NCBI RefSeq assembly: GCF_028737195.1
Contig: NZ_JAQZAJ010000001.1
Location: forward strand, 744,001-808,000
DNA: 64,000 nt
Source: Pseudovibrio exalbescens
Lineage (GTDB): Bacteria > Pseudomonadota > Alphaproteobacteria > Rhizobiales > Stappiaceae
Direction of reading: 5' to 3'
The position numbers were made by a program, and so were the translations under genes. Below the pieces are notes generated by a model that saw only the letters and a program-made list of their open reading frames with translations, was not told where the DNA came from and did not search any database. Below, in pieces: positions 1 through 64,000 of the stretch (position 1 is its first letter; each line of letters opens with the position of its first letter).

Positions 1-1173
1 GCCACCGGCGTGAGAGCCTTCAGCGCGGTGTACAGCGAAGAATGCATCGACTTCCTGCATCACGCGCTCAAACGGACGGGTCTTGTAGCCGTTGGCTGTA
101 ACCGTGTTGCCGTGCATCGGGTCACAGGACCAGACAACCTTGCGGCCTTCACGTTCCACGGCACGAATGAGCTGTGGCAGATGGTCGAACACCTTGTCCG
201 CGCCGAAACGGGCGATCAGGGTCAAGCGGCCCGGTTCGTTCTCCGGGTTCAACAGGTCGATCAGTTCCAACAGGCCATCCGGAGACAGGGATGGGCCACA
301 CTTGAGACCAATCGGGTTCTTCACACCACGAGCAAACTCAATGTGTGCGTGATCAGGCTGACGGGTACGGTCCCCAATCCAGATCATGTGGCCAGAGGTG
401 GCGTAATGCTCACCAGTGGTGGAATCCACACGGGTCAGCGCCTCTTCATAGCCCAGAAGAAGCCCTTCATGGCTGGTGAAGAAATCCGTAGACCGCAACT
501 GAGGGGCGCTGTCCGGGTCGATGCCGCACGCACGCATAAACTCAAGTGCTTCGGAAATGCGATCCGCCAGTTCCTGATAGCTCTGACCCTGCGGGCTGTC
601 CTTGACGAAGCCCAGCATCCACTGATGCACATGATCCAGATTTGCAAAACCGCCCTGCGCGAAAGCACGCAGCAGGTTCAGCGTCGCAGCGGACTGGCGG
701 TAGGCCATCAGCTGACGATGTGGATCTGGCGTACGCGATTCCGGCGTAAACGCGATGTCGTTGACATTGTCCCCGCGGTAGCTCGGCAGCTCCACGCCGT
801 CCTTCGTTTCGAAGTCGGACGAGCGCGGCTTGGCGAACTGGCCTGCAATACGGCCAACCTTCACAACCGGCCGTTTCGCTCCATAGGTCAATACGACGGA
901 CATCTGCAGGAAGACACGGAAAAAGTCGCGGATGTGATCGGGATGATGCTCCGCAAAGCTCTCCGCACAATCACCACCTTGCAAGAGGAAACCACGCCCC
1001 TCGGCAACATCAGCGAGCTGCGCTTTCAACTTGCGCGCCTCACCTGCAAACACGAGCGGCGGATAAGATGCAAGGCGACGCTCGACGTCGGCCAGTGCTT
1101 CCTTATCTGGATAGTCCGGCATCTGCACGATCGGTTTTGATCGCCAGGAATCCGGTGTCCAATTTTCCGCCAT
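1..1173 (-). CDS. class II 3-deoxy-7-phosphoheptulonate (DAHP) synthase, C-terminus cut by window edge
   Basis: First enzyme of the shikimate pathway: condenses phosphoenolpyruvate and erythrose 4-phosphate into DAHP in the cytoplasm. The visible 391 residues start [10 protein letters not shown] and show the marks of the plant-type (class II) family: GGDCAES near residue 66 with the metal-binding Cys, GQFAKPRS near 111, then [15 protein letters not shown] and CDPMHGNT with the metal-binding His. Family members are about 450-470 residues, so roughly the last 65-75 lie outside the window. The start at 1173 has GGAG about 8 nt upstream. An in-frame ATG at 1194 with AAGGAGG further upstream is an alternative that adds seven residues. 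Confidence 0.93.
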
Positions 1174-1540
1174 TTTATAAACTCCAACAGTCATTGGCTT
1201 GGGGTCCCTCCTTCAAGAAACTGGGAAACCCCGACAAAATAAGTTTCGTATCGAACTCTAAGAGCAAATACGGGGTAGGCTTATACACGGCCATAGCGGC
1301 AGATGCCAGAGCCCAAACCCGCCAGATTCTGCGCTTGTTGTGAGCTTAGCTCAACAAAGCCAACCCAAGCGGAAGTTTGTTGCATGGCTTTTGGCCAAAA
1401 TAGCATAGAACCGCGGTTTTGGAGAGGCGTGCGAAAGCATGTTTCAAACTCAGGCAGATTTTTTGTATGCACAGGCAGGATCTGCGTGTCCCCACCGTCA
1501 ATTCCTGAGTCAGTGCAAGCCTTTAGCCGCCATGGTTCAT
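1174..1540. other. intergenic stretch upstream of DAHP synthase
   Basis: About 370 bp between the cyclotransferase-like gene and the DAHP synthase start, both on the minus strand. Apart from the ribosome-binding sequence next to the DAHP synthase start, I see no convincing gene, tRNA or strong hairpin. Short open frames here show no signal peptide, family motif or good start. It presumably holds the aro promoter. Confidence 0.4.
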
Positions 1541-2161
1541 CTATCGATTCAAATGCCGGGCACCGAACTCCTGCAAAAGAGAATCAATTCGGCTCTCCAA
1601 GCCCGTTGAGATCGTTACGGCACGTGGGTAGATCTTGTCCCCCCGGTCGTTGAGAACCGGCACCCGGCCCCAGCCGTCTGTGGTTTCAAAGAAGTGGCGC
1701 ACGCCCGCCTCTCCCCACAGCCGGTCGAAACCCGCCAGCACGCAGTCCAGATAGCTCAGCAGGATCGGATAGTCGTCATTGCCCCAGAAATAGTGCTGGT
1801 CCTTGATGGCATACATGAAGGTGTCTTCAGGCACGTGGGCGCTGGCATCTGGCGCAAAGCTGCCCTCCTCCAGCGTGTTGCGGTCATAGTGCCATTCACG
1901 GTCGTCCAGCCATGGCAGGTTGTCTTTCCGGTCCAGCACCATCACGCCGCGGATGTGCGCACCTTGCTTGCGGCGCACGCCCAGCGCACACACACCGGCC
2001 ATCCCGGCGTGTTCCTTGCCACGCCAGCGTGCACAGCCCCGCCATTCACGCACCCAGCCGCTCAGGCGGCCCGGTATGACCCTGGTTCCCTCTTGCAGCG
2101 TGTCCTCATTCACCAGAGAGCCATAACCGAAATAACTGATCTGGTTGACTGCAACATCCAT
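1541..2161 (-). CDS. gamma-glutamylcyclotransferase-like protein
   Basis: A 206-residue protein of the gamma-glutamylcyclotransferase fold, which releases 5-oxoproline from gamma-glutamyl peptides such as glutathione. The substrate-binding signature YFGYGSLVN lies at residues 10-18. The acidic residue in LDDREWHYDR is the likely catalytic Glu. I chose the start at 2161 because AGGAA lies about 8 nt upstream and the fold begins right after it. A longer frame opens at 2221 but would run through the terminator of the preceding gene. It follows glutathione reductase on the same strand, which fits a role in glutathione turnover. The exact substrate is not shown by sequence. Confidence 0.8.
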   Translation of the reverse strand: MDVAVNQISYFGYGSLVNEDTLQEGTRVIPGRLSGWVREWRGCARWRGKEHAGMAGVCALGVRRKQGAHIRGVMVLDRKDNLPWLDDREWHYDRNTLEEGSFAPDASAHVPEDTFMYAIKDQHYFWGNDDYPILLSYLDCVLAGFDRLWGEAGVRHFFETTDGWGRVPVLNDRGDKIYPRAVTISTGLESRIDSLLQEFGARHLNR

Positions 2162-2190
2162 GAAAATCGCTTCCTGCTCATTTAAAGGCG

Positions 2191-2218
2191 AAAAGGGCGA
2201 CCCGTTGATCGCCCTTTT
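2191..2218 (-). terminator. intrinsic terminator after glutathione reductase
   Basis: Perfect 10-bp inverted repeat, AAAAGGGCGA at 2191-2200 and its complement at 2209-2218, with an 8-nt loop. It lies 20 bp past the gor stop codon, in the right place to end the gor transcript. Confidence 0.75.
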
Positions 2219-2238
2219 CATTACGGTTGTCCTGATTA

Positions 2239-3621
2239 CTAGCCGTTCTTGCGAATGCGCTCTGTGGGCTCGCGCATAGTGACAAGCTCTTCCGCAGAGG
2301 TTGGATGAACAGCAATGGTGCGGTCGTAGTCCGCCTTGGTTGCGCCCATGGTCAGGGTCACACCGATCAGCTGAATCAACTCGCCAGACTCCGGCCCCAT
2401 GATGTGAACACCGAGGATCGTGTCTGTATCTGCGTCCACGATCATCTTCATCATTGTCTTTTCATCGCGGCCTGAAAGCGTGTGCTTCATGGGGCGGAAA
2501 GACGTCTTGTAGATGTCGATGTTGTCATAGGACGCTTCAGCTTCGGCCTGGGTCAGGCCAGCCGTGCCGATCTCGGGCTGCGAGAACACGGCTGTCGGGA
2601 TCATGCTGTGATCGACCACCCACGCCTTGTCGCCGTAGATGCTGTCAGCAAAGGCATGGCCTTCGCGCAGCGCCACGGGCGTCAGGTTGGCACGGTTGGT
2701 CACATCGCCCACGGCATAGATGTTCGGCACGTTGGTCTGGCTGTCTGCTGTCACCTTGATGGCGCCCTTGTCGTCAAGCGCAACGCCTGCCTTGTCCAAG
2801 CCGAGGTCTTCAGTGTTGGGGCTGCGGCCAATGGCGAACATCACCTTGTCGAACACGTGTTTCTCGCCGGATTTGGCGGTCACATGCAGCTCCTCGCCTT
2901 CCTTGTCGATCCGGGCAATGGTGTCCTTGGTGATGACGTTGATGCCCTTCTTCACCATCTCCTCATGAAGCGTGGTGCGCACATCATCGTCAAAGCCGCG
3001 CAGAATTTCCTCGCCGCGGTACATCAACGTGGTTTCCACGCCCATTCCGGCGAAGATGCCTGCAAATTCAACGGCGATGTAACCGCCACCGGCCACCAGG
3101 ATGCGCTTGGGCAACTCAGCCATGTGAAAGGCCTCGTTGGAGGTGATCACATGTTCGCGGCCCGGCAAGTCGGGATCAATGTTGGCCTTTGCACCCACAG
3201 CAATCAGGATACGCTCGGCCGTCACGACCGTGTTGGTTGCCAGAAGGCGGATTTGGTTTGGCCCTTCCAGCACTGCACGGGTGTCGTGCAGCTCCACACC
3301 GACCTTATCCAGATTGCGGCGGTAGATGCCTTCAAGGCGGGTGATTTCCGCGTCCTTGGCTTCAACCAGCTTGGCAAAGTCAAATGATGGCTTTTCGGAA
3401 AGACTCCAGCCGTAACCGGCGGCATCTTCAAAGTCCTTGCCGAACTTGGAGGCATAAACAAACAGCTTTTTCGGAACGCAGCCGCGAATTACGCAGGTGC
3501 CGCCGTAGCGAAATTCCTCAGCCACACCAACGCGTGCGCCATGTTGAGCGGCAATTCGCGCAGCGCGTACGCCGCCCGAACCGGCGCCTATGACGAAGAG
3601 GTCATAATCATACTGTGCCAT
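2239..3621 (-). CDS. gor: glutathione-disulfide reductase
   Basis: FAD- and NADPH-dependent flavoenzyme that keeps glutathione reduced in the cytoplasm. The 460 residues show the FAD motif GAGSGG near 12-17, the redox disulfide CVIRGCVPKK (Cys43 and Cys48), a second nucleotide-binding motif GGGYIAVEFAG with downstream arginines (YRG, ILRGFD) typical of NADPH use, and the C-terminal HPTSAEE with the catalytic His-Glu pair from the partner subunit. Length matches the bacterial family. The start at 3621 (MAQYDYD) is preferred to the longer frame from 3681, which would translate through a hairpin; an AAAAGG ribosome site lies upstream. A gamma-glutamylcyclotransferase-like gene follows. Confidence 0.95.
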   Translation of the reverse strand: MAQYDYDLFVIGAGSGGVRAARIAAQHGARVGVAEEFRYGGTCVIRGCVPKKLFVYASKFGKDFEDAAGYGWSLSEKPSFDFAKLVEAKDAEITRLEGIYRRNLDKVGVELHDTRAVLEGPNQIRLLATNTVVTAERILIAVGAKANIDPDLPGREHVITSNEAFHMAELPKRILVAGGGYIAVEFAGIFAGMGVETTLMYRGEEILRGFDDDVRTTLHEEMVKKGINVITKDTIARIDKEGEELHVTAKSGEKHVFDKVMFAIGRSPNTEDLGLDKAGVALDDKGAIKVTADSQTNVPNIYAVGDVTNRANLTPVALREGHAFADSIYGDKAWVVDHSMIPTAVFSQPEIGTAGLTQAEAEASYDNIDIYKTSFRPMKHTLSGRDEKTMMKMIVDADTDTILGVHIMGPESGELIQLIGVTLTMGATKADYDRTIAVHPTSAEELVTMREPTERIRKNG

Positions 3622-3643
3622 GGGCATGGGCCTTTTCATTAAA

Positions 3644-3672
3644 AAGGCCGTGTCTTCAACGACTACGGCCTT
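3644..3672 (-). promoter_or_regulatory. terminator-like hairpin in the gor leader
   Basis: Eight-bp inverted repeat AAGGCCGT / ACGGCCTT with a 13-nt loop. Read on the minus strand it is followed by TTTTTAATG and then the gor ribosome site and start codon. It may be a second terminator for the upstream DUF2059 gene or an attenuator within the gor leader. Sequence alone does not decide. Confidence 0.5.
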
Positions 3673-3692
3673 GCAAAACACCTTGCAAAAAT

Positions 3693-3731
3693 AAGGGCGG
3701 CCCGAACTTTTTCAAGTCGCGGGCCGCCCTT
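3693..3731 (-). terminator. terminator after the DUF2059 gene
   Basis: Twelve-bp perfect inverted repeat, AAGGGCGGCCCG at 3693-3704 and its complement at 3720-3731, with a 15-nt loop, just past the stop codon at 3753. The U-rich tract is weak, but the stem is long and GC-rich. Confidence 0.65.
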
Positions 3732-3752
3732 GCACACAATCGTGAACCAAGC

Positions 3753-4268
3753 TTACTGAGCTGAGAGCTGCTGCAGGCGCTCGCGAGAGATGGCAACCAT
3801 CTGCTGGCTCAGTGCATCGCTCCACTGCTTTGCAGCGCCCATGGAAAGCGCGCTCAGCTGGCCACCCAGCTTGGCGAGCTTGGAGCCCGCTTCAGTGTTG
3901 TAGAACGTGGCAATCTGCTTCAGCTCTTCCTCGGAAAAGCGGCGTGCCCAAACTTCATAGATCAGCTTGTCGAGCGCAGGACGCTCAGCTGCCAGTTCCA
4001 GAGCCACTTCATTGACCACGGTGTCGATTTCCGCGCTCATGGCTGGATTGGAGCGGATGAACAGCGTGCGGGTGCGCTCAGCTACATCTGGCAGGATGTT
4101 GTCGAAGCCTTCGATGGAGCGCGTTGCAATGACCGCGTCACGGGCTGCATCCAGGTGCGCCGCAGAGAAGGTTTCTTCCTGTGCGATAGATGGAGCGGAC
4201 AACAGAACGACCGCCAGCGCTGCACCAGCAAGGCTCTTTCCAACCGCATTCAGTGATTTAACGAGCAT
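3753..4268 (-). CDS. exported DUF2059-family protein
   Basis: A 171-residue protein with a clear signal peptide (MLVKSLNAVGK, a hydrophobic core, cleavage after SIAQ near residue 30). A helical DUF2059 domain follows with the typical pattern of an acidic and aliphatic helix, then ARRFSEEELKQIATFYNTEAGSK, the best-conserved stretch of the family. The function is unknown; the protein is expected in the periplasm. The start at 4268 has GGGGAGAG upstream and places the signal peptide at the N-terminus. The longer frame from 4334 overlaps the rpiA stop. It follows rpiA by 55 bp on the same strand, so cotranscription is likely. Confidence 0.8.
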   Translation of the reverse strand: MLVKSLNAVGKSLAGAALAVVLLSAPSIAQEETFSAAHLDAARDAVIATRSIEGFDNILPDVAERTRTLFIRSNPAMSAEIDTVVNEVALELAAERPALDKLIYEVWARRFSEEELKQIATFYNTEAGSKLAKLGGQLSALSMGAAKQWSDALSQQMVAISRERLQQLSAQ

Positions 4269-4323
4269 AATCGGAGCTCTCCCCTTCAAATGAATAGTAA
4301 TCACAGGCCATCGGGCCCGGATG

Positions 4324-5013
4324 TTAGCGCTCAATGATCTTTACCTGATCCGTGCCCGCAACATAAGCGCGCATGGCCAGATTAATAAAGAGGCCATTCT
4401 CAACGACCCCCGGAATATCATTCAATCCAGCGGCAAAAGCCTCAGGATCTGGAATGGATCCCAGATGCGCGTCAATGATGTAGTTGCCATTGTCGGTCAC
4501 CAGCGGCGCGTCTGCGCCACCGCGCAGCACCAATTCCCCAGCAAGACCATGGGCTTCCACATGCTTTTCCAGTTTTACACGTGTCGCGCCAAGGCCGAAC
4601 TGCACAACTTCGATTGGCAGCGGGAACGTGCCGAGCGTTTCCACAATTTTCGTCTGATCTGCAATGACGATGAAGCGCTGAGAGGCCATCACGATCATCT
4701 TTTCGCGCAGCAGAGCCGCCCCGCCGCCCTTGATCAGAGCAAGGCCAGGCGCGATTTCGTCCGCCCCGTCAATGCACAAATCCAGTTCAGGTGTTTCATT
4801 GAGCGTGGTCAGCGGCACACCGAGTTCACGGCACAGGCTGGCGCTGGCTTCAGACGCAGGCACGCCCACAACATCGAGGCCACCCTTCACTTCTTCCGCC
4901 AGAAGCTTGATGAGTTCGTTGACTGTAGAGCCGGAGCCAATGCCCAGACGCATGCCGGATTTGACTTCCTTCAGTGCCGCTGCGGCGGCTTCAACCTTCA
5001 ATGCTGCGCTCAT
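4324..5013 (-). CDS. rpiA: ribose-5-phosphate isomerase A
   Basis: Interconverts ribose 5-phosphate and ribulose 5-phosphate in the non-oxidative pentose phosphate pathway. The 229 residues carry the RpiA signatures: GIGSGST at 24-30 (phosphate binding), DGADE at 82-86 (catalytic Asp and Glu) and [11 protein letters not shown] at 95-105 with the catalytic Lys. Length is typical. The start at 5013 ([10 protein letters not shown]) fits the family N-terminus; the frame remains open to 5070 with no better ribosome site. It is divergent from the phosphatase gene. Confidence 0.94.
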
Positions 5014-5247
5014 TGCGATCCCACAGATTTTGCGGCCAACTTGCCTGCGCTCCCGTTTTGACCAGAGCACAAGTCTTGAGTGTTTACCTCAGCCGACCCA
5101 TTTCCCTTTGGGGGCTGCTTAACATGTCCAACAAACAGGGCCAAGCAGGAAAAGAAAACTCCTGTATGCGGGTTCACTGCAAATTGACAGTTCACATTCT
5201 TGCGCTAGGTTGGCGCCACTTTAAGCGAACGACTACGGGCATTCCTA

Positions 5248-5922
5248 ATGATAAAACCAGTATTGGTATTCGATCTCGACGGCACCCTTGTAGAAACTAT
5301 GGGAGACCTCACAGCTTCTATGAATCACGTCCTGGTTGAAGCCGGATATGAGGCCATTGAGCCAGAGCGGGTGCGTACGATGGTCGGTGCTGGCGTGCGG
5401 GTTCTCATGAGCCGCGGCCTCAAGGCCAATAAGGTCGAGCCAACAGATGAAATTCTTGATCCGTTGCTGGACAAGTTCATCAAGTATTACGAGAACCACA
5501 TTGCGGACCATTCTCACCCGTTCCCGGGTGCGCTGGACGCGGTACGTACCATGCGCGAAAAGGGCTGGAAGACGGCAATCTGCACCAACAAGATGCACGG
5601 TCTTGCCATGCCTTTGCTGAAAGCACTCAACATGCTTGAGCTGTTCGACGCTGTTGTCGGCGGAGACACCTTCTCCAAGAACAAGCCTGACGCCATGCCA
5701 GTGTTTGGCGCCATTGATATGGCGGGCGGTGATACCGCAGGTTCCATTTTTGTGGGCGACTCTCGTGCAGACATTCAGGCCGCGCGCAATGCAAACCTGC
5801 CAGTGATTGCGGTTGATTTCGGCTACACCGATGTGCCGGTTGCGGACCTGCATCCTGACATCGTGATTTCACACTTCAACGAGTTTGAAGCAGCCGTAGA
5901 AAAACTTTCTGCACAAGACTGA
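5248..5922 (+). CDS. gph: phosphoglycolate phosphatase (HAD superfamily)
   Basis: Hydrolyses 2-phosphoglycolate, a by-product of DNA repair and oxygenase side reactions. The 224 residues hold all HAD motifs: DLDGT at 9-13 (nucleophile Asp9 and acid/base Asp11), CTNK (motif II), the Lys of SKNKPD (motif III) and GDSRAD (motif IV). The helical cap lies between motifs I and II, as in the Gph subclass. A TTGACA at 5184-5189 in the divergent region with rpiA could be a -35 element, but the -10 is weak. A strong terminator follows. Related HAD phosphatases with other substrates cannot be excluded. Confidence 0.88.
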   Translation: MIKPVLVFDLDGTLVETMGDLTASMNHVLVEAGYEAIEPERVRTMVGAGVRVLMSRGLKANKVEPTDEILDPLLDKFIKYYENHIADHSHPFPGALDAVRTMREKGWKTAICTNKMHGLAMPLLKALNMLELFDAVVGGDTFSKNKPDAMPVFGAIDMAGGDTAGSIFVGDSRADIQAARNANLPVIAVDFGYTDVPVADLHPDIVISHFNEFEAAVEKLSAQD

Positions 5923-5949
5923 TCGATTTCACATCGATGATCTTCTTTA

Positions 5950-5977
5950 AAAGGGCGCTCTCGGGCGCCCTTTTTGT
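5950..5977 (+). terminator. intrinsic terminator after gph
   Basis: Stem AAGGGCGC (5951-5958) with GCGCCCTT (5965-5972), a 6-nt loop and a following T run, about 28 bp past the gph stop. Confidence 0.85.
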
Positions 5978-6260
5978 TTGACCCTCTCCTCGGGCTTTGT
6001 TGAAGCCGCTCCCCTGCCTTTCTGCCTTGCCAGCCCATCAAATAATCCCGCCACCTTCACCTCTAGGCCAGCTTGCGGGCCATCGCTGCATGCGGGCGAC
6101 TCTCATTGTGGCAAGGTGCCCCCATTTCTTCGAGAAAAAGCCTTACGCCCCCCAAAATATCTCCCCAGGTCGCTGTCATTGTCCGGGCAACGCTGCAAGG
6201 GCTGCGCGTGTTCTCCAGCCCTCCCTGACAACAAAAAGAAAAACATAAGCGACTTATCCC
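5978..6260. other. intergenic stretch before the MFS gene
   Basis: About 280 bp between the gph terminator and the MFS transporter start. Open frames here have no family features, and I see no RNA gene or strong hairpin. It presumably holds the transporter's promoter. Confidence 0.35.
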
Positions 6261-7565
6261 ATGGTCAGAACCTACCTTGTGTCCTTGTTGGCGATCATTA
6301 TTGCTGCATCCTGCATGCAAGTGACCAGCTCAGCGCTGATGACCTTTGTGCCGCTCTATGTGGGCGCGCAGGGCGGCGATACTTTTGAAGTCGGTCTCAT
6401 TGCCGCGGCTTATTCCCTCGGCTTCATGGTGGGGTGCCTGCGTGGCTTGAAGATCATCAACCGGGTCGGTTACATCCGCGCCTTTGCAGCAGGTGCCGGG
6501 CTGACCGCCATCATGATCATCTTCGCCCGTATGACCGACAGTCTGGTGGCATGGGCGGCCCTTCGCTTCATTATGGGGGGTGCCATTGCCATGCTGTTTT
6601 CAGCGGCAGATGCTTGGCTGAGCGTGGCCACCCCTGACAACGTGCGCGGGCGTATCCTCTCAATCAACTCACTCGCCATTGGCGTGATGGCAATCTTGTC
6701 CCAGGTTCTGCTCTTTCACTTTTCCGATGATCCCCTGCTCATGCTGGACGTCATGTTGCTGCTCAGCGTCTGCTCCATCGTTCTGTTGTGCCTCACCCGT
6801 TCTGTGCCGCCGGTTACCGGCGACAAGGCAAAGCTGTCATTTGGCCAGGTCTTCAAAGAGGTGCCGGTCGCCCTGCTCGGGGCGTTTGTTGCAGGTGCCA
6901 TCACCACCAGCTTCCTGACAGTCGTGCCCTTCGCCTTGAACGATGCAGGTGTGGCCGCGGGCACCACGGCGTTTCTGGTGGCCCTGCTTTATGTTGGGCG
7001 TTTGATCTTCCAATGGCCCATGGGTGCGCTCTCCGACATGATGGACCGCCGCTTTCTGATCCTGCTGTGCGCTATCGTCATATGTGTGCTGTGTGCACTT
7101 TACTTGATCACCGATCCCTTCAAGAACTGGCAGACGATTGGGGACACCGATGACAACCTGTTCCTCATTTTGTCGATTTTGCTGGTGGTTATTGGCGGTT
7201 TGAGCTTTCCGCTTTATTCCCTGTGCCTTGCGCATGGATTTGAGTTCAAGGTGGACAATGGCCCGGCGCTTTCAACTTACCTGCTGTTTGTCTGGGCATT
7301 GGGCAGTGTGTTTGGCCCGCTTGCGATCAGTGCCATGTCGCCAGTGCTACCGGACCGGGCGGCCCCGGTCCTGACGGTCGTGCTGTCGGGTCTGCTGGCT
7401 CTGTTCACTGCTTGGCGGCTTTACCGGCGGCCGTCGCGCAAACCCGTGCTGGAGCTTTCTTACACGAGCTATCCAAGTTCCGGCCTTGGCCTTTCTCCGG
7501 AGACCGTGGCCAATGCGCTGGAGAACGCGTCACCTGCTCGTCACACATTGGGAAAAGCACAATAA
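6261..7565 (+). CDS. MFS transporter (YcaD-like)
   Basis: A 434-residue inner-membrane protein with about twelve hydrophobic segments and a central polar loop around residues 185-200 (TRSVPPVTGDKAKLSF), the usual major facilitator layout. The early segment FVPLYVGAQGG followed by a glycine-rich GLIAAAYSLGFMVGC and the loop after it resemble the YcaD/MFS_1 subgroup. It probably exports or takes up a small solute; the substrate cannot be told from sequence. The ribosome site at 6261 is weak, but the first transmembrane segment begins directly after this ATG. It stands alone, ahead of a tRNA gene. Confidence 0.85.
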   Translation: MVRTYLVSLLAIIIAASCMQVTSSALMTFVPLYVGAQGGDTFEVGLIAAAYSLGFMVGCLRGLKIINRVGYIRAFAAGAGLTAIMIIFARMTDSLVAWAALRFIMGGAIAMLFSAADAWLSVATPDNVRGRILSINSLAIGVMAILSQVLLFHFSDDPLLMLDVMLLLSVCSIVLLCLTRSVPPVTGDKAKLSFGQVFKEVPVALLGAFVAGAITTSFLTVVPFALNDAGVAAGTTAFLVALLYVGRLIFQWPMGALSDMMDRRFLILLCAIVICVLCALYLITDPFKNWQTIGDTDDNLFLILSILLVVIGGLSFPLYSLCLAHGFEFKVDNGPALSTYLLFVWALGSVFGPLAISAMSPVLPDRAAPVLTVVLSGLLALFTAWRLYRRPSRKPVLELSYTSYPSSGLGLSPETVANALENASPARHTLGKAQ

Positions 7566-7686
7566 AATCCGAGGGGAAGAAGTTTTATACAAATCTTTTG
7601 GGAAAAAGTTCCGAGGAGGCTTGCGCTCTCAAATCAAACCGCCTAAATACCCCTCCAACGACGACGCGCCGCACGGCGCTCTGGTC

Positions 7687-7762
<76 letters not shown>

Positions 7763-7900
7763 TTTCCTCTCCCCCAAAAATATACCTCCTCCCAAGAAAT
7801 TTGATGCTCCATCTTGCTTGCTGATTGCGCGCGCAAGTGAACGCAAAAACTTGCTTGAAATCCGTCTTTCATTCATTACATCGCAAAAGCAACGCAACGG

Positions 7901-8128
7901 ATGGAGGGCGTGTTGGCAGCCAACAAGAAAAAAAGCTGGTCTGAGCAGGTGTTCCTGTTCGGCGGCATGCTTTTCGGCCTATGCACCTTGATTTTTGCCG
8001 CACTGGTGTTCGTACAGGTGCTTTTGTATGGGGGCCCGAACTTCAAAGTGGCGGCAGGCCTTGCCACTGTCATCGGCGTCCCTTCCGCTGTTTATCAGAG
8101 GGTCAAAGGCCCCCGAGAAGATGCCTGA
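7901..8128 (+). CDS. small membrane protein of unknown function
   Basis: A frame of 75 residues with one clear transmembrane segment near 18-44 (FGGMLFGLCTLIFAALVFVQ) and a second, weaker apolar stretch near 52-66, with a basic N-terminus (NKKK). No family recognised. The ATG at 7901 lacks a good ribosome site. GGAGGG at 7903-7908 fits translation from GTG 7910 or TTG 7913 better, giving a protein that begins AANKKKSW. It lies between tRNA-Val and a bidirectional terminator, which supports a real short transcript. Confidence 0.5.
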   Translation: MEGVLAANKKKSWSEQVFLFGGMLFGLCTLIFAALVFVQVLLYGGPNFKVAAGLATVIGVPSAVYQRVKGPREDA

Positions 8129-8150
8129 CCACCGGAACGGCATATAAAAA

Positions 8151-8180
8151 AGGAGGCTCAACGACCTCCTCTTTTATTTT
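8151..8180. terminator. bidirectional terminator between the small gene and trpB
   Basis: Stem AGGAGG (8151-8156) with CCTCCT (8165-8170). It is flanked by CTTTTATTTT on the plus side and, on the minus strand, by a run of T after the stem. It serves the convergent small membrane gene and the trpB-like gene. Confidence 0.7.
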
Positions 8181-8194
8181 CTGTTTTCAATGCC

Positions 8195-9409
8195 TTACAG
8201 CGAATAGCCCTCACCATGGCCGAAATTGTCGGTCACATAGTCCAGGTCTTTATCCCCCCGGCCAGACAGGTTCACCAGGATGGTTTCACCCGCCATGGTC
8301 TTGGCGATTTTCATGGCGTAGGCAACCGCATGGCTGCTTTCGAGTGCCGGGATGATGCCTTCATGGCGAGACAGCGCATAAAACGCCTGAAGGGTCTCCT
8401 CATCGGTTGCATAGCCATACTGGGCACGCCCTGTTTCATGCAGGTAGGAGTGCTCTGGCCCAACGCCCGGATAGTCCAAACCGGAGGCGATGGAGTGGAC
8501 CGGTGCCGGTTCCCCGGCCTCATTCGTCAGGACCAAGCACTTGAAACCATGGATCATTCCCGGCTTGCCGTAGGTGATCGTTGCCGCGTGCTGCCCTTCC
8601 TCTGGCCCCTTGCCCATAGGCTCAACGCCATGGAGTTTCACGCCGTCATCATCAATGAATCCTGAGAAAAGACCCATGGCGTTGGAGCCACCACCCACAC
8701 AGGCGACAACGTGATCTGGCAGATTGCCGGTCATTTCCAGAAACTGTTCTCGAGCTTCTATGCCGATGATCTGCTGGAAGTCACGAACCATCTTCGGGAA
8801 TGGGTGCGGCCCCACGACTGAGCCGATGGCGTAGATCGCTTCTTCCGTCTGCCCAAGGTAAGATTCAAAAGCAGAATCAACGGCTTCCTTCAATGTGCGA
8901 CCACCAAAGCCCACCGGTACGACCGTTGCGCCGAGCAGTTTCATGCGCTTGACGTTGGGGTGTTCCTTGGCGATATCCACCTCGCCCATATGGATTTCGC
9001 ATTCAAGGCCGAAGTAGGCTGCCGCCGTTGCCAGCGCCACACCGTGTTGCCCCGCGCCAGTTTCCGCAATCAGCTTCTTCTTGCCCATGTGTTTGGCCAA
9101 AAGCGCTTCAGCCATACAGTGGTTGAGCTTGTGCGCGCCGGAGTGGTTTAGGTCTTCGCGCTTGAGGTAGATGTTGGCACCACCCAGCTTTTCCGAGAGG
9201 TTTTTGGCGTGAGAAATGGGTGTCGGCCTGCCTTGATAGTGCTTTCGAATGTAGCGAAGCTCAGCAATGTAAGAGGCATCCCCGGCAATGCGATCATAGG
9301 CTTCAGCTATCTCCTTGAAGTGAGGCTCAAGCTGTGGCGGCAGAAATGCGCCTCCATACTCGCCAAAATACCCCTCTTTATTCGGAAATTGCTTCAGATA
9401 ACTGGTCAT
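8195..9409 (-). CDS. stand-alone tryptophan synthase beta-chain-like protein
   Basis: A PLP enzyme of 404 residues that aligns with TrpB throughout. Lys94 in GAHKLNH is the PLP Schiff-base lysine, Glu116 in AETGAGQHG is the catalytic acid, GGGSN at 239-243 binds the PLP phosphate, and SGRGDKD near the C-terminus is the pyridine-nitrogen serine motif. Canonical TrpB joins indole and serine to make tryptophan. Several usual positions differ: [12 protein letters not shown] in place of the typical GAxDVERQxPNV. No trpA or trpF lies beside it; the neighbours are unrelated. It may be a paralogue with a specialised indole- or serine-related role, or the main enzyme at a scattered locus. The start has GGGGGAA upstream. 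Confidence 0.85.
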
Positions 9410-9580
9410 TGTTCCCCCGCAGCCGAGCCAGTTACACGGGCTCGCATCTTGTCAGTCTTATCCATCAGCACCGGGCCGTTTTCAGCCTCTGGCGCCCTTG
9501 CTTGCAGACCTCCATCATTCAACGTGGGGTAGCGTGACGCAAGCGATCTTTTGGCCTAGGAGATACCGGAAAAACTCAAC

Positions 9581-9612
9581 AAAAAACCCCCCGGCAGTTT
9601 CCCGCCGGAGGG
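9581..9612 (-). terminator. intrinsic terminator after dppA (downstream copy)
   Basis: On the minus strand a CCCTCCGGC / GCCGGGGGG stem (9604-9612 with 9587-9595) is followed by six T. It lies 31 bp past the stop codon. Confidence 0.85.
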
Positions 9613-9642
9613 CTGTTCTTATAAGAGCAAATTGGGAGGCTC

Positions 9643-11226
9643 TTACTTGATATCTACGCCGTAGAAGATGTGACCACCGAACGGATCGATCTTGTAGTTC
9701 TCAACGCGAACGCTGATTGGCTCAGACACAACAGAGTGCGCAATGGTTGCCCAAGGAGCCTGCTCCTTGAAGACCACCTGTGCCTGACGGTAGAGCTCTG
9801 CACGCTCTTCCGGATCAGCGGTTACCTTGGCCTTCTGGATCAGATCTTCAAATGGCTGGTGGCACCACTGAGCGCGGTTTGAGCCTTCAACAGCATCACA
9901 GCCGAGAAGCACTGCGAGGAAGTTGTCCGGGTCACCGTTGTCACCGGTCCAGCCGAGAAGAACAGCACCGTCGCGGTCCAGTTCCTTGGAGCGCTTGAGG
10001 TACTCACCCCACTCGTAGGATACGATCTCGACGTTAACACCGATCTTGCTGAAGTCTTCCTGGATCAGCTGCGCCATACGACGTGCGTTCGGGTTGTACG
10101 GACGCTGAACCGGCATTGCCCAGATCTTCATGGAAAGATCCGTTACGCCTTCAGCTTCCAGCATGGCCTTTGCAGCTTCCGGATCGTATGGATCGTCAAC
10201 GATTTCATCGTTGTAGGACCAGATGGTTGGTGGCAGCGGGTTCTTTGCAACCTTACCTGCACCCTGGAACACAGCTTCAAGGATCGCATCCTTGTTGATG
10301 GCCATGTTGAGGGCCTTGCGGACCTTCGGGTTGTCAAATGGTGCCATCTGTGTGTTGTAGCCCAGATAGCCGACGTTCAGGCCTTCCTGCTGCATCAGGT
10401 TGATGTCTGGATCAGCCTTCATCGCTTCAATGTCAGCTGGGTTCGGGTAAGGCATCACATGACACTCGCCCGCCTTGAGCTTCTGATAGCGAACGGATGC
10501 ATCTGGCGTGATTGCGAAAACGAGGTTGTCGATTGGTGCCTTGCCTGCCCAGTAGTCTGGGTTGGCCTTGTAGCGAATGATCGCATCTTTCTGGTAGCCA
10601 ACGAGCTGGAAAGGACCGGTACCGACCGGGTTCTGGTCGAAGGCATCCTTGTTGTCCATCATCGCTTCAGCATATTCAGCGGAGTGAATGGCAGCGAAGT
10701 CCATGGCCAGGTTTGCAATCATTGGCGCTTCTGGGCGGGCGAGCACGAACTTGACTGTGTAATCGTCAACTTTCTCGATGGACTTGATCAGGTCCGGCAT
10801 GGACATGGCGTTGAAGTACTCGTAGGTGCCGCCAGATACCATATGGTACGGGTGGTCCTTGTCGTACTGACGCATGAAGGAGAAGATGACGTCATCGGCG
10901 TTGAAATCACGCGTAGGCGTGAAGTTCTGCGTGGTATGGAACTTGACGCCCTCACGCAGCTTGAAGGTGTATTCAAGACCGTCCTCGGATACTTCCCAGC
11001 TTTCGGCAAGCGCAGGCACGATGTTGGTGGTGCCGCGCTCGAACTCTACAAGCTTGTTGAAGATCTGGCGGGACGAAGCATCAAAGGTGGTACCAGCGGT
11101 GTAAAGGGAAGGAGTGAAACCTTCTGGAGAGCCTTCAGAGCAATAAACGAGGGTCTTGGCCATGCTCGGTGCAGCAAGAACCATGGAAGCGGCCAGTGCG
11201 CTACCAAGCAAAAATGATTTTTTCAT
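9643..11226 (-). CDS. dppA: dipeptide ABC transporter substrate-binding protein DppA (copy 1)
   Basis: Periplasmic peptide-binding lipoprotein-like family 5 SBP, 527 residues. The signal peptide MKKSFLLGSALAASMVLA is cleaved after SMA, and the mature protein begins KTLVYCSEGSPEGFTP, closely like E. coli DppA. The SBP family 5 signature region ALAESWEVSEDGLEYTFKLR follows. The start at 11226 has GGGGAAG about 7 nt upstream; the longer frame from 11376 has no signal sequence at its start. It lies downstream of dppF but is separated by a terminator and has its own putative promoter, so it can be expressed apart from the permease. It is closely similar to the second copy at 15421-17010. Confidence 0.92.
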   Translation of the reverse strand: MKKSFLLGSALAASMVLAAPSMAKTLVYCSEGSPEGFTPSLYTAGTTFDASSRQIFNKLVEFERGTTNIVPALAESWEVSEDGLEYTFKLREGVKFHTTQNFTPTRDFNADDVIFSFMRQYDKDHPYHMVSGGTYEYFNAMSMPDLIKSIEKVDDYTVKFVLARPEAPMIANLAMDFAAIHSAEYAEAMMDNKDAFDQNPVGTGPFQLVGYQKDAIIRYKANPDYWAGKAPIDNLVFAITPDASVRYQKLKAGECHVMPYPNPADIEAMKADPDINLMQQEGLNVGYLGYNTQMAPFDNPKVRKALNMAINKDAILEAVFQGAGKVAKNPLPPTIWSYNDEIVDDPYDPEAAKAMLEAEGVTDLSMKIWAMPVQRPYNPNARRMAQLIQEDFSKIGVNVEIVSYEWGEYLKRSKELDRDGAVLLGWTGDNGDPDNFLAVLLGCDAVEGSNRAQWCHQPFEDLIQKAKVTADPEERAELYRQAQVVFKEQAPWATIAHSVVSEPISVRVENYKIDPFGGHIFYGVDIK

Positions 11227-11409
11227 AGTACTTCCCCAACTGATTGGTTTTTTCTGCAGAAACCAACTGGCTCTCCTGCAAAGCTTCGCTCTCTCTATCC
11301 CACGAAACCATGCAGACCAGCTGTTAATTCTGTTCGCCGAGCACCACCCCTGTTCGGTCAGAAACGAGCTCCTCATTTCAACCGCCGGTGCAGCTCACTC
11401 GCCTACTCT

Positions 11410-11438
11410 GATATATATTGAAGGAAAAAATACGTAAA
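11410..11438 (-). promoter_or_regulatory. candidate sigma-70-type promoter for dppA copy 1
   Basis: On the minus strand TTTACG (11433-11438) and TATATC (11410-11415) are 17 nt apart, about 185 bp upstream of the dppA start. This is a consensus-based guess with no other support. Confidence 0.35.
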
Positions 11439-11651
11439 CACCTCATAGGGCATTTTTGGTATATTCTCCCTTGGAGGGCCCAAAACCCTTAGGATTTATG
11501 TTGGCTTGAGTGAGTGAAACGTAAAATTTTGCCCGTCCTGAGGTGCCGTTTTGGCGTCTGGACGCTGGAACAATTTCAGGTTGCCACCACCCGCGCGCGT
11601 TCAATTGCGAGAATCATATTTGTTCGTTTCTTCGCTTTTTCACGCACAAAC

Positions 11652-11678
11652 AAAAAAGGCTGATGCACCGCATCAGCC
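11652..11678 (-). terminator. intrinsic terminator after dppBCDF
   Basis: Stem GGCTGATG/CATCAGCC with a 5-nt loop, followed on the minus strand by six T. It lies about 30 bp past the dppF stop and separates the permease operon from dppA copy 1. Confidence 0.85.
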
Positions 11679-11707
11679 CTTTTCATCAAGTCAGTTGTGA
11701 TCAAGCC

Positions 11708-12535
11708 CTAAGCCGTGCGTGCCAGGCGTTCCTTGATGTGGGCCACATCCGCCCGCGGCGTGGCATTGAACAGCGTCTTTGTGTAGTCGTGCTTCGGATC
11801 GCCGAAGACTTCATCCCGCGTGCCATACTCAACGACTTCGCCGAAGTACATCACCATCACCTTGTCTGCGATATACCGCACCACGGAAAGGTCATGGGAA
11901 ATGAACAGGTAAGTCAGATTGAGCTCTTCCTGCAGGTCGGCCAGAAGGTTCAGGATCTGGGCCTGAACAGAAAGGTCGAGTGCAGAGACCGGCTCATCGA
12001 GGATCAGCAGAGACGGGTTCAGGACCAGCGCGCGCGCAATCGCCACACGCTGGCGCTGACCACCGGAGAACATGTGCGGATAGCGGTTGTAGTGCTCAGG
12101 ACCGAGCCCCACTTTGACCAGCATTTCCATCGCCTTGTCGCGGCGTTCCTGCGGTGTCATGTCGGTGTTGATCATCAATGGCTCGGTGAGCACATCGCCA
12201 ATGCGCTGGCGCGGGTTCAGCGAACCATAGGGGTTCTGGAACACGATCTGTACCTTGCCGCGCATTTCCGGCGTGATCTTCTGCTGGGCAATATCGATCT
12301 TCTTGCCTTCGATCAGCAGATCACCTTCCGTTGCTGGGTCGATCAAGGTCAGAATGCGTGCGAGCGTAGACTTGCCGCAGCCACTTTCGCCAACAACCGC
12401 AAGGGTCTTGCCCCGCTCCAGCTTGAAGCTGATGCCTTTCAGCGCGCGTGTGATGTTCAGCTTGCCGAACATGCCCTCTTTGGTGCGGTATTCCCGGACC
12501 AGATTGCGGGCCTCAAGAATGATATCCTCTGACAT
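11708..12535 (-). CDS. dppF: dipeptide ABC transporter ATP-binding protein DppF
   Basis: Cytoplasmic ATPase of the dipeptide importer, 275 residues. It shows Walker A GESGCGKST near 53, Q-loop FQNPYGSLNPRQ (typical of DppF/OppF), signature FSGGQRQRVAIARAL, Walker B LLILDEPVSALD and H-loop ISHDL. The C-terminal oligopeptide-transporter extension is present but short. The ATG at 12535 shares its A with the dppD stop codon (TGATG); a GTG at 12538 is an alternative. The overlap implies translational coupling with dppD. Confidence 0.94.
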   Translation of the reverse strand: MSEDIILEARNLVREYRTKEGMFGKLNITRALKGISFKLERGKTLAVVGESGCGKSTLARILTLIDPATEGDLLIEGKKIDIAQQKITPEMRGKVQIVFQNPYGSLNPRQRIGDVLTEPLMINTDMTPQERRDKAMEMLVKVGLGPEHYNRYPHMFSGGQRQRVAIARALVLNPSLLILDEPVSALDLSVQAQILNLLADLQEELNLTYLFISHDLSVVRYIADKVMVMYFGEVVEYGTRDEVFGDPKHDYTKTLFNATPRADVAHIKERLARTA

Positions 12536-13374
12536 CACGCCCCCTCGCCGTTCAAGTGGAAGTCGGAGACCGTTGGAAGACGGTCGCCTGTTGCGTTTTC
12601 AGGCAGCGCAGAGAGCAGTGCCCTGGTGTAGGCATTCTGCGGGTTTTCGAAGAGGGAAAGCACATCGGCTTCTTCCATCTTCTTGCCCTTGTACTGCACC
12701 ACCACCCGGTCAGCGGTTTCTGCCACAACACCCATGTCGTGGGTGATCATGATCAGGCCCATGCCGGACTTCGCCTGAAGATCCATCAGCAAATCGAGGA
12801 TCTGCTTTTGAATGGTCACGTCGAGCGCAGTGGTTGGTTCATCAGCAATCAGCAGCTTGGGCTCACATGCAATTGCCATGGCGATCATGACACGCTGGCA
12901 CTGCCCGCCGGACATCTGGTGCGGGAACTTCTTCAGCGTCTTTTCCGGCTCTGGCATACCCACGGAGTTGAGCAGCTCAACAGCACGGGCCTTGCGCTGC
13001 TTCTTGTTCAGCTCGGTGTGTTCTTTCAGTGTTTCGTCAATCTGAAAACCAATGGTAAAGCACGGGTTCAAGCTGGCAATTGGCTCCTGAAAGATCATGG
13101 AAATGTCCTTGCCAATCACCTTGCGGCGTTGGCGTGGGGACATGGTCATCAGGTCCAGTCCTTCGAACACCATCTTGTCAGCCTTGATATGACCGTTGTT
13201 GGCCAATAGACCCATCACCGCCAGCATGGCCACGGACTTGCCCGAGCCACTTTCACCAACGATGGCCATGACTTCACCGGCGTTAACGGAATAGCTCACG
13301 TTGTCCAGTGCGCGGAAGCGGCCATTGACGGTGTCAAACTCAACCGTCAGGTTTTCGATTTCTAAGAGAGCCAT
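12535..13374 (-). CDS. dppD: dipeptide ABC transporter ATP-binding protein DppD
   Basis: Partner ATPase of DppF, 279 residues. Walker A GESGSGKS near 40, Q-loop [15 protein letters not shown] (the DppD/OppD form), signature [14 protein letters not shown], Walker [13 protein letters not shown] and H-loop ITHDM are all present. The signature has Cys where Arg or Lys is usual (GGQCQR), a minor variant. It starts 5 bp after dppC and runs into dppF. Confidence 0.94.
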
Positions 13375-13379
13375 TGTGA

Positions 13380-14279
13380 TCAGCTCCTCTTCAGCTTCGG
13401 ATCGAGTGCGTCGCGCAGACCATCACCGATCAGGTTGATCGCAAGCACGGTGGTCAGGATTGCAAGACCCGGGAAGGTCACAACCCATGGCGCACGCAGG
13501 ATGAACTCGCGGGCTTCTGCCAGCATTGTACCCCATTCTGGGGTCGGAGGCTGTGCCCCCATGCCGAGGAAGCCGAGAGCTGCCGCATCCAGAATGGCCG
13601 TAGAGAACGACAAGGCCGCCTGAACGATGAGCGGCGCCATACAGTTTGGCAGCACCGTCACGAACATCAGGCGCAACGTGCGTACACCAGAAACGCGGGC
13701 CGCCATCACGTATTCACGGCTCATTTCAGAGATCACTGCCGCGCGAGTCAAACGCACATAGTACGGCTGCTGAACGATCGCGATTGCGATCATGGCATTG
13801 ATCAAGGAAGGCCCGAGGATCGCCACCAGAACAAGCGCGAGAAGCAAGGATGGGAACGACAGAATGATATCCATGATGCGCATGATCACGGTATCGATCC
13901 AACCACGGAATGTACCAGCCACGAGGCCCAGACAGATGCCGACCACCAGCGCTACTGACACAACGACCACGCCGATAAACAGGGAGAAGCGGCTGCCGTA
14001 GATCAGGCGAGACAGGAGATCGCGGCCGACGGCGTCCGTACCCAGAATGTGGTTCCAGCTTCCGCCGTCCATCCACACCGGTGGCACAAGAAGCGCATCG
14101 CGGTACTGATCAGTTGCACCATGGGGTGCAATCAACGGCGCAAATACTGCGATCACCACCAGGGTCAGGAAAAAGTACAGCCCGAAAACCGCACCACGGT
14201 TAGTCTTGAAATGACGCCAGAAGCCTTTGAGAACTTCAATGCGGGTATCCGGCGCGCTGCTATGAGTTGTATCAGTCAT
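13380..14279 (-). CDS. dppC: dipeptide ABC transporter permease DppC
   Basis: Inner-membrane permease, 299 residues. The N-terminal OppC-type segment (KGFWRHFKTNRGAVFGLYFFL) is followed by HXXGTDAVGRDLLSRLIYGSR, a hallmark of DppC/OppC. Five further hydrophobic segments follow with the EAA loop (EYVMAARVSG...) that contacts the ATPases. It pairs with DppB; the genes are 3 bp apart. Confidence 0.93.
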   Translation of the reverse strand: MTDTTHSSAPDTRIEVLKGFWRHFKTNRGAVFGLYFFLTLVVIAVFAPLIAPHGATDQYRDALLVPPVWMDGGSWNHILGTDAVGRDLLSRLIYGSRFSLFIGVVVVSVALVVGICLGLVAGTFRGWIDTVIMRIMDIILSFPSLLLALVLVAILGPSLINAMIAIAIVQQPYYVRLTRAAVISEMSREYVMAARVSGVRTLRLMFVTVLPNCMAPLIVQAALSFSTAILDAAALGFLGMGAQPPTPEWGTMLAEAREFILRAPWVVTFPGLAILTTVLAINLIGDGLRDALDPKLKRS

Positions 14280-14282
14280 GAT

Positions 14283-15293
14283 TTACTCCGAATGCCGGAT
14301 CTTGGGATTGATCAGACCGTAAGCCAGATCGACGATGAGGTTCACGATCATGATGATAGCTGCGATCATGAGCAGACCGCCCTGCACCACCGGGTAGTCA
14401 CGACGGAAGATACTATCGACCATCCACTTGCCGATGCCTGGCCATGAGAAGATGGTTTCCGTCAAGATCGCACCAGCGAACAAAACCCCGATCTGAAGAC
14501 CAATCACTGTGATCACTGGAATGAGCGCGTTTCGCAGCGCATGCAAACCGACCACACGATAGGTGGACAGACCTTTGGCCTTTGCTGTGCGGACGTAATC
14601 CTCGTCGAGAACTTCCAGCATCGCTGACCGGGTCTGACGGGCAATCACCGCCAGCGGAATGGTCCCCAGAACAACGGTTGGAAGGATGAGGTGGTTCACA
14701 GCGGACCAGAATGCCCCTTCCTGATCGGAGAGCAGTGTGTCGATCAGCATGAACCCAGTGACAGGCTCAATCCAGTACATCAGTGAGATACGACCGGAGA
14801 CAGGCGTCCACTGGAGGATACCGGAGAACAGGATGATGAGCAGCAGACCCCACCAGAAGATCGGCATGGAGTAACCGACCAAAGCGGTGGTCATGACGGT
14901 GTGATCAAGGGTCTTGCCGCGACGCACTGCCGCCAAGATGCCCGCCGGGAGCCCCAGAACTGCTGCGAAAATGATCGCGCAGACGGAGAGCTCAACCGTC
15001 GCAGGGAACAAGGCCATGAACTCGCTCAGAACCGGCTGCTTGGTGACGATTGACGTGCCCAGATCACCTTGCAGGATGTTCCCAAGATAGGTCAGGTATT
15101 GCTGCCAGACCGGCTGGTCATAGCCGAATTGGACCATGAGTTCCTGATAGCGTTCCGGGCTGACGCCCCGTTCACCCGCAAGAAGAAGGATTGGATCACC
15201 CGGCAACAAGCGAATGAAAAAGAACGAAGTCAGTGTAACTCCGATGAATGTGGGGAGTAACAGCCCCAGTTTTCTCAGTATGAGACGAAGCAT
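14283..15293 (-). CDS. dppB: dipeptide ABC transporter permease DppB
   Basis: Inner-membrane permease, 336 residues, collinear with E. coli DppB: N-terminus MLRLILRKLGLLLPTFIGVT, PGDPILLLAGERG, GYSMPIFWWGLLL, the EAA loop EDYVRTAKAKGLS and AILTETIFSWPGIGKW. The start at 15293 begins the first transmembrane segment; the longer frame to 15401 would translate through the upstream hairpin. It is the first permease gene of the dppBCDF unit. Confidence 0.94.
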   Translation of the reverse strand: MLRLILRKLGLLLPTFIGVTLTSFFFIRLLPGDPILLLAGERGVSPERYQELMVQFGYDQPVWQQYLTYLGNILQGDLGTSIVTKQPVLSEFMALFPATVELSVCAIIFAAVLGLPAGILAAVRRGKTLDHTVMTTALVGYSMPIFWWGLLLIILFSGILQWTPVSGRISLMYWIEPVTGFMLIDTLLSDQEGAFWSAVNHLILPTVVLGTIPLAVIARQTRSAMLEVLDEDYVRTAKAKGLSTYRVVGLHALRNALIPVITVIGLQIGVLFAGAILTETIFSWPGIGKWMVDSIFRRDYPVVQGGLLMIAAIIMIVNLIVDLAYGLINPKIRHSE

Positions 15294-15361
15294 TCTGCTG
15301 ACACACTTTTTGTCGGTTTGGAACACAACGACCAACAACAATCGTCGTGATACGTGAAAAT

Positions 15362-15397
15362 ACAAAAATGTATCCCGGCGAATACTCGCCGGGATAC
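15362..15397 (-). promoter_or_regulatory. strong hairpin between dppA copy 2 and dppB
   Basis: Perfect 12-bp inverted repeat (15370-15381 with 15386-15397) with a 4-nt loop, followed on the minus strand by ATTTTTGTATTTTC. It looks like an intrinsic terminator, probably partial. That would let the binding protein be made in excess over the permease, a common design in ABC importers, and would also protect the dppA mRNA 3' end. Confidence 0.75.
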
Positions 15398-15420
15398 GCA
15401 AAGTCCAGCGGAAAATTATT

Positions 15421-17010
15421 CTACTTCAGGTCAACAGGGTAGAAGTAGTGCCCGCCAAGAGGGTCGATTTTGTAACCAACAACGCGGGTGCTGATTGGCT
15501 CAGAAACCAGTGAGTGAGCAATCGTTGCCCAAGGAGCCTGCTCCTTGAATACAACCTGTGCCTCTTCGTAGAGCTTGGTGCGCTCTTCTGCTGAAGAAAC
15601 GGCTTTCGCCTTCATGATCAACTCGTTGAAGCCTTCATGGCACCACTGAGCACGGTTTGATCCGCCAACACCATCACAGCTCAACAAAACGGAGAGGAAG
15701 TTGTCAGGGTCACCGTTGTCACCGGTCCAGCCGAGAAGGATCGCACCGTCACGGTTGATATCGGTTGAGCGCTTGAGGTACTCGCCCCACTCGAAGGACA
15801 CGATCTCCACCTTGACGCCGACCTTGGAGAAGTCTTCCTGAATCAGCTCAGCCATACGGCGTGCGTTCGGGTTGTACGGGCGCTGAACCGGCATGGCCCA
15901 GATCTTCATGGATAGATCCGTTACGCCTTCAGCTTCCAGTATCGCCTTTGCAGCTTCCGGATCGTATGGATCGTCAACGATTTCATCGTTATAGCCCCAC
16001 ATGGTAGGTGGCAGTGGGTTCTTTGCTGCCTTACCAGCGCCCTGGAAGACCGCATCGATGATGGCTTCCTTGTTGATGGCCATGTTCAGCGCCTTGCGGA
16101 CCTTCGGATTGTCGAACGGTGCCATCTGGGTGTTGTAACCCAGGTAACCGACGTTCAGGCCTTCCTGCTGCATCAGGTTGATGTTTTCATCAGCCTTCAT
16201 TGCGTCGAGATCAGCTGGATTTGGGTATGCCATCACGTGACATTCGCCGGCCTTGACCTTTTGATAGCGAACGGATGCATCAGGGGTGATTGCGAAAACG
16301 AGGTTGTCGATCTTCGCAGGCCCAGCCCAGTAGTCCGCATTTGCCTTGTAGCGAATGACAGCGTCCTTCTGGTAGCCAACCATCTGGAAAGGACCTGTAC
16401 CGACCGGCTTCTGGTCGAATACGTCTTTGTTATCCATCATCTTTTCCGCGTACTCAGCGGAATGGATGGATGCGAAGTCCATTGCAAGGTTCGCGATCAT
16501 CGGCGCTTCCGGACGCGTCAGCACGAACTTCACGGTGTAGTCATCGACCTTTTCGATGGACTTGATCAGATCCTTCATGGACATGGAGTTGAAGTACTCA
16601 TAAGTCCCGCCGGATACCATGTGGTACGGATGGTCCTTGTCGTACTGACGCATGAAGGAGAAAATCACATCGTCCGCGTTGAAGTCGCGGGAAGGCGTGA
16701 ACTCACGTGTGGTGTGGAACTTGACGCCCTCACGCAGCTTGAAGGTGTATTCGAGACCGTCCTCAGACACTTCCCAGCTTTCTGCAAGCGCAGGAATTAC
16801 TTCCGTGGTGCCATACTTGAACTGCACCAGCTTGTCGTAGACCTGACGGGAGCTTGCATCAAATGTGGTGCCAGACGTGTACAGCGCAGGTGTGAAGCCT
16901 TCTGGAGATCCTTCAGAGCAATACACAAGCGTTTTTGCCATGCTTGGATTAGCAAAGGCCAGTGCGGCGACCAACGCGCCCCCCATGAGCAGGCTTTTCT
17001 TAAGTTCCAT
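15421..17010 (-). CDS. dppA: dipeptide ABC transporter substrate-binding protein DppA (copy 2)
   Basis: Periplasmic binding protein of 529 residues with signal peptide MELKKSLLMGGALVAALAFA cleaved after SMA. The mature sequence begins KTLVYCSEGSPEGFTP, identical in its first sixteen residues to copy 1, and the two stay near-identical over most of their length. Differences cluster in the N-terminal domain (VQFKYGTTEVIP against VEFERGTTNIVP) and the last quarter. The start at 17010 has GAGG about 8 nt upstream. It is the first gene of the dpp unit, separated from dppB by a strong hairpin. Different peptide preferences of the two copies are possible but not shown. Confidence 0.92.
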   Translation of the reverse strand: MELKKSLLMGGALVAALAFANPSMAKTLVYCSEGSPEGFTPALYTSGTTFDASSRQVYDKLVQFKYGTTEVIPALAESWEVSEDGLEYTFKLREGVKFHTTREFTPSRDFNADDVIFSFMRQYDKDHPYHMVSGGTYEYFNSMSMKDLIKSIEKVDDYTVKFVLTRPEAPMIANLAMDFASIHSAEYAEKMMDNKDVFDQKPVGTGPFQMVGYQKDAVIRYKANADYWAGPAKIDNLVFAITPDASVRYQKVKAGECHVMAYPNPADLDAMKADENINLMQQEGLNVGYLGYNTQMAPFDNPKVRKALNMAINKEAIIDAVFQGAGKAAKNPLPPTMWGYNDEIVDDPYDPEAAKAILEAEGVTDLSMKIWAMPVQRPYNPNARRMAELIQEDFSKVGVKVEIVSFEWGEYLKRSTDINRDGAILLGWTGDNGDPDNFLSVLLSCDGVGGSNRAQWCHEGFNELIMKAKAVSSAEERTKLYEEAQVVFKEQAPWATIAHSLVSEPISTRVVGYKIDPLGGHYFYPVDLK

Positions 17011-17847
17011 TTTATTCCTCAAGGTATTCAACCGATTGTTACAACAAAGATTTTGCGTGGTTGCTTGTTCCGCAACCTTGGAGCACCCTTCCCCGCCTCA
17101 AACGGCGTGCAGGGTGTTGAAGCATTTGCGGCTTATGAGGAAAGAGAAAGAGACACACGTTATCTGGCTTCCTTGACAATCTCGAACTCGCCCGACCGTC
17201 TCCTATTCCTCCGGCTAGCCCGAAGGAGAGTGGTTGTTACCCAGAATATCCCTTGGGCCTCATTTTCTTTCCCACAAACCTGCCAAGGGAGTAGAAAATT
17301 CCACCCTACGGCATTCAATTAGTCTTTGTACGTAGCATTTTTTACTTTACATGCGCATTTGTGCTACCAGCGCAAAAATAGGGCAGAAGAACTGACCAAT
17401 GGAGCCATGCAAGCCTAATATTTAGGCATCTGAGCAATGAAAAGCCCTTCCCTTCGGGCCGTTTTGAGGGGATCAATTTTGTGGACAACACACCATCTGC
17501 GCAGTTTCCTCATGTGGACTTCAGCTTGCTGACACATTCAGTTTTCGTTTTTTGAGTCGATTGACGATTCGATACTGACCCTTAGGCGCAGTTTGAGAAA
17601 AAGCTGACGCTAGGGAGCCCTTTAAGCACCGTTGACAGAAAATCATCGAACCATTGAAATGCGCTCACTCTCCACAACCATAATGCGCCAACAGCCGGGA
17701 ACTGCATATTTTGCAGTCAGTTGCGCGGCAAAGGCTCTGAATTTGTTGGATTTTCATTGAGTTTTGTCCGGCATCACCCCATTGTCATCGTTCATGGATA
17801 AATCGGCAGTGTCTTCCGTCAGAGACTGCTCACAAAAGGGGTGAAAA
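17011..17847. other. long intergenic region between dppA copy 2 and slyX
   Basis: About 840 bp between divergent genes, AT-richer than its surroundings. I find no protein with family features. A GC hairpin GCCC...GGGC near 17441-17459 is flanked by TTTT on both sides and could end a small RNA on either strand. A TTGACA at 17632-17637 with TGAAAT 17 nt downstream is a weak candidate promoter for slyX. Both are guesses. Confidence 0.4.
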
Positions 17848-18060
17848 ATGATTGAGGACGTCGAACAGCGCATTATGGATCTTGAAATTCATGTCGCACA
17901 TCAGGCAGATACCCTTGAGACGCTCAATCAGGTAGTGACATCACAAGCCAAAACGATCGACCGGCTGATGAACTCACTCAATCAAATGAAAGAGCTCGTT
18001 ACGGATCTGCAGGATCTGGTTGATCAGGCTCCAGCGGACCGCAAACCTCCGCACTACTGA
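17848..18060 (+). CDS. slyX: SlyX family protein
   Basis: A 70-residue acidic coiled-coil protein with the SlyX pattern: heptads (MDLEIHVAHQADTLETLN) through about residue 57 and the characteristic C-terminal PPHY. The function of the family is unsettled; E. coli slyX lies near slyD. An AAGGGG ribosome site precedes the ATG. The next gene follows 61 bp later on the same strand. Confidence 0.88.
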   Translation: MIEDVEQRIMDLEIHVAHQADTLETLNQVVTSQAKTIDRLMNSLNQMKELVTDLQDLVDQAPADRKPPHY

Positions 18061-18121
18061 CCTCTCTCGGTAGTGCTCTTCCAGATGTAGAACAATGACG
18101 CTCAGACCTGCGTGAGGATAA

Positions 18122-19186
18122 ATGAAGCGCACTATTGAAACGATTGAAGGGGACACCACGGGTGTGTCCTACAGCATTCCGGTTTACTCGTTTGCCGGCA
18201 CAAACGCGGACGAGGCCCCCTCCGCTTATCTTCAGGCGGGCTTGCATGCAGACGAACTGCCGGGCCCGGCCGCCCTGCACTTCTTTTTGGAAATGCTGAA
18301 GGAAGCGGAAGCAGAAAACCGCATCCTCGGAAAAATAACCGTTGTGCCGCATGCAAACCCAATTGGGGCAAACCAGTTCCACTTTGGCAAGATGGAAGGC
18401 CGCTTCCATCTTGGGACGCGAGACAACTTCAACCGAGCCCACCCTCACCTTGCTACGCCCGACGCCGCTCTTCTGAATGAAGACGAGAGCGCAATGAGCG
18501 CGGACAAGAAGCTGAAATGGCGCCTTGCCAAACTGTCTCTTGGCCATGACATCATCCTGGACCTGCACTGTGACGATGAGAGCTTGAACTACGTTTACAT
18601 TGCAGAAGAGCTATGGCCGCAGACGCAGGACCTTGCGAGCTGCCTTGAGGCAGATGCCGTGCTGTTATGGTCTGGCGATGCCGATCAGCCGTTCGAGTCT
18701 GCTGTTCTGGCTCCCTACCTAGGCCCGGACTACAAGAATGTGCTCGCAGAAAAGCTGGTGGTCTCAACACTGGAATTGCGTGGCCAACGCGATGTGGATC
18801 TGACCACAGCCCACATGGATGCACGCCGTCTGTTCCGCTTTCTTGTGGCACGCGGCGTAATCGAGGCCGATGTGGGCCAAAAGCATCCTGCAGACTACAA
18901 GGGCACGGTTGTCCCGCTCATCAACATCGACATGCTGGAAGCGCCAGTACCGGGCGTGATCCTCTATCATGTGGAGCCGGGCTCTGAAGTGGAAGAAGGC
19001 CAGCCGCTGGTCACCTTGCTTCAGGAGCCGGGAAATCCTGAAAAGGATGTGACGCTGAACGCGCCACAGGCAGGACTAATCCTAACCCGTAGAAGTCACC
19101 GTTACACGCGTTCCGGTGATGCACTATTAAAACTTCTGGGAACAAAACCGAGCAAAACCGGCAAGGGAAGTATTCTGGAAAGCTGA
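18122..19186 (+). CDS. succinylglutamate desuccinylase/aspartoacylase family zinc hydrolase
   Basis: A 354-residue M14-type metallohydrolase of the AstE/AspA group, which cleave N-acyl amino acids. Zinc ligands are visible as His and Glu of GLHADELPG near residue 40 and His of ILDLHCDDE near 143. The C-terminal part (INIDMLEAPVPGVILYHVEPGSEVEEGQPLVTL) resembles the beta-rich, biotinyl-like end found in this family. The true substrate is unknown. Close homologues are often annotated as peptidase M14 or deacylases and sit near ectoine or amino-acid catabolism genes; none is seen here. A terminator follows. Confidence 0.8.
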   Translation: MKRTIETIEGDTTGVSYSIPVYSFAGTNADEAPSAYLQAGLHADELPGPAALHFFLEMLKEAEAENRILGKITVVPHANPIGANQFHFGKMEGRFHLGTRDNFNRAHPHLATPDAALLNEDESAMSADKKLKWRLAKLSLGHDIILDLHCDDESLNYVYIAEELWPQTQDLASCLEADAVLLWSGDADQPFESAVLAPYLGPDYKNVLAEKLVVSTLELRGQRDVDLTTAHMDARRLFRFLVARGVIEADVGQKHPADYKGTVVPLINIDMLEAPVPGVILYHVEPGSEVEEGQPLVTLLQEPGNPEKDVTLNAPQAGLILTRRSHRYTRSGDALLKLLGTKPSKTGKGSILES

Positions 19187-19215
19187 GGGCAAGCCTTATC
19201 TGGGACAAGTGTTAG

Positions 19216-19262
19216 AAAAGGTCTGGTGTGACATCTGTTCGCATGGTTTCAGACCTTTTTTA
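19216..19262 (+). terminator. intrinsic terminator after the desuccinylase-like gene
   Basis: Ten-bp stem AAAAGGTCTG (19216-19225) with CAGACCTTTT (19250-19259), a 24-nt loop and a T run, 30 bp past the stop codon. Confidence 0.7.
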
Positions 19263-19297
19263 ATTAGCGTAAAAGCTGTAAAACTTGTTCCATCGAT

Positions 19298-19326
19298 TTG
19301 ACAGATATTTCTGCTGTCATCATCAT
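19298..19326 (+). promoter_or_regulatory. candidate promoter and palindromic operator upstream of the GntR gene
   Basis: TTGACA at 19298-19303 and CATCAT 17 nt later could be -35 and -10. The same site contains the inverted repeat TGACAG (19299-19304) and CTGTCA (19314-19319) separated by 9 nt. A palindrome inside a promoter, about 70 bp before a dimeric regulator gene, suggests an autoregulatory operator. This is inference. Confidence 0.4.
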
Positions 19327-19388
19327 TGGAAGCACCTGCCCATCGACAGGTTGCGATCGTGTGTATGCCTTAACAAGAAAGTGGCCCC

Positions 19389-20078
19389 ATGGCGATTGAC
19401 CATATACTGGCAGAACATTCGCGCGAAAGCTTGGCTGACAAAGCCTATCGTCTGATTGAAGAGTTGATCGTCAATCTTGACCTTTCGCCTGGAATGGTTC
19501 TGACAGAGAGTGATCTTTGTGAACGGACCGAGATTGGTCGTACCCCTGTGCGTGAAGCAATCAAGCGCCTTTCCACTGAAGGGCTGATTGTTATTCGTCC
19601 TCGAAAGGGACTGTTTGTTTCTGAAGTTGAACCACATGAGTATGTGCTCATGCTGGAAACACGAAAGCCTCTGGAACAGCTTCTTGTTGCATCAGCCGTA
19701 AAGCGTGCAACACCGGCAGAACGTGAAGCGCTGCATGAGTGCGCCGAAGAAATCCTGAAACAGGCCCGTGCAGAAGACGTCAAAGGCTACCTGCGCGCTG
19801 ACAAGATCTTCGACGAAGTTCTTTGCGCTGTTTCAAGAAACCCCTACACAGCACGCGCCTGCGCCCCGCTGCAGACCATGAGCCGCCGGGCATGGAGCGC
19901 CTTCCGCGGCGCAGAAAAGCTCGAAGACTCTGCCATGCTGCACCGGGATGTTGCTGCTGCGCTTGCAGAGAATGATGCGGAGAAGGCTGAAGCGGCAATT
20001 GCCGAGCTGATGGACCACCTGACACGCTTTGCTGTTGAACAGGCAGAGCAGCATGAACAGATCGCGCTGGCCCGCTAA
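19389..20078 (+). CDS. GntR family transcriptional regulator (FCD/FadR subgroup)
   Basis: A 229-residue regulator. The N-terminal winged helix (residues about 15-80) includes the GntR signature LCERTEIGRTPVREAIKRLSTEGLIVIRPRKG. The C-terminal part is all-helical FCD; candidate metal ligands include Asp138 in RADKIFDEVL, His at HRDV and His at MDHLTR. FCD regulators usually respond to organic acids or sugar acids. The ligand is not evident; the preceding amidohydrolase-like gene is a possible target. It converges with the flagellar unit at 20091. Confidence 0.9.
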   Translation: MAIDHILAEHSRESLADKAYRLIEELIVNLDLSPGMVLTESDLCERTEIGRTPVREAIKRLSTEGLIVIRPRKGLFVSEVEPHEYVLMLETRKPLEQLLVASAVKRATPAEREALHECAEEILKQARAEDVKGYLRADKIFDEVLCAVSRNPYTARACAPLQTMSRRAWSAFRGAEKLEDSAMLHRDVAAALAENDAEKAEAAIAELMDHLTRFAVEQAEQHEQIALAR

Positions 20079-20090
20079 GCCTGCGCGATT

Positions 20091-20405
20091 TTAGATGGGT
20101 TCGAGGCGAGCGGTTCTGCCGCTCGCTCCCATCAAGATGGTGTATTGATGCCCCTGCTCGATAGCTACGCGGCGTCCGCCATATAGCGTTGTTGCACGCA
20201 CCCGCATATCCCCATGAGCTGTAGAGACCGTCCAGATACCGCCGTGCTGTTCGTAGAACCGTATGGGTGCGTAGAGGATTTCAGAGCGCATTGGCGCCTC
20301 AGGCGGGCGCACGATCACGAGAAGATTGGCACGGATGTCGTGCCCCTCCTCATCCTGGTCGATATAGCCGACCGCCCTATGAATTATCTGATAGTCCGCG
20401 CTCAT
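20091..20405 (-). CDS. small unknown protein at the end of the flgE operon
   Basis: A 104-residue, beta-rich protein (YTILMGASGRTARLEPI at the end, ANLLVIVRPPEAP in the middle) with no signal peptide and no family I recognise. The start at 20405 (MSADYQI) overlaps the end of the preceding gene by 29 bp. A longer frame to 20486 reads through that gene out of frame. The overlap ties it to the flagellar unit, so an accessory flagellar role is a guess from position. Confidence 0.5.
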   Translation of the reverse strand: MSADYQIIHRAVGYIDQDEEGHDIRANLLVIVRPPEAPMRSEILYAPIRFYEQHGGIWTVSTAHGDMRVRATTLYGGRRVAIEQGHQYTILMGASGRTARLEPI

Positions 20406-20865
20406 CGTCTGTCGGCTGCTCAACATCTCGTGGAATGTGGAAAGCAAACTCCTGAACAAGAACATCCTGAATGATCCCAACACCAAAGCGTGCGTTCACT
20501 TTGGCTTTGATCTCTTCTGTGATGTCCTTCAGCTCGGTGCGTTGCAGCTGCGCAAAGTGCTTGTCGGCGCGGCTGTAGATCAGGCGAAACGCCTCATCAA
20601 CCACGAAGGCGTGAGGCGGCACCGCAAGCTTATCCAGCGTATCTGCATCAATGGTGAAGACGAACTGGGCGATGATGTAGCCGTAGATTTGACCATCTTC
20701 CAGAACCGGTACGTTGATGGGCTGGGTCTTCTGATAGTCCAGCCCTTCAAGGTGGGCTTCCTTTTGCATCATGGGGTCGTTCTGGGTCTTCCAGAGCGCT
20801 GTGGCATAACCTGCAAACAGTGTAACGCCGCAAATCCAGATACCGGTCAGGAGAACTTTAAACAT
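20377..20865 (-). CDS. membrane-anchored protein with FliL-like architecture
   Basis: A 162-residue protein with a single N-terminal transmembrane segment (VLLTGIWICGVTLFAGYATAL, about residues 4-24) and a periplasmic part. The periplasmic pattern, GYIIAQFVFTIDADTL, then a helix with ELKDITEEIKAKVNARFG, then IIQDVLVQEFAFHI, matches the layout of FliL, the stator-associated ring protein. A regular FliL is also encoded at 40249-40737. It may be a FliL paralogue that tunes stators, or an unrelated protein of the same shape. It overlaps the next gene and starts 6 bp after the FlgN-like gene. Confidence 0.55.
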   Translation of the reverse strand: MFKVLLTGIWICGVTLFAGYATALWKTQNDPMMQKEAHLEGLDYQKTQPINVPVLEDGQIYGYIIAQFVFTIDADTLDKLAVPPHAFVVDEAFRLIYSRADKHFAQLQRTELKDITEEIKAKVNARFGVGIIQDVLVQEFAFHIPRDVEQPTDDERGLSDNS

Positions 20866-20871
20866 GTGTTT

Positions 20872-21312
20872 CTACCACCCACCCGCAGAAGCGTCGTACG
20901 TGCCATCTGAATCCATTTCACGAATGGCGCTGGCCAACTTGCCAGAAAGGTCTTTCACTGAATCAAGCTGCGTAGACAACAACTTGAGGTTCAATGCGAC
21001 ACGTTCCTGAAGGTTTTGAAGACGCTCTACAACAGCGGAAGGAAGATCATCCATGGAAATGCTCTCGCCAGCACGTTCCAGCTCCAGCATGACCTTGCTC
21101 TTGCGAAACGAAGCTTCTTCCATGTTGTAAGGCTTGTGAGTAGAGATCGCGTCAATTTCTTCTTCAATCACCTGCTCGGCGCGCGCTATAATCGCTTCAA
21201 GGCGCGCCAAATCCTGACTGGAGATGTACTGCGGCTCGCCCGTTTGAAGCGGGGCGACCTGCTGATGCTGTTCATTTTCTGCGACCAAACTCGTCTGGGT
21301 CGTTTCAGACAT
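20872..21312 (-). CDS. FlgN-like flagellar chaperone (putative)
   Basis: A 146-residue, helical, acidic protein. Its length, helical hairpin pattern (ARLEAIIARAEQVIEEEIDA, then a long helix from about 88 to 130) and position right after flgJ, in an operon with flgK and flgL, suit FlgN, the export chaperone for the hook-filament junction proteins FlgK and FlgL. No diagnostic motif proves it. The start overlaps the flgJ stop by one base, implying coupling. Confidence 0.5.
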   Translation of the reverse strand: MSETTQTSLVAENEQHQQVAPLQTGEPQYISSQDLARLEAIIARAEQVIEEEIDAISTHKPYNMEEASFRKSKVMLELERAGESISMDDLPSAVVERLQNLQERVALNLKLLSTQLDSVKDLSGKLASAIREMDSDGTYDASAGGW

Positions 21313-21809
21313 TAGGCGTCACCTTTTTGTGTTTCAGTCTGGAGGCTTTCAGGAACCAGCTTCTCAGCAAGGCCAATGCCGCCACTGCGCGCCATCTGGG
21401 TGGCAAGCTGCTCAGCCATCAAGCCCTTCCACATGTGGCCTGCGGTGCCACTGCCAAAGAAGCTTTCCATTTCGCGAGGAAGCATGGACTTGACGAAGGT
21501 TTGCAGAACGGCGGCCTCAAGACGTTCGCCAAGAGATTCCTGCGTACGGTTTGAAATGTTGTGCTGGGCGAAGGAAGTGAGCGTTTCAACAGGTGTGCCG
21601 GAACTGGCCAACCCAACTCCGGAGGCCGCTGGCCCCACCTTTTCGGCGCGGCTCATGGCGCTTGCCCAGTCAGCCTGTTCGCCAGCGATGGGCAGATCGG
21701 CGGAGACTTTCACCGGCTTTGCCAGTGTCTCACGCGCAGAACTTGCTTCGAGCGGATCAGCCTGCTTGAGCACATCAAGAACAAGGTCACCAACCGGAGA
21801 AACAGCCAT
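21312..21809 (-). CDS. flgJ: rod-binding protein FlgJ (N-terminal domain type)
   Basis: A 165-residue protein. Residues about 95-155 (LEAAVLQTFVKSMLPREMESFFGSG...MAEQLATQMARSGGIGLAE) are the conserved FlgJ rod-capping domain. The muramidase domain of enterobacterial FlgJ is absent, as is usual in alphaproteobacteria; a separate transglycosylase at 30692-31270 may supply it. The start at 21809 (MAVSPVGDLVL) is chosen over 21824. Confidence 0.8.
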   Translation of the reverse strand: MAVSPVGDLVLDVLKQADPLEASSARETLAKPVKVSADLPIAGEQADWASAMSRAEKVGPAASGVGLASSGTPVETLTSFAQHNISNRTQESLGERLEAAVLQTFVKSMLPREMESFFGSGTAGHMWKGLMAEQLATQMARSGGIGLAEKLVPESLQTETQKGDA

Positions 21810-21839
21810 ACCCAAACACCTCAAATCCCAAGAGCACGA

Positions 21840-21858
21840 TTAGTGTGGCAAACACTAA
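21840..21858. repeat. perfect short inverted repeat between flgJ and fliJ-like genes
   Basis: TTAGTGT (21840-21846) and ACACTAA (21852-21858) separated by 5 nt, in the 59-bp gap. It could be an mRNA hairpin or a protein site. No T run follows, so it is unlikely to be a terminator. Confidence 0.5.
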
Positions 21859-21868
21859 CCATCGAGGC

Positions 21869-22273
21869 TTATCCCGACCTGACCAGATTTTTGAGCACTT
21901 GAAGCTCACCGATCTCGGTCAGTGTCTTCTTTTCCTCGTTGCGGTCATGCTTTTGCTTGGCCACGTCACGCTGTTTTTGAGCCATGTTGGTCTTGCGCTT
22001 CTCACCAATCAGCTTGTCCGTAAGGGACTTGACCAGAGCTTCTTTGCGGAACTTTTCCTGCGCGGCGGTTTTGAGCTTGCGGTCGATCGACTTGTTTACG
22101 ACTTCACCTAGAGCCCCCTCTTGCGAGCCCCAATATCCTGTCAGTTCAGCACTTTTCTCTTCAAGCTGCGTGATTTCGCTGTTGGCCACGGCAATCTCAT
22201 AGCGCAGAGCATCTTCCTGCTGGCGCTGTACTTTCACGATGCGCTGCATGCGCAAAAACCGTTTCTTGTCCAT
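21869..22273 (-). CDS. FliJ-like coiled-coil protein (putative)
   Basis: A 134-residue, highly charged coiled-coil protein (MDKKRFLRMQRIVKVQRQQE at the start; long helices up to about residue 115). FliJ, the stalk-like partner of the FliI ATPase and FlhA, has this size and shape, and the gene directly follows fliR. No other fliJ candidate appears in the window. The assignment rests on size, composition and context. Confidence 0.55.
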   Translation of the reverse strand: MDKKRFLRMQRIVKVQRQQEDALRYEIAVANSEITQLEEKSAELTGYWGSQEGALGEVVNKSIDRKLKTAAQEKFRKEALVKSLTDKLIGEKRKTNMAQKQRDVAKQKHDRNEEKKTLTEIGELQVLKNLVRSG

Positions 22274-22276
22274 GCC

Positions 22277-23032
22277 CTACTCCAACATCAACCATGTTCC
22301 CAATCCGTTGAAGAACAGGGAAATCATCTCTGAAATCGTGAGATACAAAACGAACACACCTCCGATCACGATCAGCGGCAGACCGACGAAGTACACCGGC
22401 ATCTGTGGCATCAAGCGGTTGGTCAAGCCAAGTGCGAGGTTGATGATGATGCCGAAGACAAAGAATGGTGCCGTAATGCGCAGCGCCAGAAGCGCGCCAC
22501 GTGTCAGACGATCTGCCAGCTGCATCGTGGCCGCATCCGGCATGAAAAGGCCCTGCACCGGGACGGCTGCGTAGGACTCGGCCAACGCCAGGAAAACATC
22601 TAGATGAGCCCCGGAAATGAACAGCATGGCGGTGGCTGACAGCGTAACGATACCCGCAAGCGGCGGAATCTGTTCGTTATCTTCCGGGAGAGCTGCAGGC
22701 ATGCTGAAGCTGGAGGCATTGGCCGCAGCGCCCATCAACATCTGCAGCATTGCGAAGAAGGCGCGGCCAAAAATGCCGATGACAATTCCGATCATCAACT
22801 CGGACAGGATGATCAGATAGAGAAACGAGGTACTGGCATTTGAGACCACAGGCAGCACGTTGGCCATCATGAGCGGTGCGACCGCCAGACTTGCCGACAG
22901 GGCAATGAAAAGACGCACCTGCATGGATACCCGTGGGGAGGCATATCCGGGCATCACCATGAGACACCCGCCTACCCTGCAAAAAATAACGAAAGCCGAG
23001 AGGAGAAGATCAGGCATCTCCGTCAGATTCAC
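22277..23032 (-). CDS. fliR: flagellar export gate protein FliR
   Basis: Inner-membrane component of the export gate, 251 residues with about six hydrophobic segments. [25 protein letters not shown] near residue 17 and [18 protein letters not shown] near 87 are the well-conserved FliR stretches; the segment ending [27 protein letters not shown] is also typical. The start overlaps the flhA stop by 4 bp (ATGA). Confidence 0.94.
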
Positions 23033-25104
23033 GATACGGTCCCCAAGGTCTCCACTTCAATGCCACGCGCCACTTCCATATGCGACAGGATCGGCAATGC
23101 CGGGAACATGCGTTCTGTAATCATGCGCACGTATTGACGCGCTTCAGGCGACACAACAATTGCAAATCGGTGGCCTTGAGCAATTCTCTGACGGATCGCC
23201 TCGGAGACCTCCTTGGCAAAGTCCTCCACCTGCTTGGGCTCCATGTCGAACTCGATGGCCTCACCGCTGGCATCGCGGCGCAGCGCCTGATGGAAAGCAA
23301 GGTCCCAGCGATTGCCAAGGCGAAGCACCTTCAGATGCCCATCGTCGGCAATATCACCGCAGATCTGGGTCGCCATGCGCACACGTACGTGATCAGCAAT
23401 CTGTTCAGGACGGCGGGCATGCGGCGCAATTTCCGCAATCGCTTCAAGAATGAGCGACAGATTTCGGATCGAGATGCGCTCCGCGAGCAGCAGCTTCAAG
23501 ACGGCCTGTAGACCTGAATAGCTCACGTGCTGCGGAACGATATCGTCTACCAACCGTTTGTAGGCGGGGTCGAGACGGTCGATGAGTGCGCGCATATCCT
23601 TGTAGGACAGAAGCTGAGACAGGTTGTTTCGGATGACCTCTGACAGGTGTGTCAGAACCACGGAGAGGTTGTCGACCGTTGTGTAACCGGACCGCTTCAC
23701 CTCGTGCTCGAACGCTTTTGGTACCCACATGGCGCGCATCCCGAACGCGGGCTCGCGTGTTTCCGTGCCCGGCAGAGCAGGAAGGTCCCGATCTCCACCG
23801 ATGACAAGAAGCTCACCCACCTTGATGTCCTGAGCCGCGACCATGGTTCCATGAATGCGGAACTCATAGCTCTTCGGCTCCAGATCAATGTTGTCAGTGA
23901 GCTTGATCTCGGGCACCACGAAACCGTACTGCTCGGCAAATTTCTTGCGCATTTTGTTGATGCGGGACCCGATCTCTGGCTTTGCGGCCAGAAGACGCGC
24001 GGTGAGCTGCTTGCCGAGGCGTACTTCGATTTCCGCCAGCTCCAAGCTATCCTTTACAGATTCCCGCTTGGCAGCCGCCTCGCGCTGAGCCACGGCCTGC
24101 TGTGCGGCAAGGACCTTTTGTCTTTCCGCCTCAAGCTTTCTTGGAATGCTGTAAGCGGCAAAGGCCAGAACACCAGCCAGGAAGGTGAACGGGAGGAACG
24201 GAAGCCCCGGCAACAGACCCATAAGCAGCATGAGCATGGCTGCCACGCCAAGTGCACGTGGATAGCCACCAAGCTGGCCCATGACCGCCTGCTCGGCAGA
24301 GCCTTTGGTCCCGCCCTTGGACACAAGGAGACCAGCTGCAAGAGACACAATCAGAGCCGGAATCTGAGAGACCAGACCGTCGCCCACAGAGAGCTTGGTG
24401 AAGACGTCAGCGGCTTCGGCCAATTCCATGTTGTAGCGGGTCACACCAATGATGATCCCGCCAAGGATGTTCACCGCCGTGATGATAAGGCCTGCGACCG
24501 CATCGCCGCGCACGAACTTGGATGCACCGTCCATGGCGCCAAAGAACGAGCTTTCTTCTTCAAGCTCGTGGCGGCGGCGCTGTGCTTCCTTGTCATCGAT
24601 CATGCCTGCGGACAGGTCCGCATCAATGGCCATCTGCTTGCCGGGGATCGCATCCAACGTAAAGCGGGCTCCGACTTCCGCGATACGGGTCGCACCCTTG
24701 GTGATAACGAGGAAATTGATGGTTACCAAAATTGCGAAGACAATCAGACCGATGACGAAGTCACCGCTCATCACGAATTTCGAGAAGCCGTGAATCACAT
24801 AGCCTGCCGCAAGTGGCCCTTCATGGCCCTCGGCCAAGATGACGCGGGTTGTCGCAATGTTCAGCGCCAACCGCAGCATCGTGGCAATCAGAAGAATTGT
24901 CGGAAACGAAGAAAACTCAAGCGGCCGCTGAATCCAAAGCGCCACCATCAGAATAAGTACCGAGAATGCAACGGAAATTGCGAGCCCCATGTCAATCATG
25001 AAGGTTGGCATGGGAAGGAACAGAACAGACAGGATGAAGATTATGCCGACCGCAAACCCAAGGTCACGGCGGCTGGATCCTGCTGCTTGCACTGCGTCGC
25101 TCAT
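23029..25104 (-). CDS. flhA: flagellar export protein FlhA
   Basis: Large export-gate protein, 691 residues. The N-terminal half has eight hydrophobic segments and the FHIPEP-type conserved loop ([23 protein letters not shown] near 146-168). The cytoplasmic C-terminal domain binds export chaperones and late substrates. It starts MSDAVQAAG; 111 bp separates it from fliQ and it is coupled to fliR. Confidence 0.96.
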
Positions 25105-25215
25105 TATTTATTTCACCCGAAATCGACAAGGACTGGTCCAACGTAATCTGGACCATGCCGAGCGAAACTTGTGCGAGCGTGGAAGCACGACGGATTGTCT
25201 TGGAGAACCTTCGGC

Positions 25216-25482
25216 TTAGAAGCCGTTTTCGATGCGTCCGTAGAGCATTTCTGTCAACGCAAAGATCTGCGCCCCAATGAAGGGACCAGTGACGGCGACC
25301 ATGATCAAAATCGCAACAATCTTGGGAATGAACGTCAGGGTCATTTCCTGAATCTGCGTCAATGCCTGAAACAACGCGATTACAAGACCGACAGCCATGG
25401 CAACGCCCACGGCCGGACCGGTGGCAACCAGCACAGTCCAGACCGCGTTGCGCATTATATCGAGAGCGTCAGCTTCGTTCAT
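25216..25482 (-). CDS. fliQ: flagellar export gate protein FliQ
   Basis: Small export-gate protein, 88 residues with two transmembrane helices. GPAVGVAMAVGLVIALFQALTQIQEMTLTFIPK spans the first helix and the conserved QALTQIQEMTL loop. Length is typical. Confidence 0.95.
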   Translation of the reverse strand: MNEADALDIMRNAVWTVLVATGPAVGVAMAVGLVIALFQALTQIQEMTLTFIPKIVAILIMVAVTGPFIGAQIFALTEMLYGRIENGF

Positions 25483-25540
25483 TCCACTGCCTTATGGAGC
25501 CCCGAGGATCAAGCATGTATTGTAGGAGGGCCATCCGGCC

Positions 25541-25972
25541 CTAGCTTTCCGTTGGTTTGGAGATGGTTACACCAGGCTGAACCAAAACGGCCGTTCCACC
25601 TTCCAGAATGGCCACGTTCCCCTCAGAGGTCACCTGAACAGATTCAACAATGCCTGAGACCTTGCCATCGTTTGTTGTCACTGTCATGCCGATGAGGCCT
25701 GAAGCCTGATCAATGGAGCTCTGCTTCAGCATGGACTCCAAGTTCTGGTTCATCAATGTGGACTGCTCCACGGCAGAGAACTGTGCCATTTGGCCCATGT
25801 ACTCGGCGGTGTCCATTGGCTCGGTTGGATCCTGGTTCTTCAAGGATTCCATGAAGAGCTTCAGGAAGGCCTGATAGTCCAGATAGGCATCTTCCCGGTC
25901 CGTCTGTGCTGTCGTTTGTGCCGTCGCTTGAGCGGCTTGGCTCTGAGTACCGGTAACGCTTGAAACGGTCAT
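25541..25972 (-). CDS. flgD: hook-capping protein FlgD
   Basis: Scaffold for hook assembly, exported and later discarded. The 143 residues contain the FlgD N-terminal signature YQAFLKLFMESLKNQDPTEPMD and MAQFSAVEQSTLMNQNLE. A following small beta region (IGMTVTTNDGKVSGIVESV) is present, but the full C-terminal Tudor/Fn3 part of the E. coli protein (231 aa) is missing, as in other rhizobial FlgD. Confidence 0.92.
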   Translation of the reverse strand: MTVSSVTGTQSQAAQATAQTTAQTDREDAYLDYQAFLKLFMESLKNQDPTEPMDTAEYMGQMAQFSAVEQSTLMNQNLESMLKQSSIDQASGLIGMTVTTNDGKVSGIVESVQVTSEGNVAILEGGTAVLVQPGVTISKPTES

Positions 25973-25986
25973 CTACTTGCTCCTGA

Positions 25987-26421
25987 TCAAGCAGCGCGGC
26001 TGCTTACTTGCTCAATGGACGGCATCTCTGGCGTCACATCGGACTTGGAAAGCACTTCCGCTTCAACAGGGAAGAGCTTTCGAAGGGTTTTCAAGGCATC
26101 AAAATAACGACGCCGCTGAACGAGGTCCTCGATCTTGTCCAAGCCCTCATGAATGTCCAGATTGGCCACCGCCACACGCAGCGCCGAGAGCATCTCCTCG
26201 AACAGGTTGATCACCTGCCCCTCACTTGAGGGGTCAATCAGCGCATTTTGAACGACGAAATACATCTGGCGTAGTGGCGTGGTGGTGTCTTCCGGCTGCA
26301 ATACGTGATTTTCAAGAAGGAACGTAGCGTCGTTCAACAGGTTGATTGTGGTCTTCTGGTCAAAACTCAATACAGCGCCGTTGATGAAGACTTTTTCACC
26401 AGCCCGAAGATGAATGCGCAT
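25987..26421 (-). CDS. flbT: flagellin translation regulator FlbT
   Basis: FlbT of alphaproteobacteria binds the flagellin mRNA leader and controls its translation and stability. The 144 residues begin MRIHLRAGEKVFINGAVLSF and contain QMYFVVQNALIDP, both typical. It lies between flgD and flaF in the standard order. Confidence 0.93.
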   Translation of the reverse strand: MRIHLRAGEKVFINGAVLSFDQKTTINLLNDATFLLENHVLQPEDTTTPLRQMYFVVQNALIDPSSEGQVINLFEEMLSALRVAVANLDIHEGLDKIEDLVQRRRYFDALKTLRKLFPVEAEVLSKSDVTPEMPSIEQVSSRAA

Positions 26422-26434
26422 GTAGCCCCTCCCC

Positions 26435-26782
26435 TTAGTTCAAGCCGTCACGAATTGTTTCGTTGATCTGAATGAGCGAAGCGAAGTCTTCGCTCTCGCC
26501 TGCGCGGATCTTGTCGGCCTGCTTGATGCAGAAAATGCCAATCGAGATCAGCTCCGCGCGCAGATCCGTAGGCAGTGCATTATCGTCGCTGCCCAAGTCG
26601 TCAATCAGAAAGGACCAGAGCTGACGGATTGTGGTGAGAGCCTTGTAGGACTCATCAGAAGTAGGCCCATTATCGCGCGCTTCTTCCAACTGCTTGATGG
26701 CAAGAGTGAAGACTTCGCGCTCCTGGGAGCGCTTGTCGACCGCCGAGTCCTCTAAGGTTTCCGCGTAGGACATCTGGTACAT
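26435..26782 (-). CDS. flaF: flagellin regulator FlaF
   Basis: Acts with FlbT and is needed for flagellin synthesis or secretion. The 115 residues (RSQEREVFTLAIKQLEEA near 18; LWSFLIDDLGSDDNALP near 57) match FlaF. The ATG at 26782 has TAGGTG upstream; an ATG three codons later is possible. No flagellin gene lies nearby. Confidence 0.9.
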   Translation of the reverse strand: MYQMSYAETLEDSAVDKRSQEREVFTLAIKQLEEARDNGPTSDESYKALTTIRQLWSFLIDDLGSDDNALPTDLRAELISIGIFCIKQADKIRAGESEDFASLIQINETIRDGLN

Positions 26783-26816
26783 GACAACACCTATTCTATC
26801 TTTTTAATTCAACCGC

Positions 26817-27878
26817 TTAGCGGAGAAAGTTCAACAGGCTCAGATTATTGAGCCGCGCAGTGATCGCGTAGTTTGTCTCGAGCTGGTCCTGGGTATCCCG
26901 CAGGCGAACTGCGACCTCATTCGGATCAACATTCTCGATGTCGTTGATGCGAATGTTGAGCGTCGTCATACGCGTCTCCAAGCTCTTCTCAGCGAGCTCA
27001 AGACGCTGCTGTCTCGCGCCGATCTTGGTCTGGATGAAGTTTACTCCGTCAATACCTGTGGTAATGGCTGCTACGGAGTTCTCGATAACAACAGCTTCGA
27101 CCTCTGGCGATAGATCTGCGGTACCAATGAGACCCACCATCGCATATGCCTTTGCCAGTTCCTTGAAGGCCTGATCGTTGGCTGAGAGCGTCGTCTCAAT
27201 ATCTACGCCGGTCTCTATGTTTGCGCTCATCACGCCATCTGTCGCGCCGGACCAGTTTGCTGTCCAGTTTGCCGCAGAAAACTCGTTGGTGGCACTCGCC
27301 TCATCATTGAAAACATCATCCAGAAAGATCTGCATGTCTGCTTCAGTGATATTGGAGGTCTGCGCACCATCGGTGATTGGGAAACCAAAGTGAGTATTGA
27401 AGGCAGCTTCAATTGACGCCTTTGCTGCATCCTCGAACTCTTGCATCGGTCCGGAGCTGACATTCTCGCCACCAAACAAGTAAACGCCGCCAGCACTGGA
27501 GTTCATAACGGAGGTCAGCGAACTCATTTCTGTATTTGCCAGTTGCGAGAGGGTGATGATTGCCCCTCCGGTATCGCGCACACCGATCATTTGGGAACGG
27601 AATGCTTCGGCATTGTTGCGGATGGTGTCCACTGCTTGATAGGAAACATCAAGCTTCATCTCCGTCTGACTGTTGGACAGATCGAGACGCTCAGCGTAGT
27701 AAAAATCGTTCTTCAGCGATGCGGCTGTACCTGCCTGCGCGCCAACAGAAAGAGCCATGTCGGCATGCTTTCCTGTTGCGTTTTCAATATTCAGGCGGTT
27801 GAGATCGTTGTTCTCATCCTGGATGTACTTGATCATCCGGGAAGACATGGTCAGGCTTGAAACGTTGTAGAGAGTCAT
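26817..27878 (-). CDS. flgL: hook-filament junction protein FlgL
   Basis: A 353-residue flagellin-like junction protein. The N-terminal helix (VSSLTMSSRMIKYIQDENNDLNRLN) and C-terminal helix (LRDTQDQLETNYAITARLNNLSLLNFLR) form the conserved D0/D1 pair. It follows flgK by 2 bp, so the two are coupled. Confidence 0.9.
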   Translation of the reverse strand: MTLYNVSSLTMSSRMIKYIQDENNDLNRLNIENATGKHADMALSVGAQAGTAASLKNDFYYAERLDLSNSQTEMKLDVSYQAVDTIRNNAEAFRSQMIGVRDTGGAIITLSQLANTEMSSLTSVMNSSAGGVYLFGGENVSSGPMQEFEDAAKASIEAAFNTHFGFPITDGAQTSNITEADMQIFLDDVFNDEASATNEFSAANWTANWSGATDGVMSANIETGVDIETTLSANDQAFKELAKAYAMVGLIGTADLSPEVEAVVIENSVAAITTGIDGVNFIQTKIGARQQRLELAEKSLETRMTTLNIRINDIENVDPNEVAVRLRDTQDQLETNYAITARLNNLSLLNFLR

Positions 27879-27880
27879 TG

Positions 27881-29347
27881 TTACCTCACCGTAGCCAGAA
27901 GTTCTTTGAACATTTCATCAATGGTGTTGAGGAGAGAGGCAGATGCCGAGTAGGCATTCTCGATCTCCAACATGCGCTGCATTTCCGTGTCCAGATTGAC
28001 ACCGGTCGTGTTTGAAAGGGTGTCGACCGAGGAGTTGAAAGCGGCAGAGTCAACCAGAGCGATATCCGTTGAGCGCTGACGCTCTGCTGAATACCAACTT
28101 GTCGAGTTTGTTGAGAAGGTCAGAAGGCTCGAGTTCGGGTTGACGCCACTGGCAGGATCGAACGTGCGTCCCGCGGTCATGCCGTCGACCGTGTCGTTCA
28201 GCCGCTGCGCGAAACCATCCGTCCCCGCAGTGTTGTAAACGTAGTTGGCACCGTTGATGCCACCGTTACGGAAAACGTCCAAATCACCGCCCTGAGCAGG
28301 ATCTACCGCAGCATTGACCGAGATATTGGCAGCAAGGCCCGGAACATCAGTGGCAGTTGGCATGCCCGGCCCGCCTGGCCAATCGAACAAGCCTGTCTGA
28401 TCGGCGCCACCACCTACCTGATCAACTTCTTTAAAGATGTCGATCAGTGCATTGGCGGTTTCATCCAACTGGGTCTGAAGGGTATTTGCCGTCACGTCGC
28501 GCAGCTGAGCGTAACCGGCCAATTTGCCGCCAGATATCGGCTTGGTAGCATTTGGACCTGCAACCGCAATTCCGTCCACATAGACATCGTTGCCGGTTAC
28601 ATTTGCATCATAAGCTGCAGTTGGCGCGAAAGTGACTTCGCGCGGAGACGTCTCAAAAAGGGTGATGCCGCTATCGGTGTAGAGCGCAATATCGTTATTG
28701 TCGCGGTAAACAATCTCGATGCCGATTTCTTGAGACAGCGCAAGGAGCTGTTGATCACGCTGATCCAACAGCGCGTTCACATCATCGCCGCTCGCAGTTC
28801 CTTTTACGATCTTGGTATTGACCTTCTCGAGGTCCGCCAAGAGCGTATTGATGTTCTCAACCGATGCCTCCATCGACGCATCGGCTTCAGTACGCAGGTT
28901 TTGCACGCTCCGAGAGGCATTCCGCAGATTGGTCACCAGCTCGTTGCTGGTATTTACAACGGTTTGCCCGAGCACAAGGTTGGTCGGATCGTTAGCATAG
29001 GCACGCAGATCAGACTCCAACGAACCAAGGTTCGAGGAGATGCCGCCTGAGAACGGATCACTAGTGGTCGTTCCCAGGCGGTCAAGTAGGGTCGCATAAG
29101 TCTCGGTGGCCGTCGCAGTACTGCCGTTGCCTATGACAGCTTCCAATGCCGTGCGGTTTGCAGCCCGCTGGGCATTGGAGACGTAAATACTGTTATTGCT
29201 ATCAGTAACAATGGTGCTGACAACCGCCGTCTGGCGGCTGTAGCTACGATTGTTTACGTTCGCAATGTTTTGCGTGTTGATAGCGATTTCAGCGGAACGC
29301 GCCTGTAAGGACGCTTGAGCTGTCAGCAGTGCTGATGTCAGAGACAT
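27881..29347 (-). CDS. flgK: hook-filament junction protein FlgK
   Basis: A 488-residue junction protein. The rod-type N-terminus INTQNIANVNNRSYSRQTAVV and the C-terminal NLDTEMQRMLEIENAYSASASLLNTIDEMFKELL are FlgK features. It is exported through the flagellar apparatus and assembles on the hook tip. Confidence 0.93.
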   Translation of the reverse strand: MSLTSALLTAQASLQARSAEIAINTQNIANVNNRSYSRQTAVVSTIVTDSNNSIYVSNAQRAANRTALEAVIGNGSTATATETYATLLDRLGTTTSDPFSGGISSNLGSLESDLRAYANDPTNLVLGQTVVNTSNELVTNLRNASRSVQNLRTEADASMEASVENINTLLADLEKVNTKIVKGTASGDDVNALLDQRDQQLLALSQEIGIEIVYRDNNDIALYTDSGITLFETSPREVTFAPTAAYDANVTGNDVYVDGIAVAGPNATKPISGGKLAGYAQLRDVTANTLQTQLDETANALIDIFKEVDQVGGGADQTGLFDWPGGPGMPTATDVPGLAANISVNAAVDPAQGGDLDVFRNGGINGANYVYNTAGTDGFAQRLNDTVDGMTAGRTFDPASGVNPNSSLLTFSTNSTSWYSAERQRSTDIALVDSAAFNSSVDTLSNTTGVNLDTEMQRMLEIENAYSASASLLNTIDEMFKELLATVR

Positions 29348-29361
29348 AGTTCAACGAACCC

Positions 29362-30576
29362 TTAACGCAGATTTACTAGTTCCTGAAGAACTTCAGAGCT
29401 GGTGGTGAAGACCTTGGAGTTTGCACTGTAGGTACGCTGTGCCTGGATCATCTCAGTCAGCTCGGTTGCAAGGTCGACGTTAGATCCCTCAAGCGCGCCG
29501 GAGAGCATCTCACCGAAGCCCGCATCACCGGGCAGGCCAATACGTAGCTCACCGGAAGCGTTCGTTACGGAATAAACATTGCCGCTTTGTGCTGTCAGCA
29601 TGTCCGGGCTCGGCACATCACCAAGCGGGATCTTGTAGATTGCAATTTCATCGCCGTTGCCGAAGATCGCGTTCAGCGTACCGTCCTGATCAATGCGGAT
29701 CTTTTCGACGGAAGATGGCGCGTTGCCGTTTACATCCACACCAAGTACAGAGAAGTCATCTGTTGCCAGGTGCTTGGTTCCGCTCGCGTCCATTGTGATG
29801 GCCTGCGTTGGCGCACCGGTGGTGAGGTTGTCAATATTGATATCGAAAGCACCACCTGCAGTAACCGCACCGGTCGTCGGGTCAAAATCCATAACCGCGG
29901 TTGCCGGGTTCAGCGCTACGTTATAGCCAGCGCTGCCAGAAGTCGCTGTGACACTCCACTGGTTAGCGCCAGTTTTCTCGTAGGTGAAATCGACTTTCAC
30001 CTCGTTGCCAAGGTAGTCGTAGGTAACAATGGATGTGGTTTCGGTGTCACCAACTGCCGCGCCAGATGGCAGCCCGGTGTTGAGCAAACCTGTATCAGAC
30101 GGAACAGCCTGCATTTCCATATTGGCAACATTCACGGTCTCAAGGCCTGCAGTGCTGTTGGCCGCTGAGTTGATATTGCCATTGATGTCAATCGGATAAC
30201 CCTGAAGGTAGTAACCTGCGGTGTTCACCAGATCGCCGTTTGCGTCGATCACAAATGAGCCCGCGCGGGTCAGATAAGGCGTACCAGAGCTGTCGTTCAC
30301 GATGAAGAAACCGCTGCCAGTCACAGCCAAGTCGGTTCCACTGGTCGTGAAGTTGTACCCGCCCTCCTGGGAGATAGACTGAGTAACCGAAGTGCGCACT
30401 GAACCGGAGTTATGGCCAGAGCCGCTTCCGCCAATCACCATTGAGGAGAACTGCGTCGCGACACCCTTGTAGCCAACCGTATTCACGTTCGCGACGTTAT
30501 CAGCAACGGTAGACAGTTTGTTTGCCTGAGCGTTCATCCCGGAAACGCTCGTGTTCATGATACCGTAGATACTCAT
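29362..30576 (-). CDS. flgE: flagellar hook protein FlgE
   Basis: Structural protein of the hook, 404 residues. It carries the N-terminal rod/hook signature (GMNAQANKLSTVADNVANVNTVGYKG) and the C-terminal SNVDLATELTEMIQAQRTYSANSKVFTTSSEVLQELVNL. It is the first gene of the long leftward flagellar unit; its promoter should lie in the 115 bp upstream. Confidence 0.95.
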   Translation of the reverse strand: MSIYGIMNTSVSGMNAQANKLSTVADNVANVNTVGYKGVATQFSSMVIGGSGSGHNSGSVRTSVTQSISQEGGYNFTTSGTDLAVTGSGFFIVNDSSGTPYLTRAGSFVIDANGDLVNTAGYYLQGYPIDINGNINSAANSTAGLETVNVANMEMQAVPSDTGLLNTGLPSGAAVGDTETTSIVTYDYLGNEVKVDFTYEKTGANQWSVTATSGSAGYNVALNPATAVMDFDPTTGAVTAGGAFDINIDNLTTGAPTQAITMDASGTKHLATDDFSVLGVDVNGNAPSSVEKIRIDQDGTLNAIFGNGDEIAIYKIPLGDVPSPDMLTAQSGNVYSVTNASGELRIGLPGDAGFGEMLSGALEGSNVDLATELTEMIQAQRTYSANSKVFTTSSEVLQELVNLR

Positions 30577-30691
30577 CTATCTATCGCTCCTAAAGACCGC
30601 AGGGACCCTTGATGTTCCCTAAGTTAACTGTTGTAAACTTGCCCGAGCCTGACTGGTAAAACCTCGCCCAGAACGGAAAAGTTGTAGTGTC

Positions 30692-31270
30692 TCACTTGCA
30701 AAACTGCCGAGCGTTGGAAGTCCACTTCCCGAACCCGCTTGCCACCATGTTGGCAATCACCCGGCAGATGTATCGTTTTTGGGCAGGATTGTTGTTTGGA
30801 CCGGCGTGATACCTGGCCACAGCCATGGTCCAAGTCCCTTCCCTGCGTTTCAATTCACTGAGAAAACGCGCCGCATAGGTGACGTTTTCCCTTGGGACCA
30901 ACATCTCACGCACGGAAGCGAATTTTTCTCCGTGGTAGTGAATGTTGATCTGCATGCACCCGACATCGATTAGCTTTTTGCCGCGAGCTTGTGCTCGGCG
31001 GATTTCCCGAACCGCATCAGATGCGTTCGGAGCAAAATGGGAGTCCCCCTCAATGTTCAGAGCAAACGGATGCAAGGATCCGCGCCGCCCTGTTTCAGTA
31101 AGCCCAACGGAGTACAAAATGCCCAGCGGCACGTCGTAGAGCGCAGAAGCACGTTCCAGCTCACGCTCGCATAGCCGAACTCCTGTTTTTGACCCCGATG
31201 CAGCCAGAACCACGCTAGAGGTAAATGCCGTCGCGCAAATCACGAGCATCAACGCCAGTACGCGTTTCAC
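30692..31270 (-). CDS. exported lytic transglycosylase (SLT family)
   Basis: A 192-residue protein with signal peptide MKRVLALMLVICATAFTSSVVLA read from a GTG start. AGGAGG lies 9 nt before that GTG, better than any ATG in the frame. The SLT fold is visible: YDVPLGILYSVGLTETGR with the catalytic Glu, then GCMQINIHYHG and ARYHAGPNNNP. It cuts peptidoglycan, probably to let the rod through. It starts within the end of fliK (56-bp overlap). Rhizobial flagellar clusters have such a gene in this place. Confidence 0.82.
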   Translation of the reverse strand: MKRVLALMLVICATAFTSSVVLAASGSKTGVRLCERELERASALYDVPLGILYSVGLTETGRRGSLHPFALNIEGDSHFAPNASDAVREIRRAQARGKKLIDVGCMQINIHYHGEKFASVREMLVPRENVTYAARFLSELKRREGTWTMAVARYHAGPNNNPAQKRYICRVIANMVASGFGKWTSNARQFCK

Positions 31271-32696
31271 CGCCCATGCCCTCCTGGTAGCTCTGATCAC
31301 GTCCATTGTGTTGGCGCTGCTCGTCACCACGGCTTTCACCGCCCTGACGACCCTCACCAGCCTTGTCGCCTGACGCACCTCGATCGCCCTGACCAGCGAA
31401 CTGCTGCTTCAACTGGTCTGAGCCATCGTTGCGATGGTTGATGGTGATGTTGGTGCTGTCCGTGCGATAGCCGGCATCACGCAGCACCTTGGTTAGTGCC
31501 AGCGCATCACGCTGGAGCATGTCCGCAGCGTCCTTGCTGCTCGCAGTCATGGTGATTTCGAGTTCATTCCCAACCAGCTGCATGGAAACTTTTACCGTAC
31601 CCAGATTGTCTGGGCGCAGCTGGATCTCCAAAGTCTTGACCGGATTGCCGTTTTTCACGTTTTGAGCAGTTTGCGAAAGCTCACGAGCGAGCTTAGCCGG
31701 ATCACCCAGACCATTGTCGGGACCAAGTAGTGCATTGGCTACCTGGCGGGTCGGCCCTTTAAGGTCAGCAGCTGGCATGAAATGCGTTTCAGCTTTCAAG
31801 ACCTTTACGTCGCCCGCCTCTTTTGGAAGCTCGCCCTCAGCGCCCGACTTGGCCGCGGCCAGATCAACGGTCACCTTCTCTGAAGCATTAGATGGCATCA
31901 GCTTGCCATCAGCAGACTGTTCAGCGACAGCGACTTTGGCAGCTGAGGCATCAGTGCCCAAAGACGCGGCAGCCGCTTTTCCTGCCTCTTTTCCTGCTGT
32001 TGCTGTGGCCGCAGCAAGATCAACGGTCTTACCTCTTTCGCCAGAGGCTTGAGCTGGGACAGCAACTGCAGCTGCAGATGTGGCAGCCGATGAAGGCACT
32101 TGAGCCTGCCCACTCGTTTGTGATGAAACCGCGGCCAAAGCCACTGCCAATCCTTGGCCTGCGCTTCCAACCTCTGAGGAGACTGCGCCTGCGGCTTCAC
32201 CGTCTTGGCCAGCGCCTGGGGTAACTTCAAGTTGCGTTTCAGAAGGCAGTTCTGCGTCTTTAGCTTTTGCAGAGCCGCCGCTGCCAGTCGCAGCCAAGAG
32301 GTCTTTTAGGGCTTTTTCGGCATTCTCAAGCGTATCACCCTCACTTGCCCCTAAAAGCTTTGCTTCCAGCCCCTTGCCCTCTTCCGAGGCTTGGCCTTGT
32401 GTTTGCGCAGCTCCCTTTTTGCTGCCCTCCACTTTGGCCAGCAGGCTGTGCAAAGCTGTTTCAGTGCCATCAGGTGCAACACCGGCCTTTACCGATGCTT
32501 TTGGCGCTTGCTGGGCAATTTCGCCCTTCACCAAGCTTTCAGGGAGCTTCTGCTCCTTGCCTTTTCCGAGCTGCTCGAAAACAGCATTGAACTCACCGCT
32601 ACGGCCCTGTGCATCGGCTTTCTCGCCGAGGGCGTTCTTTGCGGCTTTGTTTTCTCCACCCATACCGGGGGTCATAAGGACTTGTGCGTTACTCAA
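31215..32696 (-). CDS. fliK: hook-length control protein FliK (MotD)
   Basis: Secreted ruler that sets hook length and triggers the export switch. The N-terminal two thirds are Ala/Gly/Ser/Lys-rich and low-complexity. The C-terminal Flg_hook domain includes KTLEIQLRPDNLGTVKVSMQ and ELEITMTASSKDAADMLQ, and the tail is Gly/Gln/Arg-rich. I prefer a TTG start at 32696: it overlaps the motC stop (TTGA) and has AAGGA 9 nt upstream. An ATG at 32675 (MTPGMGG) is the alternative. About 493 residues, within the range for this fast-evolving family. Confidence 0.85.
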   Translation of the reverse strand: MSNAQVLMTPGMGGENKAAKNALGEKADAQGRSGEFNAVFEQLGKGKEQKLPESLVKGEIAQQAPKASVKAGVAPDGTETALHSLLAKVEGSKKGAAQTQGQASEEGKGLEAKLLGASEGDTLENAEKALKDLLAATGSGGSAKAKDAELPSETQLEVTPGAGQDGEAAGAVSSEVGSAGQGLAVALAAVSSQTSGQAQVPSSAATSAAAVAVPAQASGERGKTVDLAAATATAGKEAGKAAAASLGTDASAAKVAVAEQSADGKLMPSNASEKVTVDLAAAKSGAEGELPKEAGDVKVLKAETHFMPAADLKGPTRQVANALLGPDNGLGDPAKLARELSQTAQNVKNGNPVKTLEIQLRPDNLGTVKVSMQLVGNELEITMTASSKDAADMLQRDALALTKVLRDAGYRTDSTNITINHRNDGSDQLKQQFAGQGDRGASGDKAGEGRQGGESRGDEQRQHNGRDQSYQEGMGGETRTGVDARDLRDGIYL

Positions 32697-33898
32697 AATT
32701 CTGCGTCCTTCAGTGTGGTGTTCGCACTGTCCAGGGAGGCTTGAGCCTGAGCGAGAACGCTCATATCCACGCCGTTCCGCTTCAAAACGGCCTGAGACAG
32801 GTGCGGTGCGAACATCGATGCCTGTTCGATCTGTGGGGTTGGCCAATCGCGGATGGAGTTCGCAACACGCGTTGCCGCGTCAGCCAGAACCTGGTTTTCG
32901 TGAGAGAGCGACCAATAGTCGAGCTGACCAATGCCGTTCAGCGCATCCCGCCAATCCTCTGTTGAGGCAAGAGAAGCCGCGATGAAAAGATCTGCCTTGA
33001 GATGCTCTTCTTCTGAAGTGCTCTCCATGTCCTTGATGACTTTGCCTGCCTTTGAGGCGAATTCAGTATTTCCGCTTACCAGCGCTGCGCGAGACAGCGT
33101 CAACAACACATGCCGACGAGAATCCTCATCAAAGTCTGCAAGAAGCTGGAATACTTTCTCCCAGTCACTTTCACGCTGCAGGTAGTAAGGCGTGCTCATG
33201 GTCGCGGCCATCTTGTCCCTGAAGTCAGGGGCAAAAACCGAGTCCGGGTACTGAAAGAGGTAGCGCTGCGCCAGGCGCTCGAACTTGTCGTGATTGCCGA
33301 GGCGCGCAGCCAGAGGTACCTGACGACGGAGCGCACTTTCCTCGACCAATGTGCCCGGCATCAAAAGGCGTGCCAAATCAAACCGTTTATTAGCCTCTTC
33401 AGGCTTGTTTGCGCTCAGCAGAATACCTTGCGCAAGTGCTACCTGTCCCGCCAACCCGGAAGGCAGACGGTGCACATCCACCTTCAACAATAGATTTTTG
33501 GCGGCCTGACGGTTGCCTTGAGAATAAGCCATCGCGCCAGCAAACAGGTTCTGGTCCGTATTGAACACAATGCCTTGACTGGCCAACTGCTGAAAGACGG
33601 AGCCTGAACCACCGCTCAGCATGAACGCCACAGCTGCGTTTGCCTGTTTCGGGATTTCCCAAACCTGCGGATCAACCGTCAAAAACCGGCGCCCCAGAAC
33701 AAGAAGCGAAGGCTGAAGAAGGTCATAGGCCTCAAGATTGCCACGGATGATCTCATCCTGAAGGATCTGCATTTCCAGAACCATCAGATCCGGATCGGCA
33801 CTGACAGATACCTGTGCCGTAGCCGGGCTGGTACCGACCCCGGCACCAACCAAGCTTAGAGCGACAAACGCGGCACGAAGATGTTTTCCAGCCCGCAT
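32693..33898 (-). CDS. motC: motility protein MotC
   Basis: Periplasmic protein of 401 residues with signal peptide (MRAGKHLRAAFVALSLVGAGV, cleavage near TAQ). It matches rhizobial MotC, which stabilises MotB in the periplasm (known from Sinorhizobium meliloti), in helical TPR-like pattern and context. RFLTVDPQVWEIPKQANAAVAFMLSGG and QVALAQGILLSANKPEEANKRF are characteristic. It lies between motB and fliK, as in S. meliloti. Confidence 0.9.
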   Translation of the reverse strand: MRAGKHLRAAFVALSLVGAGVGTSPATAQVSVSADPDLMVLEMQILQDEIIRGNLEAYDLLQPSLLVLGRRFLTVDPQVWEIPKQANAAVAFMLSGGSGSVFQQLASQGIVFNTDQNLFAGAMAYSQGNRQAAKNLLLKVDVHRLPSGLAGQVALAQGILLSANKPEEANKRFDLARLLMPGTLVEESALRRQVPLAARLGNHDKFERLAQRYLFQYPDSVFAPDFRDKMAATMSTPYYLQRESDWEKVFQLLADFDEDSRRHVLLTLSRAALVSGNTEFASKAGKVIKDMESTSEEEHLKADLFIAASLASTEDWRDALNGIGQLDYWSLSHENQVLADAATRVANSIRDWPTPQIEQASMFAPHLSQAVLKRNGVDMSVLAQAQASLDSANTTLKDAEF

Positions 33899-33901
33899 CC
33901 G

Positions 33902-35848
33902 TTACACCTCGGTATCGTTTAGAAGCATGATTTCGATACGGCGGTTTTGTGGGGCCAGTGTATCCCCAGCGATCTTGGGACGCTTGTCTGCATACCCTTC
34001 GATACCCACGATGCGGTCTTCCGGGATGCCACCGCGCAGCAGCATGTAGTAGGCCATGTGGGCACGGGCTGTCGACAGACGCCAGTTATCATAATCGCGC
34101 GACCGGAACGGACGACTGTCCGTATGCCCGCGAATGACGATGGCACCCTTCTTCGACTTCAGCACCTCGGCAATGCGCTCCATGGCAGCAACAACCTGCG
34201 GGCGAGGCTCAGCAGACCCCACGGCAAACATACCGAAACGCTCGTTATCCATGATCTGGATCAGAACACCGTTGGCGTTTTGCGAGAAGTCTATACTTGC
34301 GCCCGACGCAACACCCTTCAGAGCGTTACCAATTTCAGAACGGATCTCCGCAAGCTCTTGAGCGTCAACAGGTTTCGCCTGAGGTACGGTTGGTTTCGTC
34401 TCTCCGATGCCCTGTTCGCTCTTGTCAGAAACACCCACAAGCGCAACGTTGGTTTCACCGTCTAGCGGCTGATCCGAAGTGCCATCTTCTCCCTGCGAAG
34501 AACTGCCAGTATCCGTCTCAGAGGATGTGCCGTTTTCAGCCTCCCCAGAAGATCCGTTCTCTGTGAAATTAGAGGTTCCGTTCTGGTTGACGTTGGACGT
34601 GCCGTTGAAAGGAAGCTCTGAACTGCCGTTTTCTGCTAGCTCGGAAGTTTCATCAACGGACACGTTGAATTCTGTGCTCTCCGCATTGCTTGCGGCGAGT
34701 TCAGCCTGTTCCGAACCGTCGGCTTCCGATTGCGTCGCCCGCACTGCCCGGGTCTCTGCAACAGCGCCTGCGATCTCTGCAAACTCCTGCTGTTCAGGAT
34801 CCAGGCCAACGTTTTCCGGAGATTGGCCCAGCACGATCACACGGCTGCTGCTGCCGCCTTCTTCCTGCGTTTCAGCACGTTCGAGCAAGCCAGTTTCCGT
34901 GCCCTGCTCCAGTCCTTCGGTATCAGACCCAGCTTCCGGACGATAAACGACGGAAGACCCACTGGTGAGCGCTTCTTCTGAGCCCTCCATATTCGGGTCG
35001 CTGATGCCTGCACGCGCAAGATCTTTTGCATCTTCCAGAACACGGATTTGCTCTGCAGAAAGTTCTGTTACGTCGAGACCGTTCTCAACCTCAGTCACGA
35101 TCGGAACGCGGGCCAACAATGGCGAGTTGCCCGGAAGCTCCTCACTCTGCCAGCCAGATGGATCGAATGGATCGCGGAAACTGGACCCATCAGCGAGACC
35201 CTGGCCGTCAGGATCGCGGTTAGGACGGGCAAACAAGACCGGCGTCGTTGCTGCTTCCATGGAACCCGGACCACCCTGACCTGCGGAGCCGTCCGTTTGA
35301 ACCAGAGCCTCGGCTTCAACTGCCAGTGCAGCAAGGATCGCATAAGGATTGTCGAAGAGTTCTTGTTCAGTATAGCGCCCTGCTTCACCGGCCTGCGGGG
35401 TGCGCATGCGGGAAGCTTCGCCCGGAACACTGTCAGCTGTCTGGCCAGGTCCCTTGGGCTGCTTGTCAACATCTTCGGTGATTGGCTCAGCTTTGTCGCT
35501 GCCGCCGCCGGTGGTGGGGCCCTCAAGTTCAGTGCCACCCTCACCGGCCTTTTTCATGTCGTCAACGCCTTCGTTGCCCTCAGCCGGCGGGTTTTCATCC
35601 TCAGGATCACGAAGACCTTTTCGCTCGGATGCAGTGTCTACAATCTTCATCGGATTGAAGTAGGCTACAACACCCTGACGCGTTGCGTTGTCAGAGGCAT
35701 TGACCAGCCACATGACCAGAAAGAACGCCATCATTGCGGTGGTAAAGTCAGCGTAGGCGATCTTCCAGACACCGGATTTGACACCCTGGTCCATATCGTC
35801 ATTTCGCCGACGAACAATGATGATTTCAGACTGTTCTTTTTCAGCCAT
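33902..35848 (-). CDS. motB: flagellar stator protein MotB with greatly extended linker
   Basis: Stator subunit that anchors the motor to peptidoglycan and carries protons. The single transmembrane helix AYADFTTAMMAFFLVMWLV (near 30-48) contains the essential Asp. The C-terminal OmpA-like domain is complete (IVIRGHTDSRPF, NWRLSTARAHMAYYML, DRIVGIEGYADKRP). At 648 residues it is far longer than E. coli MotB (308) and S. meliloti MotB (about 390). The extra sequence is an acidic, Gly/Ser/Glu-rich linker from about residue 70 to 480 that ends in nine octapeptide repeats. The ATG at 35848 is used; a GTG at 35854 is possible. Confidence 0.93.
   Translation of the reverse strand: MAEKEQSEIIIVRRRNDDMDQGVKSGVWKIAYADFTTAMMAFFLVMWLVNASDNATRQGVVAYFNPMKIVDTASERKGLRDPEDENPPAEGNEGVDDMKKAGEGGTELEGPTTGGGSDKAEPITEDVDKQPKGPGQTADSVPGEASRMRTPQAGEAGRYTEQELFDNPYAILAALAVEAEALVQTDGSAGQGGPGSMEAATTPVLFARPNRDPDGQGLADGSSFRDPFDPSGWQSEELPGNSPLLARVPIVTEVENGLDVTELSAEQIRVLEDAKDLARAGISDPNMEGSEEALTSGSSVVYRPEAGSDTEGLEQGTETGLLERAETQEEGGSSSRVIVLGQSPENVGLDPEQQEFAEIAGAVAETRAVRATQSEADGSEQAELAASNAESTEFNVSVDETSELAENGSSELPFNGTSNVNQNGTSNFTENGSSGEAENGTSSETDTGSSSQGEDGTSDQPLDGETNVALVGVSDKSEQGIGETKPTVPQAKPVDAQELAEIRSEIGNALKGVASGASIDFSQNANGVLIQIMDNERFGMFAVGSAEPRPQVVAAMERIAEVLKSKKGAIVIRGHTDSRPFRSRDYDNWRLSTARAHMAYYMLLRGGIPEDRIVGIEGYADKRPKIAGDTLAPQNRRIEIMLLNDTEV
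34427..34642 (-). repeat. nine tandem degenerate octapeptide (24-bp) repeats inside motB
   Basis: Read in frame, the MotB linker contains nine consecutive 8-residue units with no gap: ELAENGSS, ELPFNGTS, NVNQNGTS, NFTENGSS, GEAENGTS, SETDTGSS, SQGEDGTS, DQPLDGET, NVALVGVS. Gly is invariant at position 6. Position 5 is Asn or Asp in seven of nine, and position 8 is Ser or Thr in all. A tenth partial unit (NVSVDETS) precedes them. The DNA is less regular than the protein, so the pattern seems kept by selection rather than by fresh slippage. Confidence 0.9.
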
Positions 35849-35856
35849 TGCCACAC

Positions 35857-36489
35857 TCAGCCTTGATTTGTTTCGTTAAGTTCAGCGAGCCAGTCCGCAA
35901 GACCGGATGACAACGTCATGTCGGAAACTCGGACCTCCAAATCGGCGTCCTCGGTTTCCTTGTATTTCATGATGTGACACATCTCGCCTGAAGAGCGTTG
36001 AAAGAGGTCGAAGAGATCTTTGGGGCCACTCACTTCGACCACACTCTCCTTGTTGCCGGCCAAGTGCCGGCGGAGAACCTGTGACAAACTGAGGATCGCT
36101 TTTTGGCGCGCTTCCTCGTGCAGGAAAGGGATAAGGATATCCGCCACAGTTGCGGACACCCGTTCCTCAAGAATGGTCAGGGAGCGCTTGATTTCCTCTT
36201 CGAGGATGCGACCCTGTTCTTCTTTCCAGGCCTTCTGTGTTGTTTCAAGCTTCTCGTCGAGTTCTTGCTTCATGGCCTCGATGCGTGCGTCACATCCCGC
36301 CTTTGCAGCTTCCTCCCCCTCAGAAAAGCCGTTCTCATAGGCTTCAAAAACTCGGTTTACCCAGTCTCCGCCCTCACCGTAGGCCTTGGGCAGAAACGCC
36401 ACTACATCGCTTTGCTCAAGTACATCGCTCTGCGCAGAAGCTGTTGCGTTGGTAAAATCAGCAAGCGTTTCGGACAGCGCCTTACTCAT
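35857..36489 (-). CDS. FliH-like flagellar protein (putative)
   Basis: A 210-residue protein. A coiled-coil stretch (EEAAKAGCDARIEAMKQELDEKLETTQKAWKEEQGRILEEEI, about 70-110) leads to a C-terminal domain (KDLFDLFQ..., DADLEVRVSDMTLSSGLADWLAEL) laid out like FliH, the regulator and C-ring tether of the FliI ATPase. Its ATG overlaps the fliF stop (ATGA), and no other fliH is found. The assignment rests on architecture and context. Confidence 0.6.
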   Translation of the reverse strand: MSKALSETLADFTNATASAQSDVLEQSDVVAFLPKAYGEGGDWVNRVFEAYENGFSEGEEAAKAGCDARIEAMKQELDEKLETTQKAWKEEQGRILEEEIKRSLTILEERVSATVADILIPFLHEEARQKAILSLSQVLRRHLAGNKESVVEVSGPKDLFDLFQRSSGEMCHIMKYKETEDADLEVRVSDMTLSSGLADWLAELNETNQG

Positions 36490-38180
36490 GAAGCACGATC
36501 CTGATTGTACATCCACTGCTTGAGGATGATGGCCGCCTGAACGTCATCCAGATCAACGGCACGCTCAAGCTTGCGCAGGGCAACGCGGTTGACCATCGTT
36601 GGATCATCGTCTTCATGGGCCTGCGACATGTCGGCAAGGGCAGCAAAGGCACCCTCTGGCGCTGCGCCTTCAATCATACCTGGTGCTGCACCACCTGCGG
36701 CCAGAGCAGCCTGACCTTCAGGCAGGGCTGCAATGGCAGTGGAAGCTGCTTTTTCGTCTTCCATCTCCTGCTGGCTTGGCAGCAGGAAGGCAACTGCTGG
36801 ACGCAGACCGAACCAGATGATCATGAGCGTCACAACAAGGATCGCAAGAGCGTTCACCAAGCTGCCCATGTTACGCATCAAAGCGTCCATGATTGTTTGC
36901 TGCGGGATTGGCTGGAGCTGACCTTGAGGTGTGAGAAAGTTCACCGCACTGACGTTGATCTGGTCGCCACGCTGAACATCCAGACCTGCTGCTGTAGCGA
37001 TGATCTGTTGGATCTCGTCCAGCTTGCTCTGAATTTGCTCAGGCGTCACTTCCTCGCCATTCGGGCTATCTGCCAGAAGGCGTGCGCGGTCCACAACAAC
37101 GGCCACAGAAAGACGATCGATCTTGTAGTCATCGAAGATGGTCTCAACTGTGCGGCTGGAGATTTCGTAGTTGGTCAGCTCTTCTCGGCGTTCATTTTGC
37201 TCAGAAGAGCGTTCCCCGCCCTGCGCATTGACATCTTCTTCAGGCAAGTTCTGCTCGACAGTAACAGGCGTTTCAACGCTGGCGTTCTGCGACTGCTCGT
37301 TTTCGCGGACCACACGGAAAGAGCGCTCCACGCGGCTTTCCGGATCAAAAGTGGTCTCGGAAACGCGTTGCGTATCCGTATCGAGCTGCGCTGAGACGCT
37401 GACCTCAAAGTTACCGATACCCAAGTAAGGCAACAACGCACGACGGATCGACGACTGCGCTCGAGAGACCATGGTCTCTTCCAGCATGACCTTTCGACCA
37501 CTCGACGCATTGGACTCGCTATCCCCGGCTGCGAGAAGCTGCCCTTCGGTGTCGAGGATGGTGACACCGTCAGGAGAAAGGCTTGGAACGGCAGCTGCCA
37601 CAAGATGACGGATGGACTGGGCTATACCGTTGATCTGGCCCGCATCCGCGCGAATAAGAACAGAAGCGGTCGGCTTTTGATCTTCACGGCGGAACGTTGC
37701 CTTTTCGGGAATCACCAAGTGAACGCGCGCGGCTTTAACCCCGCGCATTGACTGGATTGTTCTTGCGATTTCGCCTTCAAGCGCACGCACGCGCGTCACA
37801 CTCTGCATGAACGAGGTCAAACCAAGAGACCCCATCTCATCGAAGAGCTCGTAGCCGGCGCCGGAACCACGCGGCAACCCTTTTTCAGCAAGTAGCATCC
37901 GCGCCTGTGCTGTTGACCCCACATCAACAGTCACCACAGAGCCGTCGGAGCTCACATCAAACGGGATCCCAGCATTTTGCAATGCAGTGCCGATCTGGCT
38001 TACGTCATCACGCTCAAGATTGGCGTAGAGAATTTCTTGCTGTGGACGTGACAGGAGATATGCAGCAACACCAATCGCTACAAAGGTGACTAGTCCAACA
38101 AATCCAAGGGCGATCAACCGCTTTGTGCCTAGTTGAGCCAAGTTGGAATAGATTTTTTCTGCATTTTCGCGGGCAGCCAT
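36486..38180 (-). CDS. fliF: flagellar MS-ring protein FliF
   Basis: Forms the MS ring in the inner membrane, 564 residues. The first transmembrane segment lies near 22-42 and the second near 440-460 (MGSLVNALAILVVTLMIIWFG). RPQQEILYANLERDDVSQI and LLAEKGLPRGSGAGYELFDEMGSLGLTSF are strongly conserved, and the C-terminal tail that binds FliG is present. The start at 38180 (MAARENAEKIYSNL) is chosen; the frame open to 38249 lacks support. Confidence 0.95.
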   Translation of the reverse strand: MAARENAEKIYSNLAQLGTKRLIALGFVGLVTFVAIGVAAYLLSRPQQEILYANLERDDVSQIGTALQNAGIPFDVSSDGSVVTVDVGSTAQARMLLAEKGLPRGSGAGYELFDEMGSLGLTSFMQSVTRVRALEGEIARTIQSMRGVKAARVHLVIPEKATFRREDQKPTASVLIRADAGQINGIAQSIRHLVAAAVPSLSPDGVTILDTEGQLLAAGDSESNASSGRKVMLEETMVSRAQSSIRRALLPYLGIGNFEVSVSAQLDTDTQRVSETTFDPESRVERSFRVVRENEQSQNASVETPVTVEQNLPEEDVNAQGGERSSEQNERREELTNYEISSRTVETIFDDYKIDRLSVAVVVDRARLLADSPNGEEVTPEQIQSKLDEIQQIIATAAGLDVQRGDQINVSAVNFLTPQGQLQPIPQQTIMDALMRNMGSLVNALAILVVTLMIIWFGLRPAVAFLLPSQQEMEDEKAASTAIAALPEGQAALAAGGAAPGMIEGAAPEGAFAALADMSQAHEDDDPTMVNRVALRKLERAVDLDDVQAAIILKQWMYNQDRAS

Positions 38181-38257
38181 ACGCACCTCTGATGCTATAC
38201 ATTCGTGCCCTATTTTGACCAATAACCTTGCGCGAAGGTGGTGCAGCAAGATTTGGC

Positions 38258-38307
38258 GGAAAACCTAGGGTTTTCCGAGGTGGCCGCGGCAGGAAATCCA
38301 CCGCGGC
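38258..38307. repeat. two adjacent inverted repeats in the fliF leader
   Basis: GGAAAACC (38258-38265) and GGTTTTCC (38269-38276) with a 3-nt loop, next to GCCGCGG (38283-38289) and CCGCGGC (38301-38307). They lie between the stop of the unknown gene and the fliF start, so they may end the former transcript or fold in the fliF leader. No long T run is seen. Confidence 0.5.
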
Positions 38308-38314
38308 GCAAGCT

Positions 38315-39244
38315 TCAAGCCGGTATCGGCAAGTTTTGCAGGGACATCAACCGTCCGTTGGCGATTCCCTCTCGGCTCGCGCCGAGGTGTGCCTTGGTCA
38401 AACCGGCAAGCTCGAACGCGCGCTTGAGTGACAGAGCTGGATCGACCTTGTCGTACATTTCCAACTTGCGCCTTGAGATCTTCTCTTCCAACGCTCGCTT
38501 GTGCGCAGAAAGCTGCGCCTGATAACTTTCAAGCGTATCAGCAGCCATTTTCAGACCTTGCTGGACAACGGTTGTCACACCAATCAATTGACGGAACTTG
38601 CCTGGATCTTCAAAAATCTCGTCAAGCTCGGTGAGATCCAGATCAAGGATCGTGGCTGGATCTTGAGTGAACGCTCCAGCCCCAGCCAACGGCTTTTCGA
38701 GAAGTCCTTCGCCTTCAACACCAATCAGCAAGAGCTTTGAAACATTCAAGAGCATATGGGTAACCGTCGCACACCCATCTGCGTGACCGTCAATGTCAAC
38801 AGGTACTGACTTGAAACTGATCGATGCACCGTTGCCGCGCCGCAGCCGGCCAATAAGCTCCTGCTTGTGCGCTAGTGAGTTGGCACAAAGCGACAGCCGC
38901 TCCTGCAGATGCGCAATTTCGAACTGAATTTCGCGACGGTCCGCGAGCGGCTCAACAGCCTTCTTCAGAAGGTGCCTTATTTGCGTGAGATGGCCAATCA
39001 ACTCCACCTGAAGCTCTGCAATTTCGAAAGCTTCACGCATGCCATCACCAACCACTTCGCGGTAGGCAGAGCATATCTGTGTTGCGGCCACATTCGGAAG
39101 GTCTTGATGATCGACAGCAAGCGCCAGACCTGCGCCCGTCTCCCAAGACGTAACATTCACCACGCCCTCGAGAACACGTTGTGATGGGCGAACCCGGCTT
39201 TCACAACGATTGTCTCTGACGGCCCTGAATGGAAAAGGTCCCAT
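38315..39244 (-). CDS. unrecognised helical protein upstream of fliF
   Basis: A 309-residue protein with no signal peptide or transmembrane segment and no family I recognise. The middle is strongly helical (FEIAELQVELIGHLTQIRHLLKKAVEPL... with further coiled coil to about 135, and QAQLSAHKRALEEKISRRKLEMY near 245). A more globular part with DIDGHADGC and VSKLLLIGVEGEG lies between. The ATG at 39244 has AAGGTGAG a few bases upstream; a GTG near 39160 is possible. It lies on the fliF strand inside the flagellar region, so a motility link is likely by position only. Confidence 0.6.
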   Translation of the reverse strand: MGPFPFRAVRDNRCESRVRPSQRVLEGVVNVTSWETGAGLALAVDHQDLPNVAATQICSAYREVVGDGMREAFEIAELQVELIGHLTQIRHLLKKAVEPLADRREIQFEIAHLQERLSLCANSLAHKQELIGRLRRGNGASISFKSVPVDIDGHADGCATVTHMLLNVSKLLLIGVEGEGLLEKPLAGAGAFTQDPATILDLDLTELDEIFEDPGKFRQLIGVTTVVQQGLKMAADTLESYQAQLSAHKRALEEKISRRKLEMYDKVDPALSLKRAFELAGLTKAHLGASREGIANGRLMSLQNLPIPA

Positions 39245-39447
39245 GCCCTCACCTTTCCATGGACTTTCACCGTTGCTTTGAAGATCGTGGAGCTAACAAC
39301 AACGACCAATCAGAAACTCATAAAACGGCGAATCTCAAACTCGTACTTTTAAACTCGCCGTCCAGTATAGGGAATGAACTTGCTTGAGACTGACCGTAGC
39401 TACAATTTTAATTAGTTTGCCGGGTATGATTGTACGTAGTTCATACG

Positions 39448-39475
39448 AAAAAGCCGACCCAAGGTCGACTTTTTC
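39448..39475 (-). terminator. intrinsic terminator after fliP
   Basis: Stem-loop AAAAAG(T/C)CGACC around a 4-nt loop, with a T run on the minus strand, 28 bp past the fliP stop. It ends the flgB-to-fliP unit. Confidence 0.75.
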
Positions 39476-39502
39476 AGAACTCTTTGTGTTCATAAGGGAA
39501 AT

Positions 39503-40252
39503 CTAGACAAACGACCTTATGAGACCGGCAGTCAACAAATGCCACCCGTCCACCAACACAAAGAACAAAACCTTGAATGGCAGAGAGATCACGGTTGGCG
39601 GCAGCATCATCATACCCATGGACATGGTGAGAGTTGCCACAATCAAGTCAATGACCAGAAACGGCAGGGCAATCAGAAAGCCGATTTCAAAACCTCGGCG
39701 TAGTTCTGAGACCATGAAGGCTGGTATAAGAACACGAAGATCGATCTCTTCAATAGGCGTATTGCGATCATAGTCGAATGATTCAACGGCGAGCTCATCA
39801 AACAATGCCAAGTCCTTTTCACGGACATTGTTCAGCATGAACTCCCTGAAGGGACCGGTGATCTTGTCGTAGGCCTCTTCCTCTGTGATCTCATTGTTGA
39901 TCAAGGGCTGCAAGCCGTCTTCCCACGCCTTATCGAAGGTGGGTGCCATGACATAAAAGGTCATGAACAAGGCCAGAGAGATGAGGATGATATTTGCTGG
40001 CGTGGTCTGAAGCCCCATACCAGAGCGCACGAACGACAGCGCCACCACGAAGCGGGTGAAGCTGGTCGCCATGATCAGAATGCCGGGCGCGAGCGACAGG
40101 ACCGTCAGGATCGCGATGTATTGAATGATGCGCCCGGTGGTGCTGGCCTGCCCATCCGGCAAGATGGAGGACAGATCAATTTCCTGGGCCAAGCCCGCCG
40201 TTGCGCTCATCAAGAATACAACAGCAAAAAGACTAAGCGCTTTGATCTTCAC
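39503..40252 (-). CDS. fliP: flagellar export gate protein FliP
   Basis: Export-gate protein, 249 residues. It has the cleavable signal MKIKALSLFAVVFLMSATAGLA seen in FliP, then ILTVLSLAPGILIMATSFTRFVVALSFVR, and the conserved C-terminal RRGFEIGFLIALPFLVIDLIVATLTMSMGMMMLPP. The start overlaps the fliL stop by 4 bp. Confidence 0.96.
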   Translation of the reverse strand: MKIKALSLFAVVFLMSATAGLAQEIDLSSILPDGQASTTGRIIQYIAILTVLSLAPGILIMATSFTRFVVALSFVRSGMGLQTTPANIILISLALFMTFYVMAPTFDKAWEDGLQPLINNEITEEEAYDKITGPFREFMLNNVREKDLALFDELAVESFDYDRNTPIEEIDLRVLIPAFMVSELRRGFEIGFLIALPFLVIDLIVATLTMSMGMMMLPPTVISLPFKVLFFVLVDGWHLLTAGLIRSFV

Positions 40253-40737
40253 TGAATGACCACCGATTCTAGGATGAGTTCATGGACAGCGTCGCCGCCG
40301 CGCATGCGGGCGCGCTCGTTCAGATCGTCCCGCAGGCGCAAAAGGCCACGTGACCCTTCCAACTGACGCGGACCCAACGTGCGGGCGTACACCAGCAGAT
40401 CTTGTTCGATTTCCTTTGCAAGAACATCGCGATCCTTGCCGCCCATCTTCGCAGTCTCCACGACCAGTGAAGACTCGATGCGGATCCAGTTCTCAGAGGA
40501 AGACAAGAGGTTCGTCACGATCGGGTTCAAGGAAACAATCTGACTTTCCTCGGCATAAATCGGATTTACGATACCCTCGTCTTCCACTTCACGTGCAGCG
40601 ATAAGTTGATCATGCACCTGAACAACCAAATGACCGCCAAGCAAGTACCCACTAACCAACGCCACAACCGTGACGATGAAAATGGCTATGATGTTTTCAA
40701 TCAGAGAAGACTCTCGCTTCAGAAGTCCACCAATCAT
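40249..40737 (-). CDS. fliL: flagellar basal-body protein FliL
   Basis: Stator-associated inner-membrane protein, 162 residues, with one transmembrane helix (NIIAIFIVTVVALVSGYLLGG, near 15-35). The periplasmic part runs LNPIVTNLLSSSENWIRIESSLVVE through LRLRDDLNERARMRGGDAVHELILESVVIQ. It lies between flgH and fliP and is coupled to fliP. Confidence 0.85.
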   Translation of the reverse strand: MIGGLLKRESSLIENIIAIFIVTVVALVSGYLLGGHLVVQVHDQLIAAREVEDEGIVNPIYAEESQIVSLNPIVTNLLSSSENWIRIESSLVVETAKMGGKDRDVLAKEIEQDLLVYARTLGPRQLEGSRGLLRLRDDLNERARMRGGDAVHELILESVVIQ

Positions 40738-40746
40738 GAGCTACTC

Positions 40747-41454
40747 CTAGTACGGCGAGATGATGTCCATCACCTGTTGACCCCAGCCTGGCTGCTGGAC
40801 CTCGGTGATGCGACCACGACCGCCATAGGAGACACGAGCCTCAGCGATCTTGTCATAAGGAATTGTGTTACGCCCGGTGATGTCCTCAGGGCGAACAATG
40901 CCGGCGACAGAAAGAACGCGAACCTCATAGTTCACACGGACTTCCTGCTGACCGCTGATAATCAGGTTTCCGTTTGGAAGCACCTGTGTCACGATCGCAG
41001 CAATGGAGAGATCGATCTGCTCAGACCGGTCAATTGCGCCCTCACCTTTGCTGGTTGTTGAGCCAGTGGCCCCGATATTGCCGTTTGCGCTGCCACTGGA
41101 AATCGACCCCCAAGCAAAAGCGGCGTCAGCAGAAGTTCGCGCATTTGAATTGCGTGAGCGCTCAGACTCGTTGTCCAGCTCCGCTCTGTCGTCGATCTCG
41201 ATGGTAACAGTCAGGACATCACCGATCTGCTTTGCGCGCGGATCGCGGAAGAAGTCCTGCTCACCCTCAGCCCACAGACCATGAAACGCCCGCTTTTCGG
41301 TTTTGGTCTGCATGGATGTGGCAACGGGAAGAGCCCCCACATTTGGGGCCAGGCCATTACCCAGGGGGGTCAGCTCCGGCTCTTTGCCGACGTTTTTCAA
41401 CGAATTACAACCGGCCAAGGAAAGAGCCAGAAGGAGAAGAGCGGCTTTCTTCAC
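40747..41454 (-). CDS. flgH: flagellar L-ring lipoprotein FlgH
   Basis: Outer-membrane ring lipoprotein, 235 residues. The lipobox LAGC puts the lipidated Cys at residue 16. FRDPRAKQIGDVLTVTIEIDDRAELDN and GNLIISGQQEVRVNYEVRVLSVAGIVRPEDI are typical FlgH. The start overlaps the motE stop (ATGA). Confidence 0.95.
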   Translation of the reverse strand: MKKAALLLLALSLAGCNSLKNVGKEPELTPLGNGLAPNVGALPVATSMQTKTEKRAFHGLWAEGEQDFFRDPRAKQIGDVLTVTIEIDDRAELDNESERSRNSNARTSADAAFAWGSISSGSANGNIGATGSTTSKGEGAIDRSEQIDLSIAAIVTQVLPNGNLIISGQQEVRVNYEVRVLSVAGIVRPEDITGRNTIPYDKIAEARVSYGGRGRITEVQQPGWGQQVMDIISPY

Positions 41455-41975
41455 GAGTCGGCCCCTTTTTTGTACTTTTGCGTCAACAGCGCCATGGTGT
41501 CGGTCAGGTAAGCGGCGCGCTCCGCTGGCATCTCCGCCAGAATCGCACCTGCCTGACGAGGCTTGAGCTGCATCAGCACTGAAACTGCGGTGATATCGTC
41601 CAAGGTGGAAAGCTGAGTTGCGGCCGCTTCAGAGCGCATTTTCGCGTAAATCTCAACCACATGCCCCTCAGCGCGCTGCAGGATCTGCTCGCGCCGTTCA
41701 ACCCAATTGCGAAGTTCTTCGATCTTGGCGTCCAGCTCTACGATCTTGGCGTTCATCTGCTCTTCAGCATCGAACATCGCCCGCAACTGCCACTTCATAC
41801 GAGCGGCATCGGCATCTTCTGAGACGTTCTGACAATAGTTCAGTGCGTCTTCGATGCTTTGCTGCTGCTGCTTTTCGCTCATCTCAGCTTCCTGAGCTGA
41901 GACGGACAGCGTCAGAGCCAGCACCGCAGCTGCGCATACACCCGTAAGATTTAGCGATTTTCTGCTAAAAGCCAT
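41451..41975 (-). CDS. motE: motility protein MotE
   Basis: Periplasmic helper of 174 residues with signal peptide (MAFSRKSLNLTGVCAAAVLALTLSVSA). A coiled coil (about 60-105) leads to a C-terminal MgtE-N-like helical stretch (LDDITAVSVLMQLKPRQAGAILAEMPAERAAYLTD). In S. meliloti MotE assists folding or stability of MotC. It lies between flgI and flgH, the usual rhizobial place. Confidence 0.88.
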   Translation of the reverse strand: MAFSRKSLNLTGVCAAAVLALTLSVSAQEAEMSEKQQQQSIEDALNYCQNVSEDADAARMKWQLRAMFDAEEQMNAKIVELDAKIEELRNWVERREQILQRAEGHVVEIYAKMRSEAAATQLSTLDDITAVSVLMQLKPRQAGAILAEMPAERAAYLTDTMALLTQKYKKGADS

Positions 41976-42060
41976 CGCACCCTTGTTCCCGAAGAATGAA
42001 TTGACCCGATCATGGGGTTAGAAACTTGCCCGTGGCTTGTAGAGGCACACAGGCCGCCAA

Positions 42061-43194
42061 TTACTTGACGACCAGTGTTGCCTGAAGCGCGCCTGCTCGC
42101 TTGATGGCTTGCAGAATTGCGATGATGCCACTTGGCTTGAGGCCAATGCGATTCAGCCCGTTCACCAGCGTCTGAAGGTCGGTACCGCCAACGATCTGAA
42201 GCTGGCCATCTTCTTCCGTCGCTTCAATTTCGGTGCGCGGTACAACAACCGTTTCACCCTGCTCTGCAAACGGATTCGGTTGGGAGACCTCAGGCTGCTC
42301 CGAGACGCGAACAGTCAGGTTGCCATGAGTGACAGCCACTGTAGAGATGGTCACGTTCTGCCCGATGACCACGGTGCCTGTGCGCTCGTCAACAACCACT
42401 CGCGCTGGCGTATCTGGCTGCACGAGAAGGCTCTCAATCTGAGAGATGAAACGCACAGCGCTCAACCCATTGGGGCGCTGGACCTCAATGGACCGATAGT
42501 CGTTTTCCTTGGCAAGCTTGCGTCCGTAGCGCGTCGTGGTGAATGCATTGATCGCATCCGCAACACGCACAGCCGTCTTGAAGTCCGGGTTTTTCAGCTC
42601 GAACACCAGCTTCTGCAAGTTGCTGAAATAATCTGGCAGGACGCGTTCAATGAGTGCCCCATTGGCAATCATGCCGGAGGTCGGCACGCCTTGCGTCAGT
42701 GTTTCTGCATCACCCTCAGCGTTGAAGCCGGATACGGATACAGAACCTTGCGCCACTGCATAGACATTGCCATCAGCACCCATGAGCGGGGTAACCAAAA
42801 GCATCCCACCCCGCAGCGACGATGCATCGCCCAAAGAGCCCAGGGAAATGTCGATGCGGGACCCATTGCCAACAAAAGGGGGAAGTTCGGCTGTGACAAC
42901 AACCGCGGCAACGTTCTGAGCACGAAGCTGCGATTCACGCACGTTGACTCCCATACGCTCCAGCATGGATTGCAGTGACTGTTCCGTAAATGGCGAGTTC
43001 CGCATGGTATCGCCCGTACCGTTGAGGCCGATTACCAGACCGTAGCCAACGAGTTGGTTGTCACGAATGCCGCGAAGCTCAGCAATGTCTTTGATGCGCA
43101 CGAGCGCATCGGCGTTGACGACCATCAGGCAGCTGAGCACCGCCGCGCCCAACACACTCTTGAATAGCTGCGAAACTCTTGCCAACACCGTCAA
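42061..43194 (-). CDS. flgI: flagellar P-ring protein FlgI
   Basis: Periplasmic ring protein of 377 residues with a Sec signal (VLGAAVLSCLMVVNADA). RIKDIAELRGIRDNQLVGYGLVIGLNGTGD marks the mature N-terminus, and the C-terminal LQTLVNGLNRIGLKPSGIIAILQAIKRAGALQATLVVK is complete. The start overlaps the flgA stop by 4 bp. Confidence 0.96.
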   Translation of the reverse strand: MTVLARVSQLFKSVLGAAVLSCLMVVNADALVRIKDIAELRGIRDNQLVGYGLVIGLNGTGDTMRNSPFTEQSLQSMLERMGVNVRESQLRAQNVAAVVVTAELPPFVGNGSRIDISLGSLGDASSLRGGMLLVTPLMGADGNVYAVAQGSVSVSGFNAEGDAETLTQGVPTSGMIANGALIERVLPDYFSNLQKLVFELKNPDFKTAVRVADAINAFTTTRYGRKLAKENDYRSIEVQRPNGLSAVRFISQIESLLVQPDTPARVVVDERTGTVVIGQNVTISTVAVTHGNLTVRVSEQPEVSQPNPFAEQGETVVVPRTEIEATEEDGQLQIVGGTDLQTLVNGLNRIGLKPSGIIAILQAIKRAGALQATLVVK

Positions 43195-43667
43195 TCACCT
43201 TTTATCAGCAGGGTGCCGTTGAGTTGAACGACCCCTGTTACCTGCTGCCCTGTGTCCACGTTACGGGCCTTGATCAGCTCACCTTCAGCGCCGGACTGAA
43301 GCGGCTCTACCACCGCTCTGATCTCCAGACCGTTTTCGCGAAAGACCAAATTTGTGAGCGTGCCACGCTTGACCACGAGAGGCTCTTGAAGTGCGTTCAA
43401 AGGCATGGGCTGACCCGGCACCAATGTGCGACGCACTTCTTTTCCGATCGCATCCTCTGCATTGAGAACCACGGCCATTTCGGCAACACCACGGTTCAGG
43501 AAAACCTTGTCCTGAAGCATTCCCTCACTGATGATATCGCCTGGATAAATCACCATGGAGGGGGTTGGCAGCTCTGTAGTTCCCCTGTCGGAAGCGTGAG
43601 CGAACGACGAGAAAAGACCTGCCAGAACCAACGCGGTTGCGCCTAGGATGGAGCGTTTTTCTTTCAC
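43191..43667 (-). CDS. flgA: P-ring assembly chaperone FlgA
   Basis: Periplasmic chaperone for FlgI, 158 residues with a signal peptide (MKEKRSILGATALVLAGLFSSFAHA). The SAF-type domain contains GKEVRRTLVPGQPMPLNALQEP and the C-terminal VDTGQQVTGVVQLNGTLLI. Confidence 0.92.
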   Translation of the reverse strand: MKEKRSILGATALVLAGLFSSFAHASDRGTTELPTPSMVIYPGDIISEGMLQDKVFLNRGVAEMAVVLNAEDAIGKEVRRTLVPGQPMPLNALQEPLVVKRGTLTNLVFRENGLEIRAVVEPLQSGAEGELIKARNVDTGQQVTGVVQLNGTLLIKGD

Positions 43668-43693
43668 AGTGAGACCACCTTCAAGGAGGAGTA

Positions 43694-44482
43694 TTAGCGG
43701 ATGCCCTTGCTGACGGTGCCAGCCATATCGTCTGCCGCCTGAATGACCTTTGAGTTCATCTCATAGGCGCGCTGCGCGCTGATCAGCTCGGTAATTTCCT
43801 TCACTGGATCGACGTTGGCACTTTCCAGATAGCCCTGATGAACAACACCAAAGCCCGGATCACCTGGCACGCCTTCTGTAGCTGCGCCTGAAGCCTCAGT
43901 TTCGCGGAACAAGTTACCGCCCAGAGCCAAAAGGCCCGCATCATTGACAAAGGTTGCCAATGACATCTGGCCGAGATCCTGCGGTGCCTGATCGCCGTCA
44001 AGGATCGCGAAGATTTCGCCGCTCTGGTTGATGGAAACGCGGATCGCGTCTTCCGGCACTGTGATACCCGGCTGAACTTCATAGCCATCGAGTGTCACGA
44101 GCTGGCCCTCATTGTTCACATTGAACGCGCCAGCACGTGTGTAGAGGGTTTCACCATCAGGGCCGGTTACCTGAAACCAGCCTTTGCCATCAATCGCCAG
44201 ATCGAAGGTGTTGCTGGTTTCAACGAGCGCACCTTGAGCATGAAGCTTGCGGACTGCTGCCGTCTTCACACCCAAGCCCTGCTGGATACCTTCAGGAATT
44301 GGAGACTCGCCGGCTTGCGTGGATACACCTGCAGCACGGTCCACTTGGTAAAGCAGATCAGTGAACTCTGCACGCGAGGCCTTGTAGCCCGTGGTGTTCA
44401 TGTTGGCGATGTTGTTGGAAATAACTTCCAGATTGGTCTGCTGGGCAGCCATACCCGTTGCAGCAATTGCGAGAGCTTTCAT
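43694..44482 (-). CDS. flgG: distal rod protein FlgG
   Basis: A 262-residue rod protein. N-terminal [38 protein letters not shown] and C-terminal [34 protein letters not shown] are diagnostic. It follows fliE by 10 bp. Confidence 0.96.
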
Positions 44483-44492
44483 GGGGCTAACC

Positions 44493-44846
44493 TCAGATTG
44501 TCATTCTGGAGAATTCTTGATAGGCGGAGACCACCTTGTCGCGAATGGCGATGGCGCTCTGAAGCTGAACTTCAGCGTTCATGACAGCTTCAACAACTGC
44601 CTGCGCTGAAACTTCGCCCTTGATGCCCGCAACTGATGTTACTTCAGCAGTCTTGAGCGTATTGGCCGTCTCTTTCATGGCGTCTGCCATTACATCCGTG
44701 AAACTGGCTTCCTGCGTGGCAGTTGTATCGCTCACTGGAGCGTACTGACGAGATTCCGCAACACCGCCGATAGAACCTGTTCCGGCAAGGCGGGAGCTGG
44801 AAGACAGACTTCCAATAGCACCAAGGCCTTCGATAAAACCAACCAT
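44493..44846 (-). CDS. fliE: MS-ring/rod junction protein FliE
   Basis: A 117-residue adapter between MS ring and rod. The C-terminal helix pair, [37 protein letters not shown], is typical FliE. The start base coincides with the last base of flgC. Confidence 0.93.
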
Positions 44847-45265
44847 TAACGCGACCTCAACAAGTCAATTGTTCGGGTAATCATTTCACGTGACTGCTTC
44901 ATCAAAGACAGGCCAGCTTCATAAGAGCGCGTCGCTTCGCGCATGTCTGCCAGCTCGATGAGCGTGTTCACGTTCGGGTACTTAACATTACCGTCCTTGT
45001 CTGCAGCTGGATGGGACGGATCATATTCAATTCGGAAAGCGCTATCGTCTTTGCCGATGCCATCGATCTCAACAAGCTCAGCGCCCAGTGCGCGATCCAT
45101 TTCACTTTGAAAAGTGATGGTCTTGCGCTGGTATGGATCGGATCCTTCGGTCTTGCCGGTGGACTGCACGTTGGCTAGATTCTCTGAGACCACACGCATG
45201 CGCTGAGATTGCGCATGAAGGCCAGAGCCACTGATTTTCAGAGAGGCTACGAGTGGATCAACCAT
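44846..45265 (-). CDS. flgC: proximal rod protein FlgC
   Basis: A 139-residue rod protein. [31 protein letters not shown] at the N-terminus and [39 protein letters not shown] at the C-terminus are conserved. Confidence 0.95.
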
Positions 45266-45268
45266 GAT

Positions 45269-45652
45269 TTAGCGCTTTCCCAAACTTGCGAGCATCAGGC
45301 CGTGAAACTTCTGCACAACAGCCGTATTCAGCTGGTGAGCACGAGCTACTTCACCTGACTTGATCATTTCCTGCTCAAGGGAGACAGAGTTCTTAGAAGC
45401 TGACACCTGCCAAGGCTCTGCTTCTTCTGTTCCAATATCGCGAGCATTCCTGAAGTCACCGCCGATATGACCTGCACTGGTTGCGGCCATACCCAACTGG
45501 GTCTTGTCAAGCACATCGCGAAACGGCTCAACTTCCTTGGCTGCATATCCAGGTGTATCTGACTGAGATACGTTCTCAGCAATTGTCGCCTGCCTTACTG
45601 ACAGCCAAGTCGACTGGCGCGAAGCAAGATCGAACAGGTAAACCGGTTCCAA
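45269..45652 (-). CDS. flgB: proximal rod protein FlgB (TTG start)
   Basis: A 127-residue rod protein. VRQATIAENVSQSDTPGYAAKEVEPF is the FlgB N-terminal signature and the C-terminus carries LNTAVVQKFHGLMLASLGKR. The frame is open to a GTG at 45736, but that would add 28 residues with no rod-protein features. I choose TTG 45652 (MEPVYLFDLASRQ), which has GGAG 7 nt upstream and gives the family's usual length. It is the first gene of a ten-gene unit. Confidence 0.9.
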   Translation of the reverse strand: MEPVYLFDLASRQSTWLSVRQATIAENVSQSDTPGYAAKEVEPFRDVLDKTQLGMAATSAGHIGGDFRNARDIGTEEAEPWQVSASKNSVSLEQEMIKSGEVARAHQLNTAVVQKFHGLMLASLGKR

Positions 45653-45763
45653 AACGCTACTCCATGGATAACAATAGTGCCCTTGGGTACCAATTGAATC
45701 TTGCACGGGGCTGACGGCTGCAACGAACCGCGTCACGAACTCGGTTTTTTGGGAGTGCTAAAA

Positions 45764-45790
45764 CAAAAAGCCCGCAACCGATGTGCGGGC
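45764..45790 (-). terminator. intrinsic terminator after the flhB unit
   Basis: Stem GCCCGCA/TGCGGGC with a T run on the minus strand, 27 bp past the stop of the unknown gene at 45817. It separates the motA-fliM-fliG-flhB unit from flgB. Confidence 0.8.
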
Positions 45791-45816
45791 CTGAAACATC
45801 CAAGAGAGGCAGGAGT

Positions 45817-46317
45817 TTAGCTGCGCTTTACCAAAGCATCTTCCAGAGCCTCAGTAAAGCGCTGAGAGTTGTCTGCAATATCATCCTGAATGCGATCAAA
45901 CGCGATGAACTTGACATCCACTGCCGACTTGAGCGGCAACAAGAACAGCTCGAACATCACCTTAACTCCCTTGTTCTGGAAGTTCAGATGAAAACAGATC
46001 GACTGATCCCCTCCCCAATTCAGATCAATGGTGGAGGTACCTGCATAGGTGAGTGTGCCTTCTTTAAAGGACAACTCAGCGGAGGACTCGATCAGATCGG
46101 AAATATTCGCCGTCTCGTTGCCCAAAATATGTCGGGCAAGACAGGTCAAGTCGACAAGCCGAAGCTCGGCCGCAACAGGACGTACGGCCTCAGCAAGCAA
46201 AGCCTCGCGCTCCGCATGTTGCGAAACCGAGGTGTCTACTTCAGCACCCGATATTAGACTTTCGGCGAATGCAACTGTTTGCATAGTATCCTTACACGCC
46301 GCTACAGCACTACTCAT
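45817..46317 (-). CDS. unrecognised soluble protein coupled to flhB
   Basis: A 166-residue protein with no signal peptide or transmembrane segment. Its ATG overlaps the flhB stop (ATGA), so translation is coupled to the export gate protein. A helical N-terminal half (HAEREALLAEAVRPVAAELRLVDL) is followed by a beta-like half (TLTYAGTSTIDLNWGGDQSICFHLNFQNKGVKVMFELFLLP) and an acidic C-terminal helix. No family recognised. Position suggests a role in flagellar assembly or export. Confidence 0.65.
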   Translation of the reverse strand: MSSAVAACKDTMQTVAFAESLISGAEVDTSVSQHAEREALLAEAVRPVAAELRLVDLTCLARHILGNETANISDLIESSAELSFKEGTLTYAGTSTIDLNWGGDQSICFHLNFQNKGVKVMFELFLLPLKSAVDVKFIAFDRIQDDIADNSQRFTEALEDALVKRS

Positions 46318-47378
46318 CTTCTACTCACATACACGTAAGAAATGATTTCTGCAACAGCTCTGTAATATTCAGGGGGGATATACTGATCCACAGAAACTGC
46401 TGCATACAGCCCGCGAGCGAGCTCCTTATTCTCCACCACTGGCACGTCGTGCTGATAGGCAAGTTCTTTAATCTTGAGCGCGACCAGATCCTGCCCCTTC
46501 GCGGTAACACGTGGGGCGGAGTTCTCACCGCGGTCATAATAGAGCGCAATTGCAAAGTGCGTTGGGTTGGCAATGACCACCGTCGCCTCTGCAACGTTAG
46601 ACATCATACGCTTGCGTGCACGATCACGTGCCAGCGAGCGCATCCTGGCCTTTAGGATTGGATCGCCCTCGGCCTGCTTGAACTCATCCTTGATGTCTTG
46701 CCGGGTCATGCGCAAGTTCTTGCGCCACTGGAAACGGGCCAGAACCAAATCGAAACCCACAAGCGCAATGGTTGCAACACAGATCGCGGAGAGCAGCTTG
46801 ATAGCAATCTCGAGAATGGTTTGCGGCAGAAGTGTTGGATCTTGATACATGGCAGTCAGCGCTGCTGCCTGTTGAGAGCGCAACACAATGACCGCCACCG
46901 CGCCCACAATGGTGAGCTTGATCAGAGACTTCACGAACTCCATCAACCCATTCATACTATAGATACGCCCAAAACCTTTCAGCGGAGATATACGGTTCAT
47001 CTTCGGCTGAATGCGATCAAGAACCATTCGCGGTGAATTCTGAAGAAACGAAGACGCCAGACCCAGAATGGTAAGTAGAGCAGCGCACGGAAAAAGGAAG
47101 CTGCCAAATTCCAAAGATACGACCCGTAGCAACTCAACCCCATCCTCATCACTGAGCATGCGGATCTCACCCGGGTTATCCAGAAACCAGCGCAGGAACC
47201 CAGTAATACCGGCTCCTGCATCATTGAGCATGAACGTGAGAATAAACATCATGCCCACAAAGGAAGCGAGTACCGACGCCTCTTTAGAAACGGGAATATT
47301 CCCCTTCTCAATGGCATCGCGAACCCGCTTCTCCGTGGGTTCCTCGGTTTTACTCTCTTGATCCTGATCTTCGGCCAT
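46314..47378 (-). CDS. flhB: flagellar export switch protein FlhB
   Basis: Switches export from hook to filament substrates, 354 residues with four transmembrane helices. The autocleavage motif NPTH lies near residue 271 in VVIANPTHFAIALYY. The N-terminal KTEEPTEKRVRDAIEKGNIPVSKE is typical. RBS GAGGGG precedes the ATG. It follows fliG by 49 bp. Confidence 0.96.
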   Translation of the reverse strand: MAEDQDQESKTEEPTEKRVRDAIEKGNIPVSKEASVLASFVGMMFILTFMLNDAGAGITGFLRWFLDNPGEIRMLSDEDGVELLRVVSLEFGSFLFPCAALLTILGLASSFLQNSPRMVLDRIQPKMNRISPLKGFGRIYSMNGLMEFVKSLIKLTIVGAVAVIVLRSQQAAALTAMYQDPTLLPQTILEIAIKLLSAICVATIALVGFDLVLARFQWRKNLRMTRQDIKDEFKQAEGDPILKARMRSLARDRARKRMMSNVAEATVVIANPTHFAIALYYDRGENSAPRVTAKGQDLVALKIKELAYQHDVPVVENKELARGLYAAVSVDQYIPPEYYRAVAEIISYVYVSRR

Positions 47379-47427
47379 GCCCCCTCGCCGCTTTTAGAAA
47401 GCGCCATACTCCTCCCGGCATGCCGGA

Positions 47428-48465
47428 CTAGATGTACACCTCGTCGCCACGTCCAAGATCAAGATCAATCTCGCCGCTGTTGGCCTTTTCCAGTGCAAGG
47501 TCGGTGATCTGACGGCGCGCATCGAGAACTTCGCGCTGCGGTGAAGGCTCACCGGAGGCCAAATCATTTTCAACAATACGCTTTGCACGCGAAGAGATGG
47601 AGGACAGAATTGCCTGACGGAACTCGTTCTCCGTCCCCTTCAGGGCCAGCGTGATCGTGTCCGTGTTTACATCGTCGAAGATCGCCATGCGGGTCCGCTG
47701 ATCCAGATTGACGATATCGTCGAAGGTAAACAGAAGACCGGCCAGCTGCTCTGCAGATTTTGGAAGAACTTCACGCAGATTGCTGAGCGTATCTTCCAGA
47801 TCGTCGCGCTCCATCTTGTTGAGGATGTCTGCCATGCGAGCATGCGCATCGGTACCAACTGTCCGAGCGAAGTTCACCATGAAGTCTTCGTGAAGCGTCT
47901 TTTGAACCTCGTCCATGACGTCTTCCACGATCGGCTTCAGAGTGAGCATCCGACGCACGATCTCATTACGCTTGCGACGTGGGATCTGAGATATTACGCC
48001 AGCCGCCGCATTTGGAGAGATCTTGGAGAGAATGAACGCAGCCGTCTGCGGGTGCTCTTTCGAGAGATAGGTTGAAAGAACGTGATCAGAGATCTGCGAA
48101 ACCTTGTCCCAGATGGAGCGCTTGGAATACCCCATCACGTCAGACATGATTTCAGCAACCTGCTCTTCAGGCAGGATGCCGCGCAGCAGCCCTTCAGCGC
48201 CCTCAGCGGTACCGAACAGGTTCACACCGCCTGAGAACAATTCAATGAACTCTTCAATGAGTTCATCAAGCTCATTCGCAGGGACCGTGCCAAGTTCGGC
48301 TGCGGACCGAATGATCAGGCGCATCTCGTCGTTGTCGAAATGCTTGAGCACCCTCGTCGCCTTCTCATTGCCCATTGCAAGGAGAAGTGCCGCCGCCTTT
48401 TGAGTACCGGTCTTCTTTACCGCCGTGCCAGGGCTTGTTCCCTGAACCTGAAGCGCTGTGTTCAT
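47428..48465 (-). CDS. fliG: flagellar C-ring protein FliG
   Basis: C-ring protein that takes torque from the stator, 345 residues. The EHPQTAAFIL motif lies near 136. The C-terminal torque helix contains the charged residues in ISSRAKRIVENDLASGE and the following REVLDARRQI. All three domains are present. Confidence 0.95.
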   Translation of the reverse strand: MNTALQVQGTSPGTAVKKTGTQKAAALLLAMGNEKATRVLKHFDNDEMRLIIRSAAELGTVPANELDELIEEFIELFSGGVNLFGTAEGAEGLLRGILPEEQVAEIMSDVMGYSKRSIWDKVSQISDHVLSTYLSKEHPQTAAFILSKISPNAAAGVISQIPRRKRNEIVRRMLTLKPIVEDVMDEVQKTLHEDFMVNFARTVGTDAHARMADILNKMERDDLEDTLSNLREVLPKSAEQLAGLLFTFDDIVNLDQRTRMAIFDDVNTDTITLALKGTENEFRQAILSSISSRAKRIVENDLASGEPSPQREVLDARRQITDLALEKANSGEIDLDLGRGDEVYI

Positions 48466-48483
48466 ACTGATTTCCTAAAGGTC

Positions 48484-48906
48484 TTACGCGTAACTACCCT
48501 TCGCACCAACAATCTCGGTGAGAGAAACACCAAAACGGGAGTTATCGTCTTCAACAACAACGATTTCACCACGTGCTACAGTGCGACCATTCACCACGAT
48601 GTTGACCGGCTCACCAACGCGGTGATCGAGTGGAATAACCGCACCGCGTCCCAGCTTGAGAAGGCTGGCTACAGGCATGGTCGCCGACCCCAGAACCACC
48701 TGCATATCTACCGGAATGCCCAGAACGGCATCCAGGTTGCGATCTACGTTACTATCGCTCATTCCATCATTATCAGCGGGCGCGGCAGGTGTAGCAGCGG
48801 CGGGAGTGGCAGCCATGGCCTCCTCCATGCTCATATCAGCCTCTGCTGCAGCAGCTTCCCACTGAAGGGCAAGAGCCTCATCGCTCATGTCGTTGGAATT
48901 GGTCAT
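48484..48906 (-). CDS. fliN: flagellar C-ring protein FliN
   Basis: A 140-residue C-ring protein. The first 55 residues are acidic and Ala/Pro-rich. The SpoA domain that follows (VLGIPVDMQVVLGSATMPVASLLKLGRGAVIPLDHRVGEPVNIVVNGRTVARGEIVVV) is canonical. Confidence 0.95.
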   Translation of the reverse strand: MTNSNDMSDEALALQWEAAAAEADMSMEEAMAATPAAATPAAPADNDGMSDSNVDRNLDAVLGIPVDMQVVLGSATMPVASLLKLGRGAVIPLDHRVGEPVNIVVNGRTVARGEIVVVEDDNSRFGVSLTEIVGAKGSYA

Positions 48907-48933
48907 TACCTGTCACTCCAAAAGAGAGGTCAT

Positions 48934-49653
48934 TTAGTCTTTGACATTCACGCTTCTAAAAGGCGCAGCCTGTCCAAAGCTGACTTTGCGCACGCGCAAA
49001 TTCTGTTTATCAACGGCGGAGACAGCAGTCGCTGAACCATCGGCATTCTGCTCGCTCGCAGGCCTTTGACCAGCACTCTTTGCTTCACTTCCATGGCCAG
49101 CAGGAGCCGCGGCCCCAGCGCTCGCCGCCCCTGGCTTTGCACTACCCGGTTTCGCGGCAACACCTCGACCAACTCCCGGCTGCGGGCGCTGCGCCGTTGC
49201 AGAGCCCTTGGACGCAGAGGCTGCACGCCCACGATGAGCAGGTGCGCGACTGCCACGCCCGGGCGCCTGAGAAGCCCTATCAGGCAGGCGCGCAGAGACG
49301 TGAGCCAAGTCCACGCCAACCTTGTCGGAAGCGGCCTGCAACCACTCTACATACTCTTGCATGGCGCTCATTTCGTCCTGCGCCTTCTGGATGACGGCGT
49401 TCATATCAACCGTTGTCTCTTTGGCAACATCGATACGCTCACCAAGCGTCTTGGTGATTTCTTCACCGCGCACCTTCAGCTCTTGAAGCGAGACGTTGAT
49501 GCCGTCCATCGCCTCTGAAGTCTGATCAAAGATGCGCTGATAGTCTTCGTGATGCGAGGACATGACGCGCAGCTGGCGATACATGAGGACCACCCGCCAC
49601 GTGGTCACCAGGAGAGCAAGGAATAAAAACCCGTCAATTAGATATGATGTCAT
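48934..49653 (-). CDS. DUF6468-type membrane protein between fliM and fliN
   Basis: A 239-residue protein with one N-terminal transmembrane helix (YLIDGFLFLALLVTTWRVVLMY), a coiled coil (about 40-115) with VEWLQAASDKVGVDLAHVSARLP, then a long Ala/Gly/Pro/Arg-rich low-complexity stretch and a short conserved tail. Rhizobial motility clusters carry a similar protein here. Its function is unknown. It overlaps the fliM 3' end by 20 bp, so it is translationally linked to the C-ring genes. Confidence 0.75.
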   Translation of the reverse strand: MTSYLIDGFLFLALLVTTWRVVLMYRQLRVMSSHHEDYQRIFDQTSEAMDGINVSLQELKVRGEEITKTLGERIDVAKETTVDMNAVIQKAQDEMSAMQEYVEWLQAASDKVGVDLAHVSARLPDRASQAPGRGSRAPAHRGRAASASKGSATAQRPQPGVGRGVAAKPGSAKPGAASAGAAAPAGHGSEAKSAGQRPASEQNADGSATAVSAVDKQNLRVRKVSFGQAAPFRSVNVKD

Positions 49654-50611
49654 CGAGAAGATCTCCGTCTTGCTGGATCAACTCGTCAATTCGAACGGTA
49701 TATGATCCGGCAACCTGCCCAAGTTTACAGTTGAACAGGGGTTGTCTGTTGCACTCCAGCCGCACAGGTGTTTTAGGTGTTGCATTGAGTTCCAGAACAA
49801 GCCCAACTTCGAACTGCGCCACTTGCTCAAGCGTGAGACGCTGCTCCTCCAGGACCGCTGTTAGCTTCACCTCTGTTTTTTGAATTTCATGCTGGAATTG
49901 TTTGGTCCAGCGCGTGTCACGTCCGGCTACTTCGCCAGACAATACTTGCGTTAGATTCTGTCGCAGCGGGTTCAGAACCGACTGCGGAATTACGATAAAG
50001 ATCTCGCCCTCACGGCCAATGAGTTCGGCATTCATCTGGCACACAACGCATTGGTTGCTGCGCCGGCCAGTCTGAGCAAACTCGGTACGCGTTTCGAGAC
50101 GCTCAACCTTGATGGTCACGTCCGCAATGGCCTCAAATGCGCTCTCCATGGCCGAGGCTGCCTCCTCGAACATCTTGTGCGCGAGACGCTGCTCTACACT
50201 GGTAAGCGCGCGGTCCTCATCAAAGGCCTCTTCCTCGCCGTCGCCGCCAAGGAGAAGCTCGACCATCGAGAATATGAACTGCTTGTCAAAACCAAGGAGG
50301 ATGCGTGCATCCCATTCTTGAGCATGCAAAACCGCAATGATCGCACGATCCTCATACTGATCCAGAGCATCGCCGATACGGTCGTTTCTTACGGACTGCA
50401 CGGCAATGTAAGGCGCACTCGCCGCCATCTGACGAAGCGTATCGATGTACTGCCGCGCCATCCGGTCGAACACCACGTGCAGCATCGGCAGACGATCAAC
50501 ACCAATGCCAGCAGCATCCAAGAGACGAGATGGCAGATCGAACTTCTGCGCCTCGGTTTCCTCGGTGTTCTCGTATCCACCCGGCTCGATCACATCACCT
50601 TGATATTGCAT
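49634..50611 (-). CDS. fliM: flagellar C-ring switch protein FliM
   Basis: Switch protein of 325 residues. The CheC-like middle domain (LPMLHVVFDRMARQYIDTLRQ through GREGEIFIVIPQSVLNPLRQNL) and the C-terminal SpoA domain (TLEQVAQFEVGLVLELNATPKTPVRLECNRQPLFNCKLGQVAGSYTVRI) are clear. The N-terminal 40 residues do not show the usual CheY-P binding motif (LSQxEIDALL). It lies 3 bp after motA. Confidence 0.88.
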   Translation of the reverse strand: MQYQGDVIEPGGYENTEETEAQKFDLPSRLLDAAGIGVDRLPMLHVVFDRMARQYIDTLRQMAASAPYIAVQSVRNDRIGDALDQYEDRAIIAVLHAQEWDARILLGFDKQFIFSMVELLLGGDGEEEAFDEDRALTSVEQRLAHKMFEEAASAMESAFEAIADVTIKVERLETRTEFAQTGRRSNQCVVCQMNAELIGREGEIFIVIPQSVLNPLRQNLTQVLSGEVAGRDTRWTKQFQHEIQKTEVKLTAVLEEQRLTLEQVAQFEVGLVLELNATPKTPVRLECNRQPLFNCKLGQVAGSYTVRIDELIQQDGDLLDDIISN

Positions 50612-50614
50612 GGC

Positions 50615-51475
50615 TTATGCAGCTCCCGCGTTCATTGTTTCTTCCTCAACCTCATCAATCGATGGGCGCTCATCAGCGGCAATGGTCTTACGTCCATGCT
50701 CCAGAGCGATCTGAGGGGCTGCACCATTCATGAATGCAAGAAGGGTTTGCTTGACTTCGATGTAGAGGCGATAGCGACGTTCACGAACGGTCTTGATGCG
50801 ACCGTTGATCGGACTCACGATGCCGTAGGACAGAAAAATACCAAGGAAGGTACCCACAAGAGCCGCACCAATGAGCGAACCGAGAATTTCAGGCTCCTGA
50901 TCAATCGCGCCCATCGCCTTGATGATGCCGAGCACCGCTGCCACAATACCGAGCGCAGGCAGCGCCTCTGCGATTGTTGACAGAGAATAGTAAGGCTTTA
51001 GCTCCTCACGACCAATTGTGTGAAGCTCTTCATCCATAAGCGCCTCAATTTCATGAGGCCGCACATTGCCGATCACAATCAAGCGGAAGTAGTCGCAGAT
51101 AAAGTTGGTCAGCGAGCTGTTGTTCAAGACGCCAGGGAAGCGCTGAAACAGCTCCGACTCGCTCGGATTATCGATGATTGCTTCGACATCATTTCGCCCC
51201 TTGGCACGCAAGGTACGCATCAGCCCATAAAGAACACTCAGCGTATCCAAGTGATCTCGTTTTGTTGGCACGGCATATAGGAATGCCTGCATGATGCCTT
51301 TGCCGGTATCCTTCATTGTCTTAAATGAGTTACCGACAACAAAGGTGCCAAATGCCGCCCCGCCAATAATGACGAACTCGAAAGGCTGCCACAACACACC
51401 GAGGTGACCGCCCATTGCCATGTAACCACCGAGCAAAGACCCGACAACGATTACCAGTCCGACCGCAATATTCAA
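50615..51475 (-). CDS. motA: flagellar stator protein MotA (TTG start)
   Basis: Stator subunit with four transmembrane helices. From TTG 51475 the protein is 286 residues and starts [23 protein letters not shown], just like rhizobial MotA (about 290 residues). GGAG lies 6 nt before the TTG. ATG codons at 51505, 51529 and 51580 would only add a charged leader before the first membrane helix. The C-terminal part holds [28 protein letters not shown] and the conserved [18 protein letters not shown]. It diverges from the DUF1217 gene. Confidence 0.92.
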
Positions 51476-51629
51476 AACGCGCTCCACTCTTCGAGCCAAT
51501 TCCATATTGGGACATTCATAGGAGCGCATGCTTGTCTGAAACTGGCGCAAACTGAAAAAGTTCTCATCAGCTTCAGGCAAGCCAGAAAACGTAGTTTAAG
51601 GGCAAGTATGCTTTTTGTTGAGGTGCCCT

Positions 51630-52403
51630 ATGCTTGATACAGCGTTGCGTTATACCATGCTCACACGTGACATGGATAAAACCATCGAGCGAACTTCCAA
51701 AGATCCGATCGTCGATCGCGAGACACAGTACTACCAAGAAAACATTCGCAGTATCAAAAGCATAGATGATTTCATGGACAATGACCGGATATATCGGTAT
51801 GCCATGAAAGCTATGGGCCTCGAGGACATGATCTATGCAAAAGGCCTTGTTCGTGACGTGCTGGAGCAGGGCATCACTGATCCGACCAGCTACGCCAATC
51901 GCCTTCAAGATAAACGATACAAAGAGCTTGCAACTGCCTTCAATTTCGAGACCTACGGCTCGACAGCCACAAGCTTTGACCGCGCACAGCAAGACGTTGT
52001 CGACGCCTACGTGCTTCAAACACTTGAGCTGAATGAAGGTCAGGACAACGAAGGCGTGCGCCTCGCGCTCTACTTCAAACGAAAAGCGCCTGAGCTGACC
52101 AACACCTATGAGATTCTTGCAGATCAAGCGCTTTATGCCGTTGTACGCACCGCCATCGGCATGCCTGAGGCGATGGTCGGCGGCGACGTTGACGCCCAAG
52201 CGAAATACATAGAATCGCGTCTTGATCTTGAGATCCTCAAAGATCCCGAGGAACTGGATAAGTTCTTAACTAAGTTTACCAACCTCTATGATGTGCAGAA
52301 CAATATCTCGATAGCCCCTACCCTCTCCCTGTTTCAAAACAGCGGATCCGGCGTCAATCCAGATGTTCTGCTCAAGGTCAACTCTCTCAAGTTTGGCGGG
52401 TAA
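51630..52403 (+). CDS. DUF1217 family protein (flagellar region)
   Basis: A 257-residue soluble helical protein. The pattern of a DUF1217 repeat is visible: VDRETQYYQENIRSIKSIDDFMDNDRIYRYAMKAMGLEDMIYAKGLVRDVLEQG, then YKELATAFNFETYG. Such genes lie beside flgF in rhizobia; the function is unknown. The ATG at 51630 has GAGGTG about 7 nt upstream. It is the first gene of the rightward unit. Confidence 0.82.
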   Translation: MLDTALRYTMLTRDMDKTIERTSKDPIVDRETQYYQENIRSIKSIDDFMDNDRIYRYAMKAMGLEDMIYAKGLVRDVLEQGITDPTSYANRLQDKRYKELATAFNFETYGSTATSFDRAQQDVVDAYVLQTLELNEGQDNEGVRLALYFKRKAPELTNTYEILADQALYAVVRTAIGMPEAMVGGDVDAQAKYIESRLDLEILKDPEELDKFLTKFTNLYDVQNNISIAPTLSLFQNSGSGVNPDVLLKVNSLKFGG

Positions 52404-52405
52404 AA

Positions 52406-53125
52406 ATGGAATCTTCGCTTTACGTTCAACTGTCTGGCCAGCTTTCACTCGAGCGCCGCATGGAAACAGTGGCCCGCAATGTGGCCAACATGGATACGGC
52501 AGGGTATCGCGCTGATGCTGTGAAGTTTAACAGTGAAATCAATCGCGCAGGCGCCGATCCCGTTGCCTACGCCTCCACTGGTGACAATTACATAAATCGT
52601 CAGGGCGGCCCGATTAAACAGACAGGTAATCCCCTTGATGTCGCAGTCGCTGGCAATGGCTGGCTCGGAATCGAAACCGGCAACGGGCCAGCGTACACCC
52701 GTGATGGCCGCATGCAGATCTCCGTTGACGGTCTCCTGCGCAGCGTTGAGGGCAATCCGATTCTTGATGCTGGCGGCGGCGTGATCGCGCTTGATCCTGC
52801 TGGAGGGCAGCCTGAGATTCTCCGCGATGGCTCTGTGTTCCAGAACGGCCAGCGCGTCGCCGTTATCGGTCTGTTCGACATTCCAGAAGGCGCCAAGCTT
52901 AGCCGCTTGGGCGGGTCTGCCGTTGTGCCAAATCAACCTGCCCAGCCCATTTTCGAGTTTACCGAAAACGGGCTCGAACAAGGCTACGTTGAAGGCTCCA
53001 ACGTGAACCCAATCATGGAAATCTCCCGCCTGATTGAAATCAGCCGCGCCTTTGAAAGCACAAACTCAGCCATGCAAACGGCTGAGTCCGCCAGACAGAA
53101 TGCAATCCGCCAGCTCGGAGGCTAA
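52406..53125 (+). CDS. flgF: proximal rod protein FlgF
   Basis: A 239-residue rod protein. N-terminal SLERRMETVARNVANMDTAGYRADAVKF and C-terminal EQGYVEGSNVNPIMEISRLIEISRAFES are the FlgF rod signatures. It begins 3 bp after the DUF1217 stop. Confidence 0.95.
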   Translation: MESSLYVQLSGQLSLERRMETVARNVANMDTAGYRADAVKFNSEINRAGADPVAYASTGDNYINRQGGPIKQTGNPLDVAVAGNGWLGIETGNGPAYTRDGRMQISVDGLLRSVEGNPILDAGGGVIALDPAGGQPEILRDGSVFQNGQRVAVIGLFDIPEGAKLSRLGGSAVVPNQPAQPIFEFTENGLEQGYVEGSNVNPIMEISRLIEISRAFESTNSAMQTAESARQNAIRQLGG

Positions 53126-53129
53126 TCCA

Positions 53130-53771
53130 ATGTATGTTGATGGTGTTTATTCCAAGACTGGCCCACAGTTGGATCCGGACCTCAAAGCACAACAAAACCA
53201 GAGCGCTGCGTCAACGGCACCGGATTTCACGATGGATGAGTTCATCGACATGATCAATCCGCTGCAACACATTCCGGGCGTCAACACGCTCTATCAAGGC
53301 ATGACAGGCGACACCGCCTCGGTACGCTCCCGCGCAATCGGCAGCACCTTGTTCGGCTTGATCGGCGGCCCGCTCGGCATGGTTGGCCTTATGGGCGCAA
53401 ACATGGTTCAGATGGCCATGGACGGCACGCTTGAACAAGAAAGCCAAATGGCAACTGGCGCTGACGCGGTGAACCAGAAGCTCGCTGCACTGGAAGGCAA
53501 CGCACCGCCAACCGCCGTTGCCGGGGTTGATTACAACCAGATTGGCACCAACGTACCGCCCCTGTTCGGCAACGTGGAGATGAACCAGTCCTTGTCGTCC
53601 CGCGCCCCTGAAATTCCATCCGTGAGCGAAGCGGACCTAGTGGCAGCCCTTTCAAAAAACACCTCTTTCTCAGAGCCTCCAAACGTTACGGCGCTGGCGA
53701 ATGATCCTCGCAACGTCTTTCCAGAAGACGTCTTGAGAGAGCTACAGGCCAAGCACCTGGGCAACTCGTAA
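53130..53771 (+). CDS. unrecognised protein between flgF and fliI
   Basis: A 213-residue protein starting MYVDGVYSKTG, with GGAGG about 8 nt before the ATG. A conserved-looking central part has FTMDEFIDMINPLQHIPGVNTLYQGMTGD, then a glycine-rich apolar stretch (GSTLFGLIGGPLGMVGLMGANMVQMA) about 25 residues long that might insert in a membrane. The C-terminal third is polar and Asn/Ser-rich. No family recognised. Packing between flgF (4 bp) and fliI (start directly after the stop) implies a flagellar role. Confidence 0.65.
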   Translation: MYVDGVYSKTGPQLDPDLKAQQNQSAASTAPDFTMDEFIDMINPLQHIPGVNTLYQGMTGDTASVRSRAIGSTLFGLIGGPLGMVGLMGANMVQMAMDGTLEQESQMATGADAVNQKLAALEGNAPPTAVAGVDYNQIGTNVPPLFGNVEMNQSLSSRAPEIPSVSEADLVAALSKNTSFSEPPNVTALANDPRNVFPEDVLRELQAKHLGNS

Positions 53772-55088
53772 ATGCACCATCTTGAGAGGCTTCAAAAGCT
53801 GACGAGAAGCATCCCGGCAGATGCTTGGGATATCGATATCAGCGGCACGCTCAGTGAAGTCACGGCAAACTATTTGCGGGTAAAAGGGCTTTCCAGCGGG
53901 GTTAGCTTGGGCGACCAAGTCTCGTTTTCGAACGGGCGAGAGACCTGCTTTGGCGAGATCATCAAGATTGATGCTGAAAGCGTCATCGTCAAACCCTATG
54001 CCACCCGCAACGACCTGGGGCTGGGCACCAAAATCAAACGTAGCGGCGATTTGAGCCTGCGTCCTGATGCAAGCTGGAAAGGCCGGGTCATCAATGCCAT
54101 GGGCAAACCGGTTGACGGAAAAGGGGCACTGGGACGCGGTGAAGAGGACATTCCCTTCAATCAATCCCCTCCCCCTGCCATCAACCGAGCCCGGGTTACC
54201 AAACACGCGCGAACTGGGGTTCGCGTCCTCGACATATTCACCCCTATGATGCACGGGCAGCGCCTTGGCATCTTTGCCGGTTCGGGCGTTGGCAAGTCCA
54301 CAACGCTCTCAATGATTGCCCGAAGCAACTCCTTCGATACGGTTGTGATTGGCCTCATTGGCGAACGTGGGCGAGAAGTTCGTGAGTTTATCGAGGACAC
54401 GCTTGGCGAACAGATGGGTAAATCTGTTGTTGTCGTCGCTACGGGTGATGAAAGCGCAATGATGCGCCGCCTTGCCCCTAAGACCGCAGTTTCCGTAGCA
54501 GAATACTATCGAGACAGAGGGGATTCCGTCCTGCTGGTACTGGATAGCATCACCCGCTATGCGCACGCATTACGCGACGTTGCTCTGGCTGCAGGTGAGC
54601 CCGCTGTATCGCGTGGCTATCCTCCGAGCGTCTTTACCGAGCTTCCAGCTCTTCTGGAACGCACGGGACCTGGTGTCGAAGGCAGCGGCATGATCACTGC
54701 TGTCATCTCCGTGCTTGTCGATGGCGACGATCACAACGATCCAGTAGCAGACAACATTCGCGGTCTTCTGGATGGTCACATTGTTCTGGACCGCCACATT
54801 GCAGAGGATGGCCGCTACCCGGCGGTCAACATTTTGTCTTCTGTCTCTCGACTTGCTCAGCACGCATGGTCTCCTCAAGAGCGGGAACTTGTGCTCAAAC
54901 TACGATCGATGGTGGCCAAGTTTGAGGACACGAAAGATCTTCGCATGATGGGCGGCTACAAACAGGGCGTAGAGCCGTTTCTGGATCAAGCCATAGAACT
55001 GGTACCCAAGCTCTATAATGCGCTCTCACAGAGCAGCACAGCCCCTTCCAGCACTGATGCGTTCACGGAACTGGCGCAGATGCTCTGA
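53772..55088 (+). CDS. fliI: flagellar export ATPase FliI
   Basis: ATPase of the flagellar type III exporter, 438 residues. Walker A GSGVGKST at 170-177, GLIGERGREVREF near 195, Walker B VLLVLDSITRYA near 256, and PPSVFTELPALLERTGPG. The N-terminal part is the FliI beta-barrel. It starts directly after the preceding stop codon. Confidence 0.96.
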   Translation: MHHLERLQKLTRSIPADAWDIDISGTLSEVTANYLRVKGLSSGVSLGDQVSFSNGRETCFGEIIKIDAESVIVKPYATRNDLGLGTKIKRSGDLSLRPDASWKGRVINAMGKPVDGKGALGRGEEDIPFNQSPPPAINRARVTKHARTGVRVLDIFTPMMHGQRLGIFAGSGVGKSTTLSMIARSNSFDTVVIGLIGERGREVREFIEDTLGEQMGKSVVVVATGDESAMMRRLAPKTAVSVAEYYRDRGDSVLLVLDSITRYAHALRDVALAAGEPAVSRGYPPSVFTELPALLERTGPGVEGSGMITAVISVLVDGDDHNDPVADNIRGLLDGHIVLDRHIAEDGRYPAVNILSSVSRLAQHAWSPQERELVLKLRSMVAKFEDTKDLRMMGGYKQGVEPFLDQAIELVPKLYNALSQSSTAPSSTDAFTELAQML

Positions 55089-55113
55089 AGCTGATGTTTT
55101 CATAAAGCCAAAT

Positions 55114-55150
55114 AGGACCTCACAGCATTGCGCGGTGAGGTCCTTTTTTA
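55114..55150 (+). terminator. intrinsic terminator after fliI
   Basis: Ten-bp stem AGGACCTCAC (55114-55123) with GTGAGGTCCT (55135-55144) and six T. It lies 25 bp past the fliI stop and may also serve the convergent ftcR gene. Confidence 0.85.
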
Positions 55151-55187
55151 TGGAATGAGGTGACTTCGATCTAAGATGGAAGAGGCT

Positions 55188-55874
55188 TTAGCGAGCTTCT
55201 TCCATGGTGCTGATGATGTAGCCGAGGTAACGCTTGGAGTCGATTGGATCGTATCCAAGGCGATTACGGAGTTTCTTGCGCAGCTTGCTGATGTGGCTTT
55301 CGATAACATTCTCATCTACTTCACTTTCGAAGATGCCGTAGACGAAGTTGTAGATCTGAGCCTTTGTCAGGCGGCGCCCGTTGTTCTGAGCAAGATACTC
55401 GAGAATACGGCGTTCGCGACGTGGCAGTGGCAATACTTCACCCTTTGCCTCAGGATCGCGACCATCAAAGAATACTGTGAGGTCACCCAGTTCGACCTGT
55501 ACTGACTGTGTTTGCGTACGACGCTTGATCGCGTTCACACGTGCAAGTATTTCCTGCACATGGACTGGTTTGCGAACAACATCATCAACGCCGGCAGCAA
55601 ACAACTTCAAGGTCTGCTCCAGCTGTGTGGTGCTGTTCAACGCGATTACCGGCTTCTGACCACAACGACGCCGGATAATCTGCGGATACTGTTCGCGTTC
55701 AAGGCACTCACCAATCAAAATGGCCTCTACCGCTTCAAAATCTGTGTCTGGTGCAGAGCTAATCCAATCATGGAACTCTGACGGCTTGAACCCACTAGAG
55801 GAGATACCCTCTCGCTTGAAACCCGACGCATAGCCTTCGGTTACAAGCTCCTGTTCGTCAACAATTAGATACAT
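55188..55874 (-). CDS. ftcR: FtcR/Rem-type flagellar transcriptional regulator
   Basis: A 228-residue OmpR-like regulator, close to FtcR of Brucella and Rem of S. meliloti, which activate the hook, rod and filament genes. The receiver (about 1-115) has LIVDEQ at 3-8 and the KP dipeptide (Lys102, Pro103). The usual phospho-acceptor region reads AILIGECL near 51-58, with no Asp. The C-terminal winged helix (about 140-220; [24 protein letters not shown], then [10 protein letters not shown]) is intact. The start at 55874 fits the family; the frame to 55925 adds an unlikely leader. A CtrA-type box lies about 100 bp upstream. Confidence 0.88.
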
Positions 55875-55976
55875 GACCCCAATTCCAAATACCCCACGGA
55901 CACTCATGGCAGTAATACAGGTCATTATTGGCTGTCAATTTAAGTTTTTGCGAAATTATTCAGTTTATCTAAGGGG

Positions 55977-55992
55977 TTAACCGTTTGTTAAC
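55977..55992. promoter_or_regulatory. CtrA-type binding site upstream of ftcR
   Basis: TTAA (55977-55980), seven bases, TTAAC (55988-55992): a perfect match to the full alphaproteobacterial CtrA consensus TTAA-N7-TTAAC. It lies 103 bp upstream of the ftcR start in an AT-rich, gene-free 356-bp region that also precedes the PilZ gene. It fits direct cell-cycle control of ftcR, the PilZ gene or both. Confidence 0.65.
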
Positions 55993-56230
55993 TAATCTAA
56001 TCTTCGCAAAATCTACGGACATTTATTTAAAATTTTATATTATCTGCTATTCAAATGGAAATATCCTCGGAATCTCAAGGCATAAGATGCATTTTGCAAG
56101 AGTGACCGAGTCAGTCCGACACAAGTTCGTCATGAGATGAATTGGTCATATAAGGGTCCAATTAACCAATTCAGCTCATTAAATTCCACGCAATTTTATG
56201 GGATAAAAAATCAGGGATTTCGCCGCTTTG

Positions 56231-56557
56231 ATGGATAAAAGACGCGAGAATCGGCAAAGGATTCGGTTTAGAGCAGGTAAGCTATGTGATCTTTCGGACC
56301 AATTTGTGGCTGATTGCGTCATTCGGGACCGGACACAATCCGGTGCGAGGCTACTCGTAGGCGATGCCGATGCCGTTCCCATCGAAGGACAGATATACTT
56401 CGACGACGATAGTAAAATTGCTCTCTATCGTCAGGCATGGAAGAAGAACTCGGAAGTTGGAATCCAGTTTCTATCGGAACCATGCGAGGTTAAGGATTTC
56501 ACGGCTAAGGACCTGCGCGCCCTGCGCGGGGTGTACTACGCCTTGACCGACAAGTAG
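56231..56557 (+). CDS. PilZ domain protein
   Basis: A single-domain protein of 108 residues. The RRxxR c-di-GMP motif is at the N-terminus (KRRENRQR) and the second motif is DRTQSG, with Thr where Ser is usual in DxSxxG. The beta-barrel continues through VPIEGQIYF and a conserved W...VGIQFL. Such proteins couple c-di-GMP to motility or polysaccharide output. It lies between ftcR and ugd, one motility and one polysaccharide gene. The ATG at 56231 is used. Confidence 0.82.
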   Translation: MDKRRENRQRIRFRAGKLCDLSDQFVADCVIRDRTQSGARLLVGDADAVPIEGQIYFDDDSKIALYRQAWKKNSEVGIQFLSEPCEVKDFTAKDLRALRGVYYALTDK

Positions 56558-56738
56558 GTTTCGAGCCCTGCCTGCACAGGACCTTTATTATAAATGTATG
56601 GTTGCAGCAGGTTCTCCCCTGCCTCCCACACATTTAGTAGGCCAAGGTCTTTAAATGCCTAAAACTTCGCGCTAATGCTTTCCCCCATCCAGAACCAGCA
56701 GGAATGGGTCAGTCTTTTGGCTGGCGACAGGAGCTACA

Positions 56739-58055
56739 ATGATCATTTCAGTCATCGGCAGCGGCTATGTAGGGCTCGTCTCAGGAGCCTGCTTTGCAGA
56801 CTTTGGCCATGAGGTTATCTGCGTTGATAAGGCGATCGAAAAGATCGAAGGGCTGAAGCGCGGAGAAATTCCGATTTTTGAACCGGGCCTTGATGAACTG
56901 GTCAAGCGCAACAGCGATGAAGGCCGCCTGTCCTTCACCACCGACTTGCCTAGCGCAGTCAAGAAGGCAGACGTTGTCTTTATTGCAGTAGGCACGCCCT
57001 CTCGTCGCGGAGATGGCCATGCTGACTTGAGTTTCGTTTACGACGTCTCCAAGGAGATTGCAGGGGCGCTGGACGGCTTTACTGTAGTTGTCACCAAATC
57101 AACGGTTCCGGTGGGCACCGGCGATGAAGTCGAACGTATAATTCGTGAAGCAAACCCGGATGCCGACTTTGAAGTGGTCTCCAATCCCGAGTTCCTTCGC
57201 GAAGGTGCCGCCATTGATGACTTCAAACGCCCGGACCGGATCGTTGTTGGTCTATCGAACGAGCGCGCACGCGATGCAATGACCGAGGTTTATCGTCCTC
57301 TATACCTCAACCAGTCCCCTATCCTGTTTACATCACGCCGTTCTTCCGAACTGATCAAGTACGCCGCCAACGCGTTTCTTGCCATGAAGATCACCTTCAT
57401 CAATGAAATTGCTGATCTGAGCGAAGCTGTGGGGGCAAACGTTCAGGATGTCGCTCGCGGGATTGGTCTTGATAACCGCATCGGGGCCAAGTTCTTGCAC
57501 GCGGGACCTGGATACGGCGGCTCCTGTTTTCCAAAGGACACCCTCGCACTTGTCAAAACCGCGCAAGACAACTCCTCTCCTGTGCGTCTGATCGAGGCTA
57601 CCTGCTCCATCAACGATACCCGCAAGCGCTCCATGTCTCGCAAGGTTCAAGCTGCGGTCGGCGGAGATGTCCGTGGCAAGAAAATTGCCATTCTCGGCCT
57701 CACATTCAAGCCAAACACCGACGACATGCGAGACAGCCCTTCGCTGTCAATTGTGCAAGCCCTGCAAGACAAAGGCGCACTCATTCATGCCTATGACCCG
57801 GAAGGCATGGAGAGTGCCGCCCAGCTCATGGACAATGTGGTGTTCGGCAAAGACGCCTACGAGATTGCCCAGGACGCAGACGCTCTGGTTATCGTGACCG
57901 AATGGAACGCTTTCCGCGCCTTGGATTTTGCGCGTCTGAAAGAAACCATGAAGGCTCCTGTTCTGGTTGATCTGCGCAATATCTACCGCCGGGAAGAGCT
58001 TGAAAAGCACGGGTTTACATACACCTGCGTTGGTCGCCCCGATCAGGAAATTTGA
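56739..58055 (+). CDS. ugd: UDP-glucose 6-dehydrogenase
   Basis: Oxidises UDP-glucose to UDP-glucuronate with two NAD, giving a precursor for acidic polysaccharides. The 438 residues have the NAD motif GSGYVGLVSGACFADFGHEV, the catalytic Cys263 in GYGGSCFPKDT, and the Lys of RRSSELIKYAANAFLAMKITFINE. Length is typical. It stands ahead of the capsular genes, which read the other way, and ends at a shared terminator. Uronate may feed that capsule. Confidence 0.96.
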   Translation: MIISVIGSGYVGLVSGACFADFGHEVICVDKAIEKIEGLKRGEIPIFEPGLDELVKRNSDEGRLSFTTDLPSAVKKADVVFIAVGTPSRRGDGHADLSFVYDVSKEIAGALDGFTVVVTKSTVPVGTGDEVERIIREANPDADFEVVSNPEFLREGAAIDDFKRPDRIVVGLSNERARDAMTEVYRPLYLNQSPILFTSRRSSELIKYAANAFLAMKITFINEIADLSEAVGANVQDVARGIGLDNRIGAKFLHAGPGYGGSCFPKDTLALVKTAQDNSSPVRLIEATCSINDTRKRSMSRKVQAAVGGDVRGKKIAILGLTFKPNTDDMRDSPSLSIVQALQDKGALIHAYDPEGMESAAQLMDNVVFGKDAYEIAQDADALVIVTEWNAFRALDFARLKETMKAPVLVDLRNIYRREELEKHGFTYTCVGRPDQEI

Positions 58056-58080
58056 TCGGCCGACAAGAAGACAAACACCA

Positions 58081-58110
58081 AAGGCCCGTTTTCCCACGGG
58101 CCTTTTCTTT
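58081..58110. terminator. bidirectional terminator between ugd and the SDR gene
   Basis: Stem AAGGCCCGT (58081-58089) with ACGGGCCTT (58096-58104) and a T run on the plus side. It lies between convergent stop codons at 58055 and 58113. Confidence 0.8.
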
Positions 58111-58112
58111 AC

Positions 58113-58958
58113 CTAGTCGGTCTTCTCTGTTTCCCGCAGCTCTGGAACGTTTGTCTGATCCAAGTTTCTGTAACTTGGATCCTCCAAAATTTTGGCTCTG
58201 AACAAGCCCATAGTGAGATCTGACAATGGTGGGATCAGAAATGTCTTCTGCAGCCATATGCCGACGACCAAAGGTATTGGAAACGCAATCACCGACCACT
58301 TTCTGTGAAGTCTTGCCTTGATTATCCGCGCAGCTTTTTCGGCTGATATTTTAAAAGGCTTTGCGCCAAGATGCCTTGCAGTCATGCTGCTGGCTACAAA
58401 CCCAGGATAAATCACCGCCACCGCAACGCCGGTTCCCCGAAACTGGCCACGCAATGCAGCACCATAAGAGGCAATTGCTGCCTTGGTTGCCGAATAACTT
58501 GGCATATCTGGAAGTGCTCTCAGGCCAGCAAGCGATGATACAAAAGCAATCTGGCCATGGCCCCGCGCTTTCATGCCGGGCAAAACGGCCTGTGCAGTCT
58601 CAACTGCGGCCGTATAGTTGACCTGCGTCAGCCGGTGCGCCTCCTCCGGATCTTCCAGACCGGTCTCATCCTTTCTGCCACAGGTTACTCCGGCGTTCGC
58701 AATCGCCAAATCCACCGCGTAACTGTTGTCGAACGCCTGCAGTGTTGCGCGCAGCACTTCATGGTTTCTCACATCCAACTCGATTACATGCACGTGGGCG
58801 CCTTGGGCAGCACAGTCGTTGGCAACGCTGCTGAGCTGCTGGCGGTCTCGCCCGATGAGCGCGAGGCGAATGTTTGGGCCTGCATAGGCCTTGGCAAGAG
58901 CGGCGCCAATTCCCCGACTGGCTCCTGTGATGACGATTGTCGTTTCGGTTGTCGTCAT
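58113..58958 (-). CDS. short-chain dehydrogenase/reductase (RkpH-like)
   Basis: NAD(P)-dependent oxidoreductase, 281 residues. GASRGIGAALA near 12 binds the cofactor, NAG near 94 stabilises the fold, and the catalytic set is Ser (VSSLAG), Tyr and Lys (SYSATKAA). An apolar C-terminal segment (WSVIAFPIPLVVGIWLQ) suggests membrane association. An SDR of this type, RkpH, belongs to the S. meliloti K-antigen locus. The gene lies 10 bp after the KpsC-like gene, so a capsule role is likely. The substrate is unknown. Confidence 0.82.
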   Translation of the reverse strand: MTTTETTIVITGASRGIGAALAKAYAGPNIRLALIGRDRQQLSSVANDCAAQGAHVHVIELDVRNHEVLRATLQAFDNSYAVDLAIANAGVTCGRKDETGLEDPEEAHRLTQVNYTAAVETAQAVLPGMKARGHGQIAFVSSLAGLRALPDMPSYSATKAAIASYGAALRGQFRGTGVAVAVIYPGFVASSMTARHLGAKPFKISAEKAARIIKARLHRKWSVIAFPIPLVVGIWLQKTFLIPPLSDLTMGLFRAKILEDPSYRNLDQTNVPELRETEKTD

Positions 58959-58968
58959 TCCCCTCTCC

Positions 58969-60474
58969 TTATAGCCGCAGTTTACGCGCAGCCCAAGAAA
59001 TGTACTGCAAAGCCAAACGCTTCGGGCGCGCGGCAGTGCGTTCCCTCATTTCCATCAACCGGCGGATAAGGATCTCAGGTGTCGTAACGTTAAGCGTTAT
59101 TGGGTCTATGGCTCGCATGTATTCGACCAGCGTGATGTAAAGGAGCTCTTCGAGGCTTCTCTGCCGCACCCGCAAGAGACTTTTCGTGCGATCATCGGTC
59201 AGCCCCCACCCCGCATAGAACGGCAGCCCATAGGCTGTGACCGGTTTGTCTCGAACCAACGCTTCAAAACCCGCGAGAGAGGAAAAGGTCACCACACGAT
59301 CTGCCCGCTCTATTAGATCGATGATATCGGCATTCGAAACAACTTGATCACAAAGCCCTGCCGAAACGGCCTCTGACACCTTTCCTTTGCGAAGGTCCGC
59401 CGCAACATCAGGATGCGGTTTGTACACCACATAGGCCTCTGGGAAGTCTTCTCTGACTTTTTTCAGGAGATCGATATTGATGTTTGGACTGTTCTCGCAG
59501 TCCAACAAATCCGACAGCCCCCTGCGCACCGCCATGTCATCAGCAACTTGCCCAGGAACCAAAACAACTTCCTGCTCAAGGCCTGCTGATAGTTCAGAGG
59601 GGGCACCTGTCAGATTGTATTTGGAAACCCGTGCCGCTACCAAAATCCGTTTGAGTTCTTTGCCACGTTCCAACTGTCTTGCAGAAAGATCGAGCTGGTT
59701 CAGCAGTCTAAACAATCGGCTGTCGGACCGAGGATCGTAGTAGATGCCATGATCATCAAATGCCACGGAGGCCCCCGAAATGAGGCCCGCCCCCAAACCC
59801 ACAGAGCGCAAGAACCCGTCTTCGATACGCTGAAAAGTGATTTCTTCCTTCCGGCAGGCCTCAATGATGCTGTTCGGAACAGAGTTCCCCCACCCAATCA
59901 GGCGGCTGCGTGTTTTTGCTGCTTCTTTAAATCCTGTCTCTGGATCTTTCACAAAACGCACATTGCGCCCACGACCAATCAGCTTTCTGATGCCCCGGTG
60001 GTTCCAAAATTTAACACCAACACATATTGCGGGCTGAAGCGTTTCAGCGGCATGCCTGATTTCAGCTTCTTTGAGTTCAAGCGCTTCGCGCTCACCAACG
60101 TGCATGCCGTTGTTGCACAACCACACCTTCTGCATCTTCTCCACCAGCCTTAGCGGGACAGGCCCACGCTCATAGTTCGTTTCTGAAACAGCTGCCAACT
60201 CACTGGCAGCACCATAAAGTTCAACGGAACGCACTGTTGTTCCCGCGACCTGATGGCTGACCTCTTGCGCTGGTTTCGACCAAATGTAAACAGTATTCCC
60301 GTACTTCTCCGCCCAGCACCGTGCGTTCACCAACACATCGCATTCGCGCATTTCAAAGCAGATTTTCGCAAATGCAAGAGGCGCGCCCAGCACCCCTCCT
60401 TGAAGGTTCAAAGCGCGTATCAAGTCCTTGCCAAACCTGCGGCTTTCGGAGTCAAAGCAATAAATGGGTGTCAT
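58969..60474 (-). CDS. KpsC-like capsular polysaccharide beta-Kdo transferase (single module)
   Basis: A 501-residue protein. The part from about residue 190 matches the C-terminal half of KpsC, which adds beta-Kdo to the lipid anchor of group 2 capsules: FQRIEDGFLRSVGLGAGL, DDHGIYYD, VVLVPGQVADDMAVRRG, VVYKPHPDV and SLAGFEALVRDKPVTAYGLPFYAGWGLT. E. coli KpsC has about 675 residues with two modules. Here I see one clear module and an N-terminal region without the second copy of EDGF. The start overlaps the KpsS-like stop (60471-60474). Confidence 0.85.
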   Translation of the reverse strand: MTPIYCFDSESRRFGKDLIRALNLQGGVLGAPLAFAKICFEMRECDVLVNARCWAEKYGNTVYIWSKPAQEVSHQVAGTTVRSVELYGAASELAAVSETNYERGPVPLRLVEKMQKVWLCNNGMHVGEREALELKEAEIRHAAETLQPAICVGVKFWNHRGIRKLIGRGRNVRFVKDPETGFKEAAKTRSRLIGWGNSVPNSIIEACRKEEITFQRIEDGFLRSVGLGAGLISGASVAFDDHGIYYDPRSDSRLFRLLNQLDLSARQLERGKELKRILVAARVSKYNLTGAPSELSAGLEQEVVLVPGQVADDMAVRRGLSDLLDCENSPNINIDLLKKVREDFPEAYVVYKPHPDVAADLRKGKVSEAVSAGLCDQVVSNADIIDLIERADRVVTFSSLAGFEALVRDKPVTAYGLPFYAGWGLTDDRTKSLLRVRQRSLEELLYITLVEYMRAIDPITLNVTTPEILIRRLMEMRERTAARPKRLALQYISWAARKLRL

Positions 60475-61796
60475 GACGCGACCTCCCCAAGTTCACCTTG
60501 TTCAAAATTCGGCAGTACCTTTTGTTCCTCCGGCGGCTCGGAAAGTTTCGTGACGAAGGACTTTACTGCGGTTTCCAGACCGGCAGCGTTATGGATCGCA
60601 CCTTTGACCTGCGTGCGTTTTTTGAGCAGGCGGACAAAATCGGCGAGCAATGCCGAACTGGGCGCGCAAGGCGCACGCCAAAAATCATGTAGTGGCTGTT
60701 GATCTGTAAGCCCCTCAAAGCAATAGATGGGCGAAGACAATGCCTTAACAGGGACACCTTCGAGCATGGCTTCAAGGCCCGCGGTCGAGTTGACCGTAAC
60801 CACCCCTTGAACCACCTTGAGCCACTGCGCCATGGCGCCACCGCGCACGAAATGAACCCTCTGCGCGCAGCCGAGTTCCGCGCTGAGCCGTGCCACTTGA
60901 TCTGGCCACTTTTCAAAGCCTGCATCCAGAGGGTGTTCTTTGATCACCAAGTTTGCGTCGTGGGGAGCACAAGTCGCGAACGACCTTAGAATAACTTCGA
61001 GCGCAGGGAGCATGCTGCCAAAATCCGATTTGGCTCGGATTTGATAATCGCCTTCAAGCTGAAGAGGGAACAGAAAAACACTTTTCCTGCCTTCCAGCGA
61101 GTTCTGGAGAGCGCTCGCTCGCTCCTCGGCTCGGCGTTCGCCAAGGAGTTTTATCGCCCAAAGCGCATATTCTTCCAAAGGGTTGTAAAGAGTATGCTTT
61201 TGGTAGCGCGGATAGAAGTACCACAGGAAGTAGTTACTCAAGTTGTATAGGAGATCTGGCAGCACCTGATAGCGCAGAAACCGTGATGGAAACTCTGCTT
61301 CCTCTCCAATGATCGGCAGCGCCTTTGCTAAGCGTTGTATTTCTTTCGGATCTTTTGGAAGTCCGCCATATGGCTGCCCCTCTTGGCGCTGCAATGTCAT
61401 GAAGCCCGGTCGAACCAACCCCATTTCACTTACATAAACGCGAATGCCGTTTTCGCACGCCAAGTCGATCGCGCAGCGATGATAGAAGCGCTCGTCCCCG
61501 TGGCAGATCAGATCAGTCGGCCGCCAGGATTTGATGAGACTTTCGAAATAGGCTCGCCAATCCTTCGCTCTCCCCCGATAGCTTCGTGTCTCTCGGCCAC
61601 TCCAATAGATCCAGTCTCCAACGCACAGGTTGATGCGCAAGACCGGCGCGCCTTGCCCAATCAACTCCCGACCCACTCGGCAATAAAGAGGTGACAGAGG
61701 ACCCTGGAGAAACAGGTAGCGGCGTTCGGGCAAGTCTTGCCGAGTTTCCTTGTGCCCATGAGTACGATGGGGCCGCTCTTCAAAGCTCATGTTCAA
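60471..61796 (-). CDS. KpsS-like capsular polysaccharide Kdo transferase (copy 1)
   Basis: A 441-residue protein of the KpsS family, which starts the poly-Kdo linker on phosphatidylglycerol of capsule glycans. YLFLQGPLSPLYCRVGRELI near 28, RINLCVGDWIYW near 54, the HPLD of LVIKEHPLDAGFEKW, FPLQLEGDYQIRAKSDFG and TVNSTAGLEAML are typical. It overlaps its paralogue by 17 bp upstream and the KpsC-like gene downstream, so all are one transcription unit. Confidence 0.85.
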   Translation of the reverse strand: MNMSFEERPHRTHGHKETRQDLPERRYLFLQGPLSPLYCRVGRELIGQGAPVLRINLCVGDWIYWSGRETRSYRGRAKDWRAYFESLIKSWRPTDLICHGDERFYHRCAIDLACENGIRVYVSEMGLVRPGFMTLQRQEGQPYGGLPKDPKEIQRLAKALPIIGEEAEFPSRFLRYQVLPDLLYNLSNYFLWYFYPRYQKHTLYNPLEEYALWAIKLLGERRAEERASALQNSLEGRKSVFLFPLQLEGDYQIRAKSDFGSMLPALEVILRSFATCAPHDANLVIKEHPLDAGFEKWPDQVARLSAELGCAQRVHFVRGGAMAQWLKVVQGVVTVNSTAGLEAMLEGVPVKALSSPIYCFEGLTDQQPLHDFWRAPCAPSSALLADFVRLLKKRTQVKGAIHNAAGLETAVKSFVTKLSEPPEEQKVLPNFEQGELGEVAS

Positions 61797-63141
61797 GCCC
61801 TGCCCAATCGTCTTCTTTGTGCTGCTTTTTGCCTCTTGTCTTGATTTGCGCTCGCGATGTTACCGGGATGCCTTGGGCAATTGCCTTTTTCAGGCGCAGC
61901 GGTTCATTTTCCAACGCGCCCGGCAAATTTACAGTCTCGGCGATGAGCCTTTCAGCGGCGGCTACTGCGGCAGCTTTACGCCCCACTCGAGTATAAAAGT
62001 TGCCTTTAACCTGAATGGTGCTGGCCAGCACCTGTTCAAAGGCGCGCAGTAGTCGCTGGTCCGGCTTTTCTGGATCATGCCAAAACTGATCCAGTCCACC
62101 TTGAAACGTCAATCCGTCAATGTCGTAGATGGCAATGCCGAGTATCTTTACGGGGCACTTCAGCCTGAGGGCGTGAAGCCCTGTGGTGCTATTCACCATT
62201 ATGGCGCCGCGTGCGGCTTTCAAAAGCGTGGCCAGGTTCCCGCCATCAATGACATGAACCCGCCTTTTGACGTGATACTTGCGTGACAAGCGACGAATGA
62301 TCACGGTCCAAGGTTCAATTCCATTATCAAGCGGGTGCACTTTGAACACCAGGTGCTGAGCCTTGGGCGCATGATGAGCGAAACTCGCTATTGTCAGCTC
62401 GATTGCTTCACTCAGATGATTAAAGCGCGAGTTGTAGCGCAGCTGATAATCGCTTTGCAGCTGAAGCGGAAAAACAAAATAACCAGCAGCAATCTCGACC
62501 ACATCTTCAATGAGCATGTTGGCCCCCTCGTCCTTTCGTCTCGCCATCAGAAGCCGAGGGATCATTGCCAGATATTCAAAGAGCGGATTGTAAACCTTGT
62601 CGTCATCGAAAAGGTAATAGGGCCAGGGGAAGAAGAAGTTGAGCAGGTTGTAAAAAACCTCCCCGAATGCCTCGTTGAAAAACGGGTACGGATATTCAAC
62701 TTCGGTGGAGACAGGCATCATGTTCTGCGCCAAGTCTTTGATCTTCTGCGGATCTTCGGGAAAGCGCGAGTAGGCTCCCATGCCATCTCGCTCAAGGGTC
62801 ACCCAATCTGGCCTCAAGTACCCAAATTCATAGGCATAACAGGGAATGTCGAGTTGGTTGCAGACTTCATTGGCGATGGCATGGTAGGGGAACCTGTCCT
62901 GATAGTAGACAACGTCCGTCACTTTGTTTTCAAAGAGAAACCGGCGCAGGTACGCTTCCCAGTTGGCGAGCCGCCCACGATAGGAAACGGAGCGTTTGTC
63001 GTGCCAAAAAACCCAATCACCAATGCATAGGTTGATGCGAAGAGTTTTGGCTCCTCGTGCTTCAAGTTCGTCTGCCAGCTTTCGAGCAAAAACGGAGGGT
63101 GGACCTTGCAGAAACAAGAAAACCCTTTGCTCTGCATCCAT
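61780..63141 (-). CDS. KpsS-like capsular polysaccharide Kdo transferase (copy 2)
   Basis: A 453-residue paralogue of the next gene, with the same order of motifs: VFLFLQGPPSVFARKLADEL, RINLCIGDWVFW, FPLQLQSDYQLRYNSRF, LVFKVHPLDNGIEPW and MVNSTTGLHAL. Its C-terminal tail is Lys-rich and basic (KTRGKKQHKEDD). The start at 63141 (MDAEQRVF) has GGTGGAG upstream; the longer frame to 63162 is less likely. Two KpsS-like proteins in tandem are unusual; different linker steps may be involved. Confidence 0.85.
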   Translation of the reverse strand: MDAEQRVFLFLQGPPSVFARKLADELEARGAKTLRINLCIGDWVFWHDKRSVSYRGRLANWEAYLRRFLFENKVTDVVYYQDRFPYHAIANEVCNQLDIPCYAYEFGYLRPDWVTLERDGMGAYSRFPEDPQKIKDLAQNMMPVSTEVEYPYPFFNEAFGEVFYNLLNFFFPWPYYLFDDDKVYNPLFEYLAMIPRLLMARRKDEGANMLIEDVVEIAAGYFVFPLQLQSDYQLRYNSRFNHLSEAIELTIASFAHHAPKAQHLVFKVHPLDNGIEPWTVIIRRLSRKYHVKRRVHVIDGGNLATLLKAARGAIMVNSTTGLHALRLKCPVKILGIAIYDIDGLTFQGGLDQFWHDPEKPDQRLLRAFEQVLASTIQVKGNFYTRVGRKAAAVAAAERLIAETVNLPGALENEPLRLKKAIAQGIPVTSRAQIKTRGKKQHKEDDWAGLEHEL

Positions 63142-63245
63142 TGCTCCACCCCACTCAAGCAACCCTAGCCTCGCCTTGTGCGCGGCCTCTTACTCAACTC
63201 AAATGCCCTATGCCTGTTTTAAACCGCTGCCAGCGGCGAACAATC

Positions 63246-64000
63246 CTAGAAAAACTCCAAGCGGTTTACCGTAGAAACGTTTGAGATCAGCGGTGAGATG
63301 ATCTGCAGGAACTTGCCAAACTCTGCGGTTGGATGGTTAGCGACATATAGGATGTCCTTATCCTTCATTTGCACAAACCGCGCCCGAAGGAACCCGTCCG
63401 CATTTCGCAGGTTCAGGCGATAAACCACCGGCACCAAGGTGTAAGCCGAAACGTGAGCATCAAACCGCCCCGGTGCCATTTGACGAACCAGCCCCGCCTC
63501 CTCGAACCTGAACAGGAAGATGCCAGCAGGATCGGCAGTGAAGTCCCGAATACCGCCCACATAGGCCAGCGCTTCTGCTAGCGTTACTTCCTGCGTCCGG
63601 AATGGAACCAGCTGTTCTTTGGTCACCGCCCCAAACACTGAGAAGCTACGCGGGCGATGGGAGAGCAAAATGTTGTCTCCCGAAGACACCCAAATGTTGT
63701 TCTGCGGATTTTCGATCAGGTCTTCAAAACGGGCGGTACCTGAACGCGATCCGCGTTTGAGCGTCACGACGGTTTCATAGGAGGCTTCACGTGCCCCTCC
63801 CGCTTCGGCAACCAGCTCCAGCAGTTTGGAGCCACGAATTGAGATCGGATAGCGCCCTGGCTTGACCACGTCTCCCACGACAACTGCGCTGTTGCTCTGG
63901 TTGCTCAGGACCGTGATCAGCACTTGAGGTTCGATCGCCTTTCCGATCAGCTTGTTTTGGACCGTCGTTCGCAGCCCTTCAACGGACAGACCCGCAGCGC
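63246..64000 (-). CDS. Wza-type polysaccharide export protein, N-terminus cut by window edge
   Basis: The last 251 residues of a polysaccharide biosynthesis/export protein. The frame stays open to 64000, starting within the Poly_export domain (AAGLSVEGLRTTVQNKL... EPQVLITV), followed by two SLBB domains (VVVGDVVKPGRYPI near the start, FSVFGAVTKEQLVPF) and a C-terminal part (RFVQMKDKDILYVANHP). Such lipoproteins form the outer-membrane channel for capsule export. It is upstream of the KpsS-like genes on the same strand, with 104 bp between. Confidence 0.87.
   Translation of the reverse strand, partial: AAGLSVEGLRTTVQNKLIGKAIEPQVLITVLSNQSNSAVVVGDVVKPGRYPISIRGSKLLELVAEAGGAREASYETVVTLKRGSRSGTARFEDLIENPQNNIWVSSGDNILLSHRPRSFSVFGAVTKEQLVPFRTQEVTLAEALAYVGGIRDFTADPAGIFLFRFEEAGLVRQMAPGRFDAHVSAYTLVPVVYRLNLRNADGFLRARFVQMKDKDILYVANHPTAEFGKFLQIISPLISNVSTVNRLEFF

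Follow-up and report, generated by a model that had tools for sequence, protein, structure and literature searches.

Flagellar MotB proteins have a plug-plus-linker region that is both longer and richer in Gly than that of their non-flagellar relatives, with the E. coli reference measuring 52 residues (PMC12505986). Control of ion conductance has been ascribed to the plug and linker, and a PomB lacking residues 41-120 is reported to be functional (both PMC9093738), and in H. pylori the linker takes part in inhibition as well as activation (PMC5647336). In sequence comparisons, stator linkers are commonly discarded as variable filler. Within the portion of the open-access literature covered we found no description of an octad or tandem repeat in a MotB linker, in agreement with the statement of the initial annotation that such a repeat is undescribed in stator proteins.

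Here we describe a MotB from Pseudovibrio exalbescens whose linker displays ten Gly residues at exact eight-residue spacing (residues 405-484). The relevant features of the window (the whole 64,000-nucleotide stretch of DNA that was analysed) are as follows, where pN is given relative to G011, a second Pseudovibrio genome whose MotB is 73% identical overall to the MotB under study:

33902-35854, minus strand: motB, 650 codons (Pfam and NCBIfam matches)
35654-35794, minus strand: transmembrane helix and plug (Pfam MotB_plug), residues 21-67 (Pfam)
34994-35374, minus strand: conserved linker block, residues 161-287 (pN 0.066)
35150-35176, minus strand: RDPFDPxxW motif, residues 227-235, inside the conserved block
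34451-34642, minus strand: octad array, eight good units, residues 405-468 (translation and register; net charge -13)
34403-34450, minus strand: two degenerate units, NVALVGVS and DKSEQGIG, keeping only the Gly register
33953-34231, minus strand: peptidoglycan-binding OmpA-like domain, residues 542-634 (Pfam; pLDDT mostly >90)
32693-33898, minus strand: motC, adjoining motB (best NCBIfam match NF009441, 7.7e-78, under its cut-off)

Judged from its domain matches the gene product is a true flagellar stator protein MotB, possessing both the plug/transmembrane domain (PF13677, 7.8e-15, 54.7 bits versus 24) and the C-terminal OmpA-like domain (PF00691, 4e-11, 43.6 bits versus 27.2), and belonging to NCBIfam NF004651 with 381 bits against a curated cut-off of 342. 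Translation more likely starts at the ATG of codon 3, since the ORF of the sister species begins at the equivalent Met. The linker from plug to OmpA-like domain spans approximately 400 residues, and the Pfam positions agree with the earlier placement of the array between the plug and the peptidoglycan-binding domain.

The initial annotation had proposed nine gapless 8-residue units with an invariant Gly at 34427-34642 on the minus strand. Translation bears this out, with Gly at position 6 in all nine units, and a tenth in-register Gly follows at 34403-34426. In its strict form the accompanying consensus xxxx(N/D)G(S/T)S fits six of the nine units (1-5 and 7); by position, Gly is universal (9/9), N/D and S/T are each found in 7/9 and the final Ser in 8/9. 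The first degenerate unit has a counterpart in the sister species that lacks the in-register Gly. Runs of this length were never matched by chance. When the 80-residue array was shuffled 20,000 times, Gly runs of period 8 extended to 7 at most (in 3 shuffles); when the 415-residue linker was shuffled 3,000 times and any residue at periods 2-30 was counted, the maximum was 8 (again in 3 shuffles), with ten reached in neither. The 64-residue array is composed largely of Ser (12), Gly (10), Glu (9), Asn (8) and Thr (8), and the absence of Lys and Arg accompanies its net charge of -13.

Structure prediction gave no indication of a fold. AlphaFold with 33 homologues assigned the array no secondary structure and pLDDT values of only 30-38 when averaged in blocks of ten residues, and residues 379-492 all fell below 50 versus mostly >90 for the OmpA-like domain, and prediction from the three octad carriers only (see below) gave a pTM of 0.10 with no strand or helix assigned. 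As these runs represent one predictor, single chains and alignments with few sequences across the octads, the array may still be weakly ordered or fold as an oligomer. Two suggestions of the initial annotation, a folded element and more specifically a small beta-solenoid, thus find no support in either prediction, within the limits of those thin alignments. We consider it fairly probable (roughly 0.6) that the octads form a disordered stretch of the MotB tether, an acidic spacer rich in Gly, Ser and Thr whose length changes by whole octads.

An ordered beta structure, such as the three-stranded beta-helix of octapeptides seen in the needle of phage T4 gp5, would share with the octads an eight-residue period and a dominant Gly. 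When the units are placed in gp5 register Gly occupies position a in 21/21 (the units being themselves defined by Gly), polar residues occupy h, and Phe or Leu occupies g in 8/21. Gp5-like octapeptides are however defined by a preference for Asn/Asp at b and for Val at g (PMC3004832), from which the units depart: position b is mostly Ser/Thr (15/21), and position g lacks Val and is dominated by Glu (10/21). Strands were absent from the single-chain AlphaFold predictions, and sequence searches of Pfam, PHROGs and the PDB gave no match. In addition, gp5 is a trimer requiring three chains, whereas the stator contains two MotB, and altogether we regard such a structure as very improbable. Pfam returned zero families for the arrays of two species (E up to 10), the best PHROGs match was 0.051 with no curated profile recovered, and the best match among PDB sequences was 0.6. 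Phage and plasmid proteins likewise left the array unmatched, as did plasmid DNA.

The initial annotation had also raised the prospect of a glycosylated or metal-binding spacer, and the array is indeed Ser/Thr-rich with five N-G-S/T sequons in the species under study. On the other hand, only 2 and 1 sequons are present in the other two carriers, so that potential N-glycosylation sites are not kept, and the DxDxDG-like acid spacing of calcium loops was not seen in the units when these were read by eye. We hold this reading to be very improbable.

To see how widely the array is distributed, the array peptide was searched against 16 Pseudovibrio genomes (E up to 1), where 3/16 matched and the match was MotB every time. 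Copy numbers, whose comparison among relatives had been suggested earlier, amounted to ten in-register Gly in the species under study, nine in G011 and four in G010; the remaining 13 genomes had three or fewer, which is background. Because the register is missing from these 13, the octad array is a lineage trait and not a general feature of MotB; homologues with no octad register are what the initial annotation had named as a refutation of its reading. Profile searches wider out added no MotB array to these three at the thresholds applied, with six matching genomes in the family (87 genomes, E up to 0.1; the three known carriers included), five in a sample of the order (397 genomes, E up to 0.01; one the genome under study) and four in a sample of the class (385 genomes, E up to 0.01; one again the genome under study). 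The other matches (3, 4 and 3 genomes, respectively) showed no MotB likeness in frames taken from the centre of each locus. A repeat family common to other proteins was a further candidate, and was rejected on the strength of these genus, family, order and class searches.

Two of these matches possess eight-residue Gly runs that look genuine, though of other sequence than the octads. One octad-profile match (L136:823-2019, plus strand, genome G265) has seven Gly at an eight-residue interval, several of them preceded by aromatic or aliphatic residues; it is an unidentified protein frame with no Pfam family. The other, an unrelated long frame (L139, minus frame, nt 83-3115), has 13 Gly at an eight-residue interval in an NGYGDQ-type context.

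We also surveyed MotB itself, reading 122 of 128 loci and thereby 104 distinct proteins; the loci L028, L043, L044, L080, L089 and L095 were left out as having no MotB frame by the search pattern, and the GTDB scan contributed the best 80 of at least 590 confirmed candidates. In five of the 104 MotBs a Gly run (periods 4-15) was reached by fewer than 1 in 1,000 shuffles. Outside the genus a single MotB exceeded three period-8 Gly, L125 from the Beijerinckiaceae with five, a run of p 0.034 uncorrected that is non-significant after 104 tests and whose Gly sit among Lys- and Asp-rich residues unlike the Pseudovibrio array. The run of four in the third carrier (L016) lies outside the significant runs of this survey, and its relation to the other two carriers rests on an E of 0.0064 together with position, its E of 2.3e-14 in the family profile search being circular given that L016 is part of the model. 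On a tree of 24 MotBs with the linker removed the octad label needs two changes, with one origin also possible and the backbone poorly resolved; here L016 pairs with the non-carrier L005 at 93/93, which is under the star threshold of the tool.

The DNA beneath the octads is variable, as the initial annotation had noted: Tandem Repeats Finder reported no DNA array at the octad site, and synonymous sites are randomised among the units. DNA identity among the eight good units is 0.484, versus 0.462 +/- 0.016 for synonymous-random copies (11% of simulations as high), and among the nine units of G011 it is 0.490 versus 0.487 simulated (41.5% as high). The units are thus alike in DNA no more than their amino acids require, and recent copying has left no trace. 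Recent DNA slippage was ruled out by the missing DNA array together with this random-synonymous level of identity. The sole tandem repeat reported in the 64-kb window comprises two 18-base copies at 54766-54801.

Comparison with G011 gives a similar impression of age. Synonymous sites between the two species are saturated, with pS of 0.69-0.97 by region and 0.83 over the array, while the Gly and last Ser/Thr are identical at 16/16 aligned sites versus 21/48 for the other six positions (p 2.6e-5), a test that is partly circular since Gly defines the units, the gap was set by the aligner and, in G011, two units on either side of it were joined into one for the comparison. The last unit position taken alone is kept at 8/8 versus 21/48 (p 0.003). 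Within the array the sole length difference from G011 is one 8-residue unit, and immediately upstream the aligned linkers show gaps of 1, 6 and 18 residues. Synonymous saturation alongside kept Gly and Ser/Thr leads us to conclude that the register is old, and that selection on it, rather than mere inheritance, is probable though not proven.

Mere inheritance would mean that old tandem duplications left a functionless period, in which Gly and Ser survive by a weak constraint on composition. Substitutions generally outnumber indels, so that a register can persist after selection on it has ceased, and consistent with this the Gly residues of the remaining fast linker are mostly kept too (8/11, versus 8/8 for array Gly, a non-significant difference with p 0.17), and the array is conserved no better than its surroundings (pN 0.274 versus 0.277 and 0.303 for the rest of the fast linker). 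What it does not readily accommodate is the 8/8 retention of the last position across saturated synonymous sites, and we therefore hold it to be unlikely.

The array lies in the fast-evolving part of the long MotB linker, beside the peptidoglycan-binding domain. Under the spacer reading, it would have originated in one Pseudovibrio branch by tandem duplication of a 24-base unit, its length subsequently shifting in steps of one unit. The regularly placed Gly and Ser/Thr, one of each per octad, would keep the tether soluble and pliable, allowing the OmpA-like domain to extend to the cell wall and stay attached to it during movement of the plug end. A pure spacer, however, needs no exact octad register, and the kept Gly/Ser/Thr hint at something more specific.

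One such possibility is that the octads are repeated docking motifs, whereby many copies of [ND]G[ST]S would bind a periplasmic partner (MotC, peptidoglycan or another part of the motor scaffold) weakly and multivalently. The retention of Gly and the last Ser/Thr against drift at the first four positions, the predicted disorder of the array (AlphaFold) and the proximity of motC to motB would all fit, but the octads are missing from 13/16 genus genomes, whereas MotC-like ORFs lie beside motB in 76 of the 104 MotB loci, and it is another linker element, DPF[DN]P, that tracks MotC. Docking by the octads is accordingly a rather improbable reading. The other element lies in the conserved linker block, whose pN is as low as that of the transmembrane and plug part, versus approximately 0.3 for the fast linker. 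Of the 102 distinct MotBs whose locus extends at least 1,200 bases downstream, 69 have both RDPFDPxxW and a MotC-like ORF, 0 have the motif alone, 6 have MotC alone and 27 have neither. For the looser DPF[DN]P across all 104 MotBs the corresponding figures are 73, 0, 3 and 28, one of the three MotC-only cases (L117) having a weak MotC match (7.1e-5). Ancestry is uncontrolled in these counts and the MotC model was built from matches in the same loci, so that the association is to be taken as a lead only, shared ancestry being able to explain it. As such, the RDPFDPxxW-type motif is a candidate MotC docking site on MotB. We found no paper locating where MotC meets MotB, the literature found only proposing an interaction, and a short conserved motif that tracks MotC would offer a concrete candidate for the contact site.

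Gly registers of other periods also exist in MotB linkers. Within the genus, the MotB of L012 (genome G013; ORF 658-2814, minus strand) has seven Gly at an exact six-residue interval (residues 411-452), with four retained in its relative L003, and the MotBs of two Rhodospirillales-type MAGs have eight (L102) and nine (L119) Gly at a five-residue interval. These share with the octads the same protein and linker and a constant Gly interval, but differ in period and in the residues between the Gly, and no sequence relation was seen. Since the Gly register recurs with periods of six and five, no single period is obligatory, and a role in spacing or pliability is more likely than one particular fold. 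Although speculative, the octads could instead be a selected, countable ruler, in which each unit is a fixed increment (a calculated contour length of ~2.9 nm per octad) or a weak binding site, whole-unit gain and loss tunes stator tethering in Pseudovibrio, and other MotB lineages converged on the same solution through hexads and pentads; we deem this improbable.

In keeping its period while the rest drifts, the array provides a natural length series in whole steps across three species, which could be used to ask if stator anchoring depends on the length of the tether or on its composition. With respect to known systems, the MotB under study is a full member of NF004651 (PRK05996), the MotB family of MotC-bearing Alphaproteobacteria, and has motC adjoining, yet most members read lack octads. 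The Gly-rich plug-plus-linker of flagellar MotB (PMC12505986) is the same protein region, between the transmembrane/plug part and the OmpA-like domain, whereas in Pseudovibrio the linker extends to approximately 400 residues and its Gly fall in exact octad register. Relative to the portion of the literature covered, in which Gly-rich MotB linkers are already known, it is this exact octad Gly register that is new.
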